From: Yoonia sp.
GTDB lineage: Bacteria; Pseudomonadota; Alphaproteobacteria; Rhodobacterales; Rhodobacteraceae
DNA length: 53,104 bases
NCBI RefSeq assembly: GCF_017854415.1
Contig: NZ_JAFMHR010000004.1
Coordinates: 1-53,104 of the forward strand
Reading direction: 5' to 3'
Shown here: in pieces, positions 1 to 53,104 of the stretch
Layout of the letters: the number at the start of each line of letters is the position of its first letter
How positions within the stretch are numbered: the first letter of the stretch is position 1
The notes under the pieces: model-generated
The model's input: only the letters and a program-made list of their open reading frames with translations
The model's database searches: none
What the model was told of the DNA's origin: nothing
Made by a program: the position numbers and the translations under genes

Positions 1-1996
1 AACCAAGGTTCTCACGGGTATTCCTGACCTCGCGGTTGACTGCATCGTGGACGCTCTCGCCGCTGCGCACATAGGCGAACGGACGGCGCCATTGGCCAAC
101 AGGTTCATTGTCTGCCCCGTTTTCATTGGACCATTCCGAAATCGGCGTCATGCGCAGCGGTTGGAACAATTCATCCCTTGCCACACCCGCAATCGAAGCC
201 ATTGAGATCGGCGTATAAGGAGGGCGGAACGTCGTTGTGCCCACATTCGGAATATCGGCATTCAATGATTTAGAAAGGATCGCCAAACCATTAATGTTGC
301 TTAACTTTCCCTGATCTGTCGCCATGCCAAGCGTGGTGTAACGTTTGGTATGCTCGACACTTTCAAAGCCTTCTTGGGCGGCTAATTCCACGTCCGAAAC
401 CTTGACGTCGTTTTGGAAATCCAACCATGCCTTTGACCGCAGCGCATGGCTTGCACCTTGCGGCATTAACCACACGGGTGAAATCGGTCCTTCGGCAGCG
501 TCTTCGCCCATAGGCGATTGTGGGCCGCGCTTTGAATGCCCTGCAGCTTTGGCCGCCGCTCGTCCAGCAGCCCAGCCATCGCTGACAGCCTCTGCGGTAA
601 ACAGATGCCCATTAGCGATGCCTGCAGTGATTACAAAGGGCGGCCCGTCGTGACCTGTTGGCGCACGTTCTGGATCGGGGCGGAACATCACTTGGTCAGC
701 GTCCCAGTTCAGCTTGCCACCACAATGGGACCACAAGTGCACCACAGGGGACCACCCGCCAGACATCGCCACGCAGTCGCAGGCGATCTCTTCCAGAACT
801 GCACCTTCGCCCGCTTGTGCACAAAGGGCCACGCCAGTGACACGCTTGCCACCTTTGGCTTTCGCAATGCCTTTGCCCAGTTCAACGCGGATGCCCAGAA
901 CGCGGGCCTCGTCGATCAAGTCGCCCTCTACATCTGTGCGGGCATCGATGATAGCAGGCACATCAAGGCCCGCTTTTTTCAAGATGATCGCAGTGCGGTA
1001 GGCATCATCATTATTCGTCACGACAACCGTACGATCCCCCAGAGATACGCCAAAGTTCACCACATAGTCGCGTACAGCCGACGCAAGAAGAACGCCGGGT
1101 AAATCATTGGCAGCAAATGACAAAGGGCGTTCAATTGCACCTGTGGCTGTCACAATCTGCTTGGCTCGTACACGCCACAACCGTTGGCGTGGGCCATCCG
1201 TGTCAGGGGCGTGATCCGTCAGCCTTTCATAGGCCAATGCATAGCCGTGGTCGTAAACGCCTGCACCCATACAACGTATGCGCAGATCAACATTTGGCAT
1301 ATCTTTCAGGGCAGCAACTGTCGCGTCAATCCAGTCTTGCGCAGGCATACCGTCAATCGTCGGCGTGTCGACGACAGCGCGGCCACCCCAATCGGCGGTC
1401 TGCTCAACCAACAAAACCCGCGCACCGCGCGCACCAGCGGCGTGTGCAGCAGCAAGACCCGCGATACCGCCGCCAACAACCATAACATCGACGGTCGCAT
1501 GAAAATGCTCGTACGTGTCTTGGTCGCGGTCTTTGGGCGCTTTGCCCAAACCTGCGGATTTGCGAATGATCGGCTCGTACACATGTTTCCAGAATGACCG
1601 CGGATACATGAACATTTTATAATAAAAGCCAGCAGGCAAGAACCGAGAAAGATGCGTGTTGATCGCACCCACATCAAATTCAAGGCTGGGCCAGTGGTTC
1701 TGCGACGTAGCCGTTAGGCCGTCAAACAATTCGGTCGTGGTCACCCGTGCGTTGGGTTCAAAAGACGCACCCTTGCCCAAATTTACCAACCCGTTGGGTT
1801 CTTCTGCGCCAGAGGCCACAACCCCGCGTGGGCGGTGGTATTTGAACGAACGCCCCATCAACATCTGATCATTGGCCAGCAATGCAGAGGCCAGCGTGTC
1901 GCCCTCGAACCCGCGCAGGTGCTTGCCATTAAAGGTAAAGGACACGGCCTTGTTTTTGTTGATCAATCGACCGTGGTTTGCCAAACGGGTGCTCAT
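1..1996 (-). CDS. soxA: Sarcosine oxidase alpha subunit (N-terminal two thirds, runs off the left edge)
   Basis: Large subunit of heterotetrameric sarcosine oxidase, which demethylates sarcosine to glycine and passes the methyl group to tetrahydrofolate. About 665 codons are visible; the family is usually near 1000, so the C-terminal folate-binding GcvT-like part lies outside. The track omits this frame because it has no stop in the window. Residues ~15-100 form the ferredoxin-like domain (GRSFKYHRPRG). A dinucleotide-binding motif, VVGGGIAGLAAAH, sits near residue 170 and a second nucleotide-binding stretch (GDRTVVVTNN) near 320. The last visible residues (GESVHDAVNREVRNTRENLG) match the start of the aminomethyltransferase region. 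The ATG overlaps the soxD stop as ATGA, so translation is probably coupled. Confidence 0.93.
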   Translation of the reverse strand, partial: MSTRLANHGRLINKNKAVSFTFNGKHLRGFEGDTLASALLANDQMLMGRSFKYHRPRGVVASGAEEPNGLVNLGKGASFEPNARVTTTELFDGLTATSQNHWPSLEFDVGAINTHLSRFLPAGFYYKMFMYPRSFWKHVYEPIIRKSAGLGKAPKDRDQDTYEHFHATVDVMVVGGGIAGLAAAHAAGARGARVLLVEQTADWGGRAVVDTPTIDGMPAQDWIDATVAALKDMPNVDLRIRCMGAGVYDHGYALAYERLTDHAPDTDGPRQRLWRVRAKQIVTATGAIERPLSFAANDLPGVLLASAVRDYVVNFGVSLGDRTVVVTNNDDAYRTAIILKKAGLDVPAIIDARTDVEGDLIDEARVLGIRVELGKGIAKAKGGKRVTGVALCAQAGEGAVLEEIACDCVAMSGGWSPVVHLWSHCGGKLNWDADQVMFRPDPERAPTGHDGPPFVITAGIANGHLFTAEAVSDGWAAGRAAAKAAGHSKRGPQSPMGEDAAEGPISPVWLMPQGASHALRSKAWLDFQNDVKVSDVELAAQEGFESVEHTKRYTTLGMATDQGKLSNINGLAILSKSLNADIPNVGTTTFRPPYTPISMASIAGVARDELFQPLRMTPISEWSNENGADNEPVGQWRRPFAYVRSGESVHDAVNREVRNTRENLG

Positions 1997-2322
1997 TGGA
2001 AATTCCCCCAAGACCAACCGGGGCGCTTGGCCGTAATCTTGTCTTTGATGTCTTGTGGTGGTTCCAGCGTTTGGGCTGGATAGGTGCCAAACACTTCTAG
2101 GGTGTTGGTGCAACGGGCGGCCAGAAACCACTTGCCGCAGCCATATCCATGACGCCAACGTTCAAAATGCACGCCTTTGGGGTTCTCGCGCATAAACAGG
2201 TAATCCTCGAAATCCTCGTCCGAAGATGCAGGGCCTTCGCGCTTGAGATGCGCCTCGCCACCTGCGTGAAGATCAGTTTCATCGGCATCAACGCCGCAGT
2301 ATGGGCAATGCAGGATCAGCAT
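1993..2322 (-). CDS. soxD: Sarcosine oxidase delta subunit
   Basis: Small zinc-binding subunit of heterotetrameric sarcosine oxidase, 109 aa, the usual family length. The start is the ATG giving MLILHCPYCG, not the track start 38 codons upstream, because CPYCG is the characteristic N-terminus. An AAAGGC stretch precedes it. The second half of the presumed metal site is HGYGCGKWF near residue 71. It lies between soxB (40 nt away) and soxA (ATGA overlap), the usual B-D-A order. Confidence 0.92.
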   Translation of the reverse strand: MLILHCPYCGVDADETDLHAGGEAHLKREGPASSDEDFEDYLFMRENPKGVHFERWRHGYGCGKWFLAARCTNTLEVFGTYPAQTLEPPQDIKDKITAKRPGWSWGNFQ

Positions 2323-2362
2323 GTTTGAGCCTTTGAAGTATGGTTTTGAATTGAGAAAAGCA

Positions 2363-3607
2363 TCAGTGTGCCACCCCAGCCGCGACGCTTTCGTCAATAA
2401 ATTTGCCTTCACGGAAGCGGAACATGCTGAATTCATCGGTCAGCGGGGATTGCCCCTTGGCGATCAACTCGGCCATGGCCCAACCGGACCCGGGGATTGC
2501 CTTGAACCCGCCAGTGCCCCAACCGCAGTTTACAAAGATACCGTCGACAGGTGTTTTGGACAGGATGGGCGAACGGTCGCCGGTGACGTCCACGATCCCA
2601 CCCCATTGACGCAGCATTTTCAGGCGTGCCAACATCGGGAAGGTTTCGACCAAGGCGCGCACGGTTTCCTCGATATGGTGGAATGATCCGCGCTGCGTGT
2701 AGTTATTATAGGCGTCAGTGCCGCCACCGATGACCATTTCGCCTTTGTCAGATTGCGACAGATAGCCGTGCACTGTGTTGGCCATCACGACGATATCCAT
2801 CGCCGGTTTGATTGGCTCTGACACCAGCGCCTGAAGTGCTACGCTTTCAATCGGCAAACGAAAGCCTGCCATTTGCGCCATGACACCAGAGTGCCCAGCA
2901 ACAACCAAACCAAGCTTATCGCAATCAATTGAACCTTTGGTAGTATCAACGCCGACGACTTTACCGTTCTCTTGGCGGACACCTTTGACTTCGCATTGCT
3001 GAATGACATCCATACCCATGTCCGAACACGCACGGGCATAGCCCCATGCGACCGCGTCATGGCGTGCTGTGCCGCCGCGCGCTTGCCACAGACCACCCAA
3101 AACAGGGTAGCGCGGGCCGTCGATATTCATGATCGGGCACAGTTCCTTGACGCGTGCGGGATCAATCCATTCGGTTGTGACACCTTGCAGGGCATTGGCA
3201 TGCGCTGTGCGCTTATAGCCGCGTACTTCGTGCTGGGTTTGGGCCAGCATAATCACGCCACGCGGGCTGAACATCACGTTGTAATTCAGGTCTTGGGACA
3301 TTGTCTCGTAAAGCGATCGGGATTTCTCGTAGATCGCCGCAGATGGGTCTTGCAAATAATTCGAGCGGATAATCGTCGTGTTCCGTCCCGTGTTACCGCC
3401 GCCCAGCCAGCCCTTTTCCAAGATCGCCACATTGGTGATCCCGAAATTCTTGCCCAAGTAGTATGCCGTCGCCAAGCCATGCCCGCCTGCGCCCACAATG
3501 ATCACATCGTACTTCTTTTTAGGCTCACGTTTTGCCCATGCGCGGTCCCAACCGGTGTGGTTGCGCATGGCTTCGCGGGCGATAGCAAAGGCGGAGTATC
3601 GTTTCAT
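2363..3607 (-). CDS. soxB: Sarcosine oxidase beta subunit
   Basis: Catalytic flavoprotein subunit (414 aa) of heterotetrameric sarcosine oxidase, which holds the covalent flavin and oxidises sarcosine. The FAD-binding motif VIIVGAGGHGLATAYYLG is at ~35-52, followed by EKGWLGGGNTGRNTT, typical of SoxB, and a C-terminal GWGTGGFKAIPGSG flavin-contact segment. It is the first gene of the soxBDA unit. The 204-bp region upstream is shared with the divergent ccmI and carries an 8-bp inverted repeat. Confidence 0.95.
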   Translation of the reverse strand: MKRYSAFAIAREAMRNHTGWDRAWAKREPKKKYDVIIVGAGGHGLATAYYLGKNFGITNVAILEKGWLGGGNTGRNTTIIRSNYLQDPSAAIYEKSRSLYETMSQDLNYNVMFSPRGVIMLAQTQHEVRGYKRTAHANALQGVTTEWIDPARVKELCPIMNIDGPRYPVLGGLWQARGGTARHDAVAWGYARACSDMGMDVIQQCEVKGVRQENGKVVGVDTTKGSIDCDKLGLVVAGHSGVMAQMAGFRLPIESVALQALVSEPIKPAMDIVVMANTVHGYLSQSDKGEMVIGGGTDAYNNYTQRGSFHHIEETVRALVETFPMLARLKMLRQWGGIVDVTGDRSPILSKTPVDGIFVNCGWGTGGFKAIPGSGWAMAELIAKGQSPLTDEFSMFRFREGKFIDESVAAGVAH

Positions 3608-3665
3608 CGGGGGTCCAGAATCCTTAGGCGCGGCGGTGCACTCGCCTGCATCATATCTGGACTGG

Positions 3666-3697
3666 ACGCCGCTCCAAGTGGATACTGACAGCGGCGT
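3666..3697. repeat. Inverted repeat in the soxB/ccmI divergent promoter region
   Basis: Perfect 8-bp arms ACGCCGCT and AGCGGCGT separated by 16 bp, about 60 bp from soxB and 115 bp from ccmI. It is the only obvious structure in this spacer. The arm spacing (about 24 bp centre to centre) would suit a dimeric regulator bound over two helical turns; a leader hairpin is the alternative. The sequence does not show which gene it serves. Confidence 0.4.
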
Positions 3698-3811
3698 ATA
3701 TCTGGCATTTTACGACATGGAACCGGCTACATCATTTCCGATCAGGCCACTGCCCCTTTTCACCAAGGCGACGGGTGGTTATGTGAACATGACAAAAGGA
3801 TGTGAGGACCG

Positions 3812-5011
3812 ATGATTTTCTGGCTTGTTTGTGCGATTATGACGCTTGTTGTCTTGGTGTTAATTGTAACACCGCTGTTGCGGCCCAAAGCGGTTGGCGA
3901 TGACAATCCCGATATTGCAATCTACCGCGCACAGCTCTCCGAAATTGACCGCGACCTTGAACGTGATTTGCTTGCCGCGGACGAGGCAGAACGCGCGCGC
4001 GCAGAGATTGCCCGTCGCCTGCTGGCCGCCAACAAAGAAGCGCGACCCCAAGCAGGCGCTGCAGCCCCCGCGCGCCTGACGCCACTGATTATCGTCAGCA
4101 TTGCCGCAGTCCTTAGCTTTGGCCTTTACTATAGCCTTGGCGCACCCGGTTACGGCGATATGCCCCTGAACGCCCGCCTTGCAGCCAGCGAAGAAATGCG
4201 CGCAAATCGCCCCGATCAGGCGGAACTCGAGGCCGCAGCACCCGCCCCGCCCCCTGTCGATCTGCCCGAAAACTATGTCGCCGCGATCGATCAATTGCGT
4301 ATTATCGCACCCACACGCCCTGATGACCTAGAGGCTTGGGAAAGACTGTCCTTTCACGAGGTCGAATTACGGAACTACGCAGGCGCCGCAAATGCCCAAG
4401 AGCAAGCCATCGCGATCAAAGGGAACGCCGCGCTAGTCTCTGACTATGAACGCTTACTTGACCTCAAAGTGGTTGCTGCGGGTGGCCTGGTTTCGCCACA
4501 AGCAGAGCAATTGATCCGCAATATCCTGAACCGTGACAACGGCAACATTGCTGCGCGTTACTATTTGGGTGCACTTTATAATCAAACCGACCGGCCTGAT
4601 CTGGCCTTGCGGTTCTGGCGCGACATCATCGAAACCGGTGACCCGAACAATTTCCACATCGCAAGCGCGCGCGCCCAAGTCAGCGGCGCCGCTTTTCGCG
4701 CTGGTGTCGAATACGCCGTGCCAGAGGCGCGCGGGCCTTCGTTTGAACAGATGGATGCCGCGTCAGAAATGTCCGCCGAAGACCGGAACGCCATGATCGG
4801 AGGCATGGTTTCAGGACTTGCCGAACGCTTGGCCAGCGACGGTGGCCCTGCCGAAGACTGGGCGCGTTTGATCCGGGCTTACGGCGTGTTGGGTGAACTT
4901 GACGCGGCACGTGCCGTCTGGACCGAAGCACAGCAGGTCTTTGTCAGCAGCATGCGCGGCATGGAAATCTTGACAAATGCGGCACGCGATGCCGGCGTAC
5001 TCGACGAATGA
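3812..5011 (+). CDS. ccmI: c-type cytochrome biogenesis protein CcmI
   Basis: Membrane chaperone (399 aa) of the System I cytochrome c maturation machinery. It holds apocytochrome c and delivers it to the CcmF/CcmH haem ligation complex. One membrane helix is at residues 3-24 and a second at ~90-110; between them lies a charged cytoplasmic coiled segment ([20 protein letters not shown]), the CcmI signature. The periplasmic C-terminal half is helical and TPR-like. No other ccm gene is in view. Its stop overlaps the ruvX start as ATGA, so it opens a three-gene coupled operon. Confidence 0.9.
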
Positions 5012-5484
5012 TATGCGAAACCCCCGAAAGCTTTGTGGCTGAAATCCCGCAAATGGGGGCGTTGGCCGGACTTGATCTGGGAACCGTCACGATCGGGGTC
5101 GCGATCTCGGATGTGCTGCGCGGTGTGGCAACCCCCACCGAGACGATCAAACGCAAGAAATTCGGGGTTGATGCAGTCAAATTGCTTGATCTCACGGCGC
5201 GCCGCTTGGTCACTGGTATCGTGCTAGGCCTGCCCCGCAATATGGACGGATCAGAGGGCCCGCGCGCGCAAGCGACCCGCGCGTTCGCGCGCAATCTGGA
5301 ACGTCTCACCCCCCTGCCGATCACCTATTGGGACGAGCGCCTGTCGACCGTCGCAGCCGAACGCGCATTAATTGAGGCGGATACGTCGCGAAAACGTCGC
5401 GCGGAGGTTATTGATCACGTTGCCGCGGGCTATATCTTGCAAGGGATGTTAGACCGCATGGCACATATGAGGGCGAATTCGTGA
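5008..5484 (+). CDS. ruvX: Putative pre-16S rRNA nuclease / Holliday junction resolvase-like RuvX (YqgF)
   Basis: RNase H-fold protein of the YqgF family (158 aa), implicated in trimming the 16S rRNA 5' end. The first acidic motif is [12 protein letters not shown] (~23-34), the strand [18 protein letters not shown] follows, and [14 protein letters not shown] carries the next conserved acidic pair. The start is set by the ATGA overlap with ccmI. Its end overlaps the following GTG start as GTGA. Confidence 0.92.
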
Positions 5485-5723
5485 AGAGCACCGAGAACAC
5501 AGATCACATCTGGACACGCCAAGAAATCGAAAGCCCATGCATCAAAATCTGCGTGATCCACGCGGAAAGCCGCCTTTGTACTGGCTGCTTGCGATCGATT
5601 GATGAAATTGGCGCCTGGTCGCTGATGTCCCCCGAGGCACGCCAATTTGTTATGGCAGAACTACCGTCGCGCGCAGGTCAAGTCACCAAGCGGCGCGGCG
5701 GACGTGCGGCACGGCTAAAGTAA
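5481..5723 (+). CDS. DUF1289 family small cysteine-rich protein
   Basis: 80-aa protein starting with GTG inside the ruvX stop (GTGA). It carries the DUF1289 pattern: SPCIKIC at ~18-24, LCTGCLRS at ~31-38, then EIGAW. Four Cys suggest metal binding. The function of the family is not established; the context gives only co-translation with ruvX. Confidence 0.85.
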
Positions 5724-5739
5724 GGTTATTGCCCTGCAA

Positions 5740-5761
5740 CCTGACGCGCATAGTCGTCAGG
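5740..5761 (+). terminator. Hairpin downstream of the ccmI-ruvX-DUF1289 operon
   Basis: CCTGACG and CGTCAGG form a 7-bp stem with an 8-nt loop, 16 nt after the DUF1289 stop and between convergent genes. No T-tract follows directly (CTTTTGG comes a few bases later), so it may be an imperfect intrinsic terminator or an RNA 3'-end stabiliser. Confidence 0.4.
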
Positions 5762-5867
5762 GTCACGGCTTTTGGATCAAGCATCGCAATATCCTTTGTG
5801 TGTCAATGCGGACAGCGTGGCGCACAAATAAAGGATCGCGCAATTGTTTCGATTTACCTATGTGCCG

Positions 5868-6938
5868 CTATTTTGCGGGAAACACAAAACAGCGATCCCT
5901 ACGGATCATAATCCAAAGCGGCATACCGAGCTTGGGCAAGAACACTGACGGGATAATAGCCTTGAGGATCGAGCCATCGAAATCCATACGAAATTCAACC
6001 AGACTGGACGCTCCCATGAAGCGTGCACGCTCAACCACACCGCGCGCGGCGGTACCATCTGCCGGCGTCGGGTTGGGGCCGCGTCCGCCGCGATCAAAGT
6101 CGATTTTCAAGTGCTGCGGACGAATGACAATATTGACGTCAGTCCCGTCCGGCACGCCAGGCGCAAGAAACTGACCAAAGGGCGTATCCGTCAAAGCGCC
6201 CTGAACTTTACCCTTGATGACATTGATATCGCTAAAGAAAGCCGATGCTTCTATATCGACGGGCGCGTTGTAGATGTTGTAGGGTGCGCCACGCTGAACG
6301 ATCTTGCCGTTCCGCATGAGCGCAATTTCATCAGCCATGCGCATCGCCTCACCGGGTTCATGCGTGACCAGCAAAACGGCGGTGCCTTCGCTTTTCAGAA
6401 CTTCAAGCGTTTCATCGCGGATATCGTCGCGCAGGCGATCGTCAAGACCTGAAAAAGGTTCGTCCATCAACATGATACGCGGCCTGGGGGCCAGTGCCCG
6501 CGCCAAAGCCACGCGCTGTTGTTCACCACCCGAAAGCTGGTCTGGGTAATCATTGAAATGCGCAGTCATCCCCACCTTTTCAAGCAACAGATGCACACGG
6601 TCTGTGACCTTGCCGCCCTTTAGTCCAAAGGCCACGTTTTGCGCGACCGTCAGATGCGGAAACAGCGCAAAGTCCTGAAACATCAGACCAATATGCCGCG
6701 CCTCTGGTGGTAGTTGATTGTCACCGTCGCACACCAATGCGTCGTCCACATGGATGCTACCACTGTCAAGTTGCTCTACCCCGGCAATGATCCGCAGTGT
6801 CGTGGATTTTCCGCACCCCGAAGGTCCCAGCAAACAGGTCACCTGCCCAGGCATCACAGTTAAGCTTACATCGTCAACAACCCGGCGGCCGCCGAAGTCT
6901 TTGACGATATTTTTGATCTCAAGGCGGGGGGGAAGCAT
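5868..6938 (-). CDS. ABC transporter ATP-binding protein, ferric iron/polyamine (FbpC/PotA) type
   Basis: 356-aa ABC ATPase of an importer. It has Walker A GPSGCGKST, Q-loop MFQDFALFPHLT, signature LSGGEQQRVALARAL, Walker B IMLMDEPFSGLD and a switch His in LLVTHEPGEA, followed by a ~120-residue TOBE-type regulatory domain. The start is the ATG giving MLPPRLEIKN, 17 codons inside the track ORF, because the ABC domain begins there. Iron(III) is the likelier substrate from overall similarity, but no permease or binding protein is adjacent, so the substrate is open. Confidence 0.85.
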   Translation of the reverse strand: MLPPRLEIKNIVKDFGGRRVVDDVSLTVMPGQVTCLLGPSGCGKSTTLRIIAGVEQLDSGSIHVDDALVCDGDNQLPPEARHIGLMFQDFALFPHLTVAQNVAFGLKGGKVTDRVHLLLEKVGMTAHFNDYPDQLSGGEQQRVALARALAPRPRIMLMDEPFSGLDDRLRDDIRDETLEVLKSEGTAVLLVTHEPGEAMRMADEIALMRNGKIVQRGAPYNIYNAPVDIEASAFFSDINVIKGKVQGALTDTPFGQFLAPGVPDGTDVNIVIRPQHLKIDFDRGGRGPNPTPADGTAARGVVERARFMGASSLVEFRMDFDGSILKAIIPSVFLPKLGMPLWIMIRRDRCFVFPAK

Positions 6939-7022
6939 GGGTACAGCAATATCCCTGACGAAAACAATTGGGTATAGCGCACCTAACAACAGATGGGCGG
7001 CAGAGCAAGGTCAGCACAAGTC

Positions 7023-7053
7023 AAAAGCGGGCAGCGTTGCTGCCGCCCGCTTT
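7023..7053 (-). terminator. Rho-independent terminator of the SDR gene
   Basis: Read on the minus strand, AAAGCGGGC pairs with GCCCGCTTT around an inner AGC/GCT extension with a 3-nt bulge and a 3-nt loop, ending in TTTT. It begins 15 nt after the SDR stop. The GC-rich stem plus T-run is a standard intrinsic terminator. Confidence 0.8.
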
Positions 7054-7068
7054 CAACGTCAGCAGTCT

Positions 7069-7848
7069 TTAGATAGTCGCGTTGATCGCGCCGCCATCCA
7101 GAACAATGTTCTGACCAACGATAAAGCCAGCATGCTGCGAACATAGGAATGCACACATCGCGCCGAACTCTTCTTTCGTGCCATAGCGGCGTGCTGGAAT
7201 TGTCGCTTGGCGCTGCGCGGTTGCTGCTGCCATGTCGATGCCTTGCGCCTTAGAAACGCCTGTATCAAGGCTGACCGCGCGGTCGGTTGCGTGGATGCCT
7301 GGCAGCATGTTGTTCACGTTCACGCCAAACTGCGCCACCTGACGGGCAGTCCCTGCGGCATATCCCGTGAGACCTGCGCGGGCTGCGTTCGACAGACCCA
7401 ACTGCGGAATTGGCGCTTTGACGGAACCTGACGTGATGTTGACGACACGTCCCCAGCCTTTGTCGATCATGCCGGGCATCAGGGCCTTCATCAGCGCAAT
7501 CGGGGCCAGCATGTTCGCATCAAGGGCAGCGATGAAATCATCGCGGTCCCAATCGGACCACAACCCAGGAGGCGGCCCGCCTGCGTTATTGACCAGAATA
7601 TCCACGTCACCAGCTGCTGCGAGCAATGCCGCACGCCCTTCTTCGGTTGCGACATCGGCAGCAACGGCCACAACATCAACACCGTATTTGGTACGAATCT
7701 CTGCTGCGGTTGCCTCTAAAGCGTCTGCACCGCGCGCGTTCAGCACCAGGTTTACGCCCGCTTCGGCCAGGCTTTCCGCACATCCGCGCCCCAAACCCTT
7801 TGACGATGCGCAAACCAATGCGCGCTTTCCTTTGATACCAAGATCCAT
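7069..7848 (-). CDS. SDR-fold oxidoreductase-like protein lacking the catalytic YxxxK
   Basis: 259-aa Rossmann-fold protein related to 3-oxoacyl-ACP reductases. The cofactor segment is CASSKGLGRGCAESLAEAG (~13-31), the adenine-pocket acidic residue is in AADVATEEG, and VDILVNNAGG is the NNAG motif. The Ser region NITSGSV is present, but where classical SDRs have YxxxK this protein reads LGLSNAARAGL. That places it in the atypical BKR-like SDR subgroup that lacks the usual tetrad, so activity is uncertain. Single-gene unit with its own terminator. Confidence 0.85.
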   Translation of the reverse strand: MDLGIKGKRALVCASSKGLGRGCAESLAEAGVNLVLNARGADALEATAAEIRTKYGVDVVAVAADVATEEGRAALLAAAGDVDILVNNAGGPPPGLWSDWDRDDFIAALDANMLAPIALMKALMPGMIDKGWGRVVNITSGSVKAPIPQLGLSNAARAGLTGYAAGTARQVAQFGVNVNNMLPGIHATDRAVSLDTGVSKAQGIDMAAATAQRQATIPARRYGTKEEFGAMCAFLCSQHAGFIVGQNIVLDGGAINATI

Positions 7849-7971
7849 GGTGCTTTCCTTATGTTAAGACTTCGCCTTGCGATCTAGCACTGCAACACGC
7901 GTTGGGCAAACGACTGGGCGCCTTTTTCGTTCATACTTGGCGCGCGGCCAAAGGCAGTGTAACCCCAAGCT

Positions 7972-8934
7972 ATGGAACAACGCCCCCTCACGATCGATGT
8001 TTTTGTCGCCAGCGATGTGATCGCCAGCGACGGCGTTATGAAAGGCGAGCAGATATCGTTCGCCGATGAATTAGTGATGGATGATGTATTTCAAGTCCAA
8101 GCATGCAGCCCATTGCACGCGCTTGAAGTGCTCTCTGGACCGGACGGGTTGCGCCGCTTGGATCAGTCCCAGAATGTCGTGCATCTGGACTGCTGCCTGA
8201 CCCTGATGGCCCCTGATGGCGGCACCTATGAGGCCTTGATACTGGTCGAAATCCAAGACGACATGGTTGCCGAGGTTTATGTATTGCCACTAGGTGAAAT
8301 GCTTTCGATGGTTGACTACAGGTTGGTCGGGATTGCCCGTCACACCGCCACCAAACGCTTTGCAGAGGCCGCAAGCGGATCATTTGCGCGCGGCACACGA
8401 ATCACGATGGCCGATGGCGCTATGCGTGAAATCGAGACCTTGAAGGCCGGTGACATGGTCTTGACCCGCGACGCAGGCCGCCAGCCCGTGAAATGCATAG
8501 GCCAAGCAACTTTACGCGCCACCGGAAGCTTTGCACCTGTAGTGATCAAAAAAGGTGCGTTGCACAATGACAATGATCTGGTCGTGCGCGCCGACCACCG
8601 CCTGTTTATCTACCAACGCGACGACGCTTTGGGCGCTGGTCGCGCAGAAGTACTTATAAAGGCCCGCCATTTGGTGGATCATGCGACCGTGCTGCGCAAA
8701 CGCGGCGGCTTTATTGATTACTTCCAACTGGTTTTTGAACAACATCACATCATCTACGCCGAAGGGATCGCCGCTGAGTCCCACCTTGTCGATCCACACA
8801 CCCGTGGTGCTTTGCCCGACGGCATGGCAGCCCTTCATCATGGCCACCGCGCCCATCTTGATTACGAGGTCAAAGACAACCTGATCCCGCTTGCCAAGGC
8901 CGCAGCGCTATTGCGCAAAGCGTCATCGCGTTAG
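7972..8934 (+). CDS. Hint-domain protein (Hint_2 type)
   Basis: 320-aa protein whose residues ~138-290 form a Hint (hedgehog/intein-like) domain: SFARGTRITMADG, then EIETLKAGDMVLTRD, RADHRLFIYQ and HHIIYAEGIAAESHLVD. This family is common in Roseobacter genomes. Hint domains with activity usually start with Cys; here the equivalent position appears to be Ser. The N-terminal ~135 residues match nothing I recognise; no signal peptide is evident. Its TAG overlaps the stop of the convergent lipoprotein gene by 4 bp. Confidence 0.75.
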   Translation: MEQRPLTIDVFVASDVIASDGVMKGEQISFADELVMDDVFQVQACSPLHALEVLSGPDGLRRLDQSQNVVHLDCCLTLMAPDGGTYEALILVEIQDDMVAEVYVLPLGEMLSMVDYRLVGIARHTATKRFAEAASGSFARGTRITMADGAMREIETLKAGDMVLTRDAGRQPVKCIGQATLRATGSFAPVVIKKGALHNDNDLVVRADHRLFIYQRDDALGAGRAEVLIKARHLVDHATVLRKRGGFIDYFQLVFEQHHIIYAEGIAAESHLVDPHTRGALPDGMAALHHGHRAHLDYEVKDNLIPLAKAAALLRKASSR

Positions 8935-9593
8935 GGTGATACTTGCGGCGGGTCGGGCGGCGGTATGACGGCCCCCTCGCCAATCACAATTACGGTGGCA
9001 CTTTGCCAGGTTCCGTTGTGATCAACAGCGGCCTCTAAGTCAGAGGCAGCAATCGCCGCGACCGAAGTGCCTAAAAACAAGGCATCCAGCGTTCCATCAA
9101 ATCCCAGCACCTGACCTGACGTCTGCAAAGTTCCACTGTAATCAAGTGTCGTATTCTGCGCGATCCGGTCACCTGCCACAGTGATTTCGCCTTGATAATT
9201 TTCAACGCGACCTTGCGGCGCAGCCCCAAAGAAATTCACCAAAGACCCGTTCACTATTCCCGTGGCAAAATCCAGATCGAGTGCCGCATCGCCGTACAGC
9301 ACCAAGGGCGCAGCCTGCAATTCAACACGGATCGTGGCCGCGCCTACGAAAGACACAGTGCCTTCAATCGGGATCGCGTCAACGGATGTCAGCGGCATGG
9401 CAGATACACCGGCACTGGGATCGCCAAGCACGCGCAGTATTTGCGCTTGATAGGTATCAAGTCGCGCAAGTCGTGGATCGGGTGCAGGGACGTTGCCACC
9501 GCCTGTGGCGCCGCTGCCGCCGCCACCGCCGCATGCGGCAAGCCACAAACCCAAACAAACAAATATGATGCAATTTAAAACACGCCCAATCAT
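8931..9593 (-). CDS. Lipoprotein, glycine-rich N-terminus, beta-rich body
   Basis: 220-aa protein with a lipoprotein signal (IIFVCLGLWLAAC, lipobox LAAC, Cys21) followed by GGGGGSGATGGG, a flexible tether. The C-terminal half (GFDGTLDALFLGT, then ASDLEAAV) faintly recalls the beta-barrel repeat of transferrin-binding-protein-like lipoproteins, but the match is weak. Function not recognised. It ends in a 4-bp overlap with the Hint gene. Confidence 0.7.
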   Translation of the reverse strand: MIGRVLNCIIFVCLGLWLAACGGGGGSGATGGGNVPAPDPRLARLDTYQAQILRVLGDPSAGVSAMPLTSVDAIPIEGTVSFVGAATIRVELQAAPLVLYGDAALDLDFATGIVNGSLVNFFGAAPQGRVENYQGEITVAGDRIAQNTTLDYSGTLQTSGQVLGFDGTLDALFLGTSVAAIAASDLEAAVDHNGTWQSATVIVIGEGAVIPPPDPPQVSP

Positions 9594-9681
9594 TGCTTAG
9601 TCCTAGCAAGACTTTCCAAAACTTTCGTTAAGCGCAGCACCGCGATTGCCCTTTTGCGCCCAAGCGCATAAAGCGTGATCC

Positions 9682-11277
9682 ATGACAAATCGCCCGCCCC
9701 TTCCCCCCGAGATCGCCCGCCGCCGGACCTTTGCGATTATCTCGCATCCCGACGCTGGCAAGACGACGCTGACTGAAAAATTCCTGCTTTATGGTGGTGC
9801 TATTCAGATGGCGGGTCAGGTGCGCGCCAAGGGCGAAGCACGGCGCACGCGGTCAGACTTTATGCAGATGGAAAAGGATCGCGGTATTTCGGTTTCGGCC
9901 TCTGCGATGTCGTTTGATTTCGGCAAATACCGTTTCAATCTGGTGGACACGCCCGGTCACTCTGATTTTTCCGAGGATACGTACCGCACACTGACCGCAG
10001 TCGATGCCGCTGTGATGGTCATCGACGGTGCCAAAGGTGTGGAAAGCCAGACGCAAAAACTGTTCGAAGTTTGCCGTTTGCGCGACCTACCGATCCTGAC
10101 ATTTTGTAACAAGATGGACCGCGAGAGCCGCGATACATTTGAAATCATTGATGAAATACAAGAGAACCTTGCGATTGACGTGACACCCGCCTCTTGGCCA
10201 ATTGGTGTCGGTCGCGAATTCATCGGCTGCTATGATATTCTGCGCGACAGACTGGAATTGATGGACCGTGCGGATCGCAACAAGATCGCCGAAAGCATCC
10301 AGATCAGCGGTCTTGATGATCCAAAACTCGCCGATCATGTGCCCGCTCATTTGCTTGAGAAGTTCCTCGAAGAAATCGAGATGGCGAAAGAATTGCTGCC
10401 CAAGCTTGATCATGAAGCACTGTTAAACGGATCAATGACGCCGATCTGGTTTGGCTCTGCAATGAACTCGTTCGGAGTCAAGGAACTGATGGACGGGATC
10501 GCGACCTATGGACCGGAACCGCAAATCCAGACAGCCACACCGCGCAACATCGCACCTGAAGAAAAGAACGTCACAGGATTCGTGTTCAAGGTTCAGGCGA
10601 ACATGGACCCAAAGCACCGCGACCGCGTGGCGTTTTTGCGGCTGGCCTCGGGACATTTTGAACGTGGCATGAAGCTCACCCATGTGCGGTCAAAAAAGCA
10701 AATGTCGATCACAAACCCTGTTTTGTTCTTAGCAGCTGATCGCGAATTGGCCGAAGAAGCATGGGCTGGCGATATCATCGGCATCCCCAACCACGGCCAA
10801 TTGCGTATCGGCGATACATTGACCGAGGGCGAAGCAATCCGCGTTTCAGGCATCCCGTCATTTGCGCCGGAATTGCTACAAACCTGCCGCGCAGGTGACC
10901 CACTGAAGGCCAAGCATCTTGAAAAAGCATTGATGCAATTTGCCGAAGAAGGGGCCGCCAAAATCTTTAAGCCTACATTTGGCTCTGGCTTTATCGTCGG
11001 CGTTGTTGGTCCGCTGCAATTCGAAGTCCTCGCCAGCCGGATCGAGATGGAATACGGCCTGCCCGTCCGGTTTGAACCGTCACAATTCACCTCTGCACGG
11101 TGGGTGGCAGGCGAACAGCTTGCTGTCGACAAGTTCGTCAATGCCAACAAGCAGCATATCGCGACTGACAATGACGGCGACACCGTTTATCTGACACGGC
11201 TGCAGTGGGACATTGACCGCGTTGGGCGCGACTATCCTGATGTGACCTTGACCGCAACAAAAGAGATGATGGTTTAA
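9682..11277 (+). CDS. prfC: Peptide chain release factor 3
   Basis: GTPase (531 aa) that recycles RF1/RF2 from the ribosome after peptide release. G1 is HPDAGKTTLTEK (~22-33), the switch II motif is DTPGHSDF and G4 is CNKMDRESRD. The EF-G-like domains II and III follow, with the RF3-typical LQTCRAGDPLKAKHL and GPLQFEVL segments. Length is normal for the family. It is read divergently from the lipoprotein gene across 88 bp. Confidence 0.96.
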   Translation: MTNRPPLPPEIARRRTFAIISHPDAGKTTLTEKFLLYGGAIQMAGQVRAKGEARRTRSDFMQMEKDRGISVSASAMSFDFGKYRFNLVDTPGHSDFSEDTYRTLTAVDAAVMVIDGAKGVESQTQKLFEVCRLRDLPILTFCNKMDRESRDTFEIIDEIQENLAIDVTPASWPIGVGREFIGCYDILRDRLELMDRADRNKIAESIQISGLDDPKLADHVPAHLLEKFLEEIEMAKELLPKLDHEALLNGSMTPIWFGSAMNSFGVKELMDGIATYGPEPQIQTATPRNIAPEEKNVTGFVFKVQANMDPKHRDRVAFLRLASGHFERGMKLTHVRSKKQMSITNPVLFLAADRELAEEAWAGDIIGIPNHGQLRIGDTLTEGEAIRVSGIPSFAPELLQTCRAGDPLKAKHLEKALMQFAEEGAAKIFKPTFGSGFIVGVVGPLQFEVLASRIEMEYGLPVRFEPSQFTSARWVAGEQLAVDKFVNANKQHIATDNDGDTVYLTRLQWDIDRVGRDYPDVTLTATKEMMV

Positions 11278-11311
11278 GCATTCGTTAACCATCATGCAGG
11301 CAAGGTACGTC

Positions 11312-11563
11312 ATGTGGCGTTTCCTTTTCTTTATCATACTCGGATTGGGGGCCTGCGCGCCGCGCCAAGGCGTGATCGCAGGCACCGATAGCTGGACCGG
11401 GTTTGCCCAAATTGTCACCTCCGAACACGAGATTTTTCGCGACAACAAAGCAACCATGACCGTGCGACCAGTTTCTATCGCACGCGACGGCGAGCGCGCC
11501 TTTGGTGTGCTCACTAACATTCGGCGCCGCGTCCCCAATGGGCCAATCATCAACGCGATGTAA
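11312..11563 (+). CDS. Small lipoprotein of unknown function
   Basis: 83-aa product starting MWRFLFFIILGLGAC: a short hydrophobic signal with lipobox LGAC. The start is moved six codons inside the track ORF because AAGG lies 6 nt before this ATG. The mature ~70 residues (GFAQIVTSEHEIF, MTVRPVSIARDGE) show no family I know. It follows prfC after 34 nt and may share its transcript. Confidence 0.6.
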   Translation: MWRFLFFIILGLGACAPRQGVIAGTDSWTGFAQIVTSEHEIFRDNKATMTVRPVSIARDGERAFGVLTNIRRRVPNGPIINAM

Positions 11564-11605
11564 TCCGGCGATGTCCGATTAGACTACAAAAGACACGACC
11601 GACTG

Positions 11606-11800
11606 ATGACCCACTGCATCGACGGCTGCCAAAGAGCAGAAATTGGCGTCATCAACATGACCGAGGCAAGCTTTCGACACGCCGCCCGCACGGGTTTGCC
11701 ACTGCGGGTTTTCGGGCGGCGCGGGCGATACGAAGGCACTGTCCCCGCGACGCTGTTTCAACAGGTACTGGACGCCATTTCCAAGACCCGTCATGAATAG
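11606..11800 (+). CDS. Possible small hypothetical protein
   Basis: 64-codon ORF between the small lipoprotein and the next hypothetical gene. An internal ATG at codon 18 (MTEASFRHAARTG) would give 47 aa. Neither start has a clear Shine-Dalgarno. Basic and hydrophobic residues look protein-like (LPLRVFGRRGRYEGTVPATL), but no family is recognised. Kept because it fills a same-strand gap with no competing gene. Confidence 0.35.
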   Translation: MTHCIDGCQRAEIGVINMTEASFRHAARTGLPLRVFGRRGRYEGTVPATLFQQVLDAISKTRHE

Positions 11801-11841
11801 TCATAGCGACACGTCACATTCAAATCACCAAGAGGCCATTC

Positions 11842-12576
11842 GTGCGCAAGCCACCCCAAACATTCCAAGACGGTATCGGATCACTTGTCCCGCAATACCA
11901 AAAACGGCGCGCATTGCTAACCGGACCTGATCTGCCACCACACGACGTGGATTTCGAATTGCTCAAAGATCAGCCGTTACCAGCCCAAACCTTGCCGCGT
12001 CCCGAAGGTCTCAGCCGCGTTGCCAAGAAACGGCATATGTTGCTGGGCGAACTGGCGGGCCATTGCGAATTGGCATTGCTACATGGGCTTTTGGTGTCGC
12101 ACCTGCGCAAGCATACCTATCCTGACGCAGCACCTGCGTTGTTTATGCGTATGTGGGCCGAGCAAGAAGAATGGCTATTGAACAACCTGCCCACACGTTG
12201 GTTAATATCAGCGGTGATCACCTTTGCTGAACACGGCCAATCAGAAGCTGACCGAAACCTTGCCGCACGTTTGAACATTCTGTTTTCGCTCATGAAAATC
12301 TTCGAATCCGAACGGTGCTTTTCCGGCCGTCCCCCGCAAAAGCCTTTCCGCATCGAAGACCGCAACAAAGCGCCCCTTCCAATGGGAATGAAAGATTTCT
12401 CGGTCCTGAATGGCGATCTTGAGGCGCACTTGCTTGCCCCGATTTGGCGCGATGCGAATACGACACCAATGATCGGCCCTCTGGTGCGACATTTGCTGGA
12501 ATTGTTGAACCAGGATGACGGCACTGTGTTCCGCCGCCTTGCATTGATGCGCGAAACAGCAACAAAGGCGCGGTGA
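11842..12576 (+). CDS. Conserved hypothetical protein
   Basis: 244-aa soluble protein with no signal peptide, membrane segment or motif I can name. It starts with GTG, supported by AAGAGG 6 nt upstream. The centre is helical and Trp-rich (MRMWAEQEEWLLNNLPTRWL) and the C-terminus is rich in Leu and Arg. It lies upstream of the helicase leader on the same strand. Confidence 0.7.
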   Translation: MRKPPQTFQDGIGSLVPQYQKRRALLTGPDLPPHDVDFELLKDQPLPAQTLPRPEGLSRVAKKRHMLLGELAGHCELALLHGLLVSHLRKHTYPDAAPALFMRMWAEQEEWLLNNLPTRWLISAVITFAEHGQSEADRNLAARLNILFSLMKIFESERCFSGRPPQKPFRIEDRNKAPLPMGMKDFSVLNGDLEAHLLAPIWRDANTTPMIGPLVRHLLELLNQDDGTVFRRLALMRETATKAR

Positions 12577-12610
12577 TCCACCGCTTGGCTAGGGGGACTT
12601 CTTGACGCAG

Positions 12611-12718
12611 TGCAGCAATTAAGTTAGCTGCAATCACAGCCAAAAATGGCTGTTGACGCAGGACGCGCTGAACAAGCGTCCTTTCACCTTTGCGGACCGA
12701 TCCGCAGACATAGGACGT
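12611..12718 (+). promoter_or_regulatory. Structured leader of the DEAD-box helicase gene with a possible Shine-Dalgarno switch
   Basis: Four hairpins lie in ~100 nt: TGCAGC/GCTGCA (12611-12632), ACAGCCA/TGGCTGT (12636-12653), AGGACGC/GCGTCCT (12660-12682) and TGCGGA/TCCGCA (12691-12706). The helicase Shine-Dalgarno is AGGACGT at 12712-12718, a near copy of the 5' arm of hairpin 3. The strand GCGTCCT (12676-12682) can therefore pair fully with either AGGACGC (SD free) or AGGACGT (six Watson-Crick pairs plus one G-U, SD hidden). Helicase mRNAs often have regulatory leaders; the switch itself is inference. Confidence 0.55.
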
Positions 12719-12720
12719 AT

Positions 12721-14196
12721 ATGACTAAGTTTACTGATTTGAACCTTGACGCCAAGGTTCTCAAGGCCGTTGCTGAAACAGGCTACGACACACCTACCCC
12801 CATTCAGGCCGGCGCGATTGCCCCCGCCCTTGAAGGCCGCGATGTTTTAGGTATCGCCCAGACAGGTACTGGCAAAACCGCTGCCTTCACACTGCCAATG
12901 ATTACACTGCTGGGCCGCGGGCGGGCACGCGCACGCATGCCACGGTCATTGATCCTTGCACCAACACGCGAATTGGCTGCACAAGTTGCTGAAAACTTTG
13001 ATGCTTATGCCAAATACACCAAACTGACGAAAGCCTTGTTGATTGGCGGCACCAGCTTCAAAGATCAGGACAAACTGATCGACAAGGGTGTGGACGTGCT
13101 GATCGCGACCCCTGGCCGTTTGTTGGACCACCTTGAGCGCGGCAAATTGATTCTAACCGATGTGAAAATCATGGTCGTCGACGAAGCCGACCGGATGCTC
13201 GATATGGGTTTCATCCCCGACATCGAAGAAATTTTCAAGCGCACGCCATTCACCCGCCAAACACTGTTCTTTAGTGCGACAATGGCCCCAGAGATCGAGC
13301 GGATCACAAACACATTTCTGTCGAATCCTGCAAAAATTGAAGTGGCCCGTGCGGCAACAACGAACGTGAACATCAAGCAAGGTGTTGTGATGTTCAAAGC
13401 CTCTGCCAAACCCAAAGAACCGACTGAAAAGCGCGAATTGCTACGGAAATTGATCGACGCCGAAGGCGACGCCTGCACAAACGCGATTATCTTTTGCAAC
13501 CGCAAATCCGACGTTGATATTGTCTCTAAGTCATTGAATAAATGGGGCTATCAGGCCGCGCCAATCCATGGCGATCTGGACCAAAGCCACCGCACAAAGA
13601 CGCTGGATAAATTCCGCGACAACGAATTGCGCATCCTTGTGGCCTCTGATGTCGCGGCGCGTGGTTTGGATATTCCGGCTGTGACACACGTCTTTAACTT
13701 CGATGTGCCCAGCCACGCCGAAGACTATGTGCACCGCATTGGCCGGACCGGTCGCGCTGGACGCTCTGGCACCGCGATCATGATCTGCACGCCGCGCGAC
13801 GAGAAAAACCTCGAGGACGTGGAACGTTTGGTCAAGACGACGATTCCCCGCTTGGACAGCCCAATGGGCAAATCAGCGGCCCCTGCCCCTGCAACCCCGT
13901 CCGAAGCTGAAAAGACCGACGACAAGCCAAAGCGCACACGCAATCGCCGCAAGCCAGAGCCGAAGGTCGAAGATGTAAAGGTCGCAGAAGCCAAACCTGC
14001 TGCTGCACCCGAAGTCAAAGCAGAAGCGAAACCCCAACCTAAACCCGAGCACACACAAAAACCACGTGAAGAGCGTGCGCGCGGTGGCCGTGGACGTGGA
14101 AACGACCGCCGTGATAACGGACCAAAAGTTGTTGGTATGGGTGACGATACGCCAACGTTTATCGCATTAAGCTTTGCAGATCGGGCGAAAGACTAA
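12721..14196 (+). CDS. DEAD-box ATP-dependent RNA helicase (RhlE-like)
   Basis: 491-aa helicase that unwinds RNA duplexes, likely in ribosome assembly or RNA decay. The start is the ATG 5 nt after AGGA (MTKFTDLNLD), 25 codons inside the track ORF. The Q motif is GYDTPTPIQ, motif I AQTGTGKT (~45-52), Ia PTRELA, II VDEADRMLDMGF, III FSATM, V VASDVAARGLDIP and VI HRIGRTGRAGRSG. The last ~110 residues are a low-complexity Lys/Glu/Pro/Ala tail ending in an Arg/Gly-rich patch (GGRGRGNDRRDNG), a likely RNA-binding tail. It ends at a strong bidirectional terminator. Confidence 0.93.
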   Translation: MTKFTDLNLDAKVLKAVAETGYDTPTPIQAGAIAPALEGRDVLGIAQTGTGKTAAFTLPMITLLGRGRARARMPRSLILAPTRELAAQVAENFDAYAKYTKLTKALLIGGTSFKDQDKLIDKGVDVLIATPGRLLDHLERGKLILTDVKIMVVDEADRMLDMGFIPDIEEIFKRTPFTRQTLFFSATMAPEIERITNTFLSNPAKIEVARAATTNVNIKQGVVMFKASAKPKEPTEKRELLRKLIDAEGDACTNAIIFCNRKSDVDIVSKSLNKWGYQAAPIHGDLDQSHRTKTLDKFRDNELRILVASDVAARGLDIPAVTHVFNFDVPSHAEDYVHRIGRTGRAGRSGTAIMICTPRDEKNLEDVERLVKTTIPRLDSPMGKSAAPAPATPSEAEKTDDKPKRTRNRRKPEPKVEDVKVAEAKPAAAPEVKAEAKPQPKPEHTQKPREERARGGRGRGNDRRDNGPKVVGMGDDTPTFIALSFADRAKD

Positions 14197-14234
14197 AAAG
14201 TCGGGCTTAATCCTAGCTTATGCAAACTAGAATC

Positions 14235-14269
14235 AAAAAAGGTCGGGGTATTATCCCCGACCTTTTTTT
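14235..14269 (+). terminator. Bidirectional rho-independent terminator between the helicase gene and rnj
   Basis: AAAAAAGGTCGGGG, loop TATTAT, CCCCGACCTTTTTTT: an 8-bp GC-rich stem extended by A-T pairs. The A-run on the left is the T-run for the minus strand, so it serves both convergent genes. On the minus strand it starts at the rnj stop codon itself. Confidence 0.9.
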
Positions 14270-15935
14270 ATGCGCCTAACCGCGACACGATCACAGTCAC
14301 TTCGGGCTTTTTACCAATCTCGCCCTGCGCAGAACGTCGAGCGATCGTCTTAAGCTCTTTTTCCAGCTTCACATCATCGCGCAACGTCTTGGCGTTGGCG
14401 CGGTTTATGAACTGGCTCAGGTCCTGTTCGACAACTTCAACCAAGGCGGCATTGTTGCGCCCTGTCTCGGCCAGACCAGAGGTTTCAACCCACGGATCAC
14501 CCAGCGGTTCGTCATTTTCATCGATGATCAGCGTCACGATCATATGCCCGTTCAGCGCCATGCGGATACGGTCACGCACGATGCCATCCATAGCACCCAC
14601 TTGCACAGAGCCATCAAGATAGGTCCGGCCGGTCTCGATATACTCGGCAACAGTCGCGCGGTTCCCCGACAGATCAATCATCATACCATTGACCGCGACA
14701 ATGCCCGCAAGCCCGCTTTCGCCACCCAGTTTCACGTGCTCGCGCAAATGACGGTGCTCGCCGTGCATCGGGATCAGAATTTGTGGTTTCACAATCTGGT
14801 GCAGGCGCTGCAAGTCGGGACGGTTAGCATGGCCCGATACGTGGTACTTGCCGCCCGCGTCGTCGATCACGTCGACGCCCAGTTCAGACAACTGGTTCAT
14901 GATACGGATCACGCCGCGTTCATTGCCGGGAATTGTCTTGGAAGAGAACAGAAACGTATCCCCATCTTTCAACTTCAGGCCCAAATAGGACCCTTGTGCT
15001 AATTGCGCAGACGCCGCACGGCGTTCGCCTTGGCTGCCGGTGACCAACAGCATCACGTTCTCGCGCGGCATGTTCAGCGCGTCTTCGGGGGACACAACAG
15101 GCGGAAATCCGGTCAAAATACCAACTTCAGTGGCGGCTTCGACCATCCGGCGCATTGCACGACCCAATAGCACGACGGAACGGTCGGCCTTTTGGGCGGC
15201 CATAGCCAATGTCTTTAAACGCGCGATGTTCGACGCAAACGTGGTCGCGACAACCATGCCGCCCGCTTGTTTCATCATATCAGCGATTGCATCACCAATT
15301 GATGCCTCTGACCTGCCAGCATCCCGTGAAAACACGTTAGTACTGTCACAAATCAGGGCTTTGACACCATCTTTGGAGACTTCTTCCCACAGAGCTTCGT
15401 TCCACGGATCACCAACAATCGGTGTTTCGTCGATCTTGAAGTCACCAGAATGTAGCACCCGGCCTTCTGGCGTATCGATCAAAAGGCCTGCACTTTCAGG
15501 GATCGAGTGGCTGATTGGCAGATATGACACCTTGAGCGGACCACAAGTAATCACTTCGGGATAAACGCCAACAACTTTAACCACACTTGCGGGATGGCCA
15601 TGTTCGTCCAGCTTGCGCCGCGCAATATTGGCCGTGAAAGCCCGCGCATAAACAGGCGCGCCCAGACGTTCCCAATAGTGCCCAATTGCGCCCACATGGT
15701 CTTCGTGTGCGTGAGTAATAAAGATACCTTCGATCTGCGCTTTGCGCGCCTCGAGCCATGCAATATCCGGCAGGATCAGATCAACACCCGGTGTGCTGTC
15801 CATATCAGGGAACGTCACACCCAAATCGACCACAATCAGGCGTTCCTTGCCCGGTGCGCCATAGCCATAAACATAGGCGTTCATGCCAATTTCGCCGGCG
15901 CCCCCAAGAGGCAGATATATCAGGCGGTCGGTCAT
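14268..15935 (-). CDS. rnj: Ribonuclease J
   Basis: Metallo-beta-lactamase/beta-CASP nuclease (555 aa) with 5'-3' exo- and endonuclease activity in mRNA decay and rRNA maturation. The zinc motif THAHEDH is at 74-80, then HSGDFKIDETP, the beta-CASP region LVTGSQGE, and MHGEHRHLREH. Length fits the family. It is the distal gene of the minus-strand block after coaX and orf61. The stop lies in the shared terminator. Confidence 0.95.
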   Translation of the reverse strand: MTDRLIYLPLGGAGEIGMNAYVYGYGAPGKERLIVVDLGVTFPDMDSTPGVDLILPDIAWLEARKAQIEGIFITHAHEDHVGAIGHYWERLGAPVYARAFTANIARRKLDEHGHPASVVKVVGVYPEVITCGPLKVSYLPISHSIPESAGLLIDTPEGRVLHSGDFKIDETPIVGDPWNEALWEEVSKDGVKALICDSTNVFSRDAGRSEASIGDAIADMMKQAGGMVVATTFASNIARLKTLAMAAQKADRSVVLLGRAMRRMVEAATEVGILTGFPPVVSPEDALNMPRENVMLLVTGSQGERRAASAQLAQGSYLGLKLKDGDTFLFSSKTIPGNERGVIRIMNQLSELGVDVIDDAGGKYHVSGHANRPDLQRLHQIVKPQILIPMHGEHRHLREHVKLGGESGLAGIVAVNGMMIDLSGNRATVAEYIETGRTYLDGSVQVGAMDGIVRDRIRMALNGHMIVTLIIDENDEPLGDPWVETSGLAETGRNNAALVEVVEQDLSQFINRANAKTLRDDVKLEKELKTIARRSAQGEIGKKPEVTVIVSRLGA

Positions 15936-16063
15936 GCGTTTTCCTTGGTAAAGTGGTCAATATGAATACCACTATATGTGGCATATCAGGGTCTGGTACG
16001 TGATTTCGGCCTGATTGACAGGCTACAGGCTGTTTGTCGAGACTTGAGTACGCCTCAACTGCC

Positions 16064-16249
16064 TTACTCGTCACTATGAGGCTTCGCGCGCCATGCATTG
16101 ATCCACTTGATAGGATCAGGTCGATGTACGCGGACCTTAAAGATGAAAGCCAAACCCAAGATGAAAAGTAACGCAGCACCAAGTCCCGTCCCATTCATGA
16201 AGAACAGTTGCAACTCAGCTTGCTCGATCAATTGTGCTAGATATTCCAC
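16064..16249 (-). CDS. Small single-pass membrane protein
   Basis: 61-aa product with a GTG start supported by AGGAG 6 nt upstream. Residues ~21-40 (GTGLGAALLFILGLAFIF) form one membrane helix, followed by a basic cytoplasmic tail (KVRVHRPDPIKWINAW). No family recognised. It lies between coaX and rnj on the same strand. Confidence 0.55.
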   Translation of the reverse strand: MEYLAQLIEQAELQLFFMNGTGLGAALLFILGLAFIFKVRVHRPDPIKWINAWRAKPHSDE

Positions 16250-16366
16250 GGAAGACTCCTCGCTTTAATGCGGGTCGTTGCCCTATGGTCCCATAAATTT
16301 AGCTGGTCCATGCGCACCGGGTCAATCAATTTATTGGACTGTTGACGACACTATACTTTCCGTCAA

Positions 16367-16441
16367 TTAGAAGCGGAATGTGATCCCTACTCCAATGTTA
16401 GTTGCATCCGAGATGTGTGTCTTCAGTGCTGTAGACTGTGT
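16367..16441 (-). pseudogene. Vestigial C-terminus of an outer-membrane beta-barrel protein gene
   Basis: Just after the coaX stop, another minus-strand frame reads STALKTHISDATNIGVGITFRF and then TAA. Alternating polar and hydrophobic residues with a terminal Phe are the C-terminal signature that the BAM machinery reads in outer-membrane proteins. No upstream part of such a gene remains, since the frame continues backwards into coaX. I read it as the tail of a gene lost by deletion; chance is possible because only 25 codons are involved. Confidence 0.4.
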
Positions 16442-17223
16442 CACGTGCGCACTGCTGCAACTTTGTTATACTTATGGATCACGGTCAGGCCGTGAATCGT
16501 CAAATCGTCATCATATGCGTCGAACAGCTTTTCGGACTGCTGGAACAACGGCGCCAAGCCACCGGTTGAAATCACCTGCATTGGCACGCCGCGTTCTGCC
16601 TTGATCCGCGCACATATCTCGCGGACCAACCCGATGTAACCCCAAAAGACGCCAGACTGCATACAGGCAACAGTATTGGTGCCAATTACCGCTTGCGGTT
16701 TGGATATATCAACGTGCGGCAAGGCAGCTGCAGCATTGTGCAACGCCTCTAGAGAGAGGTTGACCCCCGGGGCAATTACGCCGCCGACATAGGCCCCATC
16801 TGATGCAACAACATCAAAAGTCGTGGCCGTCCCGAAATCAACAACGATCAAATCGCCGCCAAAGCGGTCAAATGCGCCTGCGGTATTTACCAATCGGTCA
16901 GGCCCAACTTGCGTTCCCGCATCAACGCGTGGCTGCGCTGGCAGCAGGCAATCGGATTTGCCGACAACCAAAGGACGGCAGTTGTAATAGCGATCGGCAA
17001 AGACCCGCAGGTTGAACACCACGCGCGGCACTGTCGAGCTTACGATGACTTCATCGATCTCGACGTCTACTTTTTGAAACCGCATTAGCGTGGATAGCCA
17101 GACATAGTACTGATCTGCCGTGCGCTGCCATTCTGTGCTGGTGCGCCAAGTGGCGATGAATTCTGTGCCATCCCAAATCGAAAAAACCGTGTTGGTATTC
17201 CCGCAATCAATTGCCAAGAGCAT
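16441..17223 (-). CDS. coaX: Type III pantothenate kinase
   Basis: First enzyme of CoA synthesis (260 aa), phosphorylating pantothenate; the type III enzyme needs a monovalent cation. The ASKHA-fold phosphate motif is LAIDCGNTNTVFSIWDG (3-19). PRVDAGTQVGPDRLVN and VVDFGTATTFDVV carry the substrate-binding and catalytic Asp regions, and STGGLAPL is near the C-terminus. It lies 15 nt after birA. Confidence 0.94.
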   Translation of the reverse strand: MLLAIDCGNTNTVFSIWDGTEFIATWRTSTEWQRTADQYYVWLSTLMRFQKVDVEIDEVIVSSTVPRVVFNLRVFADRYYNCRPLVVGKSDCLLPAQPRVDAGTQVGPDRLVNTAGAFDRFGGDLIVVDFGTATTFDVVASDGAYVGGVIAPGVNLSLEALHNAAAALPHVDISKPQAVIGTNTVACMQSGVFWGYIGLVREICARIKAERGVPMQVISTGGLAPLFQQSEKLFDAYDDDLTIHGLTVIHKYNKVAAVRT

Positions 17224-17238
17224 CAGCTGCCCTCCCTT

Positions 17239-18024
17239 TTAGAAAAATATGTCCGCCGCTGAAATCGCGCGCGGTCCAGTGCCTGTGATCAGCACAAGGT
17301 TGCCGTCTTTGTCGATGCTGTCAAAGATGCCTGTTACATCCTCGCGGCCTGTGCGTGCGGTGATCACCTCGCCCAGACGGGCCGCTTGCGACAGCCAATC
17401 TTCGCGGATGCGTCCAAAACCCAAGCGCAGCAGCTTTGCTTCTTGCGTGGCATACGCATCGGCAAGCGTCGCAAGGAAATCTAGCGGTTCGACTTCCCAC
17501 CCACCTGCGGCCATCAAGCTGGTGGGCGCGAAACTGGCGTCTGTCACACCTTCGGGAGTGTGCTTGAGGTTCACACCGACCCCAATGGACAACCAATCCA
17601 CAAAAGGACCTTGCCCACTGCTTTCAAGCAAAATTCCTGCGACTTTGCCACCGGACAGCAAGACGTCATTAGGCCATTTCAGGCTAAGCTTTTCGGAAGG
17701 CACATAGATTGCCAGCGCCTGATATAACGCGTTAGCCGCCAGGAACGACCGCTTTGCAGCCTCGAGTGGCGTCGCCTCTGGGCGCATAATCAGTGTGGCG
17801 TTCAGATTGCCCTCGGGCACGACCCAAGGCCTGCCCCGCCGTCCGCGCGCGGATGTCTGGGTCTTTGCAATGATCCATGTTGGGCGGTCGATATTCGGCG
17901 CGCGGCGCGCTGCCTCTGACATAGTGCTGTCAACACTGTCCAGCACGACGCGGGCATAGCCTTCCGGCCAATGCCCGTGTCCGTTGTCTTTAGTTGACAA
18001 GCGTCGCCGCTGCGGCCGCAGCAA
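17239..18024 (-). CDS. birA: Biotin--[acetyl-CoA-carboxylase] ligase (no DNA-binding domain)
   Basis: Attaches biotin to carboxylase carrier domains (261 aa). [24 protein letters not shown] (biotinyl-AMP loop) and [19 protein letters not shown] are the family motifs; a short C-terminal SH3-like domain ends the protein. There is no N-terminal helix-turn-helix, so it is a mono-functional ligase. No ATG is available near the N-terminus: TTG at 18024 (35-nt overlap with nuoN) and TTG at 18000 (11-nt overlap) are the candidates. LiuD, its likely client, is in the same window. Confidence 0.92.
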
Positions 18025-19426
18025 TGGGTTCGATGCCGAACAGGTTCACGACACCAAACAACATCACCGCTGCCGAACCCATCAAGAGGGTCCACAAAAC
18101 AGGGTTCATCTTGCTATCAAGCTGTTCACCTTCTTCACCGAAGTACATGAAGTAAACGATGCGGATATAATAAAATGCGCCAATCACTGATGCGATCACA
18201 CCTGCCACAGCGAGCCATGCAAGACCACCATCGTAAGCGGCACGCATTACGTAGAACTTACCGAAGAAACCCACCATTGGCGGCACACCCGCAAGGCTGA
18301 ACATCAACACAAGCATCGCCAATGCGCGCAACGGCTGACGTTTGGAATACATGCGCAGGCTTTGGATATCCGTGACAGGGCGGCCATCACGTTCCATCGA
18401 CAGGATAAACGCGAATGTACCGATATTCATCGTCACATAGATCGCCATGTAGATCAGCATCGCCTGCACACCAAAGGCCGTGCCAGCCGCCAAACCCATC
18501 AAAGCAAAGCCCATGTGCGCGATTGATGAATAAGCCATCAGACGTTTGATGTTAGTCTGACCAATCGCCGCAATCGCACCAAGGAACATCGAAATAACGG
18601 ACAAGAACGCAACGATCTGCTGCCAGTCACTGACGATATTGCCAAATGCGTCGTGAACAACACGAGCAAACAGCGCCATCGCCGCGACCTTCGGGGCCGT
18701 TGCAAAGAACGCGGTCACTGGCGTAGGCGAACCTTCGTAGACGTCCGGGGTCCACATGTGGAACGGGGCCGCAGACACCTTGAAGGCAAAACCCGCCAGC
18801 ATGAACACCACGCCAAACAACATACCAAGTGAAGCGCCATCGGCTGTCGCCTCGATGATGCCGGAAAACAGTGTCGTACCTGCAAAGCCGTATGTCAGCG
18901 ACGCGCCATATAGCAGCAAGCCGGACGACAATGCGCCAAGCACGAAATACTTCAGGCCCGCTTCTGTCGATTTCGCGCTATCGCGGCGCAAGGATGCAAC
19001 CACGTAAAGGGCAAGCGACTGTAGCTCTAGGCCCATATAAAGCGCCATAAGGTCGCCTGCGGAAACCATGACCATCATACCGACAACCGCCAAAGCGACC
19101 AGAATAGGGTATTCGAATTTCAGCAACCCGCGCTGCTGCATATAGCTTTCGGACATCAGCAGCACGGCAGCCGCAGACATCAAAATGACGATCTTGGCAA
19201 AGCGCGCAAAGCCATCATCGATAAACATACCGCCAAAGGCCACGTTCGTGCCCTGCCCGTTCACACCGATCCAAATGGCCAACAATACAAACAGGCCAGA
19301 TGTGGCCCACGTCAGCAGCGGCGCAAGCGCGTCTTTGGTAGTATAAACCGCGATCAGTAATGCGGCCATTGCAAAGACCGCCAGCACGATCTCGGGCATC
19401 AGGATTTGGATATCAGCGCCAATCAT
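17990..19426 (-). CDS. nuoN: NADH-quinone oxidoreductase subunit N
   Basis: Antiporter-like membrane subunit of complex I (478 aa), one of three proton-pumping channels. About 14 membrane helices; conserved stretches include [18 protein letters not shown] and [18 protein letters not shown]. It follows nuoM with 12 nt spacing and its 3' end overlaps birA. Confidence 0.97.
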
Positions 19427-19438
19427 AATGGGCTTTCC

Positions 19439-20980
19439 TTAATTCGAAGCGAATTGGGCGGCGGCCTCAAAGGCAGCCACGGCAGTTTCGTAATTGACGA
19501 CCAGCGCGGCAACGCTTGGGCCAGTGATGTCGAGGACAAGCGCAGGGTATACACCCAAAAGCAGTGTCATAAAGACCAGAGGTGCAAAGATGACCCGCTC
19601 GCGTGTGCCCATATCGGTAATTGTGCGCAGGCTTTCTTTGATCAGATCCCCCATAACGACGCGGCGGTACAGCCACAGCGCATAGGCAGCTGAAAAGATC
19701 ACGCCAGATGTCGCAACTGCCGCGACCCAAGTGTTTACTTGGAAGATACCAACCAATGTCAGAAATTCTCCAACAAACCCGGATGTGCCCGGCAAGCCGA
19801 CGTTGGCCATCGTGAAGAACATAAAGATCAGCGCATAAGCCGGCATCCGGTTTACCAGACCGCCATAGGCGTCGATTTCGCGGGTATGCATCCGGTCATA
19901 AATGACGCCGACACATAGGAACAATGCGCCAGAGATAAAGCCGTGGCTGATCATCTGGAAAATCGCGCCATCAAGACCTTGCTGGTTCACTGCAAAGATA
20001 CCCATCGTCACGAAACCCATGTGCGCTACGGACGAATACGCAATCAGCTTTTTCATGTCTTCCTGAACCAGTGCGACCAGCGATGTGTAGACGATCGCAA
20101 TGGCCGACAGCCATAGAACCATCGGTCCCATCACTTCGGATCCCACTGGGAACATCGGCAGGCTGAAACGTAGGAAGCCATAGCCGCCCATCTTCAGCAA
20201 GATCGCCGCAAGTACCACAGAACCCGCGGTCGGGGCCTGAACGTGTGCGTCGGGCAACCACGTATGCACAGGCCACATAGGCATTTTGACCGCGAAGCTG
20301 GCAAAGAATGCGAGCCACATCAGGGTTTGCATGCCACCAATGATCTGGACGCCAAGGATGCTAAAGTTCTCGGTCTCGAAGGTGAACGTCATCAGCGTTG
20401 GAATGTCGGTTGTACCCGCCGCAGAGAACATCGCAACCATTGCCACCAGCATCAGCACAGAGCCAAGGAAGGTATAAAGGAAGAACTTGAACGACGCGTA
20501 AATCCGGTTCTTGCCGCCCCAGATGCCAATGATCAGGAACATCGGGATAAGGCCAGCTTCGAAGAACAGGTAGAACAGGACCAGATCAAGCGCCATGAAG
20601 ACGCCCAGCATCAGTGTTTCAAGCAACAAGAACGCGATCATGTATTCTTTGACGCGGGTAGTGACGCTCCAGCAGGAGGCGATAACCAGCGGCATCAAGA
20701 ATGTGGTTAGCATCACAAACAGGATCGAAATTCCGTCGACGCCCATTTTGTATTGCAGACCCAGAAGCCAGTCACGTTGTTCCACCATTTGGAAACCAGT
20801 GTCACTCGCGTCGAAATTGCCTAGAATAAACAGCGACGTCAGGAACGTGACCGCAGTTGTGACCAAAGCCACCCATTTGGCATTGCGCTGCGCGTCTTCG
20901 TCATCACCACGCAAGAACAGCGCTAGAATAACAGCGCCCAACAGCGGCAGGAACGTTGTCAGGGAAAGAATATTGCCCAT
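19439..20980 (-). CDS. nuoM: NADH-quinone oxidoreductase subunit M
   Basis: Antiporter-like proton-pumping subunit of complex I (513 aa). The signature [20 protein letters not shown] is present, as are the helix-breaking lysine regions ([18 protein letters not shown]). The start shares one base with the nuoL stop (TAATG). Confidence 0.97.
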
Positions 20981-23124
20981 TAGTTTGCTCCCCCGAACAG
21001 CGTCATCCAGGTCAGCATTGCGGCGATGCCCAGCACCATCGCAAAGGCGTATGTAAAGATATAGCCAGACTGTGCGCGGCCCGCGAGCCGTGTGAAGAAT
21101 GGAATGATCCCCATAGCAAGCCCGTTAATGCCCCCATCGATTGTCTTGGTGTCGCCCTGCTTCCACAGCAGTCGGCCCAAAGCGAGGGTCGGCTTGATGA
21201 TGGCAAAGTTGTAGATTTCGTCAAAGTACCACTTGTTCAGCAAGAACTGGTAAAGCGGTGCCTGCTGCGTGGCCAATTTATGCGGCCAGTCGGGGCGGCG
21301 AATATACATCTGATAGGCCAGACCAAGACCTGCAAGCATTGCAAAGAACGGCGCAAGTTTGACCCAAGTCGGGACTTCATGCGCTTCGTTCAACACATGG
21401 TTCTCGGGGGCCACGTGGATCGCGCCTTCGCCGGGTTGGCCTGCGAAGTTGTAATGATGCTCTTCTTCTTTTGCATCGGCATCATGCGCTACTTCTTCAG
21501 CGTGATCGTCTCCGTGTGCTGCATCTTCAGCGTGCGCCGCGTCGTCACCATGTTCGGTTGCTTCTGCGTAAGGCACACCAAAGAACTTGGCGACTTTATC
21601 GGTATGGCCAAAGAACGACCCGTACCAAACCATACCGCTAAACACTGCGCCAACGGCCAAAACATAAAGCGGCACCAGCATCGAGTTGGGGCTTTCATGC
21701 GCGTGATCATGCGTATGTGCATCGCCGCGCGGCGTGCCGTAAAAGGTCATGAACATCAAACGCCAGCTGTAGAAACTTGTCATCAAAGCAGCAACGACAA
21801 GCATCCAGAAGGCGTAGCCACCTGCAGTGCCCGCATATGCGGTTTCAATAATCGCGTCTTTGGACACAAAGCCCGCAAAGCCGATCGGGAAGCCCACATA
21901 AAGCAGCGGAATACCAACGCCTGTAATCGCCAATGTGCCGATCATCATCATCGCAAAGGTCTTGGGAATCTTGTGGCGCAAACCGCCATAGTTCCGCATG
22001 TCCTGCTCGTGATGCATCGCATGGATCACGGAACCCGCGCCAAGGAACAGCATCGCCTTAAAGAACGCATGCGTCAGCAGGTGGAACATTGCGACCGAAT
22101 AGGCACCAAGGCCCGCGGCTACGAACATATAGCCAAGCTGTGAACAGGTTGAATATGCGATGACGCGCTTGATGTCGTTCTGCACCAGACCAACGGTTGC
22201 GGCAAAGAACGCCGTGCTTGCGCCCAGGAACACGATAAAGTTCGTCGCTTGCGGTGCATATTCCATCAACGGAGACATGCGGCAAACAAGGAACACACCA
22301 GCCGTAACCATCGTCGCGGCATGGATCAGCGCTGACACGGGTGTCGGGCCTTCCATCGCGTCAGGCAACCATGTGTGCAAGAACAACTGCGCAGATTTGC
22401 CCATCGCACCGATGAACAACAAGAATGCGATCAGATTAAGCGTGTTCCAATCAGCCCACAGAAAGGCAATCGTGTGATCTTGCAGGTCAGGGATCGCTGC
22501 AAAAATGTCGGTGAACTTGACGCTGTCGGTTACAAGGTAAAGCGCGAAAATACCAAGGGCGAAGCCAAAGTCACCGACGCGGTTGACCACGAAAGCTTTG
22601 ATCGCAGCGGCATTGGCGGTTGGCTTGCGGTAATAAAAACCGATCAAAAGGTAGGACGCAACGCCCACGCCTTCCCAGCCAAAGAACATCTGCACAAGGT
22701 TATCTGCGGTCACCAGCATCAACATCGAAAAGGTAAAGAACGACAAGTATGCAAAGAAACGCGGGCGATAGCTTTCGCCTTCTTTGAAGTTGTCATCATG
22801 CGCCATGTAGCCGAATGAATACAGGTGAACGAGCGCGGACACGGTCGTGATCACAATCAACATCGTCGCAGTCAAACGGTCCATGCGGATCGCCCAATCG
22901 GTGCTGAGCGTACCACTTTCGATCCAGCGCAAAATATTAACGGTATAGGACCCGTTCGGATGCGCAGAAGCGTCAAACGTTAAGAATATGATCCAGGACA
23001 AAAACGCCGCAAGAAACAACAGGCTGGTTGATATCCACTGTGCTGCGGTTTCGCCAAAGAACTTCCAGCCAAAACCGCACAGGATGGCACCGACAAGCGG
23101 TGCGAATAGGATGATGGTTTCCAT
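20980..23124 (-). CDS. nuoL: NADH-quinone oxidoreductase subunit L, with a His/acid-rich insertion
   Basis: Distal proton-pumping subunit of complex I (714 aa), carrying the long lateral helix. [20 protein letters not shown] and [18 protein letters not shown] are the core motifs. It is ~100 residues longer than the E. coli protein, mainly because of loops around residues 466-562: [13 protein letters not shown], then an Asp/Glu/His-rich stretch ([19 protein letters not shown]). These could bind metal ions; that is inference. Confidence 0.97.
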
Positions 23125-23128
23125 GTGA

Positions 23129-23434
23129 TCAGCCCTTCATCACGTTGACGTCTTCAACGTCGATGGTTCCACGGTTGCGGAAGAAACAAACTAGGATCGC
23201 AAGGCCAATCGCGGCCTCGGCGGCGGCGACGGTCAGGACGAACAAGGTAAAGACCTGCCCCACCAAATCACCCAAGAAGCTAGAGAAAGCGACAAGGTTG
23301 ATGTTCACCGCAAGAAGCATCAATTCGATGCTCATCAGCAAGATGATCACGTTTTTGCGGTTCAGGAATAATCCGAAGATCCCGATGACAAACAGGGCCG
23401 CGGCCACCGTGAGATAATGTTCAAGTCCGATCAT
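23129..23434 (-). CDS. nuoK: NADH-quinone oxidoreductase subunit K
   Basis: Three-helix membrane subunit (101 aa) holding buried Glu residues of the proton path: [15 protein letters not shown] and [12 protein letters not shown]. It is 4 nt ahead of nuoL and follows the exported orf156. Confidence 0.97.
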
Positions 23435-23474
23435 ACGTGTCTTCCTTTTGGGGCTTGGCCCCGATCTTCATTCC

Positions 23475-23945
23475 TCAGCCCGCAAGCTGAAATTCTGTCT
23501 TCTCGCCGCGCAGCTCTGGGTAGGCTGCCGCACAAGCGCATGTTTCTTGAGTAAGCGTCGCGATTTCGATGTCACGCGCGATGTTATCAAGGTCTGCCGC
23601 GATACGTTCAAATGTCGCAAAAACCCGCGCGCCTGATTGATGACGCTCTAATATGTCGATCACATCATCGGTGCGATCAAACATCGCACGACGACCCATA
23701 TTTTCCTCGGCCATACGAAAGCGCAGCGTTTCGCCGCTGGCACATTCGACCATAGAGATGCTTTTGGCCGTACCCTCTTGGGACCACCAATCAATCCACA
23801 TAACGCGTTCTTCGCCCAAATCCGTATGGCGAATTTCGCCGCCATGGCTGGGATGCGTCGTGCGTTTGCAATCAATCAGATCAAGCGCTTGGGCTTGTCC
23901 GGCGATCACGCTAGCCGCGATGGATATGATAGCGAGGTTGCGCAT
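23475..23945 (-). CDS. Exported protein of unknown function inside the nuo operon (between nuoJ and nuoK)
   Basis: 156 aa with a signal peptide (IISIAASVIAGQAQALD, cleavage likely near AQA) and four Cys in the mature part (DCKR, VECA, CACA). No family recognised. It sits between nuoJ (7 nt) and nuoK (40 nt) on the same strand, so it is co-transcribed with complex I. Possible roles are assembly or periplasmic stabilisation, without direct evidence. Confidence 0.75.
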   Translation of the reverse strand: MRNLAIISIAASVIAGQAQALDLIDCKRTTHPSHGGEIRHTDLGEERVMWIDWWSQEGTAKSISMVECASGETLRFRMAEENMGRRAMFDRTDDVIDILERHQSGARVFATFERIAADLDNIARDIEIATLTQETCACAAAYPELRGEKTEFQLAG

Positions 23946-23952
23946 TCTTAAG

Positions 23953-24558
23953 TTACAGACCCTGCCCCGGTTTAACGTCTTTCAGTTCCATCGCCTTTGC
24001 AGGGTCACGGTACATCTGTGCCAGCACATTCTGACGTTTGATATCCACACGGTGGCGCAGTGTCAGGACAATCGCGCCAATCATCGCAACCAACAGGATC
24101 AAGCCCGAAAGCTGGAACAGCAGAATATAGTCATCATAAAGGATCAAACCCAGCGCACGGGTGTTTTCAACATCACCCGCAGGCGCCGCGATACGGCCTT
24201 CGATACCGTCCGAAAACCCCCAAACACCCAGTGCCATAGCTAGCTGCATCAGCACCACGACACCGATCAGCAAACCAAGCGGCAGGTATTTGGTCATTTC
24301 CGCCTTCAATTCGGCGAAATCCACATCAAGCATCATCACAACGAACAGGAACAAGACCGCAACCGCACCAACGTAAACAATGATCAGTAGCATCGCCACA
24401 AATTCAGCGCCCAAAGTCACGAACAAACCCGCAGAAGACAGGAACGCAAGGATCAACCACAGCACCGAATGCACAGGGTTGCGGCTGACCACAGTCATCA
24501 GTCCGCCTGTCACCGTGGACACTGCGAATAGGTAAAATATGAACGCGAAGACGGTCAT
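23953..24558 (-). CDS. nuoJ: NADH-quinone oxidoreductase subunit J
   Basis: Five-helix membrane subunit (201 aa) with the pi-bulge helix region ([18 protein letters not shown]) next to the quinone-coupled proton path. The ATG overlaps the CMD-gene stop (ATGA). Confidence 0.97.
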
Positions 24559-24953
24559 GCGCTTTCGTCCTTTTCCAACACTTCATTTGCCAGTTCCATG
24601 GCTTTGGTCATGGCAGGCACACCAGCGAACATGCCCATCTGGGCAATCGCTTCGGCAATTTCTTGTTTGGTGGCTTCTGCTTCGACCAGGTGACGAACCG
24701 TCAAACGGATCTGCGCCTCGGCCTGTGCGCCCAGCACGGTCAGCCCAGCCAGTGTCAGCAAAAGCCGTGTCTTTGCATCAAGACCACCGGCATTCAGACC
24801 TTTGCCAAAGAACATTTCCATGGTCTCTTTAGGCATCGTCGGCCAAAGCGCCTCGAACCCTTTGGGCGTAAAGGTATCGGCGTCGACATTCATCGACTTG
24901 GCCCAGTCCTGGCCCATCTTCATCATCGCTTCAAAGGGGTTTTGATCGGTCAT
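24555..24953 (-). CDS. Carboxymuconolactone-decarboxylase-like protein in the nuo operon
   Basis: 132-aa helical protein of the CMD/AhpD fold: [20 protein letters not shown], then [19 protein letters not shown]. The CxxC that makes AhpD a peroxidase reductant is absent (there is no Cys at all), so it is neither AhpD nor obviously a decarboxylase. It is coupled on both sides by ATGA overlaps, with nuoI before and nuoJ after, which ties it firmly to complex I expression. Confidence 0.85.
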
Positions 24954-25444
24954 CGGTAAGGTGCATCCAATTCAAGGTTACGCGCGATCTCGGCTTCCCA
25001 GCGATCGCCGTTCTCAAGCAGTTTTTCCTTGTCGTAATACAGTTCTTCGCGTGTTTCAGTGCTGAATTCGAAATTCGGCCCTTCGACAATGGCATCCACC
25101 GGGCAAGCTTCCTGGCAGAAACCGCAGTAGATGCATTTGGTCATGTCGATGTCATAGCGCGTGGTGCGGCGGCTGCCGTCATCGCGCGGTTCTGCGTCGA
25201 TTGTGATCGCCTGGGCAGGGCAAACGGCCTCACACAATTTGCAAGCAATACAGCGTTCTTCGCCATTAGCATAACGACGCAGCGCGTGTTCACCGCGAAA
25301 ACGCGGGGACAAAGGCCCCTTTTCATGCGGATAGTTTAACGTGGCCTTGGGTGCGAAAAAGTACTTCATGCCAAGACGGAAACCTTGCCAGAAGTCCTGC
25401 AGCAGGAAGTATTTCGCGGCGCGGGTGTAGTCGATTTGTGTCAT
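24950..25444 (-). CDS. nuoI: NADH-quinone oxidoreductase subunit I
   Basis: Ferredoxin-like subunit (164 aa) with two [4Fe-4S] clusters, N6a and N6b, bound by [12 protein letters not shown] and [12 protein letters not shown]. It relays electrons toward NuoB. It follows nuoH by 3 nt. Confidence 0.97.
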
Positions 25445-25447
25445 TGA

Positions 25448-26488
25448 TTAAGCTCCTACTGCCCAGCGTGCCCAAAAGCCGCCGAGAACTTCGTATTTTG
25501 CCAAGAACGACACCAAAACGACCCAACCTAACGACATTGGCAGGAAGACTTTCCAACCGATGCGCATCAACTGGTCGTAGCGGTAGCGCGGTGTGATGGC
25601 TTTGACCATCGCGAACATGAAAAAGACCATCGCCATCTTTAGTATCATCCATAGGATACCGTCAGGCAGACCCGGGATCGGTGACAACCAGCCACCAAAG
25701 AACAATAGCGAGATCAGCGCACACATCAGCACAACGGCCATCAACTCGCCGATCATGAACAGCAGGAATGGCGTGGACGAGTATTCAACCTGATAGCCCG
25801 CTACCAATTCTGATTCCGCTTCGGGAAGGTCGAATGGTGGGCGGTTTGTTTCGGCCAAAGCACTAATGAAGAACAAGAACAGCATCGGGAAATGCGCGAC
25901 CCAGAACCAGTTAAAGATACCGGCATTGCCGTCCTGCGCTGCGACAATCGCTCCAAAATTCATTGACCCGGCAGAGATAATCACACCGATAATGATCAAA
26001 CCGATCGAAACTTCGTAAGAAATCATCTGCGCCGCAGAGCGCAGCGAACCAAGGAACGGGTATTTGGAGTTCGAAGCCCATCCGCCCATGATCACGCCGT
26101 AAACTTCGAGCGAACCAATCGCGAGGATAAACAGTATAGCCACGTTAATATCAGCCAGCACCCACCCGTCGTTGAACGGGATCACAGACCACGCAACCAC
26201 CGAAAGCGTAAAAGCAATCAGCGGTGCAAGAAAGAACACGACCTTATCTGCGCCCGCAGGCACGACGATTTCTTTGACGATATACTTTAGAAAGTCGGCA
26301 AAAGATTGCAGCAAGCCGAAGGGTCCAACCATGTTGGGACCGCGGCGCATCTGGACAGCAGCCCAGATTTTCCGGTCTGCATACATCAAAAAGGCAAGTG
26401 CGACCAAAAGCGGGATCAAGACCAGTAAACACTGGCCCAAAATCACAAGGACAATGCCAAGGTTGGTGTTGGTAAAGAATTCAACCAT
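25448..26488 (-). CDS. nuoH: NADH-quinone oxidoreductase subunit H
   Basis: Eight-helix membrane subunit (346 aa) forming the quinone chamber and the link between arms: [36 protein letters not shown] and the C-terminal [17 protein letters not shown]. It follows nuoG by 11 nt. Confidence 0.97.
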
Positions 26489-26499
26489 TCTTGTCGTCC

Positions 26500-28518
26500 T
26501 TATTCCGCAGCCATTGGTGCGGCTTTTCGTGCTTTCACATTCGCGCTAAGTTCAGCCATTAGGCTGGATGCGCGTGCAATCGGGTTCGTCAGATAGAAAT
26601 CAGTGATCGCGTTCACAAAGTCCGCCTTGCCGGGTTTCTTCACGGCAATCGGGTCCCATGTATTTTCAGCCACTTCGTCGATACGACCAAGATGAGGATG
26701 CGCCTTTACGATCGCCTGACGCAGTTGCGCCATGCTGTCAAACGGCAATGTCGCATCCAATTCAGCAGAAAGCGCACGTAAAATTGCCCAGTTTTCCTTT
26801 GCCTCACCCGGAGGGAAGCTGGCACGAAGCGCCAATTGCGGACGACCTTCGGTGTTTACAAACAACCCGTTCTCTTCGGTATAGGCCGCACCCGGCAAAA
26901 TGATATCGGCACGATGTGCACCACGGTCACCGTGGCTGCCTTGGTAGATCACAAATGCACCGGGCTTCACGTCAACCTCGTCTGCGCCAAGGTTGTAGAC
27001 CACTTCGGCACCGTCCAGCGCAGCATCCAGACCACCTTCGGTAACGGCACCGACGTCCATGGCACCCACACGGCTCGCGGCAGTATGTAGTACAAGGAAT
27101 TTGGAATTCGTCTTAGTGGCAAGCGACATCGCTTGCGACAACACGGCCTCTCCGTCTGCTTCGCGCACAGCACCCATGCCGATCACGACGAGGCTATCCA
27201 TGTCCTTTACAGCGCCCATATCTTTGGCTGCCGTATCAACAAGCGCCTGACGGTCTGTTCCAACGGCGACCAGATCAAAGGTCAGATCGACCTGTTCACC
27301 AATCATGCCAACAGTTGCGCCACGTGACCATGCACTGCGCAAACGGGAATTCAGAACTGGCGCTTCTGTGCGGGGGTTTGTCCCGATCAGTTGGATCATC
27401 TGCGCGGTATCAATGTCTTCGATTGCCGCAGTGCCGACATAGGCCGACCGATTACCAATTGGCAGTTTTGCACCATCGGTACGGCATTCGACGGAACCGC
27501 CCTGCCCTTCGATGAACTGCTTGAGCGCATAAGCCGCTTCGACTGAAACCAAATCGCCGACCAAGCCCGCGACTTTCTTGCCCTTCATCGCAACGGCCGC
27601 TGCAGTCAGCGCCTCTGGCCAGCTTGCTTTGCGCAGTTTGCCGTTTTCGCGGATGTAGGGCGTATCAAGGCGCTGTTTGCGCAGCCCGTCCCAAACAAAA
27701 CGGGTCTTGTCGGAAATCCATTCTTCGTTCACGCCATCATGGTTGCGCGGCAAAAACCGCATCACTTCGCGGCCTTTTGTGTCGACGCGGATATTCGAGC
27801 CGAGGGCGTCCATCACATCGATAGATTCGGTCTTGGTCAATTCCCAAGGACGGGCGGTAAATGCGTAGGGCTTGGAAACCAGCGCGCCAACCGGACACAA
27901 ATCGATGATATTGCCCTGCATATTCGAATCGAGCGTTTCGCCCAAATAGGACGTAATCTCTGCATCTTCGCCGCGACCCGTCTGGCCCATCTGGTGAATG
28001 CCCGCGACCTCTGTCGTGAAACGTACGCAGCGGGTGCAGGAAATACAGCGGGTCATGTGGGTTTCGACCAACGGACCAAGGTCCAGATCTTCGGTCGCAC
28101 GCTTTGGTTCGCGGAAACGGCTGAAATCAACACCATAAGCCATTGCTTGGTCTTGCAGATCGCATTCACCGCCTTGGTCGCAAATCGGGCAATCCAGCGG
28201 GTGGTTGATCAAGAGAAACTCCATCACACCTTCGCGGGCCTTTTTCACCATTGGGGAATTGGTTTTTACAACGGGCGCTTGGCCTTCGGGACCGGGGCGC
28301 AAATCCTTGACCTGCATGGCACAAGACGCCGCAGGTTTGGGCGGTCCGCCCACAACTTCGACAAGGCACATACGGCAGTTGCCAGCAATAGAAAGGCGTT
28401 CATGATAGCAAAAGCGCGGGATTTCGACCCCGGCTTCTTCACAGGCCTGTATCAGGGTCATTGCCCCGTCAACTTCGACCTCGTTTCCATCAATGACGAC
28501 TTTGCGCAGATTAGACAT
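26500..28518 (-). CDS. nuoG: NADH-quinone oxidoreductase subunit G
   Basis: Largest peripheral subunit (672 aa, the short mitochondrial/alphaproteobacterial form). N-terminal [2Fe-2S] ligands: [15 protein letters not shown]. His-coordinated N5 motif: [19 protein letters not shown]4: [10 protein letters not shown]. The C-terminal ~400 residues are a cofactor-free molybdopterin-oxidoreductase-like domain. A 137-bp spacer separates it from the DUF5333 gene upstream. Confidence 0.97.
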
Positions 28519-28655
28519 GGCGTGCCTTTATGTTCCCGATCGCGTCTATAGCCGCAAAGGATAAGACGCGTTGGGTCGGGTTCTAACGCGGCCTGCCCCG
28601 CGACGCCAGTCAGATATAAAAAAAATGCAGCAATTTTCGCACCATTGAGAGAAGA
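28519..28655 (-). other. Spacer between the DUF5333 gene and nuoG
   Basis: 137 bp, AT-rich near the DUF5333 stop. On the minus strand GCGAAAATTGC (a weak 4-bp hairpin) precedes a run of eight T at about 28618-28625. It could be a weak attenuator or contain an internal promoter for nuoG onward; no convincing -35/-10 pair was found. Confidence 0.3.
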
Positions 28656-29060
28656 TTATCGCAACAACCAGCCTACACGGGTGTTTGCTGCGATCTGGGC
28701 ACGGCCAACAGCGCAATAGCTGGCTTCTTCGCCCTCAACCACACCCAAGGTGACCAACTTTGCCCGTGCAATTGCTTCAAGGCGCTTCTTTTCATTGCGG
28801 TCGTTCACGTAGTCATCGATTTCTTCGTCAGTGAACCCCAGATCGGACGCGTGGCTTTTAAGGGATTGCAAAAAACCCAAACCCCGAAAAAGCCGTCCGC
28901 GTATGCTATCGCAATTCTCTGACAACTCATAAGCCATTCCGACATCAATGATGCCATCGCGCACATGCGCCACATCCTTAAGCGCTGTTTGTGCGGACGC
29001 GGCGCCGGCACTGATAATGCAAGCTAATGCTATCGCTGAAATCAGACCTGGGGTCTTCAT
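28656..29060 (-). CDS. DUF5333-like exported protein in the nuo operon
   Basis: 134 aa with a signal peptide (ISAIALACIISAGAASAQ, cleavage after ASA). The mature part is helical with two Cys (ENCDSIRGR and SYCAVGRAQI). I place it in DUF5333, a Rhodobacterales family found with nuo genes. AAAGGAG lies 7 nt before the ATG, preceded by a 7-bp hairpin. Function unknown. It resembles orf135 two genes upstream in layout. Confidence 0.75.
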   Translation of the reverse strand: MKTPGLISAIALACIISAGAASAQTALKDVAHVRDGIIDVGMAYELSENCDSIRGRLFRGLGFLQSLKSHASDLGFTDEEIDDYVNDRNEKKRLEAIARAKLVTLGVVEGEEASYCAVGRAQIAANTRVGWLLR

Positions 29061-29074
29061 GTGTCGTCTCCTTT

Positions 29075-29094
29075 GTGCGGCGAGATTGCCGCAC
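29075..29094 (-). promoter_or_regulatory. Hairpin directly upstream of the DUF5333 ribosome-binding site
   Basis: GTGCGGC and GCCGCAC form a 7-bp GC-rich stem with a 6-nt loop, ending just before AAAGGAG. No T-tract follows, so it is not a standard terminator; an mRNA-stability or RNA-processing element is possible. Confidence 0.4.
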
Positions 29095-29262
29095 CACTTG
29101 GCAGACTACATCGGCTGTGTTCACAAGATATTCAATATCAGCGCAATGACATCACTGTGTCAGCGATGGATCGCCCCACGGATACGCCAAGGTTCCGAAA
29201 TTGAATCCAGCTAAGTGCATAACGCTCCAACGCGGTGCGCGCGGGTCAAGACCCACCTGACA

Positions 29263-29496
29263 TTACCTCTGACGCTGGCGGGTAGGTGCGATGCCGCGCA
29301 TTCCTTTTCGCAAGAAAGCGAACGACAAGATCAATCCGATTGCACCAAGTGCCGCAGCAAAACCATAAACCCAAACAGGCGCCAGGTCTGCGCGGACTGC
29401 AATAGACGTAAACCAAACTGGCACGCCGCAAACCCCAAACGTAAAAAGGGCCGCGCAAATGCTCGCGGCCCCGTCCAAGAAATTTCGTACACCCAT
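29263..29496 (-). CDS. Small two-helix membrane protein in the nuo operon
   Basis: 77 aa with two hydrophobic segments (~11-31 and ~42-63) and a basic C-terminus (RKGMRGIAPTRQRQR). It starts 7 nt after the orf135 stop, but no clear Shine-Dalgarno is seen. No family recognised. A 202-bp spacer to the DUF5333 gene follows. Confidence 0.6.
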   Translation of the reverse strand: MGVRNFLDGAASICAALFTFGVCGVPVWFTSIAVRADLAPVWVYGFAAALGAIGLILSFAFLRKGMRGIAPTRQRQR

Positions 29497-29503
29497 GTTC
29501 GGT

Positions 29504-29911
29504 TTAAACTGGGATCAACAACGCGCTAAGTGCTGATCCTTCAAGCGTTTCCGCATCACCGGCAGCACACAGATCGTTGGCGCCGACCTCAACACCATGC
29601 CGCGCTTGAAAGCTACGCTTGGCCACATCGGATTCGATATCAATCGCATCGCGCTGCGCAATCGCCGAAAGCGAACCGCGACCGACCTCGTTGCGGGCCT
29701 CGTTCAGCTGGAAATCAAGGGCGGCATCGTAATCATAACGCGCACAGCTTTGCGCAATCTGGGTGGCCAGGGTCAAGTTCGCGTAATACGCCGGAGTAGA
29801 TTGCGTGAACAGCTTTTGAACAACCGGATCATCAAAAGACCTTGCAGCCCCAGTTGTCGAACAAGCCGCCAAAGTCAAAGCCGCACCTATCATCAATCCG
29901 CGTGTCATCAT
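29504..29911 (-). CDS. Small lipoprotein in the nuo operon, downstream of nuoF
   Basis: 135 aa. The real start is the ATGATG pair overlapping the nuoF stop (ATGA); the track ORF begins 71 codons too early, inside nuoF. The lipoprotein signal [11 protein letters not shown] has lipobox LAAC. The mature part has two further Cys (AQSCARY and [10 protein letters not shown]) in a layout like the DUF5333 protein, so the two may be distant paralogs. Function unknown. Confidence 0.75.
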
Positions 29912-31194
29912 TCTGCTGCCATCCCTGCAATGCGTTTGTCTTTGATGCGGTCTTCGATCTCGTCCCTGAAGTTCTTGATCAAACCTTGGATCGGCCAAGC
30001 GGCCGCATCGCCCAATGCGCAGATTGTATGGCCTTCGACCTGTTTTGTCACGTCTAGCAGCATGTCGATTTCGTCGACGCTTGCATTGCCTTCGACCAGA
30101 CGCGCCATGACGCGCATCATCCAACCGGTGCCTTCACGGCACGGCGTGCATTGGCCGCAGCTTTCGTGCTTGTAGAATTTTGACAACCGCCAGATCGCTT
30201 TGATCATATCGGTAGAGTTATCCATCACGATCACCGCAGCGGTACCCAGCGATGATCCCTTTTCTTTGAGCGCGTCAAAATCCATTACCGCGTCACGCAT
30301 GTTTTCGCCGCGCACACACGGCACGGACGAGCCACCCGGAATGACCGCTTTAAGGTTATCCCATCCGCCGCGAATACCGCCGCAGTGCTTTTCGATCAGC
30401 TCTTCAAAGGAAATCGACATCTCTTCTTCAACGACGCACGGGTTGTTTACATGACCGGAAATCGCAAAAAGCTTGGTTCCCGCGTTGTTCGGACGGCCCA
30501 TACCCGCAAACCAGCTACCGCCACGACGCAGAATGGTCGGCACAACAGCAATCGATTCGACGTTGTTCACTGTTGTCGGGCAGCCATAAAGACCAGCACC
30601 CGCAGGGAATGGCGGCTTCATGCGCGGCATACCCTTTTTGCCCTCTAGGCTTTCGAGCAATGCAGTTTCTTCACCACAGATATAAGCACCTGCCCCGTGG
30701 GTCAGGTAAATATCAAAGTCCCACCCGGATTTGGCAGCGTTCTTGCCAACCAAACCAGCCGCATAACATTCGTCAATCGCGGCCTGCAGAGCTTCTTTTT
30801 CGCGAATATATTCGCCGCGGATGTAGATATAGCAGGCGTTTGCATTCATCGCGAAAGACGCAATCAGGCATCCCTCAATCAATGTATGCGGATCATGGCG
30901 CATAATTTCGCGGTCTTTGCATGTGCCTGGCTCGGATTCGTCAGCGTTCACAACCAGATAGGCAGGACGACCGTCGCTTTCCTTGGGCATAAAGGACCAC
31001 TTCAATCCCGTCGGAAAACCCGCACCACCACGCCCACGCAGGCCAGAGGCCTTCATTTCGTTGATAATCCAGTCGCGACCTTTTTTGATAATCGCCCCTG
31101 TGCCATCCCACTGGCCACGTGCCTGCGCGCCTTTCAGCGTGCGGTCATGCATCCCGTAAAGGTTCGTGAAAATCCGGTTCTCATCTTTGAGCAT
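29908..31194 (-). CDS. nuoF: NADH-quinone oxidoreductase subunit F
   Basis: NADH- and FMN-binding subunit (428 aa), the electron entry point of complex I. FMN/NADH site: [17 protein letters not shown] and [19 protein letters not shown]. The [4Fe-4S] N3 ligands are in [12 protein letters not shown]. Its start shares one base with the DUF5337 stop. Confidence 0.97.
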
Positions 31195-31424
31195 CAGCTA
31201 TCGCCCCTGTCGTCTTGGCGCGCGCGCCACAATTGAAATGTCTGCCATAGGGCAAACCCGAAACCGGCGAGGGCTGCAAGATCAAAAAGCGCCCTGACGC
31301 GGATTGGCCAGTCGTATTCTGTTCCGAACAAATTCGCCATAACCCAGAAAGCACCAGTTCCAGCCACAATCAACGCGACGCGTTGCCCTGCCCGGCCTTG
31401 ATCTGTTTTCCCGTGTTCTGCCAT
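31194..31424 (-). CDS. DUF5337-like small membrane protein
   Basis: 76 aa, starting [18 protein letters not shown]; the track ORF begins 32 codons too early. Two membrane helices ([19 protein letters not shown] and [16 protein letters not shown]) end in a charged tail. I assign it to DUF5337, a small Rhodobacterales family found next to nuoF. TGATG coupling to nuoF. Confidence 0.7.
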
Positions 31425-31456
31425 AAATCTAGCGTCGTCTGGTAAACGTCGCCCTT

Positions 31457-32035
31457 TTACTTTTTCTTGGAAAATTCGGTCTCGCCACCGCTGGCCAGTA
31501 TCTTGGCCTGATTGACCCAATCATCACGGGTTGCACGCCCTTTAAAACCCGCAAGATTATCGTCCATCCATGCCTGTTCTTTTGGGCCCCAGGTTGCGAT
31601 CTGGTCGAAATGGTAAAGTCCCATTTCGTGCAGTGTTTTTTCGAGCTTGGGACCAACGCCTTTGATCAGTTTCAGGTCATCTGGGCCACCCTCGCGGGCT
31701 GCACTTAGAAATTGCGGCGTACCTTCTGATTCTGACGGTGCTTTGGCAGCCGGTGCCGCTGCTGCAGGGGCTTTTGCCTTTGGCACAGATGCCAAGACGG
31801 GTTTTGCGGCTGCAGCGGGTTTGGCTGTTGGAGCGGAAACGTTCGTTGGGCCAGCCTGCGGTGCGCGCCAACCGATCAATAAAGCAATGGCTGCCACAGC
31901 ACCAACCACGCCACCGATGACAGCGGATGCAAACAGTGAAAAATCATATAGAACAAAGGCCACGCCAGCGCCGATAATTGCGAACAAAGCGGCCACGGCG
32001 ATGATGCCCTGACTAATTGGTGCAGTATCTTTCAT
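31457..32035 (-). CDS. Membrane-anchored helix-hairpin-helix protein, paralogous to the NuoE C-terminal domain
   Basis: 192 aa: two membrane helices (~8-30 and ~35-55), an Ala/Pro/Lys-rich linker (~58-112), and a C-terminal domain (~120-185) with GVGPKLEKTLHEMGLYHFDQ and RATRDDWVNQA. The same domain closes NuoE one gene upstream ([31 protein letters not shown]). It resembles the H3TH-type domain annotated as flap-endonuclease-like (COG3743), yet a nuclease role makes little sense here. It may dock at the peripheral arm of complex I; that is inference. Confidence 0.75.
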   Translation of the reverse strand: MKDTAPISQGIIAVAALFAIIGAGVAFVLYDFSLFASAVIGGVVGAVAAIALLIGWRAPQAGPTNVSAPTAKPAAAAKPVLASVPKAKAPAAAAPAAKAPSESEGTPQFLSAAREGGPDDLKLIKGVGPKLEKTLHEMGLYHFDQIATWGPKEQAWMDDNLAGFKGRATRDDWVNQAKILASGGETEFSKKK

Positions 32036-32227
32036 AGTCGTTTCTCTCCCTCAGGTGACCGCGGAACGCGGGCTTTCAGATGTGGTGCAGCATCCGCGTC
32101 TTTCAAACCCAGCATTGCACCGTGAGACACATCTACCCGAAATTCTGCCTTGCGGTAAAGAAATACCGCGGGTTCGCCATGTTACACATCAAAGGTAACC
32201 ACCCGACTGCTCGAATTCAGCGCAATT

Positions 32228-33340
32228 TTACTTGGTCTTTGCTAATTTCGCAGCTTGCGCCATCCAGTCGTCGCGTACAATACGGCCCTTGAATTTCAAA
32301 CGGCTGTCGACCCACTCGATCTCGTCGACAGTCCATTTAGCGATCTGATCAAAGTGCCAGAATCCAAGATCATTCAAGACACCTTCCAACTTTGGCCCCA
32401 CACCACTGATAAGCTTGAGATCATCAGCTTCAACACCACTGCGTGGAGCAGCAAGCGTTTCCGGCTGCGATTGTGCCGGCGTATCCGGGTTTGATTTGCC
32501 GGTTGGCTTTGCCTTGGACTTCGCGACCGCTTGTTGCTTGGTCACACCTGTTGCGTCGGCTGGTTTATCCGCTGCAGGCTTTGCAGCCTTGGCTTTGGGC
32601 GCGCTTGCCTTTTTTGCAGGTGCCGCTTTTGCGTTTTTGATCCACGGCGTTAGCAAGGGTACTTCGGTGCCGTCGATCCGCTTGACCGTATCGCCGATGT
32701 CCGTCGCCAATTGTATGCTAGCGTTATGTTTCGTTTTGCCGCTGTCATAGTCTTTCAGCGTGGTCAGGCCCTTCAAAGGCTCTGCTGCAAAGCGGCCATT
32801 TTGCGGTCCAGGCGTCGGAACGCGTCCAGCGGCCAATTCATCAATAATCTCTCCAAGGCGTGCAGCGGTCAGGTCTTCGTAATAGTCCTTGCCGATTTGC
32901 GCCATCGGGGCGTTCGCACAGGACCCAAGGCATTCGACCTCTTCCCATGAAAACTTGCCGTCTGCAGACAAGGCGTGGGCTTTGTCGGCGATCTTGTCTT
33001 TGCAGACACCGATCAAATCCTCAGCACCACAGATCATGCACGACAGCGTGCCGCAAACCTGAATATGTGCGACCGAACCGACAGGCTGCAGTTGGAACAT
33101 GAAATAGAACGATGCCACCTCAAGCGCGCGGATGTACGCAAGGTCCAGCATCTGGGCGACGTGCTCGATCGCTGGGCGGGTCAGCCAACCTTCTTGCTCT
33201 TGGGCACGCCACAAAATTGGAATAATCGCCGAGGCTTGACGGCCTTCGGGGAACTTTTTCATCTGCGCTTGTGCCCATTTCTGGTTGTCTGGCGAGAATG
33301 CAAAAGTTTCGGGCTGGTCGTGGTAAAGGCGGCGTAGCAT
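32228..33340 (-). CDS. nuoE: NADH-quinone oxidoreductase subunit E with a C-terminal helix-hairpin-helix extension
   Basis: Thioredoxin-fold [2Fe-2S] subunit (N1a) of complex I. Ligands lie in VCGTLSC and ECLGSC within residues 1-200. At 370 aa it is about twice the E. coli length: after ~230 comes an Ala/Lys/Pro-rich linker ([16 protein letters not shown]), then a ~65-residue HhH-like domain ([17 protein letters not shown]) shared with the neighbouring membrane protein. The ATG shares one base with the stop of the 39-aa orf (TAATG). Confidence 0.95.
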
Positions 33341-33459
33341 TAGTTCATTCCATTCAAGATTATGGCACCATTTATCAAGACAAATAGCGCCCCAGGGACG
33401 ATCCCCGCAGGACTAGCTAACAGAAGCAGCAATCCCGGCAAACCAATTGTTGCACTCAT
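33340..33459 (-). CDS. Hidden 39-aa hydrophobic peptide gene upstream of nuoE (not in the ORF track)
   Basis: The minus strand reads [20 protein letters not shown] and continues to TAA: 39 residues, one membrane helix, with Pro/Gly kinks. Evidence that it is translated: AGGAG 7 nt before the ATG, an ATGA overlap with the preceding lipoprotein gene, and a TAATG overlap with nuoE. Three coupled junctions in a row are unlikely by chance. Function unknown; a small membrane peptide associated with complex I is one possibility. Confidence 0.65.
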
Positions 33460-33782
33460 GCGCAGGCTCCTGTCATCACACGAAAGGATGCCCCATCTGC
33501 AGCGATTTGCCCGCGGCCGTCGGCTTTAAGTTCGGTCATGATGCGCGCGAGGTCATCGCGCGACAGTGTTGCCCCTGCAAGGATAGCGGCTGAGTTTGTC
33601 TGGTTCACTTCGCAGCCATTGGCCGCCGCGGTTTCAATGAAACGTTCTGTTGCAGACCGCGGGATCACCGGAGCAGGCATAGACGCCTGTGGGGCGACCA
33701 TAGGACCCGCACGAAAATCAGGAATTGTCAGCGAACAGGCTGACAAAGCGACGAAGCAACAAAGCGTTAGTTTGCGAAACAT
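33456..33782 (-). CDS. Small lipoprotein in the nuo operon
   Basis: 108 aa with signal KLTLCCFVALSAC (lipobox LSAC, Cys16), a Pro/Ala-rich spacer, and a compact domain with two Cys (NGCEVNQ and the C-terminal TGACA). The pattern could form a disulfide in the periplasm. It starts 3 nt after the 65-aa membrane protein gene and is coupled to the 39-aa orf. Unknown family. Confidence 0.7.
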   Translation of the reverse strand: MFRKLTLCCFVALSACSLTIPDFRAGPMVAPQASMPAPVIPRSATERFIETAAANGCEVNQTNSAAILAGATLSRDDLARIMTELKADGRGQIAADGASFRVMTGACA

Positions 33783-33785
33783 ATC

Positions 33786-33983
33786 CTAGTTTTCCAATCC
33801 CGCCTGCCCTGTGGCAAACACGTTATTTATCCCATAGACAAGAATCGTGACCGCAAAGGCCAACCCAACCACACCGCCAATGATCACACCGGTCAGACGT
33901 CTGCGAAACATCCGCGAAACCAAAGCCGAGACGAAAAAGCCGCAGGCAATCAAAAACCCTAACAGGATATCGCCAAGGGTCAT
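33786..33983 (-). CDS. Small two-helix membrane protein after nuoD
   Basis: 65 aa starting [17 protein letters not shown]; the track start is 25 codons too early, inside nuoD. Two membrane helices are separated by a basic loop (RMFRRRLTG). The ATG overlaps the nuoD stop (ATGA). No family recognised. First of three tiny envelope genes between nuoD and nuoE. Confidence 0.65.
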
Positions 33984-35218
33984 CGGTCGATCTCGCCGAA
34001 TACGACATCCATTGTGCCGATGATCGCGCTCACATCCGCCAACTGGTGGCCTTTGCAAATATAGTCCATCGCTTGCAGGTGCAGATAGCCCGGCGCACGC
34101 AACTTGACGCGGTACGGCTGGTTTGTGCCGTCTGCGACCAGAAACACGCCAAACTCGCCTTTGGGGGCTTCAACGGCGGCGTAAACTTCGCCAGCCGGTA
34201 CGTGGAAACCTTCGGTGTAAAGTTTGAAGTGGTGGATCAATGCCTCCATAGAGGTTTTCATCTCACCGCGTGTCGGTGGCGTCATCTTACCACGCGCCAT
34301 CACATCACCCTTTTCATGGCGCAGCTTTTCGCAGGCCTGACGGATGATGTGGACTGACTGGCGCATTTCTTCCATGCGGCACAAATAGCGATCATAGCAG
34401 TCGCCGTTCTTGCCGACAGGGATCTGAAATTCAAATTCGTCGTAACATTCATAAGGCTGCGCGCGGCGCAAATCCCATGCAAGGCCAGAGCCGCGCACCA
34501 TGACGCCCGAAAAGCCCCATTCCTGAATGTCTTCTTCAGTCACGATGCCAATGTCGGCATTGCGCTGCTTAAAGATACGGTTTTCGGTCAGCAATCCGTC
34601 AATGTCGGCCAAAACCTTAGGGAACTCTACGGCCCATGTGTCGATGTCTTCGACCAATTGATCCGGCAGGTCCTGATGCACACCACCGGGGCGGAAATAG
34701 GCTGCGTGCAAACGCGCGCCACAGGCACGTTCATAAAACACCATCAGCTTTTCACGCTCTTCAAAACCCCATAGCGGCGGGGTCAGCGCACCAACGTCCA
34801 TCGCTTGGGTCGTAACGTTCAGCAAGTGGCTGAGAACGCGGCCAATCTCGGAATACAGCACGCGGATCAGCGATGCACGACGCGGTACTTCGGTACCTGT
34901 CAGCTTTTCAATCGCCAGACACCAAGCGTGTTCTTGGTTCATCGGGGCCACATAATCCAGACGGTCCAGATACGGCAGGTTCTGCAGATAGGTGCGCGAT
35001 TCCATCAGCTTTTCGGTGCCACGGTGCAGCAGGCCGATGTGGGGATCGCAACGCTCTACAATCTCGCCATCCAGTTCCAGAACCAAACGCAGCACGCCGT
35101 GTGCGGCGGGGTGTTGGGGGCCGAAGTTGATGTTAAAGTTTCTGATCTGCTGCTCGTCAGTTGCAGCGTCAGTTGACCCGTCATCATATGTGTTTGTACG
35201 GATATCGCCGTCCATCAT
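33980..35218 (-). CDS. nuoD: NADH-quinone oxidoreductase subunit D
   Basis: 49-kDa-type subunit (412 aa) lining the quinone site: [34 protein letters not shown] and [20 protein letters not shown]. Separate from nuoC (not the fused E. coli form). It starts 3 nt after the sulfotransferase stop. Confidence 0.97.
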
Positions 35219-35221
35219 GGC

Positions 35222-36115
35222 TTAAGCCCTCGCTTGATTGTCTTGCCACCGCTGTGGCAGGGGCCCGATGTTGCGGGCCACCCATTCATAGTGTTCATTC
35301 AATAGCCCCAACGCGCGGGGGCGTAGTTTGTCCAGCATTACAACCTCTGGTCCTTCATGGACAGGCTGTTGAACGTCGGACTTTGCAGCCCTAATTCCTA
35401 GAAATTCGCAAACCCGCGCCAGACCTTGTGGTGTAAACAAATCCTCGGTGAATTGGATTAGCAAACGGCCTTCTGGGATCAAACGACGTAACTTGCGGAT
35501 AATTTTGGGATAATCGCCGCGCTCAAGAATGTGAGTCTCTTGGCCACGATTGAGCATCCGGAATAAGATATTATTCGATTTCTTCTCATAAACCTCGTGG
35601 GCCTGCCTTTGGCGGCGGGCCTGCATACGGATATGCGACCACAGCCGATCCAGCGGGTCACGGATAAGAAAAATAAACTTAGACGCTGGCTGCGCATCGC
35701 GCATCCGTGCGATCGCATCATCGCTCAATGTGGCATAATTGGGGGTCAGATCACCAACAAGGCGTGCATCAGATCGTCCGGTCAACAACCAGTCGAAATA
35801 AGCGGCGTCGTCGGTGCGATCACCTTCAAGCGTGTCCACCAGCGCTTTCATCTGGTTGATCCGGCGATCAAGATTTTCCACCTGCCAACCGCGCCCTGCA
35901 TCAGCTGCATCAACCTTGGCATCGCGCATTTCACGCAACCGGACACGGTAAAATACCAACTGCTTTTCCAAGTCGTCTGCGTTGAAGGTATCCCAATAAT
36001 GGGCCTCTTTGACGGCAGGCATCGCGCAATCAGGGTGATCATGCAGATAGCGATAGAGCCAAGACGTCCCCGCCTTGGTTGCACCCATGCCATAAAGAAG
36101 GGTTGGCGTGGCCAT
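35222..36115 (-). CDS. PAPS-dependent sulfotransferase family protein inserted between nuoC and nuoD
   Basis: 297 aa. The 5'-phosphosulfate loop GMGATKAGTSWLYRYL is at ~9-24 and the 3'-phosphate motif FIFLIRDPLDRLWSHIRM at ~150. A helical, charged insert (~75-110) separates the halves. The family transfers sulfate from PAPS to carbohydrates, lipids or proteins; the acceptor is unknown. The start shares one base with the nuoC stop (TGATG) and the gene ends 3 nt before nuoD, so it is co-translated with complex I despite having no known role there. Confidence 0.85.
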   Translation of the reverse strand: MATPTLLYGMGATKAGTSWLYRYLHDHPDCAMPAVKEAHYWDTFNADDLEKQLVFYRVRLREMRDAKVDAADAGRGWQVENLDRRINQMKALVDTLEGDRTDDAAYFDWLLTGRSDARLVGDLTPNYATLSDDAIARMRDAQPASKFIFLIRDPLDRLWSHIRMQARRQRQAHEVYEKKSNNILFRMLNRGQETHILERGDYPKIIRKLRRLIPEGRLLIQFTEDLFTPQGLARVCEFLGIRAAKSDVQQPVHEGPEVVMLDKLRPRALGLLNEHYEWVARNIGPLPQRWQDNQARA

Positions 36116-36726
36116 CAGCCTGCTTTCTCGGTCTTCTTTTCGTCACCGGGCAGGATGTACTGAGCCCCTTCCCAAGGCGACATAAAGTCGAACTGGCGGT
36201 ATTCTTGTACAAGGCTGACGGGCTCATAAATGACGCGCTTTTGCACTTCGTCATAGCGCACTTCGGTATATCCAGTGGTCGGAAAATCCTTACGCAAAGG
36301 ATGACCACGGAAGCCGTAATCCGTCAGGATGCGGCGCAAATCCGGGTGGCCCGAGAACAGGATGCCAAACATGTCAAAGACTTCACGTTCGAACCAGTTC
36401 GCAGACGGGTGCACTGGCAGAATTGACGGCAGCATGTCTTCTTCGCGGATTTGAACCCGCAGACGAATGCGGTGGTTCTGATACATGCTCAGAAAGTGAT
36501 AAATCACGTCAAACCGCTTGGCCCGTGTGGGGTAATCAACGGCTGTGATATCAACCAACGATGAAAACTTGCAGGTCGCGTCAGTCTTGAGGAAATCAAC
36601 AAAGCTAACAAGTGATGACGGAGCGACGGTCACCGTCAATTCATCATGGGCGACTTCCCAAGACAGCACGCAATCGGTGCGCTTAAGTTCAAGATGCGTG
36701 CCGAGCTCTTGCAATGCTTCAGTCAT
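36115..36726 (-). CDS. nuoC: NADH-quinone oxidoreductase subunit C
   Basis: 30-kDa-type subunit (203 aa): the signature [22 protein letters not shown]-type stretch is seen as [18 protein letters not shown], followed by [15 protein letters not shown]. It follows nuoB by 21 nt. Confidence 0.96.
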
Positions 36727-36747
36727 GTCTTAATCCTTTCACCGCGC

Positions 36748-37278
36748 TTAGCGCACGATCGTACCTGTACGGCGCATCTTACGTTGCAGTTGCAGGATGC
36801 CATAAAGCAACGCTTCTGCGGTCGGCGGGCAACCGGGCACGTAAATATCAACTGGCACAATACGGTCACATCCACGCACAACAGAATAGCTGTAGTGATA
36901 ATAGCCGCCACCATTCGCGCAGGACCCCATAGAGATCACATAGCGCGGCTCTGGCATCTGGTCGTAGACCTTGCGCAAAGCGGGTGCCATTTTGTTAGTC
37001 AGAGTGCCCGCAACAATCATCAAATCAGACTGGCGTGGCGACGCGCGTGGCGCAGTGCCGAACCGTTCAAGGTCATAGCGCGGCATAGAGGTATGCATCA
37101 TTTCAACAGCACAACAGGCCAGACCAAAGGTCATCCAGTGCAGCGATCCGGTCCGCGCCCAATTCACAATGTCAGCGGTCGAGGTCACAAGGAAACCCTT
37201 GTCCTGCAACTCGGAATTAATCAGCTGTGTGCCGTGTTCCTTATCGGCACCCACGGAGGTTCCAGTCATCACTCCCAT
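36748..37278 (-). CDS. nuoB: NADH-quinone oxidoreductase subunit B
   Basis: Carries cluster N2, the last cluster before quinone (176 aa). Ligands: [25 protein letters not shown] and VPGCPP. The track start lies 37 codons upstream inside nuoA. I chose MGVMTGTS at 37278 because AAGGGG lies 7 nt before it; the ATG at 37269 (sharing one base with the nuoA stop) is the alternative, with a Shine-Dalgarno that would be too close. Confidence 0.95.
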
Positions 37279-37634
37279 TCGAGTGCCCCTTTCTTCCATT
37301 CGTAAGCAAAGCCGATTGTCAGCACGCCCAAAAAGACCATCATCGACCAAAACGCTGTCATGCTGATGTCTTGGAACGCGACAGCCCATGGAAACAGGAA
37401 CGCGACCTCAAGATCGAAGATGATGAACAAAATGGCGACCAGATAAAAGCGCACATCAAATTTCATGCGTGCATCATCGAATGCGTTAAAACCGCATTCG
37501 TAGGCGGATACTTTTTCAGGGTCTGGATTACGGACCGCAACGATCGCAGCGGCAAGGATCAAGATCAGGCCCAGCGCAATCGCAAGTCCCAGAAAAATCA
37601 TGATCGGCAGGTATTCGGTTAGCATTTCCTGCAA
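37269..37634 (-). CDS. nuoA: NADH-quinone oxidoreductase subunit A
   Basis: Three-helix membrane subunit (121 aa): [20 protein letters not shown] and [20 protein letters not shown] are diagnostic. The start at 37634 is TTG (product [10 protein letters not shown]), supported by AGAGG 8 nt upstream; the ATG three codons later has no well-spaced Shine-Dalgarno. First gene of the nuo operon. Confidence 0.96.
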
Positions 37635-37691
37635 GGGGTGTTCCTCTCGGTTCGGCCCACCCTAAGGGCGCACCGCATGTTGGCTGCCCGT

Positions 37692-37720
37692 TGCATACCG
37701 CTGACACCGCGAGGGGTCAA
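37692..37720 (-). promoter_or_regulatory. Candidate sigma-70 promoter for the nuo operon
   Basis: On the minus strand TTGACC (5 of 6 to the -35 consensus), 17 bp, then TATGCA as a poor -10, about 60 bp before nuoA. It lies in the 122-bp spacer after the upstream membrane-protein gene. The -10 is weak, so this is a candidate only. Confidence 0.35.
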
Positions 37721-37756
37721 CCAAGCGCAATGCCGCAGAGCATCAATTTCGTCGAA

Positions 37757-38698
37757 TTATTCGGTGTGGTTTGAGACTGGCGCACGTGGCGAAAGAACCG
37801 CACCAGCAACCGACAACAAAGAGACATTATGCGCCACACCGTTTGTACGGGCGGTATGCCCAACAACGGCGTCTGCTGTTTCGGTCAAATTGTCGGCCTG
37901 TTGGTCTGTCAACCAAAACAAAACATGCATCCCGACAGTAAAGTCACCCGGCAAATCACACACGAGCACTTCGCAACCATTGTCTGTCGCGGAAAAGTGC
38001 TGTGACGTCACGGTCACCGACCCGTTGCGCAGCACCATCATCACATCATGTCGCTCGGGCGTTGAATTGAGAACTTTGGCGTCCAATTTAACGACTTCCA
38101 TCGCGTCAAGTGTGGTGTCGTCAGCCATAGCAACAACTGCAACGGCTACATCAAAGAACCCGTTTTCATCCACTGGACCGGTCAGAACACGGCCCCGCCG
38201 CGCGTCAGGACGCAGGGCAAACTGCTGATAGGCCACATTAGGTGAACACGGCACGACCATCTTTGTCTTAAGCGTCTTGCGCACATCGGGGCCCGCATAG
38301 ACCAGCGCACCAAGCAAAATTTGGATCAACGCCATAACAACGCCCATGGCGGCCACAGCAAAGCTCATCAAAATAATAAAAGCGGCCGTTGCGTGTTCTG
38401 CTGGCGCCCAAAGAGAAACGATCTTGATGACAGGCATCACAACGATCAACAATGTCGCTGACAGCGACAGCGCAAAAGTCTCGAGTGTTACGTTCGGGAA
38501 AAGAACCACATGACCGACAACCAAACCCGCAATACCAAAACATGCCACTGTCGCATGAAAAGCTGAAAGGACAGTCGGATCCATCCAAGCGACGGTCAGT
38601 ACCATCATCATCGGGATCGCAACAGCAATCGCGATCAAGCGGCGCAAACGCATAACGCGGTAAAAGACTTGTTCAGTCGTGGGCCAAGCGAAAGGCAT
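37757..38698 (-). CDS. Hypothetical multi-pass membrane protein
   Basis: 313 aa. The start is the ATG giving MPFAWPTTEQ, with GAGGAGA 5 nt upstream, rather than the track ATG 15 codons earlier. Four hydrophobic segments lie in residues ~25-150; the C-terminal ~150 residues are soluble and beta-rich (VTVTSQHFSATDNGCEVLV). No family recognised. It sits between liuC and nuoA on the same strand and need not belong to either operon. Confidence 0.65.
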   Translation of the reverse strand: MPFAWPTTEQVFYRVMRLRRLIAIAVAIPMMMVLTVAWMDPTVLSAFHATVACFGIAGLVVGHVVLFPNVTLETFALSLSATLLIVVMPVIKIVSLWAPAEHATAAFIILMSFAVAAMGVVMALIQILLGALVYAGPDVRKTLKTKMVVPCSPNVAYQQFALRPDARRGRVLTGPVDENGFFDVAVAVVAMADDTTLDAMEVVKLDAKVLNSTPERHDVMMVLRNGSVTVTSQHFSATDNGCEVLVCDLPGDFTVGMHVLFWLTDQQADNLTETADAVVGHTARTNGVAHNVSLLSVAGAVLSPRAPVSNHTE

Positions 38699-38776
38699 GC
38701 TTATCTCCTCTTCGCCCTCCAAAGAACCCTCAGAATCAGTCATAATTGAGACGGAAATCTGACGTTTGCCCCCTGT

Positions 38777-39550
38777 TTAAACCGCCCAGCGCGGCTTTCT
38801 CTTGGCAAAAAAGGCAGAAATGCCTTCTTCTGCCTCATTCCCACTCCATTGCGTGATCAACGCATCTATCGAGCGTTGAATTGTTGATTCGTCGATAACC
38901 GGACCCAAACTGCGCGCGTAAGCCTTGGCTGCCGCCACAGCACCCGGGGCGCATTGCAGAAAAGCGTCCACTTCAACCGCGACCGCAGCATCAAGATCGG
39001 CTGCGGGCAACGCCTGCGCGACCACTCCCAAACTTATAGCTTCTTGCGCGTTAAAAATTCGTGAAGACATCAGAACACGTCTTGCGTGCGCTTCACCCAT
39101 GCGCGCCAGCACGTATGGGCCGATCGTTGCAGGCACGAGGCCAAGCTTTGTTTCCGTTAGGCCAAACTTCGCGTGATCTGCGGCAATCACAATGTCACAA
39201 ACGCAGGCCAACCCGACGCCTCCGCCAAACGCATTCCCCTGTACACGCCCGATCAAAGGCTGCGGCAGGGTATTAAGCGCGCCCAACACATTCGCCAACG
39301 CTTGCGCCGCCCCCCGCTTCATAGCGTCATCACCGGCCATCTGTTCCTGCATCCAACCCAGATCGCCACCGGCGCAAAAACTGGTGCCCGCAGCCCCAAG
39401 CACAACGACGCGAATGTCTGTATTTGCAGCGATCGTTTCCGTGGCCTCTTGCAAAGCATCAATCACCGCGCGCGATAACGCATTGTGCTTTTCGGGGCGC
39501 TGCAACGTCAATGTCGCAACGCCGCGCACATCTGTCTTAAGATCAATCAT
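38777..39550 (-). CDS. liuC: Enoyl-CoA hydratase family, probable methylglutaconyl-CoA hydratase
   Basis: 257-aa crotonase-fold enzyme, likely hydrating 3-methylglutaconyl-CoA to HMG-CoA in leucine breakdown. Oxyanion-hole segments: GTSFCAGGDLGWM and GNAFGGGVGLACVCD. FGLTETKLGLVPATIGPYVLARMG is typical of the methylglutaconyl group. Substrate assignment rests on its place as the last gene of the liu operon. ATGA overlap with liuE. Confidence 0.85.
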   Translation of the reverse strand: MIDLKTDVRGVATLTLQRPEKHNALSRAVIDALQEATETIAANTDIRVVVLGAAGTSFCAGGDLGWMQEQMAGDDAMKRGAAQALANVLGALNTLPQPLIGRVQGNAFGGGVGLACVCDIVIAADHAKFGLTETKLGLVPATIGPYVLARMGEAHARRVLMSSRIFNAQEAISLGVVAQALPAADLDAAVAVEVDAFLQCAPGAVAAAKAYARSLGPVIDESTIQRSIDALITQWSGNEAEEGISAFFAKRKPRWAV

Positions 39551-40407
39551 CGCATTTCCTTTGCCATTTTGGCCGCCTGCGCAATGATTGCTGGATCAAC
39601 ACCCGTTTCGAAACCCAACCGCGCCATAAGGTCCAATACCGCCTCTGTCGCTACATTTCCGGGCGCACCGGGTGCATATGGACAACCGCCAAGGCCGCCC
39701 ACAGCACTGTCAAATGTACGCACCCCCAAATCAAGCGCCGCTTCAATATTTGGCAATGCGCGCCCGTTGGTATCATGGAAATGCCCAGCGAGGCTGTCGG
39801 CTGGCGCAACCTTTAACACCGCCTCAAGCATCTGCATCACCCGCTCTGGCGTGCCATTCCCCAATGTATCCCCCAATGAGACCCGCATCGGCGCTATCTC
39901 GCGCAGTAACCCAACCACATCGGCGACCTGTGAATGCGAGGTCGATCCGTCAAACGGGCAGTCCGTCACACAAGACACATATCCACGCAATCCCACACCC
40001 GTATTCAAGGCGACCTCAACAACCGGAGCCAGATTGGCGACAGACTGTGCAATCGAACAATTCAAATTGCTTTGCGAAAACCCCTCAGAGGCCGAAATGA
40101 ATACCGCAATCTCGTAGTTCACCATATCCTTACGCGCCGCCTTGAAACCTTCCCAGCCGCGCATATTAGGCACAAGCACTGCATAGGTAACACCTGCCAC
40201 CTGCGGCAAACGCGCCATTACCTGATCCGAGTTGGCCATTTGCGGCACCCAGCGCGGGCTGACAAAACTGCCTACTTCGATATCGGTCAAACCCGATCGA
40301 CCAAGCATTTCAATCAATGCAACCTTCTGCGCCACCGGAATGACACGGGCTTCGTTCTGCAAACCATCGCGAGGACCAACCTCATGAATACGAACAGCAC
40401 GGGTCAT
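39547..40407 (-). CDS. liuE: Hydroxymethylglutaryl-CoA lyase
   Basis: 286-aa TIM-barrel enzyme splitting HMG-CoA into acetoacetate and acetyl-CoA. EVGPRDGLQNE at the N-terminus, the metal-binding HFHDTNGRALPN, and the catalytic-Cys signature GGLGGCPYAPGAPGN confirm the family. It sits 115 nt after liuD, the widest gap within the operon. Confidence 0.93.
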   Translation of the reverse strand: MTRAVRIHEVGPRDGLQNEARVIPVAQKVALIEMLGRSGLTDIEVGSFVSPRWVPQMANSDQVMARLPQVAGVTYAVLVPNMRGWEGFKAARKDMVNYEIAVFISASEGFSQSNLNCSIAQSVANLAPVVEVALNTGVGLRGYVSCVTDCPFDGSTSHSQVADVVGLLREIAPMRVSLGDTLGNGTPERVMQMLEAVLKVAPADSLAGHFHDTNGRALPNIEAALDLGVRTFDSAVGGLGGCPYAPGAPGNVATEAVLDLMARLGFETGVDPAIIAQAAKMAKEMR

Positions 40408-40439
40408 ACTCCCACCCTTCTTCTGTTCTTAATTACCTC

Positions 40440-40472
40440 GGGGAGGTCCCGAAGGGACTGGGGCAGCGCCCC
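40440..40472. repeat. Tandem GC-rich hairpins between liuD and liuE
   Basis: GTCCC-GAA-GGGAC and GGGGC-AGC-GCCCC lie side by side inside the 115-bp gap. No T-run follows on either strand, so a REP-like element or mRNA stabiliser fits better than a terminator. Copy number elsewhere cannot be seen here. Confidence 0.4.
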
Positions 40473-40522
40473 TGACAACGTAAGACACCGACGGCACCAT
40501 GACCGTGCTTGCATAAGACGGA

Positions 40523-42442
40523 TCATTCTTCCGGCTCCAACCCAACCATCAATGCGCCTGCCGTCACCTGCGCCCCTGTCACCACATCAACGGATTTGAT
40601 CAACCCATCACGCGGCGCGCGCAGAACATGTTCCATTTTCATCGCCTCAAGTACAACCAACCGATCCCCCGCAACCACAGTTTGGCCAACCTGAACAGCG
40701 ACCTCACAAATCAAACCCGGCATCGGGGCAACAACGGTATCGCCGCCAATGGCGCTTTGCCCCCGATCTGCGGGATCAATCACCGCAAAGGTCTGCAATT
40801 GCGCGCCAAACAACGTCACTTGCTCACTATGGCAAATCGCGGGCAGCCCCCAATGTGCACCGCGACGCATCAGCGTTATTTGGTCGACACCAATGGCGAC
40901 ATCACACAGGTTTGGACCACGTACGCATAGCTTGGCCTCATACGTTTCATCGCCCTGCCCCAGAATGATTTCACGCGTCAGCGGCTCCCAAAGCGTAAAC
41001 CCGATATGAAGGCCTTCACCCAGCTGTGCCGCGGTAACGACAGCCACTGCAATCTCGAACACACTTGGAACCGGCTGCTCGCAAAGCACACTACTTTCCC
41101 GGGCAATAAGGCCGGTATCAACATCACCCGCCACAAAACCGGAATTGCGTGCAAGCCTGCGCAAGAAACCAAGGTTCGTAACCGTGCCTGCCACCTGTGT
41201 CCCATCCAATGCCGCATGCATCGCGCGCAACGCAGCGGGACGGTCCACGCCATGTGTCGTGATCTTGGCGATCATTGGATCATACCAAGGCGAGATTTCA
41301 TCACCCGCTTGCACACCACTATCAATGCGCGCGTTTTGCGGGAAATGCAGATGATCAATGGTCCCTGTCGCAGGCAAAAAACCTGCTGGGACGTCTTCTG
41401 CGTATAGCCGTGCTTCGAACGCATGCCCTTTGATCTGCAAATCAGACTGCTTTGCAGGCAACGGCTCGCCTGCGGCAACACGCAGTTGCCACGAAACCAG
41501 ATCAACACCCGTGATCGCTTCGGTGACAGGGTGTTCCACTTGCAAACGTGTGTTCATTTCCATGAACCAGAACCCATCTGTGCGCAGGCCATTTGACCCG
41601 TCCACGATAAACTCGACCGTGCCAGCGCCCGCGTAACCAATCGCTTTGGCAGCTTTCACCGCAGCATCTCCCATCGCGCGGCGTACCGCATCTGTCATGC
41701 CCGGCGCAGGGGCTTCCTCGATGACCTTTTGATGACGGCGTTGCAGCGAACAATCGCGTTCAAATAAATGCACCGCGTCGGAGCCATCGCCAAACACCTG
41801 CACTTCGATATGGCGGGGCGCTATGATGTATTTCTCGATTAATACCGCTGCATTGCCGAAAGCGGTGCGCGCTTCTGCTTGGGCAGAAGCCAGGTTTTCT
41901 GCAAACTTGGCAGCAACCTCAACCAAACGCATGCCTTTACCACCGCCGCCAGCAACCGCCTTGATAAGCACTGGATAGCCGATGTCTTCTGCACGCGCGG
42001 CCAAGAACGCGGCATCCTGATTGGCCCCATGATACCCCGGCACGACGGGAACACCGGACGTTTCCATGAGCGCTTTGGCCGCATCCTTAAGTCCCATCGC
42101 ACGGATCGCATCCGCAGAGGGTCCGATGAATACCAACCCTGCTTTTTGCACAGCTTCGACAAAATCGGGGTTTTCGGATAGAAACCCATAACCGGGATGG
42201 ATCGCCTGCCCCCCAGTCTGTAGCGCCGCCGCGATGATCAGATCACCGCGCAGATAGCTTTCCGCCACAGGTGCCGGACCAATGCGCACCGCTTCATCCG
42301 CTTGGATCACATGCAGCGCCTGCGCGTCAGCGTCAGAGTAGATGGCGACCGTTCGCACACCCATTTCGCGGGCGGTTTTGATCACGCGGCAGGCGATTTC
42401 GCCGCGGTTGGCTATCAAGATTTTATCAAACATCTGCGTCAC
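40523..42442 (-). CDS. liuD: Methylcrotonyl-CoA carboxylase alpha (biotin-containing) subunit
   Basis: 639 aa: biotin carboxylase domain (~4-450) with [16 protein letters not shown]-grasp [11 protein letters not shown] and [16 protein letters not shown], a linker, then a biotinyl domain with [11 protein letters not shown], whose Lys receives biotin from BirA. It works with LiuB to carboxylate 3-methylcrotonyl-CoA. ATGA overlap with liuB. ATG at 42433 (MFDKILIA) is an alternative start. Confidence 0.93.
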
Positions 42443-44001
42443 ATCCGGAACACGCCAAAGCGTGTCTCCTCGATCGGGGCATTCATCGCGGCTGCCAGCG
42501 ACAATGCCAGCACTTCGCGGCTTTTGCGCGGATCAATAATGCCGTCATCCCAAAGGCGTGCACTCGCGTAAAGCGGATGCGATTGCTCTTCGAACATATC
42601 CACGGTTGGCTTTTTGAAAGCGGCTTCATCTTCGGCCGACCACGTCCCACCGCCACGTTCAATCGCGTCGCGTTTGACAGTGGCCAGCACGCCAGCGGCT
42701 TGCGCACCGCCCATCACAGATATCCGCGACGTCGGCCATGACCACATAAAGTGCGGACTGTAAGCCCTCCCAGCCATGCCATAATTACCTGCACCGAATG
42801 ATCCACCGACAACCATCGTGATCTTGGGAACCTTCGTTGTAGCAACAGCCGTGACCATCTTGGCCCCGTGCCGCGCGATGCCTTCGTTTTCGTATTTCTG
42901 CCCGACCATGAAGCCCGTGATGTTTTGCAAGAAAACCAACGGGATTTTGCGCTGACTGCAAAGTTCCACGAAATGCGCGCCCTTTTGCGCGCTCTCGGAA
43001 AACAGCACGCCATTGTTGGCCACGATACCGCAAGGCCAACCGTCGATATGGGCAAATCCGCAAACCAGCGTTTCGCCGAACCGCGCCTTGAATTCGTCAA
43101 ATCGTGATCCGTCCACGATACGCCTGATCACCTCGCGAATATCATATGGCGTGCGCAAGTCGGCGGGAACCACATCAAACAAAGTATCAGGATCAAGCGC
43201 TGGAGCTTCGGAAGGCAATCTATTGGGATTGCTTTCTTTTTGCAAAGCACACGACGCAACAGCCTGCCGCGCAAGTGCCAAGGCGTGTGCGTCATCTTCG
43301 GCCAAATAATCAGCCACGCCTGACAAACGCGTATGCACATCACCGCCGCCCAATTCCTCTGCCGAAACCACTTCACCAGTCGCAGCCTTCACCAACGGCG
43401 GACCTGCAAGGAAGATCGTGCCTTGGTCGCGCACGATAATCGACACATCGGCCATAGCGGGCACATAGGCCCCGCCTGCGGTGCATGACCCCATCACAAC
43501 AGCGATCTGCGGGATGCCTTTGGCGGACATCTGGGCCTGATTGTAAAAGATGCGGCCAAAGTGGTCGCGGTCCGGGAATACTTCGTCTTGATTGGGTAGG
43601 TTCGCGCCGCCACTGTCGACCAGATAGACGCAAGGAAGATGACAGGCTTCGGCGATTTCTTGGGCGCGTAGATGCTTTTTGACGGTCATCGGATAGTAGG
43701 TGCCGCCCTTCACGGTCGCATCATTGCAAACGACCATGACCAGATGTCCGTTCACCAGCCCCACGCCAGCGATCACGCCTGCGCAGGGCGCCGCACCATC
43801 ATAAAGACCGTGTGCCGCTGTCGCGCCGACCTCGAGAAACGGACTGCCTGGGTCAAGCAAACCTGCAACACGGTCGCGGGGCAGCATCTTGCCACGGCTA
43901 ACATGACGCGATCGGGATTTTTCACCACCGCCAAAGGCTGCCTCTCTTGCAGCTTGGGCCACTTCGGCCAATGCGGCTTCGTGCAAAATGCGATCACTCA
44001 T
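42439..44001 (-). CDS. liuB: Methylcrotonyl-CoA carboxylase beta (carboxyltransferase) subunit
   Basis: 520-aa carboxyltransferase of the crotonase superfamily. [20 protein letters not shown] and [15 protein letters not shown] are MCC-beta signatures, with [18 protein letters not shown] in the C-terminal half. ATGA overlaps join it to orf97 before and liuD after. Confidence 0.94.
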
Positions 44002-44291
44002 GCGGAAGGTCCTTGTGGTTGCGGCAATGCTTCACCGCGCGCGCCTACGAAATACGTGGTGGCCACACCGCTGGGATGAACGCAGTTGATCACCATGCGA
44101 ACGGCGGCATCAGGATGCGTGGTCGCTGCGCAATCTGTTAGCCTTGCACCTTCAGGTGCCGATTGCAGATAGGCCGCAGCATAGCGGTTGATAATCTCGG
44201 TCTCGGACGGCAGTTGCCCGCGCTGAAAGCCCAGATAGCCAACAAAGGCGATCAATCCGGCAAGCGGCAAAAAGAACACCGCCCGCGTCAC
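43998..44291 (-). CDS. Small membrane-anchored protein inside the liu operon
   Basis: 97 aa with an N-terminal membrane helix ([19 protein letters not shown]) and a short periplasmic domain with two Cys (LTDCAATTH and INCVHPSG), likely forming a disulfide. ATGA-coupled to liuA before and liuB after, so expressed at matching levels. No family recognised and no obvious place in cytoplasmic leucine catabolism. Confidence 0.7.
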
Positions 44292-45451
44292 CTCATTGCT
44301 CCCATCATTTCGCGCCCGATCAACATGCGCCGGATTTCGGACGTACCGGCGCCGATCTCCATTAGTTTTGCGTCGCGGAACAGGCGTGCAACTGGTGCAT
44401 CATTCATAAACCCTGCCCCGCCCATTGCTTGCACGGCTTGGTGAGCCTGTTTCATAGCCTCTTCGCTGGCATAAAGACAGCAGGCCGCCGCATCTTGGCG
44501 CGTGACCGTGCCACGGTCACAGGCGCGCGCAACTTCGTAAACATAAGCCCGCGCGGAATTCATTGCCGTATACATATCCGCGATTTTGCCCTGCATCAGT
44601 TGGAAACTCCCGATAGGCTCGCCGAACTGTTTGCGGGTGCTGATATATGGCATGATCTCGTCCAGACAGGCCGCCATGATGCCAAGACCGATGCCCGCAA
44701 GCACAACACGCTCGTAATCGAGGCCGGACATCAGAACGCGCACGCCTTTGCCCTCTTCGCCCAGCACGTTTTCAAACGGTACAGCAACATCGTCAAAAAT
44801 CAGCTCTGCTGTGTTGGACCCGCGCATGCCCAGTTTGTCGAAATGCGCAGATGTCGAAAAACCGACCATTTCTTTTTCGATCAGGAAAGCAGTGATGCCT
44901 TTGGCCCCCGCATCCAGGTCAGTCTTAGCGTAGACGACCAGCGTGTCGGCCTCTGGCCCGTTCGTGATCCAGTATTTGTTCCCGTTCAGGCGGTAGTGAT
45001 CATTGCGCTTTTCAGCGCGCAGCGACATTGATACGACATCCGATCCCGCGCCCGCCTCTGACATTGCCAGCGCGCCAACATGATCGCCAGAAACCAGACG
45101 CGGCAGGTATTTCGCCCTTTGCGCATCGGTTCCGTTGAGTTTGATCTGATTAACGCAAAGGTTGGAATGCGCGCCATATGACAGGCTGACAGATGCACTC
45201 GCCCGCGCAATTTCTTCAATCGCCACAGTATGTGCCAGATAGGACATGCCTACGCCGCCGTATGCTTCGTCAACAGTGACGCCCAGCAAGCCCAGCGCGC
45301 CCATTTCTGTCCAAAGCTCGGCAGGGAAATTATTGTCGCGATCGATCGCTGCAGCCAGTGGCTTGACCCGCGATTGCGCCCAGTCATGCACCATATCGCG
45401 CAAGGCATTCACATCCTCGCCCAGATCAAATGTCATTGAGGCATGAAACAT
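44288..45451 (-). CDS. liuA: Isovaleryl-CoA dehydrogenase
   Basis: 387-aa acyl-CoA dehydrogenase oxidising isovaleryl-CoA to 3-methylcrotonyl-CoA. AMSEAGAGSDVVSM and KYWITNGPEADTLVVYAKTD are the FAD/substrate motifs; GLDYERVVLAGIGLGIMAAC places the catalytic Glu region of the IVD group. The start MFHASMTFDLG has GGAG 6 nt upstream; the track ORF starts 58 codons too early. First gene of the liu operon. Confidence 0.92.
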   Translation of the reverse strand: MFHASMTFDLGEDVNALRDMVHDWAQSRVKPLAAAIDRDNNFPAELWTEMGALGLLGVTVDEAYGGVGMSYLAHTVAIEEIARASASVSLSYGAHSNLCVNQIKLNGTDAQRAKYLPRLVSGDHVGALAMSEAGAGSDVVSMSLRAEKRNDHYRLNGNKYWITNGPEADTLVVYAKTDLDAGAKGITAFLIEKEMVGFSTSAHFDKLGMRGSNTAELIFDDVAVPFENVLGEEGKGVRVLMSGLDYERVVLAGIGLGIMAACLDEIMPYISTRKQFGEPIGSFQLMQGKIADMYTAMNSARAYVYEVARACDRGTVTRQDAAACCLYASEEAMKQAHQAVQAMGGAGFMNDAPVARLFRDAKLMEIGAGTSEIRRMLIGREMMGAMR

Positions 45452-45469
45452 GAGGTGCTCCAGATTAAT

Positions 45470-45483
45470 TGAACGCTTGTTCA
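45470..45483 (-). promoter_or_regulatory. Palindromic operator candidate upstream of liuA
   Basis: TGAAC-N4-GTTCA, a perfect inverted repeat flanked by ATTAAT on both sides, directly next to the -10 of the predicted promoter and ~20 bp before liuA. Size and symmetry suit a TetR-type repressor dimer; acyl-CoA-responsive regulators of branched-chain catabolism often bind such sites. No regulator gene is adjacent in the window. Confidence 0.5.
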
Positions 45484-45513
45484 TTAATAGAGCGCAGTCG
45501 TGCGATCTGTCGA
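45484..45513 (-). promoter_or_regulatory. Candidate promoter of the liu operon
   Basis: On the minus strand TCGACA (5 of 6 to consensus), 18 bp, TATTAA (4 of 6). It ends exactly where the TGAAC-N4-GTTCA palindrome begins, so a bound repressor would block initiation. Confidence 0.45.
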
Positions 45514-45545
45514 CTCCTTTTTTTGCAAAGAGCCCTGTGCGTTCC

Positions 45546-46751
45546 CTATTCTGCCACAGCTTGCCCTTGGTAGACCGTCGAAACCTCTGCCCGAATGATC
45601 CGTGCCAACTGTGCACAATCATCAAGGCTAAACGTTAAAGGCAATCGCATGTCTACGATTCCAGCCAAGACCCGATCAGACGATGGCATCGGCGAAGAAG
45701 GTGCATAGCGCCAGCTGTCATAGCGCGAGGTAAACCCTTTGGGTTCTGCCCCTCCGAACCATTTCAGTTCAACACCGCGTGCGGCGCAGCGGGTTAAGAC
45801 GTCGCCCACCGAAGCCGCCTCCCAATCCAGCAAAAGAAACTGGAACGATGACGCGACGAACTGTTCTTTTTCGGGACGCGGTATCAGGCGCAGACCAGCG
45901 GTATCTGCCAAGCCCTTTTCCAACACGCGGTATCGTGCATTCCACTTTTCGCACTGTGCAGCCAAATTGCGCAGTTGTGGGCGCAAAATCGCTGCGCGCA
46001 AGTTGTCCATGCGGCCGGAGATATTGGGCGTCTCGTATTTGATCTTGGCAAAAGTCTCGACCGGCGGAGCCGCGCGGTGCTTTTCAAACAGCATATAGCT
46101 GCCAGAGAGCATGATCGCGCGGGCCATATCTTCGGCCCCGTCGCAAATCAGGAAGCCGCCTTCGCCGGAATTGATGTGCTTATAGGTCTGCGTCGAATAG
46201 CACCCAAAGCGTCCCCAGCGGCCACTCGGAACGCCATTCCACGCGGCACCCATGGTGTGCGCACAGTCCTCGATCACGGTAACACCTGCGGCATCGCACA
46301 TCGCTATCAAGCGTTCCATATCGCAGATATGGCCGCGCATGTGGCTGAGAAGCAGGACTTTGGATTGGTCCAGTTTCGTGGATAAATCATCAAGGTCGAT
46401 CAAAAGATCTTCGGTGACGCCGACAAATACCGGTACACCACCCACCGCCGCAATCGCACCGGGTACAGGCGCAAGTGTGAACGCGTTGGTCAGGACTTTG
46501 TCGCCATGTTTCACACCTGACGCACGCAAGGCTGTTGTCATCGCATACCCGCCAGAGGCCACAGCAAGGCAGTATTTCGACCCCACTGTTGCGGCGAATT
46601 CTTCCTCTAACAATGCAGCCTCGGCGATCTCGTCACCACTGGTGTTGTAACGGTGCAAGCGGCCTGACTGCATCACAGCATTGGCCGCAGCGATCCCTTC
46701 GGCGGGGATCGATTCTTGCTGGGTAAAGCTTCCGGTGAATTTCTCTGTCAT
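45546..46751 (-). CDS. DegT/DnrJ/EryC1/StrS-family PLP-dependent aminotransferase
   Basis: 401 aa from the ATG giving MTEKFTGSF; the track ORF begins 25 codons earlier. PLP site: the Asp-containing VIEDCAHTMGA and the Schiff-base Lys in STQTYKHINSGEGGF. The family aminates keto-sugars for polysaccharides or antibiotics, but no sugar genes are adjacent, so the substrate is open. Only a weak Shine-Dalgarno (AAAGAG) is present. 67 nt separate it from the gph-like gene. Confidence 0.85.
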   Translation of the reverse strand: MTEKFTGSFTQQESIPAEGIAAANAVMQSGRLHRYNTSGDEIAEAALLEEEFAATVGSKYCLAVASGGYAMTTALRASGVKHGDKVLTNAFTLAPVPGAIAAVGGVPVFVGVTEDLLIDLDDLSTKLDQSKVLLLSHMRGHICDMERLIAMCDAAGVTVIEDCAHTMGAAWNGVPSGRWGRFGCYSTQTYKHINSGEGGFLICDGAEDMARAIMLSGSYMLFEKHRAAPPVETFAKIKYETPNISGRMDNLRAAILRPQLRNLAAQCEKWNARYRVLEKGLADTAGLRLIPRPEKEQFVASSFQFLLLDWEAASVGDVLTRCAARGVELKWFGGAEPKGFTSRYDSWRYAPSSPMPSSDRVLAGIVDMRLPLTFSLDDCAQLARIIRAEVSTVYQGQAVAE

Positions 46752-46818
46752 GAGTCTACTCTTTATGCGGAATGCGTCCGCGTCAAATGGCCACTTTGGC
46801 GCATTGCATAATGCCAAT

Positions 46819-47487
46819 TCAGCCAATCAGGCGCGCGACGACCTCGTCGAGTTGCGCGTAGCTGTCGATCGTGGCTTCTGGATCAAGCGCCAAGACATCT
46901 TCGCGGCCCGGCCCGAAGGTCACCAAGATCGACGGCACACCCGCATTGCGCGACGTATCGCGGTCGGTGGCAGTATCTCCAACCAGTAGTGAGCGCTTGG
47001 GATCACCACCCGCACGGCGCACGGCCTCAAAATGATGTTCAGGGTCGGGTTTGCGCACAGGCAAAGTATCCGCCCCGATAAGGGATGCAAAAGCGTCGCG
47101 CACGCCAAGGCTGGTCATCAATGTCTCGGCCAAGCCTTCTGGTTTATTGGTCGCAATACCGACGGCGTAATCAGCCATGCGCAGGCGTTCAACCGCATCC
47201 ATCGCACCAGGATACAAGAAGGTATGCGTATCAATCGCTTCGGCATAAGCGGTCAGTAAGACGGGGTACTGCGCATCAACCTCGGTTTCGTCAAAACCTT
47301 CGCTGCGCGAAAAGCCAAGGCGCAACATGGCGCGGCCCCCACGCAACGCCGTTGCAGCGTCTTGGATAGGATCAAGCAAATCACCCAGTCCGAGGTCGCG
47401 AAAACAACTGTTTGCTGCAGCGATTAAATCACCGCTGGTATCAGCCAATGTGCCATCAAGATCGAAGATTACAGTGCGTTTTGTCAT
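46819..47487 (-). CDS. gph: HAD-IA hydrolase, probable phosphoglycolate phosphatase
   Basis: 222 aa. HAD motif I VIFDLDGTLADT, motif II IATNKPEGL, motif III KPDPEHH, motif IV LLVGDTATDRDT. The all-helical cap (~18-85) fits Gph/PGP. The start is moved to the ATG at 47487 (the track uses the preceding TTG), with AAGG upstream. Exact substrate not proven by sequence. Confidence 0.82.
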   Translation of the reverse strand: MTKRTVIFDLDGTLADTSGDLIAAANSCFRDLGLGDLLDPIQDAATALRGGRAMLRLGFSRSEGFDETEVDAQYPVLLTAYAEAIDTHTFLYPGAMDAVERLRMADYAVGIATNKPEGLAETLMTSLGVRDAFASLIGADTLPVRKPDPEHHFEAVRRAGGDPKRSLLVGDTATDRDTSRNAGVPSILVTFGPGREDVLALDPEATIDSYAQLDEVVARLIG

Positions 47488-47545
47488 CAAGCTGCCTTTT
47501 GGTTAATCATTCCTCTGTAACGCCCTGTAAACTGATGTGAACCCC

Positions 47546-47573
47546 CTGCCCTTGTGATAATCAAAAAGGGCAG
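47546..47573 (+). repeat. Inverted repeat in the gph/glmU divergent region
   Basis: CTGCCCTT and AAGGGCAG, 8-bp arms with a 12-nt spacer, ~35 nt before glmU. It could be a leader hairpin or an operator shared by the divergent genes. There is no T-run, so not a terminator. Confidence 0.4.
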
Positions 47574-47607
47574 TAGAAGGCAGGTAACAACAAGGTTTGA
47601 GGCAGCA

Positions 47608-48951
47608 ATGACAACCGCACTGATTATCCTAGGCGCAGGCATGGGCACGCGTATGAATTCGGAGCTGCCCAAAGTGCTGCACCAGATCGCAGGCGCGCCG
47701 ATGTTGGTGCATGCGATGAAATCCGGCGGCGCACTTGATCCCGCGCATACTGTGATCGTTGCAGGACACGGCGCTGATTTGGTCGAAGCCGCAGCCAAAG
47801 CCTATGACCCCGATGTGACTGTCGCTATCCAGTCAGAACAGTTGGGCACTGCCCACGCGGTGTCCCAAGCACGCAGCGCATTGGCCGATTTTGACGGTGA
47901 TGCGCTGGTTCTTTACGGGGACACGCCTTTTATTCGCGCCGAGACGTTGGCTGCAATGACGGCAGCACGCCTAACCCATGATATCGTGGTGTTAGGTTTT
48001 GAAGCCGCAGACGCTGGCCGCTATGGGCGGTTGATCCTTAAGGATGACCAACTTGACCGGATTGTTGAGTTTAAAGACGCAACCGACGCAGAGCGCGGCG
48101 TGAACCTATGTAACAGCGGGGTTGTTGCGGCAAATGCAGCCACGCTTTTTGATTTGATCGATGCTGTTGGCAACGAAAATGCTGCAAGCGAATACTATCT
48201 GACCGATATTATCAGCATTGCCCGCGCACGCGGATTGAGCGCGACAGTCGTGCGCTGCGACGAGGCCGAAACTCTTGGCATCAATTCGCGTTCGGAACTG
48301 GCACAAGCCGAGGCGCTGTTCCAAGCAAATGCACGCCAAATGGCGCAGGAAGACGGCGTGACGATGATCGCGCCCGAAACCGTGTTCTTCGCTCATGATA
48401 CTGTCATTGGCCGCGATACCGTGATCGAACCAAACGTCGTTTTCGGCCCCGATGTGACGATAGAAAGCAGCACGACAATCCGCGCGTTTTCACACCTTGA
48501 AGGTTGCCATGTCTCGCGCGGGTCAGTCGTTGGCCCCTACGCGCGGCTACGTCCGGGTGCGGAACTTGCTGAAAACGTTAAAGTCGGCAATTTCGTTGAG
48601 ATCAAGAACGCACAGATCGCAGCAGGCGCAAAAGTGAACCACCTGTCATATATCGGTGACGCGACTATTGGCGCACGCAGCAACATCGGTGCAGGCACGA
48701 TTACCTGTAACTATGACGGTGTGTTCAAACATCATACGACGATTGGCGAAGACGTCTTTATCGGCTCCAACACCATGCTCGTGGCCCCTGTCACGGTTGG
48801 TGATGCGGCGATGACGGGCAGTGGATCGGTTGTGACACGCGATGTGCCCGCCGGTGATCTGGCCGTGGGCCGCGCAAAACAAGAAAACAAAGCTGGGTTT
48901 GCGGTGCGTCTGTTCGACAAACTGCGCGCGCTCAAAGCAAAAGGGTCCTAA
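47608..48951 (+). CDS. glmU: Bifunctional UDP-N-acetylglucosamine pyrophosphorylase / glucosamine-1-phosphate N-acetyltransferase
   Basis: 447 aa from the ATG giving MTTALIILGAGMGTRMNS (GAGG 5 nt upstream); the track start is 18 codons too early. The N-terminal nucleotidyltransferase has the GxGTRM loop and VLYGDTPFI. The C-terminal left-handed beta-helix shows hexapeptide repeats (GDATIGARSNIGAGTITCNY). It completes UDP-GlcNAc synthesis for peptidoglycan and LPS. glmS follows after 3 nt. Confidence 0.96.
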   Translation: MTTALIILGAGMGTRMNSELPKVLHQIAGAPMLVHAMKSGGALDPAHTVIVAGHGADLVEAAAKAYDPDVTVAIQSEQLGTAHAVSQARSALADFDGDALVLYGDTPFIRAETLAAMTAARLTHDIVVLGFEAADAGRYGRLILKDDQLDRIVEFKDATDAERGVNLCNSGVVAANAATLFDLIDAVGNENAASEYYLTDIISIARARGLSATVVRCDEAETLGINSRSELAQAEALFQANARQMAQEDGVTMIAPETVFFAHDTVIGRDTVIEPNVVFGPDVTIESSTTIRAFSHLEGCHVSRGSVVGPYARLRPGAELAENVKVGNFVEIKNAQIAAGAKVNHLSYIGDATIGARSNIGAGTITCNYDGVFKHHTTIGEDVFIGSNTMLVAPVTVGDAAMTGSGSVVTRDVPAGDLAVGRAKQENKAGFAVRLFDKLRALKAKGS

Positions 48952-48954
48952 ACC

Positions 48955-50778
48955 ATGTGTGGTATCGTTGGCGTATTAGGCAATCACGAAGCAGCCCCCC
49001 TGTTGGTCGAAGCGCTCAAACGTTTGGAATATCGCGGCTATGACAGCGCAGGGATCGCGACCATCAATGATGGCGCGTTGGACCGCCGCCGTGCTGTCGG
49101 TAAACTGGTGAACCTGTCGGATGTTTTAGTGCACGAGCCTTTGGCGGGAAAAGCCGGTATCGGCCACACCCGCTGGGCCACGCACGGTGCACCCAATGCT
49201 GGAAATGCGCACCCGCACCGCGCAGGCAGCGTTGCCGTAGTACACAACGGCATCATCGAGAATTTTCGCGAGTTACGCGCGTTTTTGGGTGAACAAGGTG
49301 TTGGCTACGAGACGGACACTGACACTGAAACCGTCGCACTGCTGGCTAACTACTATGTGTCCCAAGGTCTAAGCCCGCGTGATGCAGCACAGAAAACCAT
49401 TTCCCGCCTCGAAGGTGCTTATGCGCTGTGTTTCCTGTTTGACGGTGAAGACGATCTGCTGATCGCAGCCCGCAAAGGTTCTCCGCTTGCGATTGGTCAT
49501 GGTGATGGCGAAATGTTTGTTGGCTCTGACGCAATCGCATTGGCACCAATGACAGACCGGATCACGTACCTTGAAGAAGGTGATTGGGCCGTCATCACCC
49601 GCACCAGCCTTGAAATCCGTGATGCGCAAGGCAACATCGCTAACCGCGCGGTCAACACGATCCAAATTGATACGGCCCGCGTCGACAAAGCGGGCTTCAA
49701 ACACTTCATGGCCAAAGAAATCGCGGAACAACCCGTCGTGCTGCAAGGTGCCTTGGCCCATTACATCAACGCAGACGGCACAGCAGTCACTTTGCCTGAT
49801 CCCGGCATTGATTTCACCCAAGTCGAGCGGATGACCATGGTTGCATGCGGCACCGCGTTCTATGCCTGCATGGTCGCCAAATATTGGTTCGAACAGATTG
49901 CGGGCATTCCGGTCGAGGTCGATGTGGCATCAGAATTCCGCTACCGCGAACCGCCCGTAACTTCTGGCACCGTCGCTTTGTTCGTCAGCCAATCTGGCGA
50001 AACAGCCGATACGCTGGCCGCGTTGCGCTACATGCAGGGAAAAGCGGACAAGATCGTATCGGTCGTGAATGTCCCCGAAAGCTCGATCGCGCGCGAAAGC
50101 GATTTGGCGCTGCCGATCTTGGCGGGCACGGAAATCGGCGTGGCATCGACCAAAGCTTTCACCTGCCAGCTCACGACGTTGGCCATTCTGGCACTGCAAG
50201 CGGCCCATGCGCGCGGCAAAATCTCAGCACAGGATATGGCCATAAAACTGGAAGCCTTGCGCAACATGCCGGGGATTTTCAATCAAGCGCTGGGTATTGA
50301 AGGCAAAACAAAGAAGGTATCGCGCAAACTGGCAGAAGCACGCGACATCTTGTTCTTGGGACGCGGCGTAATGTACCCATTGGCCCTAGAGGGCGCACTT
50401 AAACTAAAAGAAATCAGTTATATACACGCCGAAGCTTATGCGTCTGGCGAATTAAAGCATGGCCCCATCGCCTTGGTCGACAAGCATGTGCCTGTGATTG
50501 TCATGGCTCCGCGCGATAGCTTGTTCGAGAAAACCGTATCAAACATGCAAGAAGTCATGGCGCGCGGCGGTAAAGTGCTGTTAATCACCGACCAACGTGG
50601 TGCTACAGAGGCTGGCATGGGCGTCTGGGACACAATCATCATGCCAGAGATTGACCCGTTCCTTGCTCCGATCCTCTATGCGGTGCCCGCACAATTACTT
50701 GCCTACCATACTGCAGTCGCAAAGGGGACAGATGTGGATCAGCCGCGCAATCTAGCCAAATCGGTAACAGTCGAATGA
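48955..50778 (+). CDS. glmS: Glutamine--fructose-6-phosphate aminotransferase
   Basis: 607 aa. Cys2 of MCGIVGVLG is the glutaminase nucleophile; HTRWATHGAPN and HNGIIENFRELR belong to the same domain. Two SIS domains follow (CGTAFYACMVAKYW, SQSGETADTLAAL), and the C-terminus ends KSVTVE. First committed step to UDP-GlcNAc. Its stop overlaps the next gene (ATGA). No glmS ribozyme is expected in this lineage and the 3-nt spacer rules it out. Confidence 0.97.
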   Translation: MCGIVGVLGNHEAAPLLVEALKRLEYRGYDSAGIATINDGALDRRRAVGKLVNLSDVLVHEPLAGKAGIGHTRWATHGAPNAGNAHPHRAGSVAVVHNGIIENFRELRAFLGEQGVGYETDTDTETVALLANYYVSQGLSPRDAAQKTISRLEGAYALCFLFDGEDDLLIAARKGSPLAIGHGDGEMFVGSDAIALAPMTDRITYLEEGDWAVITRTSLEIRDAQGNIANRAVNTIQIDTARVDKAGFKHFMAKEIAEQPVVLQGALAHYINADGTAVTLPDPGIDFTQVERMTMVACGTAFYACMVAKYWFEQIAGIPVEVDVASEFRYREPPVTSGTVALFVSQSGETADTLAALRYMQGKADKIVSVVNVPESSIARESDLALPILAGTEIGVASTKAFTCQLTTLAILALQAAHARGKISAQDMAIKLEALRNMPGIFNQALGIEGKTKKVSRKLAEARDILFLGRGVMYPLALEGALKLKEISYIHAEAYASGELKHGPIALVDKHVPVIVMAPRDSLFEKTVSNMQEVMARGGKVLLITDQRGATEAGMGVWDTIIMPEIDPFLAPILYAVPAQLLAYHTAVAKGTDVDQPRNLAKSVTVE

Positions 50779-51461
50779 CCACTGTTAAAATCGCGACCGC
50801 ACAACTGCGCGCCTTGGCCGATCCGGTCAAAGCCTCTGAAATGCACAAATATCACAAGGTAGATCGCCAGTATCTGGGGATCGCCAATCCGGTGATCGAC
50901 GAGCACGTCAAAGCCTGGCGCGAAGATGTCGATCTTGAAGGACGCCTGACATTGGCTCGCGGTCTTTGGAAAGGCAACATCCACGAAGGCCGCATTGCCG
51001 CCGCCAAGCTGCTGACCCAAGCCCGCATCCGGCCAGACGATCAGGCCGCATGGGAATTGATCAAGTCATGGGTCCCGACGTTTGATGCATGGGCTATTGC
51101 AGATCACGCAAGCATCGCCGGTCAAAAGCGACTGGTCGCTGATCCATCCCGCTTGGATGAAATCGAAGAATGGACCAAGTCCCATCATATGTGGAGCAAG
51201 CGCGCCGCATTGGTCATGACCTTGCCTTGGACGAAGCAAAACCACCCCAAGCCCAATGAGATCGCAGCACGCGAACGCGCTTTGGGCTGGGCTGCAGAAT
51301 ATGCATCCGATCACGATCGGTTCATCCAAAAGTCCATCGCGTGGTGGCTACGTGATTTATCCAAACACGATCCTGCGCGCGTGCAGACGTTTTTAGACGC
51401 CAACGCCGAAACGATGAAACCATCGGCCGTCAAAGAAGCCAGACGGCTCTTGCCCGACTAA
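50775..51461 (+). CDS. AlkD-like DNA alkylation repair protein
   Basis: 228-aa helical HEAT-like protein of the AlkD/AlkC group, DNA glycosylases removing bulky or cationic alkylated bases. Family features: aromatic-rich KSWVPTFDAWAIADHAS, an HMWSKRAALVMTLPW stretch, and FIQKSIAWWLRDLSKHD. ATGA overlap with glmS makes it co-translated with an amino-sugar gene, an unexpected pairing. It is convergent with the next gene with a 4-bp stop overlap. Confidence 0.82.
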   Translation: MTTVKIATAQLRALADPVKASEMHKYHKVDRQYLGIANPVIDEHVKAWREDVDLEGRLTLARGLWKGNIHEGRIAAAKLLTQARIRPDDQAAWELIKSWVPTFDAWAIADHASIAGQKRLVADPSRLDEIEEWTKSHHMWSKRAALVMTLPWTKQNHPKPNEIAARERALGWAAEYASDHDRFIQKSIAWWLRDLSKHDPARVQTFLDANAETMKPSAVKEARRLLPD

Positions 51462-51925
51462 GGGGCCGCGAAAACGGTGAGTTCTGGCAGTCCGGTCAAC
51501 GGGGCCTCTAGCAGGCGCATCGCCGCAAGGCTGATCTGGCTGCCGGACCCTGCCGCCCCACCAGAGGGGCGCAGTTCGATATTGATAGCATTGCCCTGAT
51601 ATTCCACACGACCAGCGGCCAAGGTCGTCACCAACGGCGTTTTGAGCCAGATCCCGGGTTCTGTCGGTGATCCCAAAGACGCAATTGTAGTGCCCAGCCT
51701 TGTTTGAACCACGGCAATGGCCGAGACCGCAGCATCGCGGTCGGCCTGCGATGTCGTGTCAAAATCTGCGACTGTTGTCGCATTTTCTGGCGGCGGTGGG
51801 GCCACACCAACAGCGGGTATAGGCGCCACGATCGAAGCCTCTGGCACGACGCCGAAAAACTCTTGGAACGCGGGCGTGGTACAACCAGCCAACGCAGCAA
51901 AGGGCAGGATAAAAACTATTCTCAT
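51458..51925 (-). CDS. Lipoprotein of unknown function
   Basis: 155 aa. Signal MRIVFILPFAALAGC with lipobox LAGC (Cys15), then a Pro/Ala-rich tether (PAVGVAPPPPENAT), then a small domain with VEYQGNAINIELRP. I do not recognise a functional family. Stop TAG overlaps the AlkD-like TAA in CTAA. Confidence 0.7.
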   Translation of the reverse strand: MRIVFILPFAALAGCTTPAFQEFFGVVPEASIVAPIPAVGVAPPPPENATTVADFDTTSQADRDAAVSAIAVVQTRLGTTIASLGSPTEPGIWLKTPLVTTLAAGRVEYQGNAINIELRPSGGAAGSGSQISLAAMRLLEAPLTGLPELTVFAAP

Positions 51926-52010
51926 ACGCGGACCCTATGTCGGGGCTGACCGCTGTGCAACGGGTCCGATGTGGCTTGCGCAAAGATGCGCCCGCCCTTA
52001 GATTGATATC

Positions 52011-53015
52011 ATGACAAATCCTCTCATCGACCCTTTCGCCCGCGCCATTTCTTATTTGCGGGTATCCGTCACCGACCGCTGCGATTTTCGCTGTGTCTAT
52101 TGCATGTCTGAAAACATGACGTTCCTGCCCAAAAAAGAGCTTTTGACGCTCGAGGAACTGGACCGCATGTGTTCGGCCTTTGTGCGGCTTGGCGTGAAAA
52201 AGCTGCGGATTACGGGCGGTGAACCTTTGGTGCGCCGCGATATCATGACGTTCTTTCGCAGCATGTCGCGGCATCTGGAAACCGGTGATTTGCACGAACT
52301 GACGTTAACCACCAACGGCAGCCAGCTTGAAAAATACGCCGATGATCTGTTTGCCGCAGGTGTGCGCCGGATCAACGTGTCGCTTGATACGCTCGACGAG
52401 GATAAATTTGCCAAGATCACACGCTGGGGGCGCCTGCCCCAAGTGATGCGCGGCATTGATGCGGCCCAAAAGGCGGGCTTGCGTGTCAAGATCAACACTG
52501 TCGCCCTGCAGGACTTTAACGAAGACGAGCTTGAGGCGCTGACAGACTGGTGCGCATCGCGCGATCTGGACCTGACCTTTATCGAGGTCATGCCGATGGG
52601 TGATTTGGGCAATGAGGACCGATTAGGGCAATATTGGTCGCTCAAAGACCTGCGTGCGCGCATTGCTGAACGCTCCCCCTTGATTGACCTGCCCGAAAGC
52701 ACAGGCGGCCCCGCCCGTTATGTGCGTGTTGAAAGCACTGGGCAGAAGATCGGGTTCATCACCCCGCTAAGCCATAATTTCTGCGAAAGCTGCAACCGCG
52801 TGCGGATCACCTGCACGGGCGAAATTTACACATGTCTGGGCCAAGAAGGCCATTCCGACCTGCGCGGCCCACTGCGCGCGTCAGAGTCTGACGCCGATCT
52901 GGAGGATGCGATCCGTGCCGCAATTGCGTTGAAGCCGAAAGGGCATGATTTCGACTATTCACGCCAGCAAATTGATGGGCAAGTTAGTCGGCATATGTCG
53001 CATACGGGCGGTTAG
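52011..53015 (+). CDS. moaA: GTP 3',8-cyclase MoaA
   Basis: Radical SAM enzyme (334 aa) making the first intermediate of molybdenum cofactor. The SAM cluster is CDFRCVYC (~24-31) in [13 protein letters not shown]; the second [4Fe-4S] cluster near the C-terminus is in [19 protein letters not shown]. It ends with the catalytically relevant Gly-Gly. The 85-bp spacer upstream is too short for a Moco riboswitch. No other moa gene is in view. Confidence 0.96.
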
Positions 53016-53104
53016 AGAAAGTGTAGCCAAGGACTGTTAAGCGGGACCAGGACGAAACCGCTCTCGCGGTATTGGCGCTTGTGGCCGGTGTTTTGCACAG
53101 ATTG
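53012..53104 (-). CDS. C-terminus of an unidentified gene at the right edge
   Basis: The minus strand stays open from the window edge for 30 codons ([20 protein letters not shown], then [10 protein letters not shown] and TAA). Its stop overlaps the moaA stop in TTAG, the same tail-to-tail arrangement seen at 8931 and 51458. Too short to name a family. Confidence 0.4.

Follow-up and report, generated by a model that had tools for sequence, protein, structure and literature searches.

In translational riboswitches and in the autogenous leaders of ribosomal-protein genes, the anti-Shine-Dalgarno and anti-anti-Shine-Dalgarno designs, one strand is common to two mutually exclusive helices, and one of these helices hides the Shine-Dalgarno (SD) sequence, whose occlusion lowers translation. 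The cold-responsive cspA-type leader of E. coli likewise adopts alternative folds that differ in SD access. A structured leader is also known before an alphaproteobacterial DEAD-box helicase gene, rhlE of Caulobacter crescentus, where transcriptional fusions are higher in an rhlE null strain and a translational fusion carrying the 186-nt leader rises at 10 °C, a post-transcriptional cold induction (PMC5472812). By analogy, these data would agree with a negative feedback that is relieved in the cold, and they do not show a refolding mechanism. Within the Rhodobacterales, the described structured motifs SAM/SAH (PMC2864571), HRC-8-4 and uORFC-8-2 (PMC8632094) lie at metK, cco/hvrB and cysS; the main text of neither paper mentions a DEAD-box helicase gene.

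The window, a stretch of 53,104 nucleotides from Yoonia sp., contains a DEAD-box helicase gene whose leader resembles each of these systems in part. It shares with riboswitches and ribosomal-protein leaders the strand common to two exclusive helices, and differs from them in that no ligand-binding domain or ribosomal-protein site is recognised. It shares with the cspA-type leader the alternative folds with differing SD access, but its predicted balance hardly depends on temperature. Like Caulobacter rhlE, it is a long structured leader of an alphaproteobacterial DEAD-box helicase gene, although it measures about 83 nt from the inferred start instead of 186, and a two-state SD switch has not been described for rhlE (PMC5472812). 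Like the Rhodobacterales motifs, it is a family-restricted cis element found through comparative genomics. The conserved pairing set out below indicates that this leader is probably a real translation switch.

The region 12560–12800 matches no Rfam family, even at an E value of 5, and the leaders of relatives give only unrelated matches below threshold. The conserved ligand-binding domain or known Rfam family that would mark a metabolite riboswitch is not recognised. Searches of the open-licence literature, outside which a description is possible, found none of this helicase leader, and no start-site or expression data on the helicase gene in Rhodobacteraceae. The leader is a candidate for a new cis-regulatory RNA of an already known kind, apparently undescribed.

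The helicase gene and its transcript

The encoded helicase is nearest to the CshA and RhlE models, yet falls under every curated cut-off. Of 248 Rhodobacteraceae genomes, taken as one per genus, 240 carry a single ortholog. The 210 distinct leaders collected from relatives were sorted into 57 of a window-like type (Y), 96 of type S, 46 of type L and 11 others; one leader per genus gives 76 S, 23 Y, 15 L and 11 others. The features of the locus are collected in Table 1.

Table 1. Elements of the helicase leader and its surroundings, in window coordinates
Feature	Position	Strand	Basis or remark
ORF of 244 aa preceding the helicase gene	11842–12576	+	no match in Pfam or NCBIfam
Putative promoter: −35 TTGACG (12602–12607), 17-nt spacer, −10 TAGCTG (12625–12630)	12602–12630	+	conserved TTGAC; alignment
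5′ hairpin ACAGCC-AAAAAU-GGCUGU	12636–12653	+	sequence; probably the first RNA bases
Decoy strand AGGACGC	12660–12666	+	pairs with 12676–12682; both-side changes in 26-row alignment
Shared anti-SD strand GCGUCCU	12676–12682	+	partner of either decoy or SD
Hairpin C UGCGGA-CCGA-UCCGCA	12691–12706	+	sequence; between anti-SD and SD
SD strand AGGACGU	12712–12718	+	six of seven anti-SD pairs present in 25 or more of the 26 alignment rows
DEAD-box RNA helicase gene, RhlE/CshA-like, protein start MTKFTDLN	12721–14196	+	PF00270 and PF00271
RNase J-like gene	14268–15935	−	convergent with the helicase gene

An in-frame ATG at 12646 adds 25 codons to the helicase reading frame and could be taken for the start by gene-calling programs. 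An N-terminal extension from this codon was rejected because the ATG is absent in the relatives inspected and an in-frame stop lies at most 84 nt before the start in 100 of 210 leaders. An RNase J-like motif is found downstream of the helicase gene in 65 of 73 relatives; the degradosome of Helicobacter is made of a helicase and RNase J (PMC5874925).

A TTGAC sequence lies 90 to 150 nt upstream of the start codon in 197 of the 199 Y, S and L leaders (chance about 5%), at median distances of 115 to 127 nt. A stricter sigma-70 scan found no promoter. From the conserved TTGAC at 12602 we infer that transcription starts at about 12638, upstream of 12682, the end of the shared strand, and therefore that all three strands are transcribed. 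The initial annotation counted four hairpins before the ATG. All four are present in the DNA, and the fourth (GCAGC/GCTGC, about 12612–12631) lies within the promoter; given a start at about 12638, this hairpin is probably untranscribed and the long-range pairing obtained by folding 12577–12760 is probably absent from the real RNA. The short 5′ hairpin of the window has a GGCC-type counterpart at the same position in most close relatives. Two copies of the sequence TTGACGCAG are spaced by 51 bases: the first falls in the −35 region (12602–12610), and the second immediately precedes the decoy (12653–12661) and is not conserved in relatives.

Two exclusive helices and their conservation

The three strands, both pairings and the start codon are found letter for letter where they were first described. 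Decoy and anti-SD strands form seven Watson-Crick pairs, giving a decoy hairpin that spans 12660–12682, while SD and anti-SD strands form six Watson-Crick pairs and one G-U. Thus one strand has two alternative partners, the decoy and the SD, as in a translational switch. Hairpin C fits both fold states, and four of its pairs show both-sided changes.

This arrangement stands out from its background. The region 12577–12760 folds with a z score of −3.66. A three-strand score, defined as the weaker of two helices having a strand in common, reaches 14.9 in the window, a value attained by none of 2000 dinucleotide shuffles in which the SD region was kept and the highest of the 42 gene starts compared, all within the window (the runner-up has 12.5). 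A score of at least 6 is reached by 93% of the Y leaders and 33% of their shuffles, and by 100% of the S leaders and 57% of theirs; at a threshold of 8 the figures are 86% and 13% for Y, and 99% and 24% for S. Weak versions are common in so GC-rich a background, so the case rests mainly on the comparison among relatives. The Y model matches the window leader with 75 bits. The presence of the element elsewhere was considered and rejected, since the next best match in the same genome has about 15 bits and the matches outside the family, among 191 genomes of the class, are weak and never upstream of a helicase gene. By these models and this class sample, in which Caulobacter was not queried by name, no such element precedes a helicase gene outside Rhodobacteraceae.

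The leader types differ in sequence. Y leaders consist of a decoy GGGRCGC, an anti-SD GCGUCCY, hairpin C and an SD GGACGY. S leaders have a decoy RCGGGC, an anti-SD GUCCGY, a short loop in place of hairpin C and an SD CGGAY; these strands are unrelated in sequence to those of Y, and the two-fold logic is common to both. L leaders read GGGCCGC, GCGGCC and GCCGC, followed by GAAAGGG. Their middle strand pairs either upstream or downstream, and the fold predicted for the 46 leaders leaves the SD for the most part unpaired, an architecture that, as modelled, does not readily fit the switch scheme. As judged from sequence, the three-strand arrangement is present in differing sequences upstream of the helicase gene in most Rhodobacteraceae examined.

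On the helicase tree the leader types are intermingled, with 12 changes, and well-supported branches force at least six changes for Y and for L. From the start codon onward, L077 (type S) and L114 (type L) share 85% identity and their leaders do not match, a pattern that a leader swap would produce. L047 is among the leaders in the comparison of leader type and tree against window positions 12600–12720.

In S, an unbiased scan of all column pairs, with a null in which the same number of changes is scattered on the tree, ranks the outer decoy/anti-SD pair as the strongest covarying pair (score 76.5, E 0.00), far above all others. This pair is GC in 60 leaders, AT in 29, GT in 7 and unpaired in none, and because the SD hairpin places its outer base in a loop, its covariation supports the decoy helix only. 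All six decoy pairs are kept in 96 of 96 leaders. This pairing is independent of the classification, since leaders were assigned to S by their anti-SD and SD letters, whatever their decoy. The S SD helix is paired in 94 to 96 of the 96 leaders at its four core positions, and further out UA and GC pairs replace each other in both directions. Both helices are thus conserved with compensatory changes in S. In L219, all three strands are altered together, to GCAGGC, GCCUGC and CAGGC.

In Y, where GCGUCC is nearly invariant, an unbiased covariation scan is without power, and pairs of the named structure were counted in the 26-row alignment. The decoy helix is paired in 98.4% of cells with seven both-side changes, a number reached in 0 of 500 shuffles. 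The SD helix and hairpin C together are 89% paired with 11 both-side changes, all of them in hairpin C; the SD helix itself has compatible one-sided changes only, and its seventh pair is kept in 13 of 26 rows. Compensatory changes in Y are thus found through the decoy helix and hairpin C. Single relatives replace the decoy/anti-SD pairing outright with UGGACGC/GCGUCCA, GGAGCGC/GCGCUCC or GGGGCGU/ACGUCCC. In five Y leaders (L200, L202, L208, L218 and L254) the decoy helix is kept while the SD pairing is bulged or reduced to about four pairs. The initial annotation had held that variation without covariation in relatives would count against it; the variation mostly favours the decoy pairing, and the GCGCUCC group, which retains the SD GGACGC, has lost uninterrupted SD pairing, so that the decoy helix is better kept than the SD helix. 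The toggle itself is supported: it is conserved in the 57 window-like leaders and rebuilt with other sequences, and with covariation, in 96 more.

Two exclusive hairpins could also belong to a transcription attenuator, one of them acting as terminator. No U run follows any hairpin of the + strand, the sole terminator-like match lies on the − strand at 12570–12584, and the conserved target is the SD. The hairpin with U run of an intrinsic-terminator attenuator is therefore absent, which makes attenuation highly improbable.

Order of folding, temperature and trigger

Nearest-neighbour predictions, which take no account of tertiary contacts, ions or ribosomes, close the SD in 91% of the Y leaders and 97% of the S leaders when these are folded to 24 nt into the gene. 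From the inferred start, the SD-closed state is the more stable one at 25 °C, with a median advantage over the decoy state of 3.7 kcal/mol in Y and 5.0 kcal/mol in S. The window's own leader shows an advantage of just 1.1 kcal/mol, a near-balance not common to most relatives. In nascent RNA, before the SD is made, the median probability of the decoy is 0.98 in Y and 0.95 in S. Together, synthesis order and stability gap point to a kinetic switch, ON first and OFF later.

The prevalence of the SD-closed fold would also suit a constitutive device, in which the SD hairpin sets a low, fixed rate of translation and the decoy merely prevents misfolding, with no signal involved. Such tuning has no need of a decoy kept in 96 of 96 leaders with covariation, and we regard it as unlikely.

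The initial annotation proposed temperature or the helicase itself as the trigger of the toggle. In a temperature switch, such as a thermometer or a cspA-like leader, the fold balance would depend directly on temperature. Folding at several temperatures yields no consistent response. For the window alone the decoy gains in the cold at some lengths (0.94 at 4 °C and 0.09 at 37 °C for 12638–12820), but the trend depends on the length folded, and 12577–12760 gives the opposite. Mean SD opening is about 0.04 to 0.07 at all temperatures in 35 Y relatives and 0.05 to 0.07 from 10 to 37 °C in S; little changes between 10 and 37 °C, and cooling, if anything, slightly favours the SD-closed fold. The predicted SD access thus does not vary over the growth range as an RNA thermometer's would. 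A simple thermometer was rejected on these grounds, temperature as a thermodynamic trigger is not borne out, and a temperature switch of either kind is quite improbable. The predictions instead describe what is probably a bistable, kinetic switch rather than a melting thermometer.

A further alternative is that a protein other than the helicase (a ribosomal protein, a Csp or Hfq) or an sRNA binds a conserved hairpin and selects the fold. Conserved loops speak for it: AAUNCG in 40 of the 46 leaders of type L, AUNCG in many of type S, and CCGA(U) in hairpin C of Y. The S and L loops sit in a hairpin near the 5′ end (for example in L114 and L142), whose stem pairs covary weakly in S, and this loop is a possible protein site. 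The loops differ among the three types, however, and such a factor seems about as unlikely as constitutive tuning.

We favour, with a probability of roughly 0.6, a cis-acting kinetic translational switch that passes from a decoy ON state to an SD-closed OFF state, with the helicase as the most likely factor. The decoy and anti-SD strands would emerge first from the polymerase and form the decoy hairpin, leaving the SD free and translation ON. After the SD strand has been made, the anti-SD could exchange the decoy for the SD and so hide it in the more stable OFF fold. Output would depend on how long the RNA stays in the metastable ON fold, or on a factor that speeds refolding. DEAD-box proteins unwind short duplexes, and since refolding opens six to seven pairs, the helicase could drive the passage from decoy to SD-closed. 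The most likely factor is thus the gene product itself, which would speed refolding to OFF as negative feedback, so that in the cold or under helicase shortage the message would stay ON. We infer that translation follows the fold and, from the analogy with Caulobacter rhlE and the metastable decoy, that helicase or cold may act on it; feedback by the helicase and cold-slowed refolding are both plausible.

More tentatively, and with rather more doubt than hope of being right, these leaders may represent one class of kinetic switches throughout the family. A DEAD-box helicase would regulate its own translation by catalysing the refolding of its leader, whose ON hairpin is metastable and whose OFF hairpin is stable, and at least two unrelated sequence designs would have replaced one another at the same gene. 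If so, the RNA would refold through the very reaction that the helicase catalyses and would thereby report RNA-helicase activity. The leader would then be a direct activity sensor of a cold-related enzyme, built from some 80 bases and used across a large marine bacterial family, and its two sequence sets with one logic would offer a natural series on what makes a kinetic translation switch.
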